From Roseivivax sediminis (GTDB taxonomy: Bacteria; Pseudomonadota; Alphaproteobacteria; Rhodobacterales; Rhodobacteraceae), in the NCBI RefSeq assembly GCF_900112685.1, contig NZ_FOMS01000022.1, forward strand, positions 1 through 40,471: a DNA stretch of 40,471 nucleotides, in the 5' to 3' direction. Every line of letters begins with the position of its first letter. The stretch's first letter is position 1. The translations under genes were made by a program, and so were the position numbers. The notes under the pieces are model-generated. The model was not told where the DNA came from. It did no database searches and saw only the letters and a program-made list of their open reading frames with translations. Shown here piece after piece: positions 1-40,471 of the stretch.

Positions 1-470
1 GCGCCGATCCGGGCGCAGGCGAGCATCGCGTAGGCCGCCTCGGGGATCATCGGCAGGTAGATGACGACGCGGTCGCCGCGCCCGACGCCGTGCTCCTTCA
101 GCACGTTGGCCATGCGGCAGGTCTGCTCGTGGAGTTCGCGGTAGCTGATGTGCTGCGCCGCGTCGCCGGGCTCGTCGGGCTCCCAGATGATCGCGGTCTG
201 ATCGCCGCGGGTCTCCAGGTGCCGGTCGATGCAGTTGGCGGCGACGTTCAGCGTGCCGTCCTCGAACCACCTGATCGCCACCGAGCCGTGATCGAAGTTC
301 ACGTCCTTGATCTTCGACGGCGCCTTGATCCAGTCCAGCCGCTTCGCCTCCTCGGCCCAGAACCCCTCGGGATCCTCCACCGACCGGCGATACATCTCCT
401 CGTAACGCGCCTCGTCAACATGCGCCCGCGACACCGTCGCTGCGCTCGGTTCGTAAACGCCGTCTTTCAT
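1..470 (-). CDS. acs: Acetyl-CoA synthetase, N-terminal part (cut by window edge)
   Basis: This is the first ~156 residues of an AMP-forming acyl-CoA synthetase; the rest lies beyond base 1. Reading back from the ATG at 468-470 gives the typical acetyl-CoA synthetase N-terminus, with the '[20 protein letters not shown]' stretch, then '[17 protein letters not shown]', '[12 protein letters not shown]' and the start of the adenylation core ('[17 protein letters not shown]'). The family activates acetate (and often propionate) to the CoA thioester through an acyl-adenylate in the cytoplasm. A GGAGGAG ribosome site sits just upstream at about 476-483. The gene follows livF by 82 bases on the same strand with no visible terminator, so it may be the last gene of the transporter operon. 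Propionyl-CoA synthetase cannot be excluded without the C-terminal half. Confidence 0.9.
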
Positions 471-552
471 GTCGAGCTCCTCCTCTTTGCCGCGAAAACG
501 CGCGGGCGACCCGGGGCGTTCCTGACGGCACCGACCACCGGCCGCGGCGCGG

Positions 553-1308
553 TCAGATCGCGAGGTATTCGGCCCGCAGGTCCGCATCGCCGAGCACCTC
601 GGCCGCGGAACCATCATAGACGATCGTACCGGTGTCGAGAATGATCGCGCGATCGGCCAGTTGCAACGCGCGGACGGCGTTCTGCTCCACCAGGATCGTC
701 GTCATGCCCTGTTCCTTGATATGGCGCAGCGTCTTCTCGATCTCGTCGACGATCACGGGGGCGAGGCCCTCGTAGGGTTCGTCCAGCAGCAGGACCTTGA
801 TGTCGCGCGCCAGCGCCCGGGCGATCGACAACATCTGCTGCTCGCCGCCCGAAAGGGTCACGCCCTCCTGCCGGCGGCGCTCGCCGAGCCGAGGGAAAAG
901 CTCGTAGAGACGTTCGAGGGACCAGCCGATCGGCGGCTGGATCTGCGCAAGTTGCAGGTTCTCCTCCACCGTCAGGCCGGGGATGATGCGCCGGTCCTCG
1001 GGCACAAGGCCGAGGCCCGCCTGCGCGGCCTCGTAGCTCTTCATCCGGTGCAGCGGCTGGTGGTCGAGCCAGATCTCGCCCTTCATCACCTGCGGGTTGT
1101 CGAGCCGCGCGATGGAACGCAGCGTCGTCGTCTTGCCGGCGCCGTTGCGGCCCAGAAGGGCGAGGATCTCGCCCTCGTGGACGTTGAAGCTGACGCCCTG
1201 AACGATGAAGCTTTCACCGTAATAGGAGTGCATGTCCCAGACCGAGAGGAAGGCCGGAGCGGTTTCCGCCTGGTTGGCGTGTCTGGAGAAATCGGGTTTG
1301 ACGTTCAT
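553..1308 (-). CDS. livF: Branched-chain-type ABC transporter ATPase (LivF-like)
   Basis: This 251-residue cytoplasmic ATPase subunit belongs to a HAAT-family (Liv-like) importer. It shows Walker A '[16 protein letters not shown]' near residues 50-66, a canonical signature '[15 protein letters not shown]', Walker B '[14 protein letters not shown]' and the switch histidine region 'TTILVEQN'. The last is typical of LivF, which ends in EQN rather than EHD. Length is normal (about 235-255), with a short N-terminal extension of about 20 residues. It sits 30 bases downstream of the second ATPase gene in one minus-strand operon. LivF pairs with LivG to power transport. Assignment as LivF-like is firm; the substrate is not known from sequence. 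Confidence 0.92.
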
Positions 1309-1338
1309 CGGCTCGTCCTTTCGTCGCGCGGGGGCGCC

Positions 1339-2094
1339 CTACGCGGCTTCGCCCAGATAGGCTTCCTTGACCTTCGGATGGCCCTTGATGTTCTCGGGCA
1401 CGTCCTCGACCAGCGGGGTCCCCTGCGCCAGCACGGTGATCCGGTCGGCGAGGGAGAACACGACATGCATGTCGTGTTCGATGATGCACATGGTGATGTC
1501 GCGCTTGTTCTTGATCGTCTTCAGAAGCTCGATCGTGTTGTTGGTGTCGGCGCGCGCCATGCCTGCGGTGGGCTCGTCCAGCAGCAGGAGTTTCGGGCGC
1601 TGGATCAGGCACATCGCCATCTCCAGCCGCCGCTTGTCCCCGCGCGAGAGAGAGCCGGCGTGAAGCTCGCGCTTGTCGAGCATGTCGACCTCGTCCAGCA
1701 TCTTCTCGGCCTCGCCGATCAGGCCGCGTTCCTGCGTGACACCTTCGAAGGCGTGCATCCGGAAGGCGCCGTCGCGCTTGGCGAAGAGCGGGATCATCAT
1801 GTTCTCGAACACCGAGAGGTCGCCGAAGATCTCCGGCGTCTGGAACACGCGGGAGATACCCATCTGGTTGATCTCGTAGGGTTTGCGTCCAAGCACGCTC
1901 CGACCCGCGAACATCACCGAGCCGGTGTCGGGGATGAGTTTTCCGACGAGGCAGTTGAGCAGCGTCGACTTGCCCGCGCCGTTCGGCCCGATGATCGCGT
2001 GGACACTGTTCTCTGCCACGCTGAGGTTCACGTCGCCGAGCGCCTGCAGCCCGCCGAAGCGCTTGTTCACGTCCTTGACGTCGAGGAGTCCCAT
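1339..2094 (-). CDS. livG: Branched-chain-type ABC transporter ATPase (LivG-like) with altered signature motif
   Basis: This 251-residue nucleotide-binding subunit partners LivF. Walker A is 'IIGPNGAGKSTLLN' (residues ~34-47), Walker B is 'LLLLDEPTAGMARAD' and the H-loop is 'IIEHDMHVVFSLADRI', a LivG hallmark. The C-terminus 'PKVKEAYLGE' is also typical. The signature motif reads LSRGDKRRLE instead of LSGGQ or LSYGQ, so the first glycine and the glutamine are replaced, and the sequence after Walker B (TAGMARADTN) is also unusual. This looks like a subfamily trait rather than decay, because everything around it is intact. It starts 12 bases downstream of livM. An asymmetric transporter with one weaker ATP site is possible (inference). 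Confidence 0.9.
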   Translation of the reverse strand: MGLLDVKDVNKRFGGLQALGDVNLSVAENSVHAIIGPNGAGKSTLLNCLVGKLIPDTGSVMFAGRSVLGRKPYEINQMGISRVFQTPEIFGDLSVFENMMIPLFAKRDGAFRMHAFEGVTQERGLIGEAEKMLDEVDMLDKRELHAGSLSRGDKRRLEMAMCLIQRPKLLLLDEPTAGMARADTNNTIELLKTIKNKRDITMCIIEHDMHVVFSLADRITVLAQGTPLVEDVPENIKGHPKVKEAYLGEAA

Positions 2095-2106
2095 GACGTG
2101 CGCTCC

Positions 2107-3306
2107 TTATTCCGCTGGGGTTTGCTGGGCCGCGCGTTCTTCGCTGCCGCGCTTGCGGCGGAAAAGGCGCCCGATGCGCTGGCCGCCCTCGACGAGGCCG
2201 CCGGGCAAGAAAATGACGACGAGCATGAACATCAGGCCGAGCGTCAGATGCCAGCCCTTTCCGACGAAGGGGTGGATGATCGCGACCACCGCGTTCTCCA
2301 GCCCGTCGGGCAGGAAGGCGAACCAGCCGTGCAGGACGTTGTCGTTGAGCTTGGAGAAGATGTTCTCGAAGTACTTGATGAAGCCGGCGCCGAGGACCGG
2401 CCCGATCAGCGTGCCGGCGCCGCCGAGGATGGTCATCAGGACGACCTCTCCCGACGCGGTCCACTGCATCCGTTCGGCGCCCGCGAGCGGGTCCATGGAG
2501 GCGAGAAGGCCGCCGGCGAGGCCGGCATACATGCCGGAGATCACGAAGGCGGCGAGCGTGTAGGGCCGGGCGTTGAGGCCGGTATAGTAGAGCCGCTGCT
2601 GGTTCGACTTCACCGCCCGTAGCATCATTCCGAAGGGTGAGCGGAAGATGCGGATCGACAGGTAGAAGGCGGCGAGCATGATTGCGGCGCACAGGTAGTA
2701 ACCGGCGGAGAACTGGAACTGCCACGGCCCGAGGTTGAGAATCTCCGTCGCCCGCATCTCCAGCCCGAAAAGGTGGGTGACGGGGATGGAGCCGTCCGCG
2801 GTGGCCGAGACGCCGAGGATGCGCGGATCGTCGAGCGCGATCTGCAGCCCGGTCTCGCCGTTGGTGATCGGAGTGAGGACCGAGTAGGCGAGCGCGAAGG
2901 ACATTTGCGCGAAGGCGAGCGTGAGGATCGCGAAGTAGATTCCCGACCGGCGCAGCGAGATGAAGCCGATGAGCAGCGCGAAGAGCCCGGCGACGATCAC
3001 CGACAGGATGATCGCGGGGATTACGTTCATCGTCAGCAGCTTGAACATCCAGACTGCGGCGTAGGAGCCGACACCGAGGAAGGCGGCGTGTCCGAAGGAC
3101 AGGTAGCCGGTGAGCCCGAAGAGGATGTTGAATCCGATGGCGAAGATGCCGAAGATCACGAAGCGCTGCATCAGGTCGGGATAGCCGGCGTTGAACTGCG
3201 CCAGCGAGCTGTCCGAGGGGAACGGGTTGAGCAGGAAGGGCGCGAGCAGGGTCAGCGCCGCGACCGCCGCGAGCAGGCCGAGATCTTTCTTTCCGAGACC
3301 GAGCAT
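2107..3306 (-). CDS. livM: Branched-chain-type ABC transporter permease (LivM-like)
   Basis: This 399-residue integral membrane permease has the LivM core motif '[21 protein letters not shown]' near residues 65-85, interrupted here at family-typical positions, and the coupling region '[33 protein letters not shown]'-like segment in the second half (only the key residues are meant). Several hydrophobic segments run across the protein. It ends in a long charged tail ([13 protein letters not shown]), and an acidic loop of about 60 residues around '[18 protein letters not shown]' follows the family pattern. The start ATG at 3304-3306 lies 4 bases after the livH stop, so the two are probably translationally coupled. 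It forms the pore with LivH in the inner membrane. Confidence 0.92.
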
Positions 3307-3310
3307 TGAT

Positions 3311-4342
3311 TTATTCCTCCATCACGCCCTTGCGGCCCATGAGCCCGCGGGGGCGCACCAGCAGCACGACGATGGCGACGACATAGATGATGATCTGATT
3401 GATCCCGGGAATGAGGTTGATGACCTGCGTCATCGACGCGAAACTCTCCAGGATGCCCAGCAGGAAGCCCGCGAGCACCGCGCCGGGCAGGGAGCCCATG
3501 CCGCCCACGACCACCACGACGAAGGACAGGACGAGGAAGTCCATCCCCATGTGGTAGTTGGGCGAATTGATCGGCGCGTACATGACCCCGGCGAGGCCCG
3601 CGACAGCCGCGGCGATGCCGAACATGATCGTGAAGCGCTTGTCGATATTGATGCCGAGAAGGCCCACGGTTTCGCGGTCGGCCATCCCGGCGCGCACGAC
3701 CATGCCGAAGGTGGTGAATTGCAGGAACGAGAAGACCGCGCCGATCACCAGCGCCGCGAAGGCGAAGTAGACCAGCCGCCAGTACGGGTAGATGATGACG
3801 TTGGGATCAAAGCCCAGCAGGACCCCGAAATCGAACGACCCGGTCAGCGCATCGGGCGCCGGGGTCGGGATCGGGTTCGCGCCGTAGAAGTACTTCACGA
3901 TCTCCTGCAGAACGATGGCGAGACCGAAAGTCACAAGGATCTGGTCGGCATGCGGGCGCTTGTAGAAATGCTTGATCAGCCCCCGCTCCATCACGAAGCC
4001 GATCAGGAGCATGACCGGGATCGAGAACAGGATCGCCAGAGGTACCGACCATTCTATGATGCCCGCGCCGACGCTTTCCCCGAACCAGGCGTGGACATAG
4101 GGCGTCTCCACCTCCATCGGGTTGCCGAGGAAGTCGGTGCGGCTGTCGTCGATGGTCACGTAGCTTGCCGACAGGATGCGCTGCAGCGTGACCGCGCAGA
4201 AGGCACCGATCATGAACAGCGCCCCGTGCGCGAAGTTGACCACGCCGAGCGTGCCGAAGATGAGTGTGAGGCCCAGCGCGATCAGCGCGTAGGCCGAGCC
4301 CTTGTCGAGCCCGTTCAAGGTCTGAAGGATGAGTGCGTCCAT
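3311..4342 (-). CDS. livH: Branched-chain-type ABC transporter permease (LivH-like)
   Basis: This 343-residue inner-membrane permease starts at [20 protein letters not shown]. That start was chosen over a longer open frame because the homology begins here. The classic LivH N-terminal block '[20 protein letters not shown]' is present, as are '[16 protein letters not shown]', '[15 protein letters not shown]', the coupling stretch '[20 protein letters not shown]' and the glycine-rich '[21 protein letters not shown]'. A 45-residue periplasmic insertion follows the third helix (around '[20 protein letters not shown]'), longer than in E. coli LivH. It is separated from the binding-protein gene by two hairpins. 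It pairs with LivM. Confidence 0.92.
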
Positions 4343-4364
4343 GCCCGGCCCCTGCGTGAGTGGC

Positions 4365-4432
4365 CGCAGGGTGCGCGGCGGCACCCTGCGATACGGTTGA
4401 TGCGAGAAGAGGAGGCGCGCGCCGGCGCCTCC
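4365..4432 (-). promoter_or_regulatory. Two intercistronic hairpins between binding protein and permease genes
   Basis: Two perfect inverted repeats lie in the 98-base gap between the binding-protein stop and the livH start. The first is CGCAGGGTG (4365-4373) with CACCCTGCG (4382-4390). The second is GGAGGCGC (4411-4418) with GCGCCTCC (4425-4432). Neither has a T-run, so they are not simple terminators. Such hairpins after a binding-protein gene commonly stabilise the upstream message so that binding protein outnumbers permease. That role is inferred from position. Confidence 0.6.
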
Positions 4433-4440
4433 GGCCCGGC

Positions 4441-5802
4441 TCAGGCGCCCGCGTTGCAGGATCCCAGGGAGCCGCCCGAGAACATCGGGTGATCGGGCTC
4501 GTAGGTGACCTGCTCGACCGGGGTCGCCTCGACGATCTCCACGAGGTCGAACTCGTCCTCGGGGTTCTCCTTGCCCCGCACCACGACCACGTCCTTGAAG
4601 CACTGGTGGTCGGCCGCGCGGTAGAGCGTCGGGCCGTTGCCGAGGCCGTCGAACTCGAAATCCTCGAGCGCTTCGGCAATCGCGCAGGGGTTGAACGATC
4701 CCGCGCGCGTCACCGCGTCGGCATACAGCAGCGTCTGCGCGTAGCAGGTGTGCGCCGCCTGGCTCGGCGGGAAGCCGTATTTCTTGCCGAAGGACTGCAC
4801 GAAGGCGTTGGTGCCCTTGTAGCGCTCGCCCAGCTGGTTCTCGATCTTCCAGTCCCAGTTCTGCGAGCCGGGGATGCCGGCGATGTTCTCGCCCGCGCCG
4901 CGCGCCATCAGCTCCGAATAGAGCGGCACGACGATCTGGAAATCCTTACCGTTGGCCTGCGCCTCGCGCAGACCGAACTGCACGGCGTTGGTGAGCGAGT
5001 TCACCATGTTGCCGCCGTAGTGGTTCAGCACCAGAACGTCGGCGCCCGATTGCAGCACCGGCGCGATGTAGGACGAGAAATCGGTCTGCGCGAGCGGGGT
5101 GAGCACGTTCTCCACCGTCTCCCAGCCGAGCGCCTCGGTGGCGGACTGGATGGATTCCTGCTGGCTCCAGCCCCAGGTGTAGTCGGCGGTCAGGTGATAG
5201 GCCTTGCGGTCGGTGCCGTAGAGCCCCTCGAGCACCGGGCCGAGCGCCGCGGCCGACATGTAGGCGTTGAAGAAGTGGCGGAAGCCGTTGGCCTTCTTGT
5301 CCTTGCCGGTGGTGTCGTTGGAATGCGTCAGGCCCGACATGAAGATCACGCCGGCCTCCTGGCAGAGGCCCTGCACGGCGATCGCGACACCCGAGGAGGA
5401 GCCGCCCGAGATCATCACCGCGCCGTCCTTCTCGATCATCGAGCGGGCCGAGGCGCGGGCGGCGTCGGATTTCGTTTGCGTGTCACCGGTGACGTACTCG
5501 ACCTTCTTGCCGAGAATGCCTGACCCGTCGAGGTTCTGCTCGGAGAAGGTCTGCATCATGCCGCCGTCGCCGCCGCCGTTCAGATGCTCGACGGCCAGCT
5601 CGAAGGCGCGCAGCTCGTCGGCGCCCTCGTCGGCATAGGGGCCGGTCTGGGGGACGTTGAAACCCAGCGTCACGGTGTCTCCGGTGGGGGCGTTGGTGAA
5701 ACCGCTCTCCTGGGCGCGCAGATAGGTCGGCAGCGCGAGACCGGCGCCCGCGAGCGCACTGGTCCTGAGCACGCCGCGGCGTGTCACATGGCGTTTGGTC
5801 AT
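4441..5802 (-). CDS. HAAT-family substrate-binding protein with Tat-type signal
   Basis: This 453-residue periplasmic binding protein belongs to the type I (Leu/Ile/Val-binding-like) fold and feeds the Liv-type transporter downstream. The N-terminus 'MTKRHVTRRGVLRTSALAGAG' carries twin arginines followed by a hydrophobic stretch and 'LPTYLRAQES', suggesting Tat export and cleavage near residue 30. The binding domain begins with 'TVTLGFNVPQTGPYADEGAD', the standard first strand and ligand loop. 'AVMISGGSSSGVAIAVQGL' and 'ADVLVLNHYGGNMVNSL' mark the two lobes. The ATG at 5800-5802 was chosen because an AGGGAGGA site lies 5-10 bases upstream and the signal starts there. The ligand is not identifiable; amino acids, amides and short-chain acids are all bound by this family. 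Confidence 0.9.
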   Translation of the reverse strand: MTKRHVTRRGVLRTSALAGAGLALPTYLRAQESGFTNAPTGDTVTLGFNVPQTGPYADEGADELRAFELAVEHLNGGGDGGMMQTFSEQNLDGSGILGKKVEYVTGDTQTKSDAARASARSMIEKDGAVMISGGSSSGVAIAVQGLCQEAGVIFMSGLTHSNDTTGKDKKANGFRHFFNAYMSAAALGPVLEGLYGTDRKAYHLTADYTWGWSQQESIQSATEALGWETVENVLTPLAQTDFSSYIAPVLQSGADVLVLNHYGGNMVNSLTNAVQFGLREAQANGKDFQIVVPLYSELMARGAGENIAGIPGSQNWDWKIENQLGERYKGTNAFVQSFGKKYGFPPSQAAHTCYAQTLLYADAVTRAGSFNPCAIAEALEDFEFDGLGNGPTLYRAADHQCFKDVVVVRGKENPEDEFDLVEIVEATPVEQVTYEPDHPMFSGGSLGSCNAGA

Positions 5803-6025
5803 GTAATCCTCCCTAAGGGTATCTTGTCGGCCGCGGGCTCCTCTTCCGCTGCGGCCGCAGGCACGTGATCCGTGCAAACACACTATGCGGGGGTGGCGGA
5901 AAACCGCGCAACAATGCGCTTGCCCCAAAGGCTTTTTCTGTAAACTTATGCACAGAGAGGGTGATCGAATTGTAAACTAATTATTCGGCGCTGCAGAAAG
6001 GCGCTGAGATGACAGGGGATTCGCG
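5803..6025. promoter_or_regulatory. Divergent control region with TGTAAACT direct repeats
   Basis: This 223-base gap lies between the transporter operon (leftward) and the scfR-type regulator (rightward), and it is visibly more A+T-rich than its flanks from about 5930 to 5990. An 8-base sequence TGTAAACT occurs twice in the same orientation, at 5939-5946 and 5971-5978, 32 bases or about three helical turns apart. A related TGCAAACA lies at 5873-5880. A regulator bound here could control both directions. The binding protein is not known; the adjacent ScfR protein is the natural candidate. Confidence 0.5.
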
Positions 6026-7315
6026 ATGGCTCGGGACACGCTGACCGGCAGCCGCATCCGCGAGCGGCGCATAATGGCCGGGATGAAACAGGCCGAACTC
6101 GCGCGTAAGGCGAGCATCTCGGCCTCCTATCTCAACCTGATCGAGCACAATCGCAGGAGAATCGGCGGAAAGCTGCTGCTCGACATCGCGCAGATCCTCG
6201 ACGTCGAGCCGGCGATCCTCACCGAGGGGGCCGAGGCGACGCTGATCGCCGGGCTGCGCGAGGCCGCCGCCCATGCGCGCGACTCGGGCGCGGAGATCGA
6301 ACGCATCGACGAATTCGCCGGCCGCTTTCCCGGCTGGGCCGACCTTCTGGCCGAAAGTCACCGCCGCATCGGCGCGCTGGAGCGCATGGTGGAGACGTTG
6401 TCGGACCGGCTCACCCACGATCCCCACCTCGCCGAGGCGCTGCACGAGATGCTCTCCACCGTGACGGCGATCAAGTCCTCTGCCGCGATCCTGGCCGAGC
6501 CCGGAGAGATCCCGCCCGACTGGCAGCGCCGGTTTCACCGCAACATCCACGAGGACAGCGCCCGGCTGGCGGAGACCTCGCGCATGCTGGTCGGCTATCT
6601 CGACGCCGCCGAGGACGCGTCCGCCGAAACCGCCGCGCCGCAGGAGGAGGTCGACGCCATTCTGGCAAGCGCCGGGTACCGCTTTGCCGCGCTGGAATCC
6701 GGTACGGCCGATCCTGCGGCGCTGGCGCGCGCGCTCGGCGCGGAGGCGTCCGGCACCGCCCGCGAGATGCTCTCCGCCGTCCTGGGCCGGTATGCCGAAG
6801 ATGCGCGCCGCGTACCGATGCCCGCGCTGCAGGAGGCACTGGCGGAGACCGGGCCCGAGCCCTTCGTGATCGCCGAGCGGCTGGGTACCGATGCGGCGCA
6901 GATCATGCGGCGGCTCGCCGCGCTGCCGGCGGAGGTCGCGCCGCCCATGGGGCTGGCGATCTGCGACGGGGCAGGGGCCCTGACCTACCGCAAGCCGCTG
7001 CCGGATTTCGCGCTGCCGCGCTTCGGAGCGGGCTGTCCGCTCTGGCCGCTCTATCATGCGTTGACGCGGCCGATGATGCCGCTGTCCGCGCCGCTGGCCC
7101 AGCCGGGGCGCGAACGCGGGCGTTTCGTCGCCCATGCCGTCGCCGTGCCGCGCGGCCCGCTCGTGCCGGGGGCGCCGCCGCTGTTCGAGGCGCATATGCT
7201 GATCGTACCTGCGGCGCCCGGCGCGGCGGAATCGCTGCCGGTCGGGGTGACTTGCCGGATCTGCCCGCGCGAGCGTTGCGCCGGACGGAGGGAGCCGTCG
7301 ATCATCGCCCGCTAG
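6026..7315 (+). CDS. XRE-family short-chain acyl-CoA regulator (ScfR/RamB/PccR-like)
   Basis: This 429-residue transcription factor has an N-terminal XRE helix-turn-helix (residues ~8-63, with 'ISASYLNLIEHNRRRIGGKL' as the recognition region) and a long C-terminal ScfR (DUF2083-type) domain. It ends with the family cysteine motif C-R-I-C-P-R-E-R-C near residue 410 and 'RREPSI'. Characterised ScfR members (RamB, PccR, MccR) sense acyl-CoA levels and control acetate, propionate or glyoxylate-pathway genes. AGGGG upstream of the ATG at 6026 supports the start. It is divergent from the transporter-acs operon, which it probably controls (inference). Which acyl-CoA it senses cannot be read from sequence. 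Confidence 0.85.
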   Translation: MARDTLTGSRIRERRIMAGMKQAELARKASISASYLNLIEHNRRRIGGKLLLDIAQILDVEPAILTEGAEATLIAGLREAAAHARDSGAEIERIDEFAGRFPGWADLLAESHRRIGALERMVETLSDRLTHDPHLAEALHEMLSTVTAIKSSAAILAEPGEIPPDWQRRFHRNIHEDSARLAETSRMLVGYLDAAEDASAETAAPQEEVDAILASAGYRFAALESGTADPAALARALGAEASGTAREMLSAVLGRYAEDARRVPMPALQEALAETGPEPFVIAERLGTDAAQIMRRLAALPAEVAPPMGLAICDGAGALTYRKPLPDFALPRFGAGCPLWPLYHALTRPMMPLSAPLAQPGRERGRFVAHAVAVPRGPLVPGAPPLFEAHMLIVPAAPGAAESLPVGVTCRICPRERCAGRREPSIIAR

Positions 7316-7355
7316 AGGCGGACCAGGCGCCGTGTGCCGGCACTGACGCCTTGTT

Positions 7356-7384
7356 TTGACAGGCCCCGTGCGATTGACCATAAC
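7356..7384 (+). promoter_or_regulatory. Candidate promoter of the two-component operon
   Basis: A perfect TTGACA (7356-7361) is followed after 17 bases by CATAAC (7379-7384), matching the sigma-70-type spacing used in alphaproteobacteria. It lies 100 bases upstream of the response regulator start, in the 169-base gap after the scfR-like gene. No terminator for that gene was evident in the gap. Confidence 0.4.
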
Positions 7385-7484
7385 TTGATCGGCAGGGCAC
7401 GGCGGCGGGGGAGGCCACCGGGCCCCGCGGCGCCCTCCGAGCCCGGGGTGCGATGTGCCGTTTGCCAGGGGAGGAGTGCCGTGC

Positions 7485-7856
7485 ATGACGAGAGAGATCC
7501 TGCTGATCGAAGATGAGCGCAACATCATCGAGGCGATCAGCTTCATCCTGTCGCGCGACGGCTGGACCGTCCGGACGCACTCGAACGGTACAGACGCGGC
7601 CGAGAAAGTGCGCAGCCTGCGCCCCGACGTGGTCATTCTGGACGTGATGCTGCCGGGGCGGTCGGGGTACGACATCCTGCGCGAGTTGCGCGGCGAGCCG
7701 GCCTTCGCCGATCTGCCGATCCTGATGCTGACGGCGCGCGGCCAGGCCCGCGACCGCGAGATGGCTGAATCGGCGGGCGTCAGTGCCTACATGACCAAAC
7801 CCTTCTCCAACAGCGAGATGCTCGACGCGGTCCGCGCGCTCGCCCCGGTGCCATGA
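7485..7856 (+). CDS. Receiver-only response regulator
   Basis: This 123-residue CheY-like receiver has no output domain. The acidic pocket is E9-D10-E11, the phosphoacceptor is D53 in 'VVILDVMLPG', T83 is the conserved switch residue in 'MLTAR' and K105 is in 'YMTKPF'. The ATG at 7485 was chosen over a start 30 bases upstream because GGGGAGGAG (7468-7476) is correctly spaced. It overlaps the next gene by ATGA, so the three genes 7485-10815 are translationally coupled. The partner is almost certainly the hybrid symporter-kinase two genes on. With no DNA-binding domain it must act by protein contact or pass phosphate to another protein. Confidence 0.9.
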   Translation: MTREILLIEDERNIIEAISFILSRDGWTVRTHSNGTDAAEKVRSLRPDVVILDVMLPGRSGYDILRELRGEPAFADLPILMLTARGQARDREMAESAGVSAYMTKPFSNSEMLDAVRALAPVP

Positions 7857-8131
7857 CCGAGGGCCGCCCGCCGCTGGTCTTCCTCGAACGGCGCAGCTAC
7901 CGCCAGCGCCGCGTGCGCGATGCCGCGCGGCTCCTTCCGGTCCTCGGGCTTTTCGCCTGGGGGGTGCCGCTTTTGTGGCCGCGCGGCGAGGCGGCACCGG
8001 GCACGGCGTCCGCGCTCGTCTATGTCTTCGCGGTCTGGCTCGGGCTCGTCGTCGCCGGCGCCTTGCTGTCGTTCCTCTTGTCCCGCGGGGATGTCGATGA
8101 CGCCCGCGAGGGCGGAGGAGATGCGCCTTGA
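7853..8131 (+). CDS. Small membrane protein coupled to the symporter-kinase
   Basis: This 92-residue protein has a basic N-terminal region (LERRSYRQRRVRDAARL) and two predicted membrane helices, about residues 25-42 and 50-76. It ends in an acidic, glycine-rich tail. It overlaps its neighbours at both ends: ATGA at 7853 and TTGA at 8128. No known domain was recognised. In pseudomonads a small coupled ORF (cbrX) precedes cbrA, and this gene occupies the equivalent place, but similarity between the two was not established. A role in assembly or control of the kinase is a guess from position. Confidence 0.75.
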   Translation: MTEGRPPLVFLERRSYRQRRVRDAARLLPVLGLFAWGVPLLWPRGEAAPGTASALVYVFAVWLGLVVAGALLSFLLSRGDVDDAREGGGDAP

Positions 8132-10815
8132 CCACGCTCAACGCGCTCGTTGCTGTGTGCCTGTCCTATGTCTTCTTCCTGTTCGTCGTGGCCTTCGTCG
8201 CCGAACGCCGGGCCGCGGCCGGCCGGATCCGCTGGCTGCGCTCGCCCATCGTCTACACGCTGTCGCTGTCGATCTACTGCACCGCCTGGACCTTTTATGG
8301 CGCCGTCGGCTCGGCGGTGCGAAACGGGTTGGAATACGTCGCCATCTATGTCGGACCGAGCCTCGTCATGCTCGGCTGGTTCTGGGTGGTGCGCAAGCTC
8401 GTTCGCATCGGCCGCTCGCAACGCGTCACCTCCATCGCCGATCTCGTCTCGGCCCGCTACGGCAAGTCCAACACGCTCGCCGTCTTCGTCACCATCCTCG
8501 CGGTCGCCGGCGTTACCCCCTACATCGCGCTCCAGCTGCAATCGGTGACGCTCAGCTTCGAAGTCTTCGGCGCCGACCTGGCGGGCGGACGGTTCGACCG
8601 GCCCCACACCGCGACGGCCCTATGGGTGGCGGTGGGCCTCGCGCTTTTCACGGTGATCTTCGGCACCCGCAACCTCGACGCCAACGAACGCCATCACGGC
8701 GTGGTCATGGCCATCGCGGTGGAGGCGGTGGTCAAACTGGTCGCGCTCCTGTCGGTCGGCGTCTTCGTCGTATGGGGGCTCTCGGGCGGCGTGACGGAGA
8801 CGCTGGCGCGCATCGACGCTTCCGAGCTCGGCACCTGGAACGTGGCCGGCGGGCGCTGGGCCGGCATCACCTTCCTGTCTGCGGCGGCGTTCCTGTGCCT
8901 GCCGCGGATCTTCCAGGTGCTGGTGGTGGAGGCGGCGGACGAATCGCACCTGCGCACCGCCAGCTGGGCGTTTCCGGCCTATCTCATGCTCATGTCGCTC
9001 TTCGTTGTTCCCATCGCTGTGGTCGGGCTCGACCTTCTTCCAGCGGGGTCCAACCCGGACCTCTTCGTGCTGACCGTGCCCCTCAGCCAGGGGCAGGAGG
9101 GGCTGGCGGTCCTGTCCTTCCTCGGCGGCTTCTCTTCGGCCACGTCGATGGTGATCGTGGCCGCCATCGCCCTGTCGACCATGGTGTCCAACCACATCGT
9201 AATGCCGATCTGGCTGCGCCTGACCGGTGGGGGGGCGAGCGTGTCGGGCGACGTGCGCCACATCGTCCTGACCGCGCGGCGGCTGTCGATCGCCGGCGTC
9301 GTGATGCTGGGCTATCTCTACTACGCCTTCTCGGGCGGCGGCGCCGCGCTCGCCACGATCGGGCTCGTCGCCTTCGCCGGCATGGCGCAGGTGCTGCCGG
9401 CGATGCTTGGCGGTATATTCTGGCGCGGTGCGACCCGCACCGGCGCCCTTGCCGGCCTCTCGGTCGGCTTCGCGCTCTGGCTCTACACGCTCTTTCTGCC
9501 GTCGCTCGGCCCCGGCGTCCTTCCTGTCGCGATGCTGGACGAAGGACCGCTCGGCCTGGCATTTCTGCGCCCCCAGGCGCTTTTCGGGATCGACGGACTC
9601 GACCCGCTCCTGCATGCGATCTTCTGGTCGATGTCGCTCAATGCCGGGGCCTTCTTCGTCGGCTCGGTGCTGAGCTTTCCGACCCCGCTCGAACGGCTGC
9701 AGGGGGCACAGTTCGTCAACGTTTTCCAGCATTCGCCCGGCCCGCGCAGTTGGGCGGGCCGAGTCGCGCAGACCGAGGACCTGATGGTCATGGCGCAGCG
9801 CATCCTCGGCGCGACCGAGGCAATGGCGCTGTTTCGCCGCGAGGCGCGCGCCCAGGGCGCCCGTGGCGATCTGCCCGAGCCGACGCCGCAATTCCTCGAA
9901 CGGCTGGAGCGGGAGCTGGCCGGTTCGGTGGGCGCGGCCACGGCGCACGCGATGATCGGCCAGATCGTCGGCGGTATGTCCGTGTCGGTGGAGGACCTGA
10001 TGGCCGTCGCCGACGAAAGCGCCCAACTCATGGAATACTCCGCCCGGCTCGAGGCGCAGTCGACCGAGCTTTCGCGCACCGCGCGGCAGTTGCGCGACGC
10101 CAATCTCAAGCTCACCCGCCTGTCTGTGCAGAAGGACGCCTTTCTCAGCCAGATCAGCCATGAGCTGCGCACGCCGATGACCTCAATCCGCGCCTTCTCG
10201 GAGATCCTGCGCGACAGCGGCCGGTTGGACGCCGGGGAACGGATGCGTTTCGCGTCCATCATCCATGACGAGGCGGTGCGGCTGACCCGGCTCCTGGACG
10301 ATCTGCTCGACCTCAGTGTGCTGGAGAACGGCAAGGTCAGCCTCGATATCCGCGCGGCCAGACTGTCGGAGGTGATCGACCGCGCCGTGGCCGCCGCCGA
10401 TGCCGGGGCTGAGGACGGCGCGCTGACGATCCGCCGTGACCGCAGCGACGAGGATGTGACCATCGTCACCGACCTCGACCGGCTGGCCCAAGTCTTCATC
10501 AACCTCGTGTCGAATGCGCGGAAATACTGTGAGGCCTCCGCGCCGGCACTGACCATCCGGGTGCTCACGGAGTCTGACCGTGTGCTCGTCGACTTCATCG
10601 ACAACGGGGAGGGCATCGGCCCCGAGGCGCGCGACACGATCTTCGAGAAATTCAGCCGCGTGGCCGAGCAAAAGGCGGGCGGCGCGGGGCTGGGGCTCGC
10701 CATCTGCCGGCAGATCATGGCGCGGCTCGGCGGAGACATTTCCTACCTGCCGGGGCAGGGCGGGGCCGCCTTCCGGGTCGAGATCGCCGAGGCCAGCGCA
10801 ATGGCCGCGCAATGA
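8128..10815 (+). CDS. Histidine kinase with sodium:solute-symporter sensor domain (CbrA/CrbS-like)
   Basis: This 895-residue membrane protein fuses a transporter-like sensor to a kinase. Residues ~1-520 form an SSS/SLC5-type 12-13-helix domain ('YCTAWTFYGAVGSAVRNGLE', 'SVTLSFEVFG', 'GGFSSATSMVIVAAIALSTM'). Residues ~550-645 look like a STAC linker ('LERLERELAGSVGAATAHAM'). A short coiled segment follows, then HisKA with H678 in 'SQISHELRTPMTS', and an ATPase domain with 'NLVSNARKY', 'DNGEGIGPEARD' and 'GGAGLGLAI'. No PAS domain is visible. The start codon is TTG at 8128, overlapping the upstream stop, with GGAGGAG before it. Relatives sense or transport nutrients such as histidine, proline or acetate and control carbon use. 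The position next to acs and ScfR points to acetate or other short-chain acids (inference). Confidence 0.92.
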   Translation: MTTLNALVAVCLSYVFFLFVVAFVAERRAAAGRIRWLRSPIVYTLSLSIYCTAWTFYGAVGSAVRNGLEYVAIYVGPSLVMLGWFWVVRKLVRIGRSQRVTSIADLVSARYGKSNTLAVFVTILAVAGVTPYIALQLQSVTLSFEVFGADLAGGRFDRPHTATALWVAVGLALFTVIFGTRNLDANERHHGVVMAIAVEAVVKLVALLSVGVFVVWGLSGGVTETLARIDASELGTWNVAGGRWAGITFLSAAAFLCLPRIFQVLVVEAADESHLRTASWAFPAYLMLMSLFVVPIAVVGLDLLPAGSNPDLFVLTVPLSQGQEGLAVLSFLGGFSSATSMVIVAAIALSTMVSNHIVMPIWLRLTGGGASVSGDVRHIVLTARRLSIAGVVMLGYLYYAFSGGGAALATIGLVAFAGMAQVLPAMLGGIFWRGATRTGALAGLSVGFALWLYTLFLPSLGPGVLPVAMLDEGPLGLAFLRPQALFGIDGLDPLLHAIFWSMSLNAGAFFVGSVLSFPTPLERLQGAQFVNVFQHSPGPRSWAGRVAQTEDLMVMAQRILGATEAMALFRREARAQGARGDLPEPTPQFLERLERELAGSVGAATAHAMIGQIVGGMSVSVEDLMAVADESAQLMEYSARLEAQSTELSRTARQLRDANLKLTRLSVQKDAFLSQISHELRTPMTSIRAFSEILRDSGRLDAGERMRFASIIHDEAVRLTRLLDDLLDLSVLENGKVSLDIRAARLSEVIDRAVAAADAGAEDGALTIRRDRSDEDVTIVTDLDRLAQVFINLVSNARKYCEASAPALTIRVLTESDRVLVDFIDNGEGIGPEARDTIFEKFSRVAEQKAGGAGLGLAICRQIMARLGGDISYLPGQGGAAFRVEIAEASAMAAQ

Positions 10816-10886
10816 CCGCGTCGCAAGTGATTGGTAACCTTATCGGGGCATAACCGGGGCGAGCAGGACCCACGGATCTATTTGGC

Positions 10887-12029
10887 ATGACCGACAGCGC
10901 TGCACAGAAGGTGCTCAGCCGCAAGGCGCAAGCCGCGCGCCGCGCGATCGAGGCGCAGGGCATGTCGGTGGAGAAGGCTCTGCGCCGCGCGCTTGCCCGC
11001 ACGGCCGAAGAATCTTGGAATCTCGCGCTGATCGCGCGCAACGCCCGCCTCTCTGCCGCCGATCAGGACGACACTACCGCGCGGCTTCAGGAAGGGGACC
11101 TGATCCTCCTGCTCGACGGGTCGGAGGGCGCGCTGGGCTTCGCCACCCTCGATCGCCAGGCCGTGACCGCGCTGGTTGAGGTGCAGACCCTCGGCATCGT
11201 CACGGACATGCCGCTCGACGATCGCCGCCTCACCCCCACCGACGCCGCCATCGCGGCGCCGCTGGTCGAAGGGGCTCTGGGCCGGCTTACGGGCTACCTC
11301 GCGCAGGACCCGGTCGGCGCGCAGGTCGACGGTTTCCGCTTCGGCGCGATGGTCGAGAACGCGCGCATCGCCGCGAACCTCCTCGCCGCGCCGCGCTACC
11401 GTGTGCTGGAGGCCGACATCGACCTCGGCGGCGGCCTGCGCCAGGGGCGGATCGTGCTGGCGCTGCCGGACCGCAAGGTCATCCCCACCGCACCGGAGGG
11501 GGAAGAAGACGCGCCGCCGCGCCATGCCGACCTGATGATGACGTTGCCCGCTCAGATCGATGCCGTGCTCTGCCGCCTGCGTCTTCCCTTCGCCGAGGCG
11601 CAGAAGCTCGAACCCGGCGCGCTGCTGCCGTTGCCGGCGGGCGTGCTCGACCATGCGGAACTCGTGGCGGGCAACGGGCACCGCGTGACCGGCGGACGCC
11701 TCGGCCAGGTGAACGGGCAGCGGGCGATCCGCGTGACCGAGGCCACCGGCGCGCGGCCCGCCGGCACCGATCCCGCCCCGTTTCAGGCCGGCGGGGCGAT
11801 GGACGAGGACGAGGGCCACATGACCGAAGCGCCGGAAGTCGATGCCGAGGCTGCGCCGTTTTCGCTCGAACTGCCGTCCGAGACCGGCGTCGAGGAAGAC
11901 GACTTGCCCGAGCTGCCACCGCTCGATTTCGACATGGCGGAGATCGGCGGCGCAGAAGACGACGATGACGATTTCCCGTCTTTCGCATCCGCGATGGACG
12001 GGCTCGACCTGCCGGACGGAACGGACTAG
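10887..12029 (+). CDS. FliM/FliN-like motor switch protein (SpoA domain), solitary
   Basis: This 380-residue protein has an N-terminal half resembling the FliM middle region ('EGALGFATLDRQAVTALVEV', then 'DRRLTPTDAAIAAPLVEGAL'). Next comes a SpoA (FliN-type) surface-presentation domain around residues 220-285 ('DAVLCRLRLPFAEAQKLEPG', 'GRLGQVNGQRAIRVTE'). The C-terminal ~85 residues are strongly acidic and probably disordered (a D-D-D-D-D-F run). FliM and FliN form the C-ring that switches flagellar rotation. No other flagellar gene is in the window, so this is a stand-alone paralogue of the kind seen in Rhodobacteraceae. It ends 3-4 bases into the convergent gene. Function beyond the fold is not assigned. 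Confidence 0.75.
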   Translation: MTDSAAQKVLSRKAQAARRAIEAQGMSVEKALRRALARTAEESWNLALIARNARLSAADQDDTTARLQEGDLILLLDGSEGALGFATLDRQAVTALVEVQTLGIVTDMPLDDRRLTPTDAAIAAPLVEGALGRLTGYLAQDPVGAQVDGFRFGAMVENARIAANLLAAPRYRVLEADIDLGGGLRQGRIVLALPDRKVIPTAPEGEEDAPPRHADLMMTLPAQIDAVLCRLRLPFAEAQKLEPGALLPLPAGVLDHAELVAGNGHRVTGGRLGQVNGQRAIRVTEATGARPAGTDPAPFQAGGAMDEDEGHMTEAPEVDAEAAPFSLELPSETGVEEDDLPELPPLDFDMAEIGGAEDDDDDFPSFASAMDGLDLPDGTD

Positions 12030-12451
12030 CCGCGGTGCAGCGCCTCGAGCGTCGGGCGCAGGCCCTGCAGATCGTATCCGGCTTCTGCCGCGGTAGCGAG
12101 GATCGTGTCCGGGTCCTGCTGCGGCGCCTGAGACAGGGCCCAGATCACCGTGCAGCGGGTGCCCGAGGCGCAATAGGCCAGCACCGGACCGTCGCTTGCC
12201 TCTACCAGCGCGGCCTGCCGCGCGACATTCTCGGGCGTCATGGTCTGGTGCGTCAGCGGATGCACCTCGAAGGCGAGTCCGGCCGCCTCTGCCGCGGCGC
12301 CGATCGCCGCGGCCTGGTGCGACGGCGGCACCTCCGCGTCGGGGCGGTTGCAGATGACCGCGGAATACCCGGCTTCCTTCAACGCGGCGACATCCTCGGC
12401 CGAGATCTGCGGCGAGACGTGATAGCGGGCGGTTACCTGACGGATATCCAT
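12026..12451 (-). CDS. DUF442/TIGR01244-type phosphatase or sulfurtransferase
   Basis: This 141-residue cytosolic protein belongs to the small family with a protein-tyrosine-phosphatase-like fold, often found fused to metallo-beta-lactamase-like sulfide enzymes (BLH). The catalytic loop is 'YCASGTRC', with C94 and R99. 'YSAVICNRPDAEVPPSHQ' is the typical first strand-turn of the family. The length (110-145) is normal. It overlaps the stop of the convergent FliM-like gene by 4 bases. It is a single-domain version. Known relatives act in sulfide or sulfur handling, or as phosphatases; which applies here cannot be decided. Confidence 0.8.
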   Translation of the reverse strand: MDIRQVTARYHVSPQISAEDVAALKEAGYSAVICNRPDAEVPPSHQAAAIGAAAEAAGLAFEVHPLTHQTMTPENVARQAALVEASDGPVLAYCASGTRCTVIWALSQAPQQDPDTILATAAEAGYDLQGLRPTLEALHRG

Positions 12452-12505
12452 GGCGCATGCCTACTCCGGCGCCCGTCCGCTGTCGAGGCCCACCGAATGA
12501 GCAAT

Positions 12506-12524
12506 TGGCGGTCAAGAACCGCCA
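12506..12524. promoter_or_regulatory. Perfect inverted repeat in a divergent gap
   Basis: TGGCGGT (12506-12512) and ACCGCCA (12518-12524) form a 7-base perfect dyad with a 5-base centre. It lies 55 bases upstream of the leftward phosphatase-like gene and 137 bases upstream of the rightward small gene. It could be an operator for either; no T-run follows. Little more can be said. Confidence 0.35.
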
Positions 12525-12660
12525 TCCGCTATACCCGGCCCTTGTCTGAGGCTTTCCGAAAACGCATTTTGGGAATGCAGCACGCGCAACTCGACCGACG
12601 CGTGTCGCAATTGCTTGCCGGGCGTGCACCGCCCGGACCGCCTTGGGAGGGGCTGCGGAC

Positions 12661-12885
12661 ATGGCACAGCGAAAATTGCATCGAACCGACCTCGAAGCGC
12701 ATGTCGACGCGCTCGGCCAGGCGCTGATCGACACCGATCCGCGCACGCGCCGGGACATGCTGGCGCGGCTCGACCGCACCGTGGTCGAAGGATTGCGCCC
12801 ACGCGCCGTCCCCGATCAGTCGGAGCCGCGCTCCGACGAGAGCGAAGACCCGGTGGAGAGCCGCTTCGACAACCTGCCCGTCTGA
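12661..12885 (+). CDS. Small hydrophilic protein of unknown function
   Basis: This 74-residue charged protein starts with MAQRKLHRTDLEAHVDALGQ. A helix-forming N-terminal half contains 'DTDPRTRRDMLARLDRTVVE' and is followed by an acidic, probably disordered tail ending in 'FDNLPV'. The ATG at 12661 was preferred to an upstream TTG because GGGAGGGG (12645-12652) then serves as the ribosome site at normal spacing. No domain was recognised. The gene stands alone, with about 200 bases free of genes after it. The codon pattern matches its neighbours, which supports it being real. Confidence 0.6.
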   Translation: MAQRKLHRTDLEAHVDALGQALIDTDPRTRRDMLARLDRTVVEGLRPRAVPDQSEPRSDESEDPVESRFDNLPV

Positions 12886-13088
12886 GCAATACAGCCGGCC
12901 CGCCGTGAGACGCGCCTGCTCCGAGACGCGTCGTGCGGGCCGGGCCTGCGCCTTGCCGCCCCGGTCATGGATCGGGGGGTGCCCTTGGATCAGCCGTTCC
13001 GCGCGCGAAGGGTGGTGCGCTAATGGCTTGTCACCTGACCGGGCATCATCACACGAAGCGGGTACTCGCCGCGCTGAACGGCGGCCCG

Positions 13089-13304
13089 TCAGCCCAGGAA
13101 GATCCCCAGGATCACCATCATCAGCCCGATCACCGACAGGAACAGCGCCCCCATGTTGAGCGGCACGACGCGGCGCATGACCGCGCGCAGATCCTCGTCG
13201 GCAAGCTTGGCCCGGCGCGCGCGCTGCACGCGGATGATGCACCAGACAAGGCCGGCGAGCCCCAGCGCCGACACCAGCGTGCCGCCCCAGATCAGGATGT
13301 CCAT
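13089..13304 (-). CDS. Small two-helix membrane protein of unknown function
   Basis: This 71-residue protein has an N-terminal membrane helix (MDILIWGGTLVSALGLAGLV), a basic cytoplasmic stretch (RVQRARRAKLADEDLRAVMR) and a second helix that ends the protein (GALFLSVIGLMMVILGIFLG). The ATG at 13302-13304 has GGGAGG 6-7 bases before it. No family name is offered. It is divergent from gapR with 122 bases between the starts, so the two may share a control region. Confidence 0.7.
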   Translation of the reverse strand: MDILIWGGTLVSALGLAGLVWCIIRVQRARRAKLADEDLRAVMRRVVPLNMGALFLSVIGLMMVILGIFLG

Positions 13305-13426
13305 GCCGCGCCTCCCTCGGGCCAAAGATCGCATCGGCGGTAATCCATCGCCTCTGCGCCGGCAACCCCTTGATGGCGGCGCGCGTGCCGGGCTATCGGA
13401 GGCGCCTGAGTGGCAAGGGACATCAC

Positions 13427-13687
13427 ATGCAGGACAGTGCACCCACGGACAATTACGGCGTCGCCGCCGGAGAACTGCGCCAGTTCATCGAGCGGTTCGA
13501 ACGGCTGGAGTCCGAGAAGAAGGACATCGCCGAGCAGCAGAAAGAGGTGATGGCAGAGGCCAAGGCCCGCGGCTACGACACCAAGGTGATGCGCAAGGTG
13601 ATCGCCCTGCGCAAGCGCGAACCCGACGACATCGCCGAGGAAGAGGCGGTGCTGGAGATGTACAAGGCCGCGCTCGGCATGTCGTGA
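13427..13687 (+). CDS. gapR: GapR-family nucleoid-associated protein (DUF2312)
   Basis: This 86-residue basic/acidic helical protein matches the GapR family almost throughout, with 'AAGELRQFIERFERLESEKK', 'AEAKARGYDTKVMRKVIALR' and the end 'EEEAVLEMYKAALGM'. In Caulobacter GapR forms dimers and tetramers that clamp overtwisted DNA ahead of forks and RNA polymerase and stimulate topoisomerases. The ATG at 13427 was chosen because homology begins just after it; an upstream in-frame ATG adds 19 residues unlike the family. A strong hairpin follows the stop. The gene appears monocistronic. The C-terminal dimerisation region is intact. Confidence 0.93.
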   Translation: MQDSAPTDNYGVAAGELRQFIERFERLESEKKDIAEQQKEVMAEAKARGYDTKVMRKVIALRKREPDDIAEEEAVLEMYKAALGMS

Positions 13688-13698
13688 TCGCCCGGGCC

Positions 13699-13728
13699 GG
13701 GCGGGCGGCGGCGACGCCGCGTCCGCCC
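13699..13728 (+). terminator. Strong hairpin after gapR
   Basis: The inner stem GCGGCG/CGCCGC closes a GCGA tetraloop (13705-13720) and stacks on an outer stem GGGCGG/CCGCCC (13699-13704 and 13723-13728) with a two-base bulge. There is no T-run, as is common in high-GC alphaproteobacteria. It separates gapR from the cobalamin riboswitch transcript and probably terminates or protects the gapR message. Confidence 0.5.
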
Positions 13729-13767
13729 ATGGCTTGAACGCAAGTCGGCACTGCCGCATGCTCGCTC

Positions 13768-14680
<913 letters not shown>

Positions 14681-14703
14681 GGCGCCAGCGGGTCTGCCCG
14701 AAT

Positions 14704-14718
14704 GTTCCCAATCTGTTC
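14704..14718 (+). promoter_or_regulatory. LexA (SOS) box, GTTC-N7-GTTC
   Basis: GTTC at 14704-14707 and GTTC at 14715-14718 are separated by exactly seven bases. This is the direct-repeat SOS box known for alphaproteobacterial LexA. It lies 45-60 bases upstream of the UvrD/Rep-type helicase start, where LexA would block the promoter. No experimental proof can be drawn from sequence, but both the motif form and the target gene type fit. Confidence 0.7.
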
Positions 14719-14763
14719 ATGTCTTGTTAAAGTGCCCCCAACCAAGAAAACGCGGGGCAGGGC

Positions 14764-16800
14764 ATGGAACGCGCGAGCTATCTCGACAAGCTGAACGACA
14801 ACCAGCGCGCGGCGGTCACCTTCGGTACGGGCGAGCCGCCGGGCCCGCTGCTGGTGATCGCCGGGGCGGGGTCGGGCAAGACCAGCACGCTGGCGCACCG
14901 GGTCGCGCATCTGGTGGTGAACGGCGCGGATCCGCGGCGCATCCTGCTGATGACCTTCTCGCGCCGCGCCGCGAGCGAACTGACGCGGCGGGTGGAGCGC
15001 ATCACTGCGGCGGCGCTCGGCACCGGGATCGCGGCCGAAGCGCTGCTCTGGGCCGGCACGTTCCACGGCATCGGCGCCCGGATCCTGCGAGACAATGCCG
15101 CCGCCATCGGCCTCGACCCCGATTTCTCGATCCACGACCGGGAGGACAGCGCCGACCTGATGAACCTCTGCCGCCACGGGCTCGGCCTGTCGCAGACGGC
15201 GTCGCGCTTCCCGGCAAAGTCCACGTGCCTCGCGATCTATTCGCGCAAGATCAACTCCGAGGCGCCGCTAGGCGATGTGCTGCGCGACCATTTCCCGTGG
15301 TGCGCCCAGTGGGAAACCGAGTTGAAGCGGCTCTTCGGGGCTTACGTGGAGGCCAAGCAGGCGCAGAACGTACTCGATTACGACGACCTTCTGCTGGCCT
15401 GGGCGCAGGTGATGGCCGACCCGGGATTTGCCGCGCATGTGGGCGGCGCGTGGGATCACGTCCTGATCGACGAATACCAGGACACCAACCGGCTGCAGGC
15501 GCGCATTCTGATGGCGCTGAAACCGGACGGACGTGGGCTGACCGTGGTCGGCGACGATGCGCAGTCGATCTACGCCTTTCGCGCCGCGACCGTGCGCAAC
15601 ATCCTCGACTTTCCCGGCAGCTTCGCGCCGCCGGCGGATGTCATCACGCTGGACCGCAACTACCGCTCCACCCAGCCGATCCTGGCGGCGGCGAACGCGG
15701 TAATCGGCGCGGCGCGGGAGCGCTTCACCAAGGATCTGTGGACCGAGCGCGCCTCGGCCGAGAGGCCGCAGCTCGTCACCTACGCGACCGAGGCCGACCA
15801 GGCGCGCCACGTCGTCGACCGGGTGCTGGAGGACCGCGAGACCGGTACGACTCTGAAAGAGCAGGCGGTGCTGTTCCGCACGTCGAGTCATTCGGCACAG
15901 CTCGAGGCGGAGCTCACGCGCCGGAACGTGCCCTACGTGAAGTTCGGGGGGCTGAAATTCCTCGACAGCGCCCATGTGAAGGACCTGCTGGCGATGCTGC
16001 GGCTCGGGCGCAATCCGCGCGACCGCGTGGCGGGCTTCCGGGTGCTGCAACTCATCCCCGGGGTGGGGCCGAAGGCGGCGGGGCACGTCCTCGATGCGCT
16101 CGACCTCGCGCCGGACCCGCGCGCGGCGTTGCGCGACGTGGCCCCGCCGCCGCGGTCCGGGTCCGACTGGCCGGCCTTCGTGGCGGCGATGACAACGGAT
16201 GCCCCCTGGCCCGCCGCGCTGGACAAGGCGCGCGACTGGTACGACCCGCATCTGGCACGCCTCCACGAGGATTCGGAGGCGCGGCGCGGCGATCTCGACC
16301 AGCTGGCGCAGATCGCCGGGGGGTACGCGTCGGCCGAAAAATTCCTGACCGATCTCACGCTCGATCCGCCGGATGCCACGAGCGACCAGGCGGGCGTGCC
16401 GCTGAAGGACGAGGATTACCTGATCCTGTCGACGATCCATTCCGCGAAAGGGCAGGAATGGCGGTCGGTTCATGTGCTGAACTGCGTTGACGGATGTCTG
16501 CCCTCGGATCTCGGCACCGGCACGACTGACGAGGTGGAGGAGGAGCGTCGGCTCCTTTACGTGGCGATGACGCGGGCGAAGGACCGCCTGTCGCTCGGCG
16601 TGCCGCAGCGGTTCTATGTCACCCACCAGTCGCGCAACGGCGACCGGCACATCTACTCGCTGCGCACGCGGTTCATCCCTGCGGGCATCCTCGACCGCTT
16701 CGAGGTCACCCATTGGTCGCCGGCACGTGTGGGGGAGGTGCCGCGCCCCGCGCCGGCGCCGATCGACATCGCCGCGCAGATGCGGGACATGTGGGCATAG
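14764..16800 (+). CDS. UvrD/Rep-family ATP-dependent DNA helicase
   Basis: This 678-residue superfamily 1A helicase translocates 3' to 5' on single-stranded DNA. Motifs, in order, are the Q-motif 'LNDNQRAAV' (10-18), Walker A 'GAGSGKTSTL' (34-43), Ia 'LLMTFSRRAASEL', Walker B 'DEYQDTN' (236-242), III 'VVGDDAQSIYAFRAA', IV 'LDRNYRST', V 'LSTIHSAKGQEW' and VI 'EERRLLYVAMTRAKDRL'. The length is close to Rep/PcrA (about 670-720). An SOS box lies directly upstream. It is not the main UvrD by any mark I can see, and may be an accessory repair helicase. The ATG at 14764 follows GGGGCAGGG. Confidence 0.92.
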   Translation: MERASYLDKLNDNQRAAVTFGTGEPPGPLLVIAGAGSGKTSTLAHRVAHLVVNGADPRRILLMTFSRRAASELTRRVERITAAALGTGIAAEALLWAGTFHGIGARILRDNAAAIGLDPDFSIHDREDSADLMNLCRHGLGLSQTASRFPAKSTCLAIYSRKINSEAPLGDVLRDHFPWCAQWETELKRLFGAYVEAKQAQNVLDYDDLLLAWAQVMADPGFAAHVGGAWDHVLIDEYQDTNRLQARILMALKPDGRGLTVVGDDAQSIYAFRAATVRNILDFPGSFAPPADVITLDRNYRSTQPILAAANAVIGAARERFTKDLWTERASAERPQLVTYATEADQARHVVDRVLEDRETGTTLKEQAVLFRTSSHSAQLEAELTRRNVPYVKFGGLKFLDSAHVKDLLAMLRLGRNPRDRVAGFRVLQLIPGVGPKAAGHVLDALDLAPDPRAALRDVAPPPRSGSDWPAFVAAMTTDAPWPAALDKARDWYDPHLARLHEDSEARRGDLDQLAQIAGGYASAEKFLTDLTLDPPDATSDQAGVPLKDEDYLILSTIHSAKGQEWRSVHVLNCVDGCLPSDLGTGTTDEVEEERRLLYVAMTRAKDRLSLGVPQRFYVTHQSRNGDRHIYSLRTRFIPAGILDRFEVTHWSPARVGEVPRPAPAPIDIAAQMRDMWA

Positions 16801-16816
16801 TCGGAGCAGCGCGGGC

Positions 16817-18049
16817 TTACCGGCCGGTTGCGCTCTGGTACCAGGCGACGATCTCGGCGCGGGCGGCCTCGTCCATCTGGATCGCGTTCGGCGGCGGCAT
16901 GGCATGGCTGCGGCCGGCCTGCAGGTAGATTGCCTGCGCGTGGCGGGCAACGTCGGCCTCGGTCTCGAGGAGAACGTTCTTGGGGGCCCAGCGAATGCCG
17001 TCCCACGACGGCTCCCGCGCGTGGCACATGGAGCAGTTGCCGATCACCGCGTAATAGGCGTCCTCGAACCCCTCGGCGCTGGCGAAGCGGGTCTCGTGCG
17101 ACGTCATCTCGCGCGCCTGCGCCTCCTCAAAGGTCTCGGTCCCGGGCGCCGTCGACAGCCACGCGATCGTCACCATGATCAGCACCGTCGCGGCCCAGGT
17201 CCAGTGCGGGCCCTTTCCGGTGGCGTGCAGGGTGTTGAAGTAGTGGCGGATCGTCACCCCGGTCAGGAAGATCAGCGCCGCGATGATCCAGGCGTATTCG
17301 GTGGCGAAGGCCAGCGGGTAGTGGTTCGACAGCATCAGGAAGACGACCGGCAGCGTCAGGTAGTTGTTGTGGGTCGAGCGCAGCTTGGCGATCTTGCCGT
17401 ATTTCGCATCGGGCGTCCGCCCGGCCTTGAGGTCGGCGACGACGATGCGCTGGTTCGGCATGATCTGGAAGAACACGTTGGCCGTCATGATCGTCGCGGT
17501 GAACGCACCAAGGTGCAGAAGCGCCGCGCGCCCCGTGAAGATCTGGTGATATCCCCATGACATCGCGACGAGAATCGCGAACAGGAGCAGCATCAGAACC
17601 GTTGGCGTCTCGCCCAGCTTCGACTTGCACATCTGGTCGTAGGCGAGCCAGCCGAGGGTGAGAGAGCCGCCCGAGATCAAAATGCCCTGCCAGAGCGAAA
17701 GGTCCGCTTTGGTGGGGTCGAGCAAGTAGAGCTCCCCGCTCACCCAGTAGAGGATCATCAGGAGCGCCGCACCCGACAGCCAGGTCGTGTAGCTCTGCCA
17801 TTTATGCCAGGTCAGGTGTTCGGGCATGCGCGCCGGGGCGACCATGTACTTGACGGTGTGGTAGAATCCGCCGCCGTGGACCTCCCATTCCTCGCCGTGG
17901 GCGCCGTCGGGCAGGTCGGGGTTGGGCCGCAGCATCAGGTCGAGGGCGATGAAGTAGAACGACGCGCCGATCCACGCCATCGCCGTGATGACGTGCAGCC
18001 AGCGGACCGAGAACGCGATCCAGTCCCAGATGATTGCCAGATCGTACAT
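16817..18049 (-). CDS. puuD: Membrane-bound urate hydroxylase with cytochrome c domain
   Basis: This 410-residue PuuD-type enzyme oxidises urate to 5-hydroxyisourate and passes electrons to the respiratory chain. About eight or nine membrane helices (residues ~10-300) form the urate oxidase N-terminal domain ('RWLHVITAMAWIGASFYFIA', 'WGYHQIFTGRAALLHLGAFT'). A C-terminal cytochrome c domain has the heme motif C339-S-M-C342-H343 and probable axial Met M384 in 'SHAMPPPNA'. It is divergent from the lysR-type gene, with 99 bases between starts. The gene order fits purine breakdown. The ATG is supported by GGAGG upstream. Confidence 0.93.
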   Translation of the reverse strand: MYDLAIIWDWIAFSVRWLHVITAMAWIGASFYFIALDLMLRPNPDLPDGAHGEEWEVHGGGFYHTVKYMVAPARMPEHLTWHKWQSYTTWLSGAALLMILYWVSGELYLLDPTKADLSLWQGILISGGSLTLGWLAYDQMCKSKLGETPTVLMLLLFAILVAMSWGYHQIFTGRAALLHLGAFTATIMTANVFFQIMPNQRIVVADLKAGRTPDAKYGKIAKLRSTHNNYLTLPVVFLMLSNHYPLAFATEYAWIIAALIFLTGVTIRHYFNTLHATGKGPHWTWAATVLIMVTIAWLSTAPGTETFEEAQAREMTSHETRFASAEGFEDAYYAVIGNCSMCHAREPSWDGIRWAPKNVLLETEADVARHAQAIYLQAGRSHAMPPPNAIQMDEAARAEIVAWYQSATGR

Positions 18050-18100
18050 GGCGGGCCTCCCAAGGTTCTGTCTCGGCGCAGACTATCCCATGCGTCTTTA

Positions 18101-18111
18101 TTCTGGTATTT
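18101..18111 (+). promoter_or_regulatory. TTCTGGTATTT motif between puuD and lysR
   Basis: TTCTGGTATTT lies midway in the 99-base divergent gap, 38 bases before the lysR start and 52 bases before puuD. The same 11 bases recur at 19503-19513 in front of the puuE fusion and uraH. A site repeated in two gaps flanking a LysR gene is probably that regulator's operator (inference). Confidence 0.55.
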
Positions 18112-18148
18112 CAGACGCGAGCCAAGCAGCATCAAAAATTTCCGAAGA

Positions 18149-19072
18149 ATGTCCTATCTCGACAACGTCCGCACCTTCGTCCGCGTCTACGAATTGGGCA
18201 GCATGTCCGCCGCCGGGCGGGACCTTCGGATCTCTCCGGCGGTGACCTCGGCGCGGATCTCGCAGCTCGAGGATCACCTGGGCGTGCGGCTCTTTCAACG
18301 TACGACACGCAGCCTGACCGCGACGGAGCAGGGCAGCGCCTTCTATCGCGGTGCGATGGACATCCTGGAAGCGGTGGAAAGCGCCGAGGCGCAGATCGTC
18401 AGCATCACCGAGAACCCCAAGGGGTCGCTCTATGTCGCGGCGCCGCTGGGGGTGGGGCGGCGGCTGATCGCGCCGCAGGTGCCCGCGTTCCTGGCCGAGT
18501 ATCCCGAGGTGAGCGTGCGGCTGCGCCTGACGGATCGCAAGGTCGACATCACGACGGAGGGGCTGGATCTGGCGTTCTTCCTCGGCCAGCCGGAGGACAG
18601 CAACCTGCGCATCCGCAAGATCGCGGACGTGCCGCGGGTTCTGTGTGCCGCGCCCGCCTACATCGCGGCGCGGGGGATGCCGAAGGACGGGGCGGCGCTT
18701 CTATCGGAGGCGCACGAATGCCTCAACCTGCGCTTCCCCGGCGCGACGGAGTTCCAGTGGCGCCTGATCACCGAAGAAGGCCCGAAGCGGTTCCGCGTCT
18801 CGGGGCGCTACGAATCCGACGATGGCGACGTGCTGACCGACTGGGCGCTCGGCGGGCACGGCATCGCGCTGAAACCCGTCTTCGAGATCGCGGAGCATCT
18901 GCGCTCGGGCGCGCTGGTGCCGGTCGCTCTGGGCACGCCGCCCGAGCCGATCCAGATGGCGTGCCTCTTCACCCACCGCCGCCGGCAGGACCCCAAGACG
19001 CGCCTGTTCATGGAATTCGTGATCGACCGGATCGGCGATGCGGTGCGCGACGCGGACCCGAGGGACGATTAG
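18149..19072 (+). CDS. LysR-family regulator of the urate cluster
   Basis: This 307-residue transcription factor has an N-terminal winged helix (residues 1-60: '[20 protein letters not shown]', '[20 protein letters not shown]') and a periplasmic-binding-like effector domain (about 90-295) beginning '[20 protein letters not shown]'. The ATG at 18149 gives the standard family start; a longer open frame upstream is not coding. It lies divergent from puuD and convergent with uraH (4-base stop overlap), inside the urate cluster. It therefore probably responds to urate or a downstream ureide. The effector is not known. Confidence 0.9.
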
Positions 19073-19422
19073 CTGCCCCGGTAGGTCGAGTACCCGAACG
19101 GCGACAGCAGCAGCGGCACGTGGTAGTGCGACGGCTCCGACATGCCGAAGCGGATCGGGACCACGTCGAGGAAGCGCGGATCCTCCGCCGGCGTGCCGCT
19201 CGCATCGAGATAGGCGCCCGCGTGAAAGACCAGTTCGTAGACACCTGTGCGGAATTCCGCGGCAGGCAGGATCTGTTCGTCGGTCCGGCCGTCCGCATTG
19301 GTCGATAGGGACTTGAGCCGCGTGCGGGTTTCGCCCTCGATACGATAAAGGTCGATCTTCAGCCCAGCGGCCGGGCAACCCCGCGCGGTGTCGAGAACAT
19401 GGGTCGTCAAATATCCGGACAT
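19069..19422 (-). CDS. uraH: 5-hydroxyisourate hydrolase
   Basis: This 117-residue transthyretin-like enzyme hydrolyses 5-hydroxyisourate to OHCU, the step after PuuD. Diagnostic elements are the N-terminal '[19 protein letters not shown]' (catalytic His), '[20 protein letters not shown]' and the C-terminal tetrapeptide Y-R-G-S, which marks the hydrolases and is absent from transthyretin. The ATG at 19420-19422 was chosen because a longer frame upstream contains only low-complexity sequence. It shares a 149-base divergent gap with the puuE fusion. Confidence 0.96.
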
Positions 19423-19502
19423 GGCGATGCCTCCTCGATCCTGCTCCCGTTTTCTAAGCGGCAAAGCGCGGGCACGCAAAGCGCGAGGGACAAGAGGCTG
19501 CT

Positions 19503-19535
19503 TTCTGGTATTTTTGATAATCACTCGGTATTTTT
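19503..19535 (+). promoter_or_regulatory. Paired GGTATTTTT motifs between uraH and puuE fusion
   Basis: Two direct copies occur, CTGGTATTTTT (19505-19515) and TCGGTATTTTT (19525-19535), 20 bases or two helical turns apart. The left copy extends to the 11-base motif found before lysR/puuD. The block is A+T-rich in a GC-rich setting and sits 37-70 bases before the puuE-fusion start. It is likely a LysR-type site for both directions. Confidence 0.55.
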
Positions 19536-19571
19536 CGGTTTATGCAAGGGTCAAACCGGAGGACCGACATT

Positions 19572-20984
19572 ATGACACGCTATCCGCGAGACATGAGGGG
19601 CCACGGCGCCACCCCGCCGGCGGCCAACTGGCCCGGCGGTGCGAAGATCGCCGTTCAGATCGTGCTGAACTACGAAGAGGGTGGCGAGAACAACATCCTC
19701 CACGGCGATCCTGCGTCCGAGGCCTTCCTGTCCGAGATCACCGGCGCCCAGCCCTGGCCGGGCCAGCGTCACTGGAACATGGAGACGATCTACGAATACG
19801 GCGCGCGCGCCGGGTTCTGGCGCGTGCATCGCCTCCTGTCGGACGTGCCGATCACCGTCTACGGCGTCGCCACCGCGCTCGTCCGTGGGCCCGAACAGCT
19901 CGCCGCTATGCAGGCCTCGGGCTGGGAGATCGCCAGCCACGGCCTGAAGTGGATCGAGCACAAGGACATGGACCCCGAGGAGGAGCGCGCGCAGATCCGC
20001 GAGGCGATCCGCCTGCATACCGAGGTGACCGGCGCGCCGCCGCGCGGCTGGTACACCGGGCGCTGTTCCATGAACACCGTGGACCTGGCCGCCGAAGAGG
20101 GTGATTTCGCCTATATCGCGGACAGTTACGCGGACGATCTGCCGTACTGGACCCGCGCAGGCGGAAAGGACCAGCTGATCGTGCCCTACACGATGGATTG
20201 CAACGACATGCGCTTCGCGATCCAGGCCGGTTTCACCACCGGCGACCAGTTCGAAAGCTACCTCAAGGACAGCTTCGACATGCTGTATGAAGAGGGTGAG
20301 GCCGGGGCGCCGAAGATGCTGTCGATTGGCCTCCATTGCCGCCTGATCGGCCGGCCGGGCCGGGCGATGGCGCTGAAGCGCGTGCTCGACCATATGCGCG
20401 CCCATGACGGCGTCTGGTTCGCCACGCGCGAGCAGATCGCCGACCATTGGGCGCGGGAGCATCCCGCGCGGGCAGAGGTCCGCCCGTCGGAGATGGACCG
20501 CGCCGCCTTCGTCGAGGCGTTCGGCGGCATCTTCGAGCACAGCCCGTGGATCGCAGAGGGTGCGCATGCACTGGAACTCGGGCCCGCCCACGACAGCGCG
20601 GCGGGCGTCCACAATGCGCTGGCGCGCGTGTTCCGGTCGGCGGATGCGGACCGCCGGCTCGGCGTGCTGACGGCGCACCCGGACCTTGCCGGCAAGCTCG
20701 CCGCGGCCGAGCGGCTGACGGCCGAATCGACGGCCGAGCAATCGTCCGCCGGGCTCGACGCGCTGACCGATGCCGAGCGCACAACCTTCACGGAGCTGAA
20801 CGACGCCTATACCGAGAAATTCGGCTTCCCGTTCATCATCGCCGTGCGCGACCACGACAAGGCCTCGATCATGCAGGCCTTCCGCGACCGGCTGGACAAC
20901 GACCGCGACGCCGAGTTCGCGGAGGCCTGCCGCCAGGTGGAGCGGATCGCGGAGCTGCGCCTTCGCGACAAGCTGGGCGCATGA
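19572..20984 (+). CDS. puuE: Fused allantoinase (PuuE) and OHCU decarboxylase
   Basis: This 470-residue bifunctional protein has two parts. Residues ~1-305 are a metal-independent-type allantoinase of the polysaccharide-deacetylase fold ('RYPRDMRGHGATPPAANWPG', 'VLNYEEGGENNILHGD', 'ASHGLKWIEHKDM', 'GWYTGRCSMNT'). Residues ~310-470 are an OHCU decarboxylase ('FVEAFGGIFEHSPWIAEGA', 'LTAHPDLAGKL', 'LNDAYTEKFGFPFIIAVRDH'). The latter keeps the catalytic His-containing E-H-S-P-W and the HPDL motif. It therefore catalyses OHCU to S-allantoin and then allantoin to allantoate. The order in the protein is the reverse of the pathway. GGAGGA lies 8 bases upstream of the ATG at 19572. It overlaps the next gene by ATGA. 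Confidence 0.94.
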   Translation: MTRYPRDMRGHGATPPAANWPGGAKIAVQIVLNYEEGGENNILHGDPASEAFLSEITGAQPWPGQRHWNMETIYEYGARAGFWRVHRLLSDVPITVYGVATALVRGPEQLAAMQASGWEIASHGLKWIEHKDMDPEEERAQIREAIRLHTEVTGAPPRGWYTGRCSMNTVDLAAEEGDFAYIADSYADDLPYWTRAGGKDQLIVPYTMDCNDMRFAIQAGFTTGDQFESYLKDSFDMLYEEGEAGAPKMLSIGLHCRLIGRPGRAMALKRVLDHMRAHDGVWFATREQIADHWAREHPARAEVRPSEMDRAAFVEAFGGIFEHSPWIAEGAHALELGPAHDSAAGVHNALARVFRSADADRRLGVLTAHPDLAGKLAAAERLTAESTAEQSSAGLDALTDAERTTFTELNDAYTEKFGFPFIIAVRDHDKASIMQAFRDRLDNDRDAEFAEACRQVERIAELRLRDKLGA

Positions 20985-21466
20985 GCCGGGAGGTTCGCAT
21001 CCAGCCGCTGACGGCAGAGGCCTTCGCGCCCTTCGGTGACGTGATCGAGGCGTCGGGTACGCCCGACAAGATGATCAACCAGGGACTCTGCGGGCGGCAT
21101 GACGATCTCGCGCGGCTCGACTTCGACGGTGGGCGCGCAGGGATCAGCGTCTTCGACGGTGCCCCGCGCACGCTGCCCCTCACGCTCGACATGGTCGAAC
21201 GGCACCCGGAAGGCAGCCAGGCCTTCCTGCCGATGAGCGCGGAGCCCTTCCTCGTCATCGTTGCGCCGGACAACGGCGGCGTGCCGGTCAGGCCGCTCGC
21301 CTTTCGCACCGCGCCGGGGCAGGGCGTCAACTACCACCGCGGGGTCTGGCACGGCGTGCTGACCCCGCTCTCCTCTCCCGGGCTCTTTGCGGTCGTGGAC
21401 CGTATCGGCCCGGGCGCGAACCTCGAAGAGCACTGGTTCGACACACCGTATCAGGTGGTCGAGTGA
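20981..21466 (+). CDS. allA: Ureidoglycolate lyase
   Basis: This 161-residue cupin-like enzyme splits ureidoglycolate to glyoxylate and urea. Family elements are 'LTAEAFAPFGDVIE', 'DLARLDFDGGRAGISVFDGA', 'MVERHPEGSQAFLPMSAEPF', 'GVNYHRGVWHGVLTPL' and the end 'EEHWFDTPYQV'. The length matches AllA (160-170). The ATG overlaps the stop of the puuE fusion, so the two are coupled. The substrate must come from allantoate, but no allantoicase gene is present in the window. Confidence 0.95.
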   Translation: MSREVRIQPLTAEAFAPFGDVIEASGTPDKMINQGLCGRHDDLARLDFDGGRAGISVFDGAPRTLPLTLDMVERHPEGSQAFLPMSAEPFLVIVAPDNGGVPVRPLAFRTAPGQGVNYHRGVWHGVLTPLSSPGLFAVVDRIGPGANLEEHWFDTPYQVVE

Positions 21467-21516
21467 CGCACGCGCCGGAGGAGGAGCCGGCGCGTGCCCA
21501 TAAGGGAGGACGAACC

Positions 21517-22941
21517 ATGACCGCTTCATCCACAGGGACGCCGGAGCAGCTCCGCGATCCGGACTATACCCCGCCCATCGCGCAGGCGGTGCCGCTGGGA
21601 ATCCAGCACGTGCTGGCGATGTTCGTGTCGAACGTCACGCCGGCAATCATCGTTTGCGGGGCGGCGGGCTTCGGCTTCGGCTCGGGCAGCCCGGACTTCC
21701 CCGAGATGATCTACATGATCCAGATGTCGATGTTCTTCGCCGGTATCGGGACGCTCTTCCAGTCGATCGGTGTCGGCCCGGTGGGCGCGCGCCTGCCCAT
21801 CGTGCAGGGCACCAGCTTTGCCTTCATCCCGATCATGATCCCGCTCGTCTCCGGCAAGGGCGTCGACGCCATCGCGGTGCTGATGGGCGGCGTTTTCGCG
21901 GGCGGGCTGTTCCACGCCTTTCTCGGCCTCTTCATCGGCAAGATCCGTTTCGCGCTGCCGCCGCTGGTCACCGGGCTCGTGGTGACGATGATCGGCCTCG
22001 CGCTCGTCCAGGTGGGGGTGCAATACGCCGCGGGCGGTGTGCCGGCGGCGGACACGCCGGAATACGGCTCGGCGCTCAACTGGTCGATGGCCTTCGTGGT
22101 GATCCTCGTGACGCTGGGTCTGAAGTTCTTCGCGCACGGCATGCTGTCGCTGTCGGCGGTGCTGCTGGGGCTGCTGGCGGGCTATGTCTATGCCTTCGCG
22201 ATGGGGCAGGTGGACTTCGGCAATGTCGGCAGCGCCGCGGTCTTCGCGCTGCCCGATCCGCTGCATTTCGGGCTGGAATTCTCGGTCGCCGCGGTCCTCG
22301 GTTTTGCGCTGATGTCCTTCGTCTCGGCGGTGGAGACGGTGGGCGATGTCTCGGGCATTACCAAAGGCGGCGCGAACCGCGAGGCCACCGACCGCGAGAT
22401 CGAGGGCGCGACCTATGCCGACGGTGTCGGTACCGCGATCTCGGGCCTCTTCGGCGCGCTGCCGAACACGTCGTTCAGCCAGAATGTCGGCCTCATCGCC
22501 ATGACCGGGGTAATGAGCCGCGGCGTGGTCACCATCGGCGCGCTCTTCCTGATCGCCTGCGGGCTGGTGCCGAAGATCGGCGCGGTGATCTCCTCGGTGC
22601 CGATCGAGGTGCTGGGCGGCGGCGTCATCGTGATGTTCGGCATGGTGGTCGCCGCCGGTGTGTCGATGCTGTCGGACGTGCACTGGAACCGGCGCAACAT
22701 GGTGATCTTCGCCATCGCGCTGTCGCTGGGCCTCGGCCTGCAACTGGAGCCGGAGGCGCTGCAATACCTGCCGGGGACGATGCAGGTGCTGGCGACCTCG
22801 GGGATCCTGCCGGCGGCGCTCATCGCCATCGTGCTGAACCTCGCGCTGCCCGAGGAACTGACCGACGAGTCGACCGAGGAAGTGTCCGGCGGCATGTCCG
22901 GCCACGGGCGCGGGTCGCTGTCGCGCGAGGATACCGCCTGA
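21517..22941 (+). CDS. NCS2-family purine (urate/xanthine) permease
   Basis: This 474-residue inner-membrane proton symporter of the nucleobase-ascorbate family has the motifs 'VPLGIQHVLAMFVSNVTPAI', 'LPIVQGTSFAFIP', 'VSAVETVGDVSGITKGGANR' and 'GALPNTSFSQNVGLIAMTGV'. These are the signature blocks of the xanthine/uric-acid branch (PucJ/PucK/UacT). AGGGAGGA (21503-21510) favours the ATG at 21517 over a GTG that overlaps allA. It is probably co-transcribed with the puuE fusion and allA and supplies urate to PuuD. Urate rather than xanthine is inferred from its neighbours. Confidence 0.9.
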   Translation: MTASSTGTPEQLRDPDYTPPIAQAVPLGIQHVLAMFVSNVTPAIIVCGAAGFGFGSGSPDFPEMIYMIQMSMFFAGIGTLFQSIGVGPVGARLPIVQGTSFAFIPIMIPLVSGKGVDAIAVLMGGVFAGGLFHAFLGLFIGKIRFALPPLVTGLVVTMIGLALVQVGVQYAAGGVPAADTPEYGSALNWSMAFVVILVTLGLKFFAHGMLSLSAVLLGLLAGYVYAFAMGQVDFGNVGSAAVFALPDPLHFGLEFSVAAVLGFALMSFVSAVETVGDVSGITKGGANREATDREIEGATYADGVGTAISGLFGALPNTSFSQNVGLIAMTGVMSRGVVTIGALFLIACGLVPKIGAVISSVPIEVLGGGVIVMFGMVVAAGVSMLSDVHWNRRNMVIFAIALSLGLGLQLEPEALQYLPGTMQVLATSGILPAALIAIVLNLALPEELTDESTEEVSGGMSGHGRGSLSREDTA

Positions 22942-23535
22942 GGGATCGCCCGCCTGGCGACCGGTGGGGCGGCGCCGCGCGCCGTCCCGTATTGCGTCGC
23001 CGGGAAAGCCGGACGCAAAGGACCCGAGCGGTCCCTTTCGCAGCCGCTCGACGGTGGCAGGCCAAACCGTCAGGGCTGCCGCATATACTTGTCCGGTGCC
23101 CGGGCCAACGATATGCTGGTGGAGGGCCTGCGCAACGGCAAACAGCCAGTCGCCCCGTTCCGGCCACCGAATCCCTCATGCTCATCCGTCTCCAGGTACA
23201 AGTCCTCGGCCACTGCATGGGTTCGGCAAACTCGCTCGGCCGGTCGTGCCTGCGGGAATGGTCGGGATGCGACAGGGGGCGACATCGTGCCCGCACCGCG
23301 TCTACAGAAAGCGCATCTTCGCTTGCGTAAGCCGACCGCTCGTCCGGACCGGTCGCCGGAGCGACGCTTGGTCGGCCTCCGTGACAAAGAGCGGCAGGTC
23401 GATGTCTTGCAGCGAGATGAGTCCGTTGGCGCGTCCCGCCACGGCCCGGTTGATCTGCGTCAATGAGTGGCGCCGCGGTTTGCCTCAATCTGCGCGAGGA
23501 TCACCACATCCCCCGATCGTGAAAGGAGCGCGATA
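22942..23535. other. 594-base gap without a recognised gene
   Basis: No convincing gene was found between the permease and the DksA-like gene. Open frames exist on both strands (for example 23089-23466 plus and 23070-23387 minus), but they are arginine- and proline-rich and resemble no family I know. They also change frame without a pattern. Sequence composition falls slightly from the neighbours, so this may be decayed DNA. The last 15 bases before 23536 carry the ribosome site GAAAGGAG for the next gene. Confidence 0.5.
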
Positions 23536-23859
23536 ATGACGCAGATCGAAAAGACCCAGGCCGAGCAGATCCTGCTGCGCCGGCGCGCCGAACTGGTCGC
23601 CCGGCTCGAACGGATCGAGGTCGACCTCGATCAGCCGCTGCCGCGCGATTCCGAGGAGCAGGCGATCGAGCTGGAGGACGACGAGGTGCTCGAGGACCTG
23701 GGCAACGCCGGCCGGCGCGAGCTGCGGGCGGTGGATGCCGCGCTGGCGCGCGTCGCCGAGGGCAGCTACGGCATCTGCGCCAAGTGCGGGGACGCGATTT
23801 CGCCGGCCCGGCTGGAGGCGATCCCGACGGCCGCGCTCTGCCGGAACTGCGCGAGCTGA
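23536..23859 (+). CDS. DksA/TraR-family zinc-finger protein
   Basis: This 107-residue protein has an N-terminal coiled coil (residues ~5-35, 'AEQILLRRRAELVARLERIE') and an acidic linker. Its C-terminal C4 zinc finger is C-A-K-C-G at about residues 82-86 with C-R-N-C near the end. 'EGSYGICAKCGDAISPARLE' is the standard DksA/TraR core. Full DksA is ~150 residues, so this is one of the short paralogues that may bind the RNA polymerase secondary channel. The ATG at 23536 has GAAAGGAG upstream. It precedes a universal stress protein gene, a common pairing in stress loci. Confidence 0.9.
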   Translation: MTQIEKTQAEQILLRRRAELVARLERIEVDLDQPLPRDSEEQAIELEDDEVLEDLGNAGRRELRAVDAALARVAEGSYGICAKCGDAISPARLEAIPTAALCRNCAS

Positions 23860-23945
23860 ACCGCGCGTCACCGCGACGTGCCGAGGGATCGGTGCGCGCA
23901 ATCCCGGCGGGCCACCGCGCACGCCGGCATCCCGCCCGGAAGCGC

Positions 23946-23959
23946 TTTATCGATATCAA
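23946..23959. promoter_or_regulatory. FNR/FnrL-type box upstream of the universal stress protein
   Basis: TTTATCGATATCAA matches the FNR consensus TTGAT-N4-ATCAA at nine of ten conserved positions. Its centre is 63 bases before the usp start. A centre at -41.5 would put transcription start near 23994, leaving a short leader with the ribosome site GGAGGTAT. Usp genes are frequent FNR/FixK targets in alphaproteobacteria. Confidence 0.6.
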
Positions 23960-24015
23960 TGCGGGCGAGGCGCCATCGGGACCAGGCTTCGTCAACCGCA
24001 TCGGAGGTATCTGAC

Positions 24016-24843
24016 ATGTCCCTTGAAACTCTCGCTGCCGTCTTCACGACGATAGATCCGCCGGACGCGCTGGCCCGAGAGGCGGCTGTCCTCGCGCGCC
24101 GCCGCGACGCGCATCTTCTCGGCATGGCGGTGACCGCCGATCCGCATGCCTATCCGGCCTTCGGCACTTACATGGCGGCCGAGCTCATGGCGGAGATCAG
24201 TCGCAAGCAGACCCGCGACGCCGAAGCGATCCGTGAGGTCTTCGAGGCTGCCGTGCGCGCCGAGGATGTGCGCGGGGAGTGGCGCACGCTGAGCAGCGGG
24301 GCGCAGACCGTCGCCGAGCGTATCCTCGAGTCCGGGCGCGGGGCGGACATGCTTGTGATGGCCCGGCCCGAACCGGACGTGCCGTACCGTGACGATATCA
24401 CCGAGCAGGTGATCCGCGGGCTGGGACATCCCGTGCTCATGCTGCCGCCGGGGGCTTCTCTGGCCGAGCTGGACGGCAGCGCCGTGATCGGATGGAGCCA
24501 GACCCGCGAGGCCGCGCGTGCCGCGTTCGACGCCCTTCTGCTGCTGGAGCCGGGGGCGGAGGTGACGCTTCTGAATGTCGGCACGCGCCAGAACCAGGCC
24601 GAGGGGCCGATGAACGATGTGGCTGCGGGGCTCGCCCGGCACGGCATGTCGGTCACCGTGACACATCGCGATCCGGGCGCCGAGAGCGCGGCGACCGTGA
24701 TCCGGCGCGTCGCCGAGGAGACCGGCGCCGCCTTCATCGCCACCGGCGCCTTCGGTCATTCGCGGGCCTACGACTTCGTCATCGGCGCGGTGACGCGGGC
24801 GCTGCTTGCGGACAGCACGCTGCCGGTGATGTTCTCGAAGTAG
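24016..24843 (+). CDS. Universal stress protein, tandem UspA domains
   Basis: This 275-residue cytoplasmic protein has two Usp domains. The first (residues ~1-145) includes 'ERILESGRGADMLVMARPEP' and 'VIRGLGHPVLMLPPG'. The second (~155-275) includes 'ATGAFGHSRAYDFVIGAVTR' and 'ALLADSTLPVMF'. The nucleotide-binding G-x2-G-x9-G pattern is recognisable in the second domain and weak in the first. The ATG at 24016 has GGAGGTAT before it, and a longer open frame is discarded. The FNR-type box suggests induction at low oxygen. It is followed 39 bases later by a small basic protein gene that may be co-transcribed. Confidence 0.92.
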   Translation: MSLETLAAVFTTIDPPDALAREAAVLARRRDAHLLGMAVTADPHAYPAFGTYMAAELMAEISRKQTRDAEAIREVFEAAVRAEDVRGEWRTLSSGAQTVAERILESGRGADMLVMARPEPDVPYRDDITEQVIRGLGHPVLMLPPGASLAELDGSAVIGWSQTREAARAAFDALLLLEPGAEVTLLNVGTRQNQAEGPMNDVAAGLARHGMSVTVTHRDPGAESAATVIRRVAEETGAAFIATGAFGHSRAYDFVIGAVTRALLADSTLPVMFSK

Positions 24844-24882
24844 GCCCGCGCGGTCGACAAGAGCAAGGAAAGGGAAGACCCC

Positions 24883-25170
24883 ATGCCGTACAGGGTCAAG
24901 CGTCTTTACCTGCAAGCCTATCGCCGATGGCTGGAGGCGGATGCCGCGTGGCATGCCACCCTCCGGGAGGCCGGAATCCTGGTACCCGCCGCCCGGGAGC
25001 GCATGGCCTGGACCATCGGTCACGGCGGCTCTCCCGTGCGGCGCGCCTACGAGGCGCGCGCGCGGGCCATCGAGGGCCTGTACCGAGCCCGGGGAATCTA
25101 CCTCGCGACGGCACGCGCCGCGCGCCGGCGCCGGAGGGTCGTGCTCTTGCAGCTGCCGTATCCCCGCTGA
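24883..25170 (+). CDS. Small basic protein of unknown function
   Basis: This 95-residue, strongly basic, mostly helical protein is rich in Arg, Ala and Tyr ('RVKRLYLQAYRRWLEADAAW' near the start, a run of arginines near the end). AAGGAAAGGGAAG lies before the ATG at 24883. No domain is recognised. Its place just after usp suggests the same transcript. Coding is supported by the ribosome site and the consistent third-position GC, but not by homology. Confidence 0.55.
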   Translation: MPYRVKRLYLQAYRRWLEADAAWHATLREAGILVPAARERMAWTIGHGGSPVRRAYEARARAIEGLYRARGIYLATARAARRRRRVVLLQLPYPR

Positions 25171-25613
25171 GCGTGTCCCGCCAGCCCTGCGCTGCCTTCT
25201 CCGAACCGGTGACAAGTGGCGAGGGCGCTTACGGGGGTACCGCTGGTTGGGCCGGTCATCCGCGACCATTGACCATCCCGAAAGGTCTCCGGGGGGCTGT
25301 GTCACAGACTGGCGATTTCATAGCACTTTCGGGCGTGATGCACGTCCGCTGCCGAGACACACCAGCGCGAACACGGCACGAGGATGAAGACAGGCGGCGT
25401 TCATCGCATGTCGCGCGTTACCATCCGCCGCGAGACCGAAGTACGGCGCCGAGATAGGGGCGAGTCTCAGGGCCGCTCCGGACTTCGTGGCCGCGGCCAT
25501 GACCGACCGGAACAACGCCACCGCCGAGGTGCCCATGTCGAGACCGCAGAAGACGCGCGAGAGGGTTGCCTTCCGCCGATCAGGACGAACGTTGCCGTGC
25601 CGGAAAATACCTG
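25171..25613. other. 443-base gap without a recognised gene
   Basis: No gene can be supported here. A minus-strand open frame runs from about 25614 down to 25318 and has a hydrophobic stretch (MGTSAVALFRSVMAAATKSG), so it could be a decayed membrane protein fragment. No family was recognised and no ribosome site precedes its ATG. The rest has no clear feature. Confidence 0.4.
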
Positions 25614-25635
25614 AGTGAAATGGTATTGCTTCACT
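25614..25635. promoter_or_regulatory. AGTGAA-N10-TTCACT inverted repeat before the iron-type transporter
   Basis: A perfect 6-base dyad, AGTGAA (25614-25619) and TTCACT (25630-25635), has a 10-base centre. It lies 57-78 bases before the binding-protein start, in a locally A+T-richer stretch. It is placed like an operator. It does not match the Fur or Irr consensus I know, so the regulator is open. Confidence 0.4.
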
Positions 25636-25691
25636 GCCGGGGCCATTCTAGGAGCAGGGCCAGGCAGTGTTCAGACGGAAGCGATCGCAGC

Positions 25692-26705
25692 ATGAGACTC
25701 CAGACCTTCTTCTTGGTCACCAGTGTAACCGTCAGCTTTGCAGCGCACGCGGCGAAAGCAGATCCGACCTCCTATCCTCTCGAAATCGAGAATTGCGGGC
25801 ATACCGTAACCTTCGAGAACGCGCCGGAGAACGCGGTCGCGCTTGGCCAGAACAGCGCCGAGATCATGCTCATGCTGGGGCTCGAGGACCGCATGGCGGC
25901 AACGGCCTTCTGGCCGAACGAGGTTCTGCCCGAACTGGCCGAGGCAAACGCCGAGGTGGAGCTTCTGACAGTCGAGTTCCCGACGCTGGAAGCGGTGCTG
26001 GCCAAGCAGCCGGATTTCGTCGCCGCCATGCTGGTGACGCTACTGGGGCCGGACAGCAAGGTTGCCAAGCGCGAGGATTTCCATCGTCTGGACATTCCCA
26101 CCTACCTGTCGCCGAGCGCGTGTTCGGTCTCGGAAGTTTCCACCGATATCTACGGTGCCCGCGACGAGCTCTGGACCATGGATCAGCTCTACAAGGAGAT
26201 CGAGGACCTGTCCCGGATCTTCGACGTCGCCGATCGTGGCGAGGCGGTGATCGCGGACCTGAAAGCGCGCGAGGCGGCCCTGCGCGACCGGTTCGAGGAT
26301 CGCGAGGACCTGTCTTTCCTGTTCTGGTTCTCCAGCCCGTCGCCGGAAGACGATGCCTATCTGGCCGGCGGCAACGGCCCGTCGACCTACATCGCCGACC
26401 TTCTGGGCGGCTCGAACGCCATCAAGGCCGAGACCGAATGGCCGACCCTCGGATGGGAAGGCATTATGGCCGCCGACCCGACGGTGATCGTCGCGGCGCA
26501 AGTCGACCGCGAGCGCTGGAGCCTCGATGAGGCCGAGAACAAGATCGCGTTTCTGGAGTCCGATCCCATCGTCAGCCAGATGGAGGCCGTGCGGAAGGGC
26601 CGCATCGTCGTGATGCCGGGTGCCGCGACCAATGCCAGCATCCAGACGCTCTACGGGGCCGAAACGGTGGCAGAGCAGCTCGACGAGCTCGACCTCCCGA
26701 AATGA
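25692..26705 (+). CDS. Periplasmic binding protein of a siderophore/heme/B12-type importer
   Basis: This 337-residue type III (FepB/BtuF-like) binding protein has a signal peptide (MRLQTFFLVTSVTVSFAAHA) with likely cleavage near residue 21-25. The mature start 'YPLEIENCGHTVTFENAPEN' is the usual first strand of iron-chelate binding proteins. 'AVALGQNSAEIMLMLGLEDR' and 'TLEAVLAKQPDFVAAM' follow the family pattern, and 'NGPSTYIADLLGGSNAI' opens the second lobe. The ATG at 25692 was chosen because the signal begins there. It overlaps the permease gene by ATGA. Fe-siderophore is the likeliest cargo; heme, B12 or another metal complex remain possible. Confidence 0.88.
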   Translation: MRLQTFFLVTSVTVSFAAHAAKADPTSYPLEIENCGHTVTFENAPENAVALGQNSAEIMLMLGLEDRMAATAFWPNEVLPELAEANAEVELLTVEFPTLEAVLAKQPDFVAAMLVTLLGPDSKVAKREDFHRLDIPTYLSPSACSVSEVSTDIYGARDELWTMDQLYKEIEDLSRIFDVADRGEAVIADLKAREAALRDRFEDREDLSFLFWFSSPSPEDDAYLAGGNGPSTYIADLLGGSNAIKAETEWPTLGWEGIMAADPTVIVAAQVDRERWSLDEAENKIAFLESDPIVSQMEAVRKGRIVVMPGAATNASIQTLYGAETVAEQLDELDLPK

Positions 26706-27739
26706 CCGCAGGCGTTCCGGATGGCAGCGCCGTGCGGCTTGCGCTTCTGACCCTGGTCTCGGCGGCGGCGCTGGCCTTCGCCATCGCGGTGGCCACCGCC
26801 ATCGGCGACTACACGATCGGTCTGGGAACCGTCTTCCTGGCGATCGGCAACGGTCTGGGCCTGACCGGTGCCGAACTTCCACCGATCGAGGAGAGCGTGG
26901 TCTGGGACCTGCGGCTCAGCCGTGCGCTGGTCGCGGCGCTGGCCGGGGCGGGCCTGGCGCTTTGCGGGGCGATCCTGCAGGCACTGCTGCGCAACCCGCT
27001 GGCCGAACCCTTCGTGCTGGGTATCTCGGCGGGGGCCTCGACGGGCGGCGTCTGCGTGATCGTACTCGGCATCGGAGCGGGCAGCCTGACGCTGTCGGCC
27101 GGCGCCTTCGCGGGCGCCTTTGCCGCCTTCGGCGTGGTGGCACTGTTGTCGAACGGGGCGACGAGCGGGCCGAACCACACCATCCTGGCCGGCGTGGCCG
27201 CATCGCAGCTTTTCAACGCTCTGACCTCCTACATCGTGACGACCTCGGGAAACGCCGAGCAGGCCCGCAACGTGATGTTCTGGCTTCTGGGCAGCTTCGG
27301 CGGCGTGCGCTGGCCGGACTTCCAGCTGCTGCTGGTAGTAGTGCCGATGGGATTGGCCGTCTGCATCTACCTGGCGCGCGCGCTTGACGCGTTCACCTTC
27401 GGCGACGAGGACGCTGCCGCGCTCGGGGTGCCGGTGGGGCGCATCCGTCTGGCGCTGTTCGCGGTGACGGCAGTGATGACGGCGACGATCGTCAGCATGG
27501 TCGGCGCAATCGGGTTCGTTGGCCTCGTCGTGCCCCATGCGGCACGGTATGTCGTGGGACCGATGCACATGCGTCTCCTGCCGGCCTGTGCGATCATCGG
27601 TGCGATCTTCATGGTCACCGCCGACATCGTCTCGCGGGTGATCGTGGCACAGCAGACCATTCCCATCGGGGTCGTCACCGCGCTTGTGGGCGTTCCCTTC
27701 TTTGCGCTCATCCTTTATCGAGCGAGGCCGCAGACATGA
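26702..27739 (+). CDS. FecCD-family ABC permease
   Basis: This 345-residue inner-membrane permease has about ten hydrophobic helices. Family blocks are 'VWDLRLSRALVAALAGAGLA', 'GAILQALLRNPLAEPFVLGI', 'GASTGGVCVIVLGIG', 'FWLLGSFGGVRWPDFQLLLV' and 'AIGFVGLVVPHAARYVVGPM', which are the standard FecCD signatures. The length is normal (about 330-350). It probably works as a homodimer because only one permease gene is present. Translation is coupled to both neighbours through 4-base overlaps. Confidence 0.93.
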   Translation: MTAGVPDGSAVRLALLTLVSAAALAFAIAVATAIGDYTIGLGTVFLAIGNGLGLTGAELPPIEESVVWDLRLSRALVAALAGAGLALCGAILQALLRNPLAEPFVLGISAGASTGGVCVIVLGIGAGSLTLSAGAFAGAFAAFGVVALLSNGATSGPNHTILAGVAASQLFNALTSYIVTTSGNAEQARNVMFWLLGSFGGVRWPDFQLLLVVVPMGLAVCIYLARALDAFTFGDEDAAALGVPVGRIRLALFAVTAVMTATIVSMVGAIGFVGLVVPHAARYVVGPMHMRLLPACAIIGAIFMVTADIVSRVIVAQQTIPIGVVTALVGVPFFALILYRARPQT

Positions 27740-28497
27740 GCGTGCTTGCCGAGAACCTCGACTGGGGCGTCGGCCGCAAGACCATCCTCCACGACGTCTC
27801 GATCTCGGTCGCACCGGGCGAGACGCTGGGGCTGGTCGGCCCGAACGGGTCGGGCAAGTCGTCGCTTCTGCGCCTGCTGGCCGGGCTGAAGCGGCCGCGC
27901 GCGGGACTGGTCACGATCAACGGGAAGAGCGTCGTACAGGTGCCGCGAAAGGCGCTGTCGCGCGAGGTTGCTTTCGTGCAGCAAAGCGCCGCCACAGAGA
28001 CCAGCGTCAGCGTCCTCGATGTGGTGCGGCTGGGCCGCACGCCGCACCGGTCGGCCCTGTCGGGCTGGTCGGCCGAGGATGAGGCCGCCGTCACCGAGGC
28101 GCTGACGCGGGTGGACATGCTGGGACATCGGGCGCAGTCATGGCAAACCCTGTCGGGTGGCGAGCGGCAGCGTGTCCATATCGCCCGGGCCCTCGCGCAG
28201 TCGCCGCGCGTGATGTTTCTCGACGAGCCGACGAACCACCTCGACATCCACCACCAGATCGAGATCTTGCGCATGGTCCGCGATCTCGACCTGACCAGCG
28301 TCATCGCGCTGCACGACCTCAATCTGGCGGCCATGTTCTGCGACAAGATCGTGGTCATGCGGTCGGGATCCGTGTTCGCCTCGGGTACGCCGGCGGAGGT
28401 GCTGACGGAGGAACTTCTTCGCGAAGTCTTTCGCGTGACGGCGGAGGTCAACTGCATCACTCCCGGTGCCGGACCACATATCCGCTTCACGCCATGA
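27736..28497 (+). CDS. ABC ATPase of the siderophore/heme/B12-type importer
   Basis: This 253-residue ATPase has Walker A 'GPNGSGKSSLLRLL' (residues ~36-49), signature 'LSGGERQRVHIARALAQSPR', Walker B 'VMFLDEPTNHLDI' and H-loop 'VIALHDLNLAAMFCD'. These are typical of the FecE/FepC/BtuD group. It completes the binding protein-permease-ATPase operon 25692-28497. No outer-membrane receptor gene is in the window. Confidence 0.94.
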   Translation: MSVLAENLDWGVGRKTILHDVSISVAPGETLGLVGPNGSGKSSLLRLLAGLKRPRAGLVTINGKSVVQVPRKALSREVAFVQQSAATETSVSVLDVVRLGRTPHRSALSGWSAEDEAAVTEALTRVDMLGHRAQSWQTLSGGERQRVHIARALAQSPRVMFLDEPTNHLDIHHQIEILRMVRDLDLTSVIALHDLNLAAMFCDKIVVMRSGSVFASGTPAEVLTEELLREVFRVTAEVNCITPGAGPHIRFTP

Positions 28498-28866
28498 CCA
28501 TGACGATGCCCGGCATATCCGCCGCCCTGCGGGCCGCGGCGGCAGTCGGCCGCTCTTGAAGCCAACCCTCCTCGGCGATGTCGACAGGCCGCGAGGCGAA
28601 AGACCGTCTCGGTCTCGCCGTTCGTGTCCCAGCCGCTCTTGCCTTTGCGATCATGGGGGGCGGCATCGGGGCCCATGGCATGCGGGGCCCGTAGGACGGA
28701 TCGCGGGGCTGTCGGGCCGCGGCCGCATATCGGGTTCCGGCGATGGCGCGGGGCGTGCACTGATGGGCTTGCGACCCGGTGCCCCGTCGGGGGGAGATTT
28801 CTGGCATGGCGTCACCCCACGCATGCCTTGACAGCCATAGGTAGAGCGACGGCGGAATGTAAGCAG
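28498..28866. other. Gap before the edd remnant, no supported gene
   Basis: About 370 bases lie between the ATPase stop and the edd fragment. A 38-codon frame from 28578 (MSTGREAKDRLGLAVRVPAA) has a hydrophobic centre, but no ribosome site and no recognised relative. The opposite strand also has an open frame. Nothing here is convincing; the sequence looks like decayed DNA. Confidence 0.4.
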
Positions 28867-29108
28867 GCGCATGCCTACGCCGCGATGGGCGACGACACGG
28901 ACGCGCTCGCCGGCAGCCGGGCGCCCAATATCGGTATCGTCACCGCCTGCAACGACATGCTCTCGGCGTACCAGCCGTTCGAGGTCTTCCCGGCCCTGAT
29001 CCGGGAAGCCGCGCCCAGGGCGGCACCGCGCAGGTCGCGGGCGGCCTGCCGGCGATGTGCGAGGGCGTCATCCAGGGCCAGGTGGGAATGGAACTGTCGC
29101 TCTTCTCA
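28867..29108 (+). pseudogene. edd: Fragment of 6-phosphogluconate dehydratase (edd remnant)
   Basis: This fragment covers roughly residues 50-140 of the ~600-residue Entner-Doudoroff enzyme Edd. The first piece reads '[15 protein letters not shown]', '[20 protein letters not shown]' and 'FPALIREAA'. Near 29010 the frame shifts, and the match continues in another frame with '[20 protein letters not shown]' and '[12 protein letters not shown]', then stops at a TGA (29118). The flanks on both sides do not match Edd, so both ends are lost. It marks an old deletion or insertion event beside the iron operon. It cannot make a working enzyme. Confidence 0.85.
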
Positions 29109-29750
29109 GCAGGAGGTTGAAGCAGCGGCCGCACGCACCTGCGTCGGCGGCGTGGCGGCAGCCGGCGCCCTTCTTGGTCCGAAGACTTTCGCAATATCGA
29201 CGGGTGTCGTTTCCTGGCAAGTATGCTGGGAACTGGGCCGACCTGCGCGTGGCTGAATGCCTGGGTAACCGCAAACGACAGGCAATCTCTCAAATCAAAG
29301 TGTTACAAGCGTTGTGAGCTTCTTTGGAATACCGAGACAATTGGCGGTGGGGCGGAAGGTTTTGACAATTGACCGTATCGTTGCACTGACACACCGGCAT
29401 CAAGGTCTCGAGTTCAATCTCTTCATGTCCGATCATTTTCCCGAATAATTTTCCGAAATCCGGATGGTTGGCAGAAAGGCTCGCCGCCGACGGTCCTGCA
29501 GGCGACCCATTCGTCCGTTTCAGGCTGCCTCCGGACTTTGTCTGAATCACTTTGCCAAGGCTGGGTCCGCGGACCATGCGCGGACATCGTGCAATCCTGA
29601 GGGGGTGCGCTTCGTTATTCTGACCCCTTTGACGTGTGTCGCCGATTGGGCCGACACGAGACACGTTCCGAGTCCGGTCATTTTTGTTGACGGCGGTACG
29701 GCCTTGTGGGCCAATTCCACCCATACTTGAACATATTTTAGGAGCGCTTC
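29109..29750. other. Gap upstream of the first RTX gene
   Basis: This stretch of 642 bases has no supported gene. It is less GC-rich than the rest of the window, most clearly from 29300 to 29460 and again from 29690 to 29745. The last part should hold the promoter of the RTX gene. The ribosome site AGGAG is at 29741-29745, 5 bases before the ATG. Open frames on both strands (for example 29290-29724 minus) show no recognised similarity. Confidence 0.5.
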
Positions 29751-32700
29751 ATGCCCAGCTTCATTTCTGTAGCCACGTCCCCGGCAGACGAATCCATCGG
29801 CAGCGGTTTCGGCGGAAGCCTTGAATGGCGCGTCGAGTTGTCCGAGGCGGCGTCGGACACGGTGTTCATCCCCTACAGGCTCTTTCCCGGTACGGCACAG
29901 ATCGACGTCGATATTCCCACCTCGCAGGGCACGCTGACGTTCTCTCCGGGTACGCTGACCCAGACGCTGAGCATCAGTGCCAGGAGCGACAGCGTGATCG
30001 AGACCGATGAGTCGGTCGTGGTCGAGTTCTACGATCCCGTGGGCGCGGAGTTCTTCGGCGACAATCAGACGTTGCGGGTGACGAATTTCATCCTTGACGA
30101 CGACGGTTCGGACACCGACCGCGCGATGCTGGTGTCCTCGCCGGTGATCGTGGAAGGCGATGGCGGCACGCGCGAGGCGGTGTTCACCGTCTCGATCTCG
30201 GAGGCGTTCTCGAGCGTCGAGACATTCGCGTACAGCACCCGGAACGGCACGGCGAGTGCGGGGAGCGACTACACCGCGAAATCTGGCAATGTGCGCTTCG
30301 TTCCCGGCCAGACCGAGGCCGAGATACGGATCGACATCTCGGGCGACAACGCTGTGGAGCCCAGCGAGTATTTCCACCTCGTCGTGGAGACCGATGCGCG
30401 CATCGCGGACGGCGGCATCGGGGCGACGGGGCGGGCCACCATCCTCGACGACGACGCGGGTGGCGCGGGGCCGACGGTGTCGCTCGCCGCAACGGGAGCG
30501 GTGGAATCGATCGGATCCGGTTTCGGCGGCATCGCGACCTTCGTGGTCCGGCTCTCCGAAGCGTCCGACGACGCGGTCACTGTAGGTTATCGCACCTTTC
30601 AGGGCACCGCGCAGAAGCATATCGACTACCCCCCGCAGGCCGACCGGCTGACCTTCGCCCCCGGCGAGACCTGGAAGGTCGTCACCGTGCGTGTGGACAG
30701 TGACGGCATCTTCGAGCCCGACGAGTCCTTCGGGCTGGAGCTGTTCGACGTCTCCGGCGGCGCCCTGGCGGGCGACGCGCCACTTCTGCGGGAGACGGCG
30801 TTCATCCTCGACGACGACGGCACCGGGATCGACCGGGGCCTGCACGTGTCCTCGCCCGTCCTCGTCGAGGGGGACAGCGGCTCGCAGAGGGCGCTGTTCG
30901 ACATCACGATCTCCGAGCCGTCCGCCACCGCGCTGAGCTTCGATTACGCGACGCAGGGGGCGGGCGCGCGCGCCGGGTCCGACTTCACTCAGACGTCGGG
31001 CACGGTCACATTCGCACCGGGCCAGACCCGCGCCACCGTCGCGGTGGCCGTCTCGGGCGACACCGCGCGGGAGCCGACGGAATTCGTGCAGCTTGCGGTC
31101 ACACCGACCGGTGCGCTCGGCGACGGCGGGGCAGGGGCCGTGGGCCTGGCGACGATCCTGGACGACGACGGCGGCGCGTTGCCGGTGCTCTCCACGTCGC
31201 CGGCGGTGGTGCGGGAATCGATCGGCTCGGGCTTCGGTGGCACCCTCAGCCTTGTCGTGACGCTCTCGGAGCCGTCGTCCGACGCCGTGACGGTGAGCTA
31301 CCGGACGCTGGGCGCGACGGCGACGAGCCATATCGACTTTCCGCGCGGGGGCGATACGCTGACCTTCGCACCGGGGGAGACCTCGAAGACCGTCAATCTG
31401 CGAGTCCTCAGCGACAACGCGTTCGAGGACGACGAGGCGCTGTTCTTCGAGTTCTTCGACATCGCCGGCGCGACGTTCGCGGGCGGCGCCAAGGTCTTGC
31501 GGGAGACGGCGTTCATCCTCGATGACGACGATCCGGGCCTCTCGCGATCCTTGCAGGTGTCCGAACCGGTACTCTTGGAAGGTGACGCGGGCACTTCCAT
31601 CGCCCGCTTCGAGCTGACGCTGTCGCGTCCGGTCGAGGCGTCGACGAGCTTTGACTGGGCGACGGCGGACAGCAGTGCCGAGGCCGGGTCGGACTATACC
31701 GCCGCCTCCGGAACCGTGACCTTCGCACCGGGACAGACGCGCGCCTTCGTTGACGTCAGGGTCTCGGGCGACACCGCGTCCGAGGCGACCGAGTTCTTCC
31801 AGCTTTCGGTGACGCCGACGAGCGCTCTGGGCGACGGCGGCGCGGGTGCCACGGGGCGCGCGTTCCTCATCGACGACGACGGCGAAGACGGGCTGCCGAC
31901 GATCTCCATCGCCTCCACCGATACGCGGGAATCGATCGGCTCGGGCTTCGGCGGTACCATCGACTTCGTGGTGACGCTGTCGGAACCGGCGGAGGATACC
32001 GTCACCGTCCAGTATCGCTCGGTCGACCGGACCACGAGTGCCGGCACCGATTATGCCGCGTTCGAAGGCACGGTGACATTCGCGCCCGGCGAGACGTCGA
32101 AAACGATCTCTCCGCGCGTGACGAGCGACAACGTTGACGAGGACGACGAGTCGTTCTCGGTCGAGCTGTTCTCGCCCACTGGCGCCGTGCTGGCCGGCGG
32201 AGTTCCGGTTCTGACCGAAGCCGCCTTCATCATCGACGATGACGGGGTGGGGCTCGACCGGGCGCTGCACGTATCGGACGTCTTCATCACGGAGCCGGTG
32301 TCGGGCACCGCCACCGCGACCTTCGAAATCCGCCTGTCGCGCGCTTTCGACACTGCGACGACACTCGACTACGAGACGGTGGCGGGCTCCGCCTCCGCCG
32401 GCAGCGATTACACACCGGCTTCGGGTTCGATCACCTTCCTCCCGGGGCAGATCGAAGCCGCCGTCAACGTGACCGTCCGGTCCGACAACGACTTCACGGA
32501 AAGCCCGGAGACGTTCCTGCTGTCGATCCCGGCGCTGCCGTCGACAGTTGCGGGGGGTGCGGCGGGCTCGCTCGGCACCGCGACCATCCGGCAGCCCCCG
32601 GTTCCGCGGCCGCCCGAAGGGGAGGTCGTCATCAACGGCATCCGCCGCAGTGGCGAGACGCTGGAGCTCGACCTTTCGGATCTGAGCGACCCCAACGGCC

Positions 32701-33740
32701 TCGGCGCCTTCAGCTACCAGTGGCAGCGCAACGGGGTCGCCATCGCCGATGCCACCGCCGCGAGCTATACGCTGGTGCCGGGAGATGTCGGATCGTCGGT
32801 CTCGGTGGTGGTCAGCTACACCGACGGGCTGGGCACCGAGGAGGCCGTGTCAGCCAGCGCCGGGACGATCGACGTGGCTGCGCCCACGGCCGGGGACGAC
32901 TCGATCGTTGGCGGACCGCTCGACGACCGCGTGGAAGGCGGAGACGGCAACGACACGCTCGAAGGCGCGGACGGGGACGACGGCGTCCTCGGCCAGGCCG
33001 GCAACGACAACCTCTTCGGCGGCCCCGGCGACGACAACATCGCCGGATCGGACGGCAACGACCTCGTGGTCGGCGGGCCGGGCGACGACTTTCTCGGCGG
33101 CGGAGAGGGCAGTGACACGATGCTCGGCCAGGCCGGGAACGACACCCTCGGCGGCGGCTTCGGAGACGACGAGATCGACGGTGGGGCCGGCGACGACGTG
33201 GCGGCGGGCGGACCCGGCGACGACCGCATGGTGGGCGGAGACGGCGGCGACACGATGGGCGGCTCCTTCGGTGCGGATACCGTTCTCGGGGAAGGCGGCG
33301 CCGACAGCCTCGGCGGCGGCACCGGAACCGACAGCCTGTCTGGCGGAGCGGGGGCGGACTCGATCGGCGGCGGTGAGGGCAACGACACGGTCGAGGGCGG
33401 CGGCGGGAACGATTTCCTTGCCGGCGGCGGCCGCGACGACGTTGTCGACGGCGGCGCAGGTGACGATACGATCAATGGCGGCGAAGGCAGTGACACCCTG
33501 ACCGGTGGCGCCGGTGCGGACGTCTTCATCTTCCGTGATTTCGTGGCGGGCGATGCCGACGTCATCACTGACTTCGTGGACGGTGTGGACCGGATCACGA
33601 TCGTCGGTCAGGGCGGCTTCAGAGCGTTGACCATTGACGACGGTGCTGCCGGAGCGGTGGTCACGACCGGTGGAACCACGATCACGTTCAGCGGGCTTGA
33701 AGCGGCAGACCTTGGGCCGGAGGACTTCGCTTTCCTGTGA
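29751..33740 (+). CDS. Large RTX protein with eight Calx-beta-like modules
   Basis: This 1329-residue protein is probably exported by a type I system, as it has no N-terminal signal. Residues 1-~945 hold four tandem pairs of Calx-beta-like domains, each ending in an acidic D-D-D-G-type turn. Pair starts are marked by E-S-I-G-S-G-F-G-G at residues 14, 252, 489 and 727, and the second members start near 128, 365, 602 and 839. Residues ~945-1045 are Ig-like ('FSYQWQRNGVAIADATAASY'). Residues ~1046-1260 are RTX nonapeptides (G-G-x-G-x-D-x-x-x), which bind calcium. The last ~70 residues should hold the secretion signal. No enzymatic domain is visible, so an adhesin or matrix role is likely (inference). 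Confidence 0.9.
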   Translation: MPSFISVATSPADESIGSGFGGSLEWRVELSEAASDTVFIPYRLFPGTAQIDVDIPTSQGTLTFSPGTLTQTLSISARSDSVIETDESVVVEFYDPVGAEFFGDNQTLRVTNFILDDDGSDTDRAMLVSSPVIVEGDGGTREAVFTVSISEAFSSVETFAYSTRNGTASAGSDYTAKSGNVRFVPGQTEAEIRIDISGDNAVEPSEYFHLVVETDARIADGGIGATGRATILDDDAGGAGPTVSLAATGAVESIGSGFGGIATFVVRLSEASDDAVTVGYRTFQGTAQKHIDYPPQADRLTFAPGETWKVVTVRVDSDGIFEPDESFGLELFDVSGGALAGDAPLLRETAFILDDDGTGIDRGLHVSSPVLVEGDSGSQRALFDITISEPSATALSFDYATQGAGARAGSDFTQTSGTVTFAPGQTRATVAVAVSGDTAREPTEFVQLAVTPTGALGDGGAGAVGLATILDDDGGALPVLSTSPAVVRESIGSGFGGTLSLVVTLSEPSSDAVTVSYRTLGATATSHIDFPRGGDTLTFAPGETSKTVNLRVLSDNAFEDDEALFFEFFDIAGATFAGGAKVLRETAFILDDDDPGLSRSLQVSEPVLLEGDAGTSIARFELTLSRPVEASTSFDWATADSSAEAGSDYTAASGTVTFAPGQTRAFVDVRVSGDTASEATEFFQLSVTPTSALGDGGAGATGRAFLIDDDGEDGLPTISIASTDTRESIGSGFGGTIDFVVTLSEPAEDTVTVQYRSVDRTTSAGTDYAAFEGTVTFAPGETSKTISPRVTSDNVDEDDESFSVELFSPTGAVLAGGVPVLTEAAFIIDDDGVGLDRALHVSDVFITEPVSGTATATFEIRLSRAFDTATTLDYETVAGSASAGSDYTPASGSITFLPGQIEAAVNVTVRSDNDFTESPETFLLSIPALPSTVAGGAAGSLGTATIRQPPVPRPPEGEVVINGIRRSGETLELDLSDLSDPNGLGAFSYQWQRNGVAIADATAASYTLVPGDVGSSVSVVVSYTDGLGTEEAVSASAGTIDVAAPTAGDDSIVGGPLDDRVEGGDGNDTLEGADGDDGVLGQAGNDNLFGGPGDDNIAGSDGNDLVVGGPGDDFLGGGEGSDTMLGQAGNDTLGGGFGDDEIDGGAGDDVAAGGPGDDRMVGGDGGDTMGGSFGADTVLGEGGADSLGGGTGTDSLSGGAGADSIGGGEGNDTVEGGGGNDFLAGGGRDDVVDGGAGDDTINGGEGSDTLTGGAGADVFIFRDFVAGDADVITDFVDGVDRITIVGQGGFRALTIDDGAAGAVVTTGGTTITFSGLEAADLGPEDFAFL
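29790..32600 (+). repeat. Four tandem ~712-base units encoding Calx-beta pairs
   Basis: Units begin at 29790, 30504, 31215 and 31929, giving periods of 714, 711 and 714 bases. Each encodes a module headed by E-S-I-G-S-G-F-G-G followed by one headed by a V-S-S-P-V-like strand and E-G-D. Inner parts such as F-A-P-G-E-T and L-R-E-T-A-F-I-L-D-D-D recur in every unit. The first unit is the most diverged. This is duplication of a two-domain block, not of single domains. Confidence 0.85.
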
Positions 33741-33832
33741 GGTCAATGCCACTTCGTCAACGTCTCGGGCCTGCCGCTATCGGCTGGTCCGGTATCAGTC
33801 TAGGTGGATGACGGGTCTCGGCGCCAGGGCGT

Positions 33833-34384
33833 ATGCCTGTGGCGCTGAGGGCCGACAGCCTTGTCGGCCAATCGGAAGACGACACGATCGTGGGCAAAGA
33901 CGGCGCCCAAACGGTCCGGGGCAATGGCGGTAATGATGTCATCAGCGGCAACTCCGGCAATGACGAGTTGAGCGGCGGCGCTGGAGACGACGTGCTGGCG
34001 GGGGCGACGGGAACGACGCTGTGGCCGGTGGCGAGGGCGATGACCGCCACGGTGGCGGCGAGGGTCGCGACACGCTTCGCGGCGAGGCCGGCGACGATAC
34101 GGTGGGCGGCGGCGCGGGACAGGACGTCTTTGTCTTCACCGAATTCTCCGCCGGGGAAACCGACCTGATCCGCAATTTCGTAGATGGTAAGGACAGCTTC
34201 CGCATGACGGGGGTGCAGAATTGCGCCGCGCACGGGGCTCGCGGGTCGGGTCGATACCTTGAGCATCACCGACATGTCGGTGGACGGTGGGGCCGGAGTC
34301 GAGATGACCTACCAGGGTCAGACGATCCTGATAGCCGAGGTCAGTGCGACCGATCTCGGGGTTGAGGACTTCATCGTTCCGTGA
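33833..34384 (+). pseudogene. Broken 3' copy of an RTX gene (two frameshifts)
   Basis: Only the RTX part and tail of a protein remain. The frame from 33833 gives '[14 protein letters not shown]', '[20 protein letters not shown]' and 'GDDVLAG'. Near 34002 the match moves to another frame ('[20 protein letters not shown]', '[17 protein letters not shown]'). Near 34225 it moves back ('TGLAGRVDTLSITDMSVDGG', 'MTYQGQTILIAEVSATDLGV'). The tail is closely similar to the ends of the two RTX genes that follow. No ribosome site precedes it. It looks like a remnant of a duplicated neighbour. Confidence 0.85.
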
Positions 34385-34455
34385 CGCGCGGCGCGGCAGT
34401 CTTTACTCAAGTGGTGTTTTCGGCCGGTCGAGACGATGCGAAGGAGACGTGAGAG

Positions 34456-36174
34456 ATGACCAGGATTTTCGAAGTTCCCGACGCTCCGAACGGGGTCCAG
34501 AGCCAATATTTCATCGAAGACCGTGACGAGGTCTTCGGCACGCTGGTCTACGATTATGACGAAGACGGCGAGGGCTACCCGGAACAGGATTTTTTCCGCA
34601 CCTCGCTCGACACCGACCACGACTACATCTGGACCATCGACGCCGAGAACATCCCGTTTGCCGAGGTTGTGCAGTACATTCCGGGCACGGAGGACGACGA
34701 CCCGGGCATGTTCACTGGCTCATATCACCCGGACAGCGATGGCGGGTTCTATCTCAAGCCCGAGGCGGCGGGCACCTCTTGGATCGTGGCGTGGTTCTTC
34801 GGACGCTCGGGCATCACGCGGGAGGGACGGATCGTGGAGGGCACTCAGGACTACACGCTGAGGATGTACGAGGACATCCGCGGCGACGAGGACACCGCGG
34901 AGACGCTTGCGCCTGGCGAGAGGATGCAGGGCACAATCTATCACCCGCTGGACAGCGATTTCATCCGACTCGATCTGGACGCCGGAGAACGCTATGGCTT
35001 TACCTTCACCGCGCGTTCCGGCAACGAACGGCTTTCTCAGTTCAATCTCGCGCTGCGCGGGGCGGAACGGGCCGAGGACGGGTTTCAGCTCGGTCCAGAG
35101 AACTATCCAGAAACCGGCAATGCGCTATCCTTCGAGTTCAGGCCCGCCTCGGACGGGCCGTTCTTCGCGGATATCTGGCCGGATCAGGATCTGGAACTTG
35201 GCGGCAACTACGGGGCCTATTTCACCTACACGCTGACATACGAGGCGCTCGGGCCAGTGCCGCGTGACACCATCGTAGGCACCGACGGGGACGACACACT
35301 TGTCGGCGACGCCGTGGGCGAGCGGATCGAGGGGCGCGACGGCGACGACCGGCTAGATGGAGGGGGAGGCGATGATGGACTGCTCGGCGCGGCCGGCGAC
35401 GACGATCTCAGCGGTGGCCAGGGCAACGACACGATCGCGGCGGGGCCGGGTCGGGACCGGGCGCAGGGCGGGTCGGGCGACGACTTCGTCGGCGGCGGTC
35501 CCGGCGACGATGTCCTCCGCGGCGACGACGGCAACGACACGCTCGGCGGTGGGCAGGGCCTTGACCGGATCGAAGGCGGGCGCGGGGATGACGTGATCGC
35601 GGGCGGGCCGGGCGACGACACTCTGGCCGGCCTGCTCGGCGACGACACCATCGGTGGCTCCTACGGCGCCGACACGGTGAGCGGCAGCGACGGCGACGAC
35701 AGCGTGGGTGGGGGCACCGGGACAGATTTCCTCGACGGTGGTTTCGGCGACGACTCCATCGGTGGCGGCGAGGGCGACGATACCGTATCGGGCTGGCACG
35801 GCGACGACTTCCTCGCAGGCGGCGGACGGGACGATTTGATCACCGGCTGGACCGGCGATGACACGATCAACCCCGGCGCTGGCAACGACACGATGCGCGG
35901 CGGTGAGGGCGCGGACACGTTCGTGTATTCCGAGTTCCATCCGGGCGAGACGGATCTGATCCTGGACTTCCAGGACGGGCTGGACAGGTTCCGGATGTCC
36001 GCTGTCGAGAACGGGCCCGGGACCGGCCTTGCCGGGCGGGTGGCCGCGCTCGACATCGCCGACACTATGATCGACGGCGACGCGGGGGTCGAGATGAGTT
36101 ACCGCGGGCAGACTATCCTCGTGACCGGCGTGTCGGCGGCAGAACTCGGGCTCGCGGACTTCGAGTTTGTCTGA
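34456..36174 (+). CDS. RTX protein with PPC-like N-terminal domains
   Basis: This 572-residue protein has two N-terminal beta-rich segments (about 1-135 and 140-265). They resemble bacterial pre-peptidase C-terminal (PPC) domains, with 'DEVFGTLVYDYDEDGEGYPE', 'TPEDIRGDEDTAETL'-like spacing and 'LDSDFIRLDLDAGERYGFTF'. RTX nonapeptide repeats fill residues ~271-490 ('GTDGDDTLVGDAVGERIEGR' onward). An ~80-residue tail 'FRMSAVENGPGTGLAGRVAA' ... 'LGLADFEFV' follows. No signal peptide is present, consistent with type I export. GAAGGAGA lies 10-17 bases before the ATG. It faces a third RTX gene across a strong terminator. No catalytic residues were identified. Confidence 0.88.
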   Translation: MTRIFEVPDAPNGVQSQYFIEDRDEVFGTLVYDYDEDGEGYPEQDFFRTSLDTDHDYIWTIDAENIPFAEVVQYIPGTEDDDPGMFTGSYHPDSDGGFYLKPEAAGTSWIVAWFFGRSGITREGRIVEGTQDYTLRMYEDIRGDEDTAETLAPGERMQGTIYHPLDSDFIRLDLDAGERYGFTFTARSGNERLSQFNLALRGAERAEDGFQLGPENYPETGNALSFEFRPASDGPFFADIWPDQDLELGGNYGAYFTYTLTYEALGPVPRDTIVGTDGDDTLVGDAVGERIEGRDGDDRLDGGGGDDGLLGAAGDDDLSGGQGNDTIAAGPGRDRAQGGSGDDFVGGGPGDDVLRGDDGNDTLGGGQGLDRIEGGRGDDVIAGGPGDDTLAGLLGDDTIGGSYGADTVSGSDGDDSVGGGTGTDFLDGGFGDDSIGGGEGDDTVSGWHGDDFLAGGGRDDLITGWTGDDTINPGAGNDTMRGGEGADTFVYSEFHPGETDLILDFQDGLDRFRMSAVENGPGTGLAGRVAALDIADTMIDGDAGVEMSYRGQTILVTGVSAAELGLADFEFV

Positions 36175-36225
36175 TCGACGGGCGATGACCGGACACATTC
36201 CGTGGTGCCGGCATCACTGGTTAAC

Positions 36226-36266
36226 GCGCTCCTCGCCGGGCGGGCGCGCCGCCCGGCGAGGAGCGC
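36226..36266. terminator. Bidirectional terminator, perfect 18-base stem
   Basis: GCGCTCCTCGCCGGGCGG (36226-36243) and its exact complement (36249-36266) flank a 5-base loop. The hairpin lies in the 101-base gap between two convergent RTX genes, 52 bases after one stop and 9 bases after the other. It should end transcription from both sides. Confidence 0.85.
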
Positions 36267-36275
36267 GGTCGAAGT

Positions 36276-38249
36276 TCATACGAAGATGAAGTCGTCCACG
36301 CCAAGATCGGCAGCTGCGACGCCCTTCAGGATGATCGTTTGTCCCTGGTACGTCAGCTCCGAGGCATCCGTCCGGTCTACGATCTGGAGCGTATCGACGC
36401 GGCCCTGGAGGCCGCTGCCCGCCGCGTTTTCGACATCGGCAAGGCGGAGGAGGTCGAGCCCGACCTGGAAGTCCTCGATCACGTCGGTCGCACCTGCCTC
36501 GCCCGAGAGCCAGACGAAGACGTCGCTACCGCCGCCGCCCATGAGGCTGTCATTGCCGTCGCCGCCGTTCAGGACGTCGTCTCCGGCTCCTCCGTCGATG
36601 AGATCGTCGCGGCCGCCGCCTGCAAGGAAGTCGTCGCCCGCGCCCCCGTCGATCACGTCATCGCCTTCGCCGCCGCCGACGCTGTCGTCGCCGTCGCCGG
36701 CGTCGACGCTGTCCCGGCCGGCGCCGCCCCCCAGGTCGTCGCTGCCGTCGTCGCCGCGCACGCTGTCGTCGCCGAACGAGCCGCCGATCACGTCGTGGCC
36801 GAAGCCGCCGAGAACCGTGTCCTGGCCGGCGCCCCCGGCGACCACGTCGTCGCCTTCGCCCGCCAGAACTGCGTCATTTCCGAAGCCGGCCCCAAGAGTG
36901 TCGTTCCCGGTGCCGCCATCGAGCGTATCGTTGCCGGTGCCGCCGCCGATGAAATCGTCGTCCTCGCCGCCCTCGACGAAATCATCGCCCCCGGAGGCGG
37001 CGATGGTGTCGTTGCCGAAGCCGCCGATAAGAACGTCGTTGCCATCCCGGCCGAGCAATCCGTCGTTGCCCGAGCCGCCGTCAATCAGATCGTCCCCGGG
37101 GCCGCCGTCGAGCCTGTCGTCGCCGCCCTGTCCGTAGAGGTCGTCGTTGCCCTCGCTGCCTTCGAAGCTTTCGTCGTTGCCGCTGCCATTGATCGTGTCG
37201 TCAGCGTCCGTCCCTTCGTTCGCGTTCGCCAGCGCGACCATGTCCGCGTAGGTGAGTGTGTCGCGGACGAAATCCGGATCGGATCCGGGACCCGGCTCGA
37301 CGAGGGCGAACTGCTCCACATCGTCGCGCACCTCGAGGCTGTATTCGTTGACGACGACGGGGCCCGCATCCGTCGAGACAACAACGACCACTTCGATCAG
37401 AAGACCGTCGTCCAGCCGGGTGACCCGCGATAGGGGCGGCAGGTCCGGGTTCCACTGGTCCGGCCTGCGGAAGCTGAACAGCTCCACAATGTCAGTGCCG
37501 TCGCCGCCAGAGATCGTGTTGGCGCCGTAAAGGTCGCTGATCGTGTCGTCTCCGGCCTCTCCCAGATGCAGGTCATCGTTGATGTGGTCGTCGCCCCCGG
37601 CGCTCTTGTCGGTCAGCAGATCGTTGCCCTCCCCGCCATGCAGGGTGTCGTGACCGTTGCCACCGGCGACGATATCGTCGCCGGTATCGCCGAACACCAT
37701 GTCGTCGCCGCGTCCGCCGTCCACCCTGTCGGCGTGGTCGCCGCCATGAAGTGTGTCGTTGCCGGTGCTGCCATTCACGGTATCCGCGCCGGCGTCGCCC
37801 CGGGCCAGGTCGTTGCCGTCGCCGCCAAGAACACTGTCGTCGCCCGCGCCGCCGAACACGGTGTCGTTGCCGTCGCCGCCCCGGACGATGTCGTCGTCCG
37901 CACCGCCGTTGACGGCGTCTTCGCCTTGCCCGCCGTTCAGATTGTCGTCTCCGGGACCGCCCGCGAGGACGTCGTCGCCGGTCTCGCCGAAGACATCGTC
38001 GTTGCCGAAGCCGCCGTCGAGGCTGTCGTCGCCGTCTTCACCGAACAGCTCGTCACTGCCGTCCTGACCGAGCAGGGTGTCGTTGCCGGCGCGGCCGTAG
38101 AGCGTGTCGTTGCCGTCGCCGCCGCGTATGAGGTCGTTGCCCGACTGGCCGAAGGCGCGGTCGCTGCCGCCGAGGCCGTCTATGGTGTCGTCTCCCTCGG
38201 TCCCGGAGAGGGATGGGTTCGCAGCGTCGTCGCCGATGACCTGTGTCAA
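36276..38249 (-). CDS. RTX protein with two repeat blocks and a central insert
   Basis: This 657-residue protein is almost wholly RTX. The first repeat block covers residues ~15-212. A non-repeat insert (~213-345) contains 'VELFSFRRPDQWNPDLPPLS', 'GLLIEVVVVVSTDAGPVVVN' and 'LTYADMVALANANEG', and a second block covers ~346-565. The tail 'GRVDTLQIVDRTDASELTYQ' ... 'LGVDDFIFV' matches the tails of the neighbouring RTX gene and pseudogene. The start is TTG at 38247-38249, since an in-frame TGA lies five codons upstream with no ATG between. AAGGACCAAGG precedes it. No signal peptide is seen, so type I export is likely. The insert could carry the specific function; I do not recognise it. Confidence 0.88.
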   Translation of the reverse strand: MTQVIGDDAANPSLSGTEGDDTIDGLGGSDRAFGQSGNDLIRGGDGNDTLYGRAGNDTLLGQDGSDELFGEDGDDSLDGGFGNDDVFGETGDDVLAGGPGDDNLNGGQGEDAVNGGADDDIVRGGDGNDTVFGGAGDDSVLGGDGNDLARGDAGADTVNGSTGNDTLHGGDHADRVDGGRGDDMVFGDTGDDIVAGGNGHDTLHGGEGNDLLTDKSAGGDDHINDDLHLGEAGDDTISDLYGANTISGGDGTDIVELFSFRRPDQWNPDLPPLSRVTRLDDGLLIEVVVVVSTDAGPVVVNEYSLEVRDDVEQFALVEPGPGSDPDFVRDTLTYADMVALANANEGTDADDTINGSGNDESFEGSEGNDDLYGQGGDDRLDGGPGDDLIDGGSGNDGLLGRDGNDVLIGGFGNDTIAASGGDDFVEGGEDDDFIGGGTGNDTLDGGTGNDTLGAGFGNDAVLAGEGDDVVAGGAGQDTVLGGFGHDVIGGSFGDDSVRGDDGSDDLGGGAGRDSVDAGDGDDSVGGGEGDDVIDGGAGDDFLAGGGRDDLIDGGAGDDVLNGGDGNDSLMGGGGSDVFVWLSGEAGATDVIEDFQVGLDLLRLADVENAAGSGLQGRVDTLQIVDRTDASELTYQGQTIILKGVAAADLGVDDFIFV

Positions 38250-38440
38250 TGCCTTGGTCCTTCAATGTCGTTGCAAGTCTAACGAAAGCCGTTCGACCTT
38301 ACGGGGCGGGGCAAGAAAGTCCATGATTGACAAGGGATCTTTTCGATCCCGGGGGAGCTTCTGGGCGGGCAGACCGGTGTAGTTACGCTGATCGGCCCCT
38401 GTGAACATGGTCGTTTGAAGCTGGAGTCTTCGGTTACGCT
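38250..38440. other. Gap between RTX gene and recombinase remnant, with a small hairpin
   Basis: This 191-base stretch should hold the promoter of the leftward RTX gene. GGGATC (38334-38339) and GATCCC (38345-38350) form a perfect short hairpin around TTTTC. No gene is seen. It may include decayed sequence from the recombinase remnant to the right. Confidence 0.4.
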
Positions 38441-39000
38441 TTGCTGGCTGGGAGAGGCGCGGGACCGTATGAAGGCTTGGAGGCTCACGGAAGCACAGAA
38501 GGCGTTCAACCTGAAGCAGGGCGCGGGCTGGCCATCTTGGCCCTGGCCCTCTGCACCGGCCAGCGCCGCGCCGATCTTGTGGTAATGGGCAAGCAGCGGG
38601 TCCGTGACGGATCGCTGACCTTCACCCAGCACAAGGGCTGGAACCGGCAGCCGGTGAGGATGGAAATCCCCGTCATCCCGGAGCAGCGACACATCATCGA
38701 CGCCACGCCGACGTGCGATCCGACCATCCTTGTCTCCACCTTCAATCGGCCCTTCACGTCAAAAGGATTCGGCAATCGCTCCCGTACCTGGCGCGACGAA
38801 GCCGGCCCTCCGCAGTGCTCATTTCACGAGCTTCGGAATACCGCTGCCGCGCGGCTGGCCGAGCTGGGCCGCATCGAACAGAGGATCATGGCAATCACCG
38901 GTCAAGCCACAAGCAACAAGGCCCGGTTATTGCCCAAACCACTTGATCCGGGAAAGACCTGTTTTTTCACCAGAACGCCGAATGCCCGGTTCGGCGATGC
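38441..39000 (+). pseudogene. Degenerate tyrosine recombinase (phage-type integrase)
   Basis: Only the catalytic half survives. 'ALALCTGQRRADLVVMGKQR' is the region of the first catalytic Arg. 'DGSLTFTQHKG' covers the beta-strand lysine zone. 'NRPFTSKGFGNRSRTWRDEA' and 'FHELRNTAAARLAELG' contain the H-x-x-R box. 'IMAITGQATSNKA' covers the second His box, with Gln in place of the usual His. The nucleophile Tyr region is missing or scrambled ('LPKPLDPGKTCFF'). The N-terminal arm-binding and core-binding domains are absent, and no ribosome site is seen. It is a relic of an integrated element. Confidence 0.8.
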
Positions 39001-39155
39001 TACGCCTCAGCGGCGAAGTGAGAAGCGAATATCGGGAGCGACCGAGCCCCTGCCTAGGGCCGTCGGTCAAAACCGCTGCACCGCCTCATGTCTGCATCGA
39101 GCCTGGTATCACTGATGCTGCAAATGAGCATGTAGGTCGTGCGTGTCGGATTCAT

Positions 39156-39203
39156 GCAGGTAAATACCTGCTATTGACATGCAGGCAAATACCTGCCTAT
39201 TGT
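39156..39203 (+). promoter_or_regulatory. Tandem palindromic operators overlapping a leaderless promoter
   Basis: GCAGGTAAATACCTGC (39156-39171) is a perfect 16-base palindrome. A second copy with one change, GCAGGCAAATACCTGC, lies at 39181-39196, exactly 25 bases on. A -35 hexamer TTGACA (39174-39179) and a -10-like TATTGT (39198-39203) enclose the second palindrome. A repressor there would block RNA polymerase. The -10 lies only 5 bases before the ATG of the ArsR-type gene, so the message is probably leaderless. The ArsR-type protein is the natural ligand (autoregulation, inferred). Confidence 0.75.
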
Positions 39204-39208
39204 CACGT

Positions 39209-39988
39209 ATGGCAGACGCTCCGAACGATGGCGACAAGGTGTTCAGGGCCCTGAGTGACCCCACGCGCAGGCGGCTGTTGGATCGGCTGCACATGAAAAA
39301 CGGATGCACGCTGACCGAGCTATGCGTCGCCATGGACATGACGCGCCAGTCGGTGACCCAGCATCTGGGCCTACTCGAAGACGCCAACCTGATCAGCACT
39401 GCGCGTCAGGGGCGGGAAAAGTTCCATTTCCTCAACCCTGTCCCGCTGCACGATGTTTACGAGAGGTGGGTGCGCAAGTTCGAGACGGATCGTCTCGCGC
39501 TGCTCTACGACCTCAAGCATCACCTCGAAAGGAGGGAAGAGATGACCGACAAGTCGGCAAGCTTCGTCTATGTGACCTACATTCGCACCACACCGGACAA
39601 GGTTTACGAGGCGATCACCACGCCCGGGATCACGCGTCGCTACTGGGGGCACGAGAACGTGTCGGACTGGACGCCCGGCGCGACATGGGAGCACATTCGC
39701 GCAAACGAGGAAAGACCGGTGGATATCGTCGGTAGGGTCGTTCAGGCCGAACCGCCCCATCGGCTGGTCGTCACCTGGTCAGCCGCATCCAAGGCGGACG
39801 ACCCGGACGAAGAAAGCCGCGTCACCTTCGACATCGAGGGGCAGGAGGACGGCACGGTCAGGCTCACCGTCACGCACGATCAGCTCCAGCCGGGCAGCGG
39901 CATGGCGCAGGGGATCAGCAAGGGGTGGCCGCTCGTCCTGTCCAGCATGAAGTCCTTCCTCGAAACCGGGACCGGCATGGATCTCTGA
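39209..39988 (+). CDS. ArsR-type repressor fused to an AHSA1/SRPBCC domain
   Basis: This 259-residue fusion has an N-terminal ArsR winged helix (residues ~8-95, 'VFRALSDPTRRRLLDRLHMK', 'MTRQSVTQHLGLLEDANLIS', 'QGREKFHFLNPVPLHDVYER') and no metal-binding Cys pair in its recognition helix. An AHSA1/SRPBCC hydrophobic-ligand domain fills residues ~118-259 ('YIRTTPDKVYEAITTPGITR', 'RYWGHENVSDWTPGATWEHI', 'GWPLVLSSMKSFLETG'). In many genomes these are two adjacent genes. The ATG at 39209 has no ribosome site but lies right behind a promoter. A second ATG at codon 112 has an excellent site. The downstream GFA gene, 31 bases on, may be in the same operon. Confidence 0.92.
   Translation: MADAPNDGDKVFRALSDPTRRRLLDRLHMKNGCTLTELCVAMDMTRQSVTQHLGLLEDANLISTARQGREKFHFLNPVPLHDVYERWVRKFETDRLALLYDLKHHLERREEMTDKSASFVYVTYIRTTPDKVYEAITTPGITRRYWGHENVSDWTPGATWEHIRANEERPVDIVGRVVQAEPPHRLVVTWSAASKADDPDEESRVTFDIEGQEDGTVRLTVTHDQLQPGSGMAQGISKGWPLVLSSMKSFLETGTGMDL
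39531..39544 (+). promoter_or_regulatory. Internal ribosome site and start codon inside the ArsR-AHSA1 gene
   Basis: GGAGG (39531-39535) lies 6 bases before an in-frame ATG (39542-39544, codon 112), exactly between the two domains. Starting there would give a free AHSA1 domain of 148 residues (MTDKSASFVYVTYIRTTPDK...). The main start of the fusion has no ribosome site at all. This is seen in the sequence; its use is inferred. Confidence 0.6.
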
Positions 39989-40019
39989 AGCTTGAACGCC
40001 ACGCATCAAGGAGATCGGC

Positions 40020-40436
40020 ATGAGCAAGGTCTATACGGGCCAATGCGCCTGCGGCGCCGTCCGCATTCAAGCAGCAGGTGAACCGGTGGCCGAACTGCAC
40101 TGCCAGTGCAGGCATTGCCAGCTTCGCTCCGGCACGGGACACAGTTCCTTTACGGTGTTTGCCGGCCCGGAGGTGGTGAGGATCGAAGGCGACACCAGGA
40201 GCTGGTCGGTCACCGCCGACAGCGGAAACGAAAAGCACCAGGTGTTCTGCCCCGAATGCGGCACGCCGACACATGTGACCTTCCCGGACAGCCCCGGCGT
40301 CACGGCGATAAGCGCGGCGCTGTTGGACATCGCCAGTCAGTTCGCACCGAAATTCGCAACCTACGCCAACAGCGCCCTTCCCTGGGACAGTCTCGATCCG
40401 GCATTGACCCAGTATAGTGAAATGCCAGCCGGCTGA
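40020..40436 (+). CDS. GFA/CENP-V-family zinc protein
   Basis: This 138-residue cytosolic protein belongs to the glutathione-dependent formaldehyde-activating (GFA)-like family. Zinc ligands are C-A-C near the start ('TGQCACGAVRIQ'), C-x-C-x2-C in 'LHCQCRHCQLRSG' and C-x2-C in 'VFCPECGTPTHV'. 'NEKHQVFCPECG' and 'YANSALPWDSLD' are typical. Most members have no proven substrate, and a role in formaldehyde handling is not established. AAGGAGAT lies 6-7 bases before the ATG. It follows the ArsR-AHSA1 gene by 31 bases, so the two are probably co-transcribed. Confidence 0.92.
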   Translation: MSKVYTGQCACGAVRIQAAGEPVAELHCQCRHCQLRSGTGHSSFTVFAGPEVVRIEGDTRSWSVTADSGNEKHQVFCPECGTPTHVTFPDSPGVTAISAALLDIASQFAPKFATYANSALPWDSLDPALTQYSEMPAG

Positions 40437-40471
40437 CGCAACAGCGCACGCACCCATAGTCAGTGCTGGTG

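Follow-up and report, generated by a model that had tools for sequence, protein, structure and literature searches.

A histidine kinase-type DHp domain within an ScfR-like regulator encoded beside a lone receiver, an SLC5 histidine kinase, and a Liv-type importer in Roseivivax sediminis

Histidine kinases carry a histidine-bearing docking domain, the DHp domain, and in the Spo0F-Spo0B system a lone receiver acts through a DHp bundle. To our knowledge, lone receivers are often without a known output. In the SLC5/STAC kinases (CbrA/CbrB, CrbS/CrbR, and RpuS/RpuR), an SLC5 sensor is fused to a HisKA kinase, and the ScfR-family regulators (PrpR/MccR, RamB, and PccR) combine an HTH and an ScfRs domain with four cluster cysteines. 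Paired operator boxes have been described for ScfRs (PMC10370305), the CoA contacts of PrpR include H319, R338, K347, R348, K217, F240, and K410 (PMC6765138), CbrX is a small two-helix protein encoded just upstream of CbrA (PMC6591292, PMC13022988), and DivL is a repurposed kinase that senses a response regulator's state (PMC4211667).

The window analyzed here is an entire contig of 40,471 bases from R. sediminis, the features of which are collected in Table 1. A run encoding an ScfR-like regulator, a lone receiver, a 92-amino-acid protein, and an SLC5 kinase is divergent from the minus-strand genes of an importer that holds the full Liv component set (K, H, M, G, and F), and acs is incomplete because it overruns the contig end. 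The genes named in a first-pass annotation of this DNA (acs, the Liv-type importer, the ScfR-like regulator, the receiver, and the symporter-type kinase) are all present, acs in part; the 92-amino-acid gene was absent from that gene list, and the DHp domain had been missed. SLC5 kinases and ScfRs are themselves already known, and the new point is the DHp domain within an ScfR-like regulator.

Table 1. Features of the R. sediminis window
Feature	Coordinates	Strand	Remarks
acs, first 156 codons only	3..470	-	ACAS_N and AMP-binding above cutoff; best NCBIfam models are acetate--CoA ligase, partial
LivF-type ATPase of importer	553..1308	-	ABC_tran; no curated NCBIfam cutoff reached among the matches listed
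LivG-type ATPase	1339..2094	-	ABC_tran
LivM-type permease	2107..3306	-	BPD_transp_2
LivH-type permease	3311..4342	-	BPD_transp_2; start set at an in-frame ATG (analyst's choice)
Importer periplasmic binding protein	4441..5802	-	Peripla_BP_6, 224.5 bits
Candidate operator, two TGTAAA boxes 32 bp apart	5939..5976	+	Spaced-pattern search of the genome
ScfR-like regulator	6026..7315	+	HTH, residues 11-64; DHp insert, about 133-199; C-terminal ScfR part with C337, C410, C413, and C418
DHp segment used for profiles (regulator residues 120-197)	6383..6616	+	His140 codon, 6443-6445
Lone receiver without output domain	7485..7856	+	Response_reg, 92.8 bits
92-amino-acid protein, two hydrophobic segments, CbrX position	7853..8131	+	Matches no family (Pfam, NCBIfam)
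SLC5 (symporter-type) histidine kinase, TTG start	8128..10815	+	HisKA and HATPase_c

About 65 to 70 residues of the regulator, which are missing from ordinary ScfRs, form a DHp domain. Ordinary ScfRs match the regulator in two pieces flanking this insert, and these two-piece matches, together with a gap in both aligned canonical proteins, rule out that canonical ScfRs already contain a DHp domain. In hhalign, the regulator segment matched a DHp profile built from 119 kinases with a recognized H-box (99.1%; E value, 1.6e-18), and two control segments gave nothing. The regulator also matches the CreC model at an E value of 1.4e-6, far below that model's cutoff, and HisKA is listed for 7 of 34 regulator members at E values up to 10 (best, 3.5e-8), the window's own regulator not reaching HisKA in Pfam. 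In all seven genomes searched, the closest relative of the regulator DHp besides the regulator itself was the DHp of an SLC5 kinase, which lay near the regulator in six of them; in the genome of the window, the SLC5-kinase DHp gave an E value of 2.0e-15 versus 1.0e-4 for the next frame. The DHp part of the regulator fold model is moderately confident, with no kinase among the best 50 Foldseek matches. The profile similarity, a two-helix hairpin, and the histidine place the segment among the HisKA DHp domains, and it may accept a phosphoryl group. No DHp-bearing XRE or ScfR regulator was found among the titles and abstract openings of open-licence PMC papers.

The neighboring receiver keeps its phosphorylation residues (D10, D53, T83, and K105) and is a lone domain of 91 to 147 amino acids, with no output domain, in 132 of 132 loci; no other candidate output for it was found in the neighborhoods of the same-family and other-family loci. 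Residues 4 to 461 of the kinase match the solved SLC5 kinase CbrA (PDB 10ed; E value, 5e-65), to which the kinase is 34% identical over 441 aligned residues, and the kinase residues are intact (as counted in the 123 of 131 kinases that exceed 850 amino acids). The Na2-site lysine of CbrA is retained in the window kinase, whereas the histidine pocket is altered at three positions. The 92-amino-acid protein, which has two hydrophobic segments in 96 of 105 cases and gave no match in a PDB search up to an E value of 10, is likened to CbrX by these segments and by its position just upstream of the kinase. An earlier description of the system as CrbS/CrbR-like is apt for the kinase, which belongs with the SLC5 kinases, but not for the response regulator, which is a lone receiver and not, like CrbR, a LuxR-type protein. 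By description, this receiver would act through a DHp bundle as in DivK-DivL and Spo0F-Spo0B; unlike in those systems, the DHp of the window belongs to a protein that binds DNA and has no catalytic kinase domain.

The regulator DHp was compared in 128 orthologues, from which L066 to L068 (not DHp forms), sequences with internal stops or with <380 or >600 amino acids, and identical regulators had been removed. The histidine is conserved in 124 of them; position H+1 is E or D in 104, the other 24 having R, A, G, Q, K, or S there instead of E, and position H+4 is S, T, or N in 126, S being the commonest. Loss of the histidine tracks a missing adjacent receiver (3 of 4 His-less loci versus 8 of 122 His-bearing loci), a comparison that leaves out L083 and L139 (downstream sequence missing), in which L059, L089, and L111 were scored as having no adjacent receiver probably through gene-calling or frame problems and L065 and L193 because of a receiver encoded on the opposite strand. 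In L062, the histidine is lost although the receiver and kinase are adjacent. Regulator-receiver covariation (mutual information with APC; 117 loci) was dominated by near-invariant columns and relatedness, and the kinase-receiver pair, used as positive control, did not give a clean signal.

DHp domains dimerize, and the insert could be a mere dimerization or spacer bundle, with the Fe-S/ScfR part running the regulator and the kinase-receiver pair acting elsewhere. Such a role would agree with the four His-less orthologues, with an H+1 Glu that is not retained outside the family, and with L061, L189, and L191, where the receiver and kinase were not found near the regulator. We nevertheless consider it unlikely: a bundle has no need of the histidine, yet both this residue and the S, T, or N at H+4 persist, and the neighborhood offers the lone receiver no alternative candidate output. 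The residues at H+1 (E or D) and H+4 (S, T, or N) also resemble the phosphatase motif carried by HisKA kinases, and the regulator DHp could be a phosphatase or sink for receiver-phosphate, gene control being a side effect. This appears quite improbable, given the replacements of E at H+1, the greater frequency of S than of T or N at H+4, and a receiver that would still be left without an output.

In other respects, the regulator resembles known ScfRs. It scores above the Pfam cutoffs for HTH_3 (42.6 bits) and ScfRs (42.0 bits), the latter domain being matched in 34 of 34 family members (E values up to 10), and its best solved relative is PrpR (E value, about 1e-9; Foldseek, 3.8e-8). The M78 (IrrE-like) domain gave no match in the window regulator and scores in 4 of the 34 members (Pfam). 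The four [4Fe4S]-type cysteines are retained in 101 or 102 of 103 short forms, and the regulator is probably an Fe-S protein. The CoA-binding residues, compared with two canonical ScfR proteins as references out of eight candidate loci, present a different picture: among the 103 short forms, the position of PrpR H319 is Arg in 100, that of R338 is mostly I, V, or M, and that of K347 is mostly F, Y, or L, whereas the R348 equivalent, the fourth of the mapped contacts, is kept in 89. The window regulator has R, I, and Y at the first three positions and keeps R348. As judged from these alignments, the short Rhodobacteraceae form has three CoA contacts replaced and a fourth kept, with the Fe-S cysteines retained. 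With three of the four mapped contacts replaced, the suggestion in the first-pass annotation that this protein is an internal acyl-CoA sensor is not supported for the window regulator.

The gene arrangement is not due to chance. Of 33 same-family loci (L033 to L063, L069, and L070; contig ends truncate some of them), 32 have the regulator, receiver, and kinase together, and in 24 the importer adjoins the regulator; in the other 9, the importer is not adjacent although the regulator, receiver, and kinase are kept. The acs gene follows LivF in 15 of the 33 and lies directly beside the regulator in one more (L057). Among the best 80 loci by match, a set biased to close relatives, the regulator, receiver, 92-amino-acid protein, and kinase were all found in 76. 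Upstream sequence of about 10 kb was present for 51 of these loci; the binding protein was found at 42 and acs at 16 of the 51, and at the remaining 35 acs was not found. Matches crossing the insert were obtained at 27 loci, of which G037 and G043 were already in the set and G258, G296, G077, G100, and G231 were left out; the other-family set comprised 20 of the 25 newly found loci, taken as 20-kb stretches. In these 20, the importer is adjacent in 17 and the receiver and kinase lie within the stretch in 18, and acs again adjoins the importer in the distant loci L195 and L198. The importer-regulator-receiver-kinase neighborhood recurs in other families of Alphaproteobacteria, and acs is its loosest member. 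CrbS/CrbR systems control acs in response to acetate; here, acs is a neighbor in only part of the loci. In a search of 299 genomes of the phylum, five genomes outside this class matched at E values of ≤1e-60, among the matches listed with the C-terminal piece only. Of the conserved module proposed earlier, the set of importer, regulator, and kinase is widely kept and acs joins it only sometimes. A separation of acs, importer, and regulators in relatives, which counts against the proposal, is present in part: in the 35 loci where acs was not found and in the 9 where the importer is not adjacent.

Paired boxes upstream of the regulator are a further likeness to the ScfR family, although the spacing differs: the two TGTAAA boxes lie 32 bp apart from start to start, against a spacer of 18 bp for RamB of Paracoccus. 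The sole exact match of the paired pattern in the genome lies between the importer and the regulator, and the exact pair is present in 60 of 104 relatives with a divergent binding protein; on these two results, a chance origin was rejected for a box that was picked after the window had been viewed, with shuffles that preserve base composition only and loci that share ancestry. When one mismatch was allowed, the pattern lost its specificity: the window's genome gave 1 match versus 1 in the control and G038 gave 48, and seven of nine genus genomes matched at the regulator (G001 and G008 had no match at the locus).

The importer proteins all score below the cutoffs of the curated Liv equivalogs (NCBIfam LivF, LivG, LivH, and LivM). 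The fold model of the binding protein (pLDDT, 76) has 3i09 and 4maa as top Foldseek matches, at about 20% identity, and the best 50 of 769 matches at E values of ≤0.001 include binders of amino acids, urea, amides, and aromatic acids. It is quite possible, if somewhat short of probable, that the cargo of the importer is ordinary amino acids or some different, unrelated solute, with acs as a bystander, as the amino-acid binders among these matches and the many upstream regions in which acs was not found would suggest. However, the identity to solved binders is low and the other kinds of binder match too, acs is beside the importer again in the two distant loci, and in L065, L193, and L194 (other families) an SSS-type symporter replaces the Liv importer divergent to the regulator. 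This swap agrees with a small carboxylate, or something like it, as substrate, and a small monocarboxylate is plausible for the importer; the substrate stays unproven because the three symporters score below every curated cutoff, even the one set for the general sodium/solute symporter model. Nothing on the importer substrate was found in the portions of the literature that were available. In public fitness data, a Liv-like importer from Phaeobacter reportedly shows a lactate phenotype, on which we put no weight.

On the sequence evidence of gene order, DHp homology, the conserved histidine, a receiver and a kinase with intact residues, a conserved operator, and the three replaced CoA contacts, the reading that we favor, and hold to be fairly probable, is a transport-control module in which the kinase would act through the receiver and the DHp-bearing regulator on the importer. 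The SLC5 kinase, with its two-helix neighbor, would monitor a substrate at the membrane and phosphorylate the lone receiver, which would dock on the DHp of the regulator, a domain common to the regulator and this kinase class. Docking may alter DNA binding by the regulator directly, or His140 may receive the phosphoryl group. At the paired TGTAAA boxes, the regulator would act with either sign of control and so set the expression of the importer, and of acs where it is in the same run; its own gene is downstream of the same boxes. The regulator DHp beside a kinase and a receiver free of DNA-binding domains suggests an unusual route from a membrane signal to a gene. More tentatively, the regulator may have taken its DHp from the lineage of the partner kinase and become a terminal His acceptor or a stoichiometric docking target of the lone receiver, the order being a kinase His, the receiver Asp, and then a His in the protein that binds DNA. 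The same protein in other alphaproteobacterial families, where the CoA contacts are kept, would then integrate the acyl-CoA level with the membrane signal, and the Rhodobacteraceae form would have lost the CoA input and kept the kinase input.

For the missing output of a lone receiver, a DHp domain inside a DNA-binding protein is a candidate that is both specific and testable, and domain capture would offer a concrete route for rewiring a metabolite-sensing regulator to a membrane kinase. There is an apparent series from the ordinary ScfR to an ScfR with the DHp and the CoA contacts and to an ScfR with the DHp and without these contacts. In addition, a widespread, uncharacterized importer is given a regulatory setting and a small set of candidate substrates.

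The ScfR-like regulator is predicted from profile comparisons to carry a DHp domain, the histidine-bearing docking domain of histidine kinases, with His140 as its histidine. The first leads were a match of residues 117 to 187 to the NCBIfam model of the CreC kinase (E 1.4e-6, far under the cut-off of the model) and weak matches linking the regulator with long frames that lie ~3 kb downstream in relatives. HisKA was listed at E values up to 10 for 7 of 34 aligned regulators (best, 3.5e-8) and was not listed for the regulator of the window. When profiles were compared with each other, the DHp segment matched the DHp of 119 symporter-type (SLC5) sensor kinases at 99.1% (E 1.6e-18; 61 columns), whereas two other regulator segments used as controls reached 0.1% and 0.3%. 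In one relative from another family (L194), the segment is still almost an ordinary H-box. In the fold model (mean pLDDT, 81.9), helices 133 to 157, including His140, and 164 to 199 are predicted to form the hairpin expected of a DHp, with moderate confidence in this region (block means, 49 to 84). A Foldseek search with this model was led by PrpR (E 3.8e-8), and no kinase was among the 50 matches listed. Ordinary ScfRs match the profile of the DHp-type regulator in two pieces, ~1 to 132 and 197 to 513, leaving the DHp stretch unmatched. The match crosses the insert in 27 of 289 genomes of the class, and in 8 others the N-terminal piece reaches through it to about position 231, so that at least 35 genomes bear the insert; among the matches listed for 299 genomes of the phylum, none from outside the class contains it.

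Of 128 distinct regulators, 124 retain His140 (the others have Y in L062, Q in L191, and F in L195 and L198), 126 carry S, T, or N at position H+4, and 104 carry E or D at H+1. A receiver directly downstream is missing for three of the four His-less regulators and for 8 of 122 His-bearing ones (Fisher p 0.0019, kinship ignored), some of the 8 being strand or frame cases; L062 runs counter to this trend. The receivers (91 to 147 amino acids) have D10 and D53 in 132/132 cases, T or S at position 83, and K105 in 131 (one gap), and nine examined kinase residues are invariant in 123/123 kinases. Since these key residues are conserved, kinase and receiver are apparently active, although without a conventional output.

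We searched seven genomes with a profile built from 30 regulator DHp segments, and in each the DHp of an SLC5 kinase was the best match after the regulator itself. The margin was 2.0e-15 versus 1.0e-4 for the next frame in R. sediminis and was smallest in two relatives (G064, 2.8e-13 versus 2.2e-6; G220, 3.2e-18 versus 5.2e-11). The best-matching kinase lay near the regulator in six genomes and on another contig in G037, where the frame is 64% identical to an SLC5 kinase over 922 residues. The simplest reading is that the regulator DHp was captured from this kinase lineage, and the receiver of the kinase is therefore likely to be the partner of the regulator also.

PrpR contacts CoA through residues including H319, R338, K347, K410, K217, and F240, and its cluster is held by C363 and C447/C450/C455 (PMC6765138). 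Our comparison covers H319, R338, K347, and R348. Among the 103 short forms, the Rhodobacteraceae type that includes the window protein, 100 have Arg and 1 has His at the H319 position, the R338 position is mostly I, V, or M, the K347 position is mostly F, Y, or L, and 89 retain R348. Each of the four cysteines is present in 101 to 102. Judged by alignment, the short form has thus lost three CoA contacts and retained the cysteines, and the first-pass label of internal acyl-CoA sensor does not follow for the window protein. The 25 long forms (counting L059, probably a frame artefact) keep H319 in 19, R338 in 23, K347 in 24, and R348 in 19, so a DHp and CoA contacts coexist in other families. 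The C-terminal cysteine motif is wholly or partly lost in L053 and L057, so some lineages may do without the cluster.

Features of the module and its surroundings in the window
Feature	Position	Strand	Remark
acs, first 156 codons	3-470	minus	cut by contig end
LivF, LivG, LivM, LivH, binding protein		minus	in this order after acs
TGTAAA box pair	5939-5976		between binding protein and regulator
Regulator, 429 aa	6026-7315	plus	divergent from importer
Receiver, 123 aa	7485-7856	plus	
Membrane protein, 92 aa	7853-8131	plus	
Kinase, 895 aa	8128-10815	plus	
FliMN_C protein, 380 aa	10887-12029	plus	immediately 3' of kinase

The window is one entire contig (C22, 40,471 bases) of the R. sediminis genome. 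The receiver, 92-amino-acid protein, and kinase genes are joined by four-base overlaps, and in 84 of 96 loci measured the gaps are ≤15 bases. The FliMN_C (flagellar C-ring) domain scored 38.9 bits; L106, L107, L119, and L129 have a frame of comparable size and placement after the kinase. The last 105 acs codons are matched by pieces at the end of contig C12 and the start of C15 of the same genome. As these are identical for 326 bases, a repeated acs stretch is probably where the assembly broke.

The module, first annotated as a candidate for short-chain carboxylate sensing, uptake, and activation, is old and holds together in its importer, regulator, receiver, and kinase, but acs is only an optional member. 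Among 33 same-family loci, several truncated by contig ends, regulator, receiver, and kinase occur together in 32 (exception, L061), the importer adjoins the regulator in 24, and acs follows LivF in 15 and lies directly beside the regulator in 1 more (L057). Among 80 named genomes, taken as the best of 570 relatives and hence close ones, 76 have the regulator, receiver, 92-amino-acid protein, and kinase genes; of the 51 with ~10 kb upstream, 42 have the binding protein and 16 have acs. In 20 loci of other families, the importer is adjacent in 17 (exceptions, L193, L194, and L200) and receiver and kinase occur somewhere in the stretch in 18 (exceptions, L189 and L191); in L195 and L198, acs separates the receiver-kinase pair from the importer genes.

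Other arrangements were also seen. In L107, a Ruegeria locus lacking the importer, a PAS and LuxR-type (GerE) protein is encoded divergently from the regulator (9269 to 9805, minus strand), and L119 has a similar frame. In L044, L046, L048, L050, and L054, the regulator-receiver-kinase set lies downstream of a co-directional run that by eye resembles an NMT1/THI5-type importer with hydantoinase-like genes. L082 (JAFKDC010000037.1), titled as the actinomycete Enemella evansiae, has a typical Rhodobacteraceae locus and shares its contig size of 26,343 bases with contig C37 of genome G010; the record is probably mislabelled or contaminated.

The SLC5 part of the kinase and CbrA (10ed, CbrXA) share 34% identity across 441 aligned residues. 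The lysine filling the Na2 site, described with the histidine pocket of CbrA in PMC13022988, is invariant (123/123), and Y51, W55, Y75, and F406 are kept. However, S53 and A56 are both T in 123/123 kinases and F248 is S in 103 and A in 20; because the pocket is changed at these three positions, the kinase ligand likely differs from that of CbrA. The 92-amino-acid protein, which had no PDB match at E values up to 10, occupies the place of CbrX, which copurified with CbrA (PMC13022988) and whose gene is translationally coupled to cbrA (PMC6591292). No second relative of the SLC5 domain was found in the R. sediminis genome at E ≤ 0.001.

No importer component reached an NCBIfam Liv equivalog cut-off and the binding protein is ~20% identical to solved binders, which speaks against plain Leu/Ile/Val, as first suggested. 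Pointers to a small acid are the SLC5 sensor, the SSS symporter that replaces the importer in L065, L193, and L194, and the nearby acs, but the symporters all score under curated cut-offs and acs is present in only part of the loci. A short monocarboxylate or close analogue has about an even chance of being the substrate.

The two TGTAAA boxes, picked after inspection of the window, are 32 bp apart and are the only exact match to the spaced pair in the genome (control pattern, none); with one mismatch allowed, the pattern is no longer specific. Where the binding protein gene is divergent, 60 of 104 relatives have an exact pair at 31 to 33 bp (shuffles, 0.005), compared with 3 of 24 relatives lacking this arrangement. 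Because paired boxes are common for ScfRs (PMC10370305), the regulator likely binds this candidate operator.

In the same study, Pden_1785, a protein from the ScfR network of Paracoccus, is noted to cluster with a two-component system and is set aside. Among the open-licence papers listed in our literature searches, we saw none that describes an ScfR or XRE regulator bearing a DHp domain. DivL, a kinase repurposed for sensing a receiver (PMC4211667), is a precedent, and we therefore count the module as a variant of two-component signalling.
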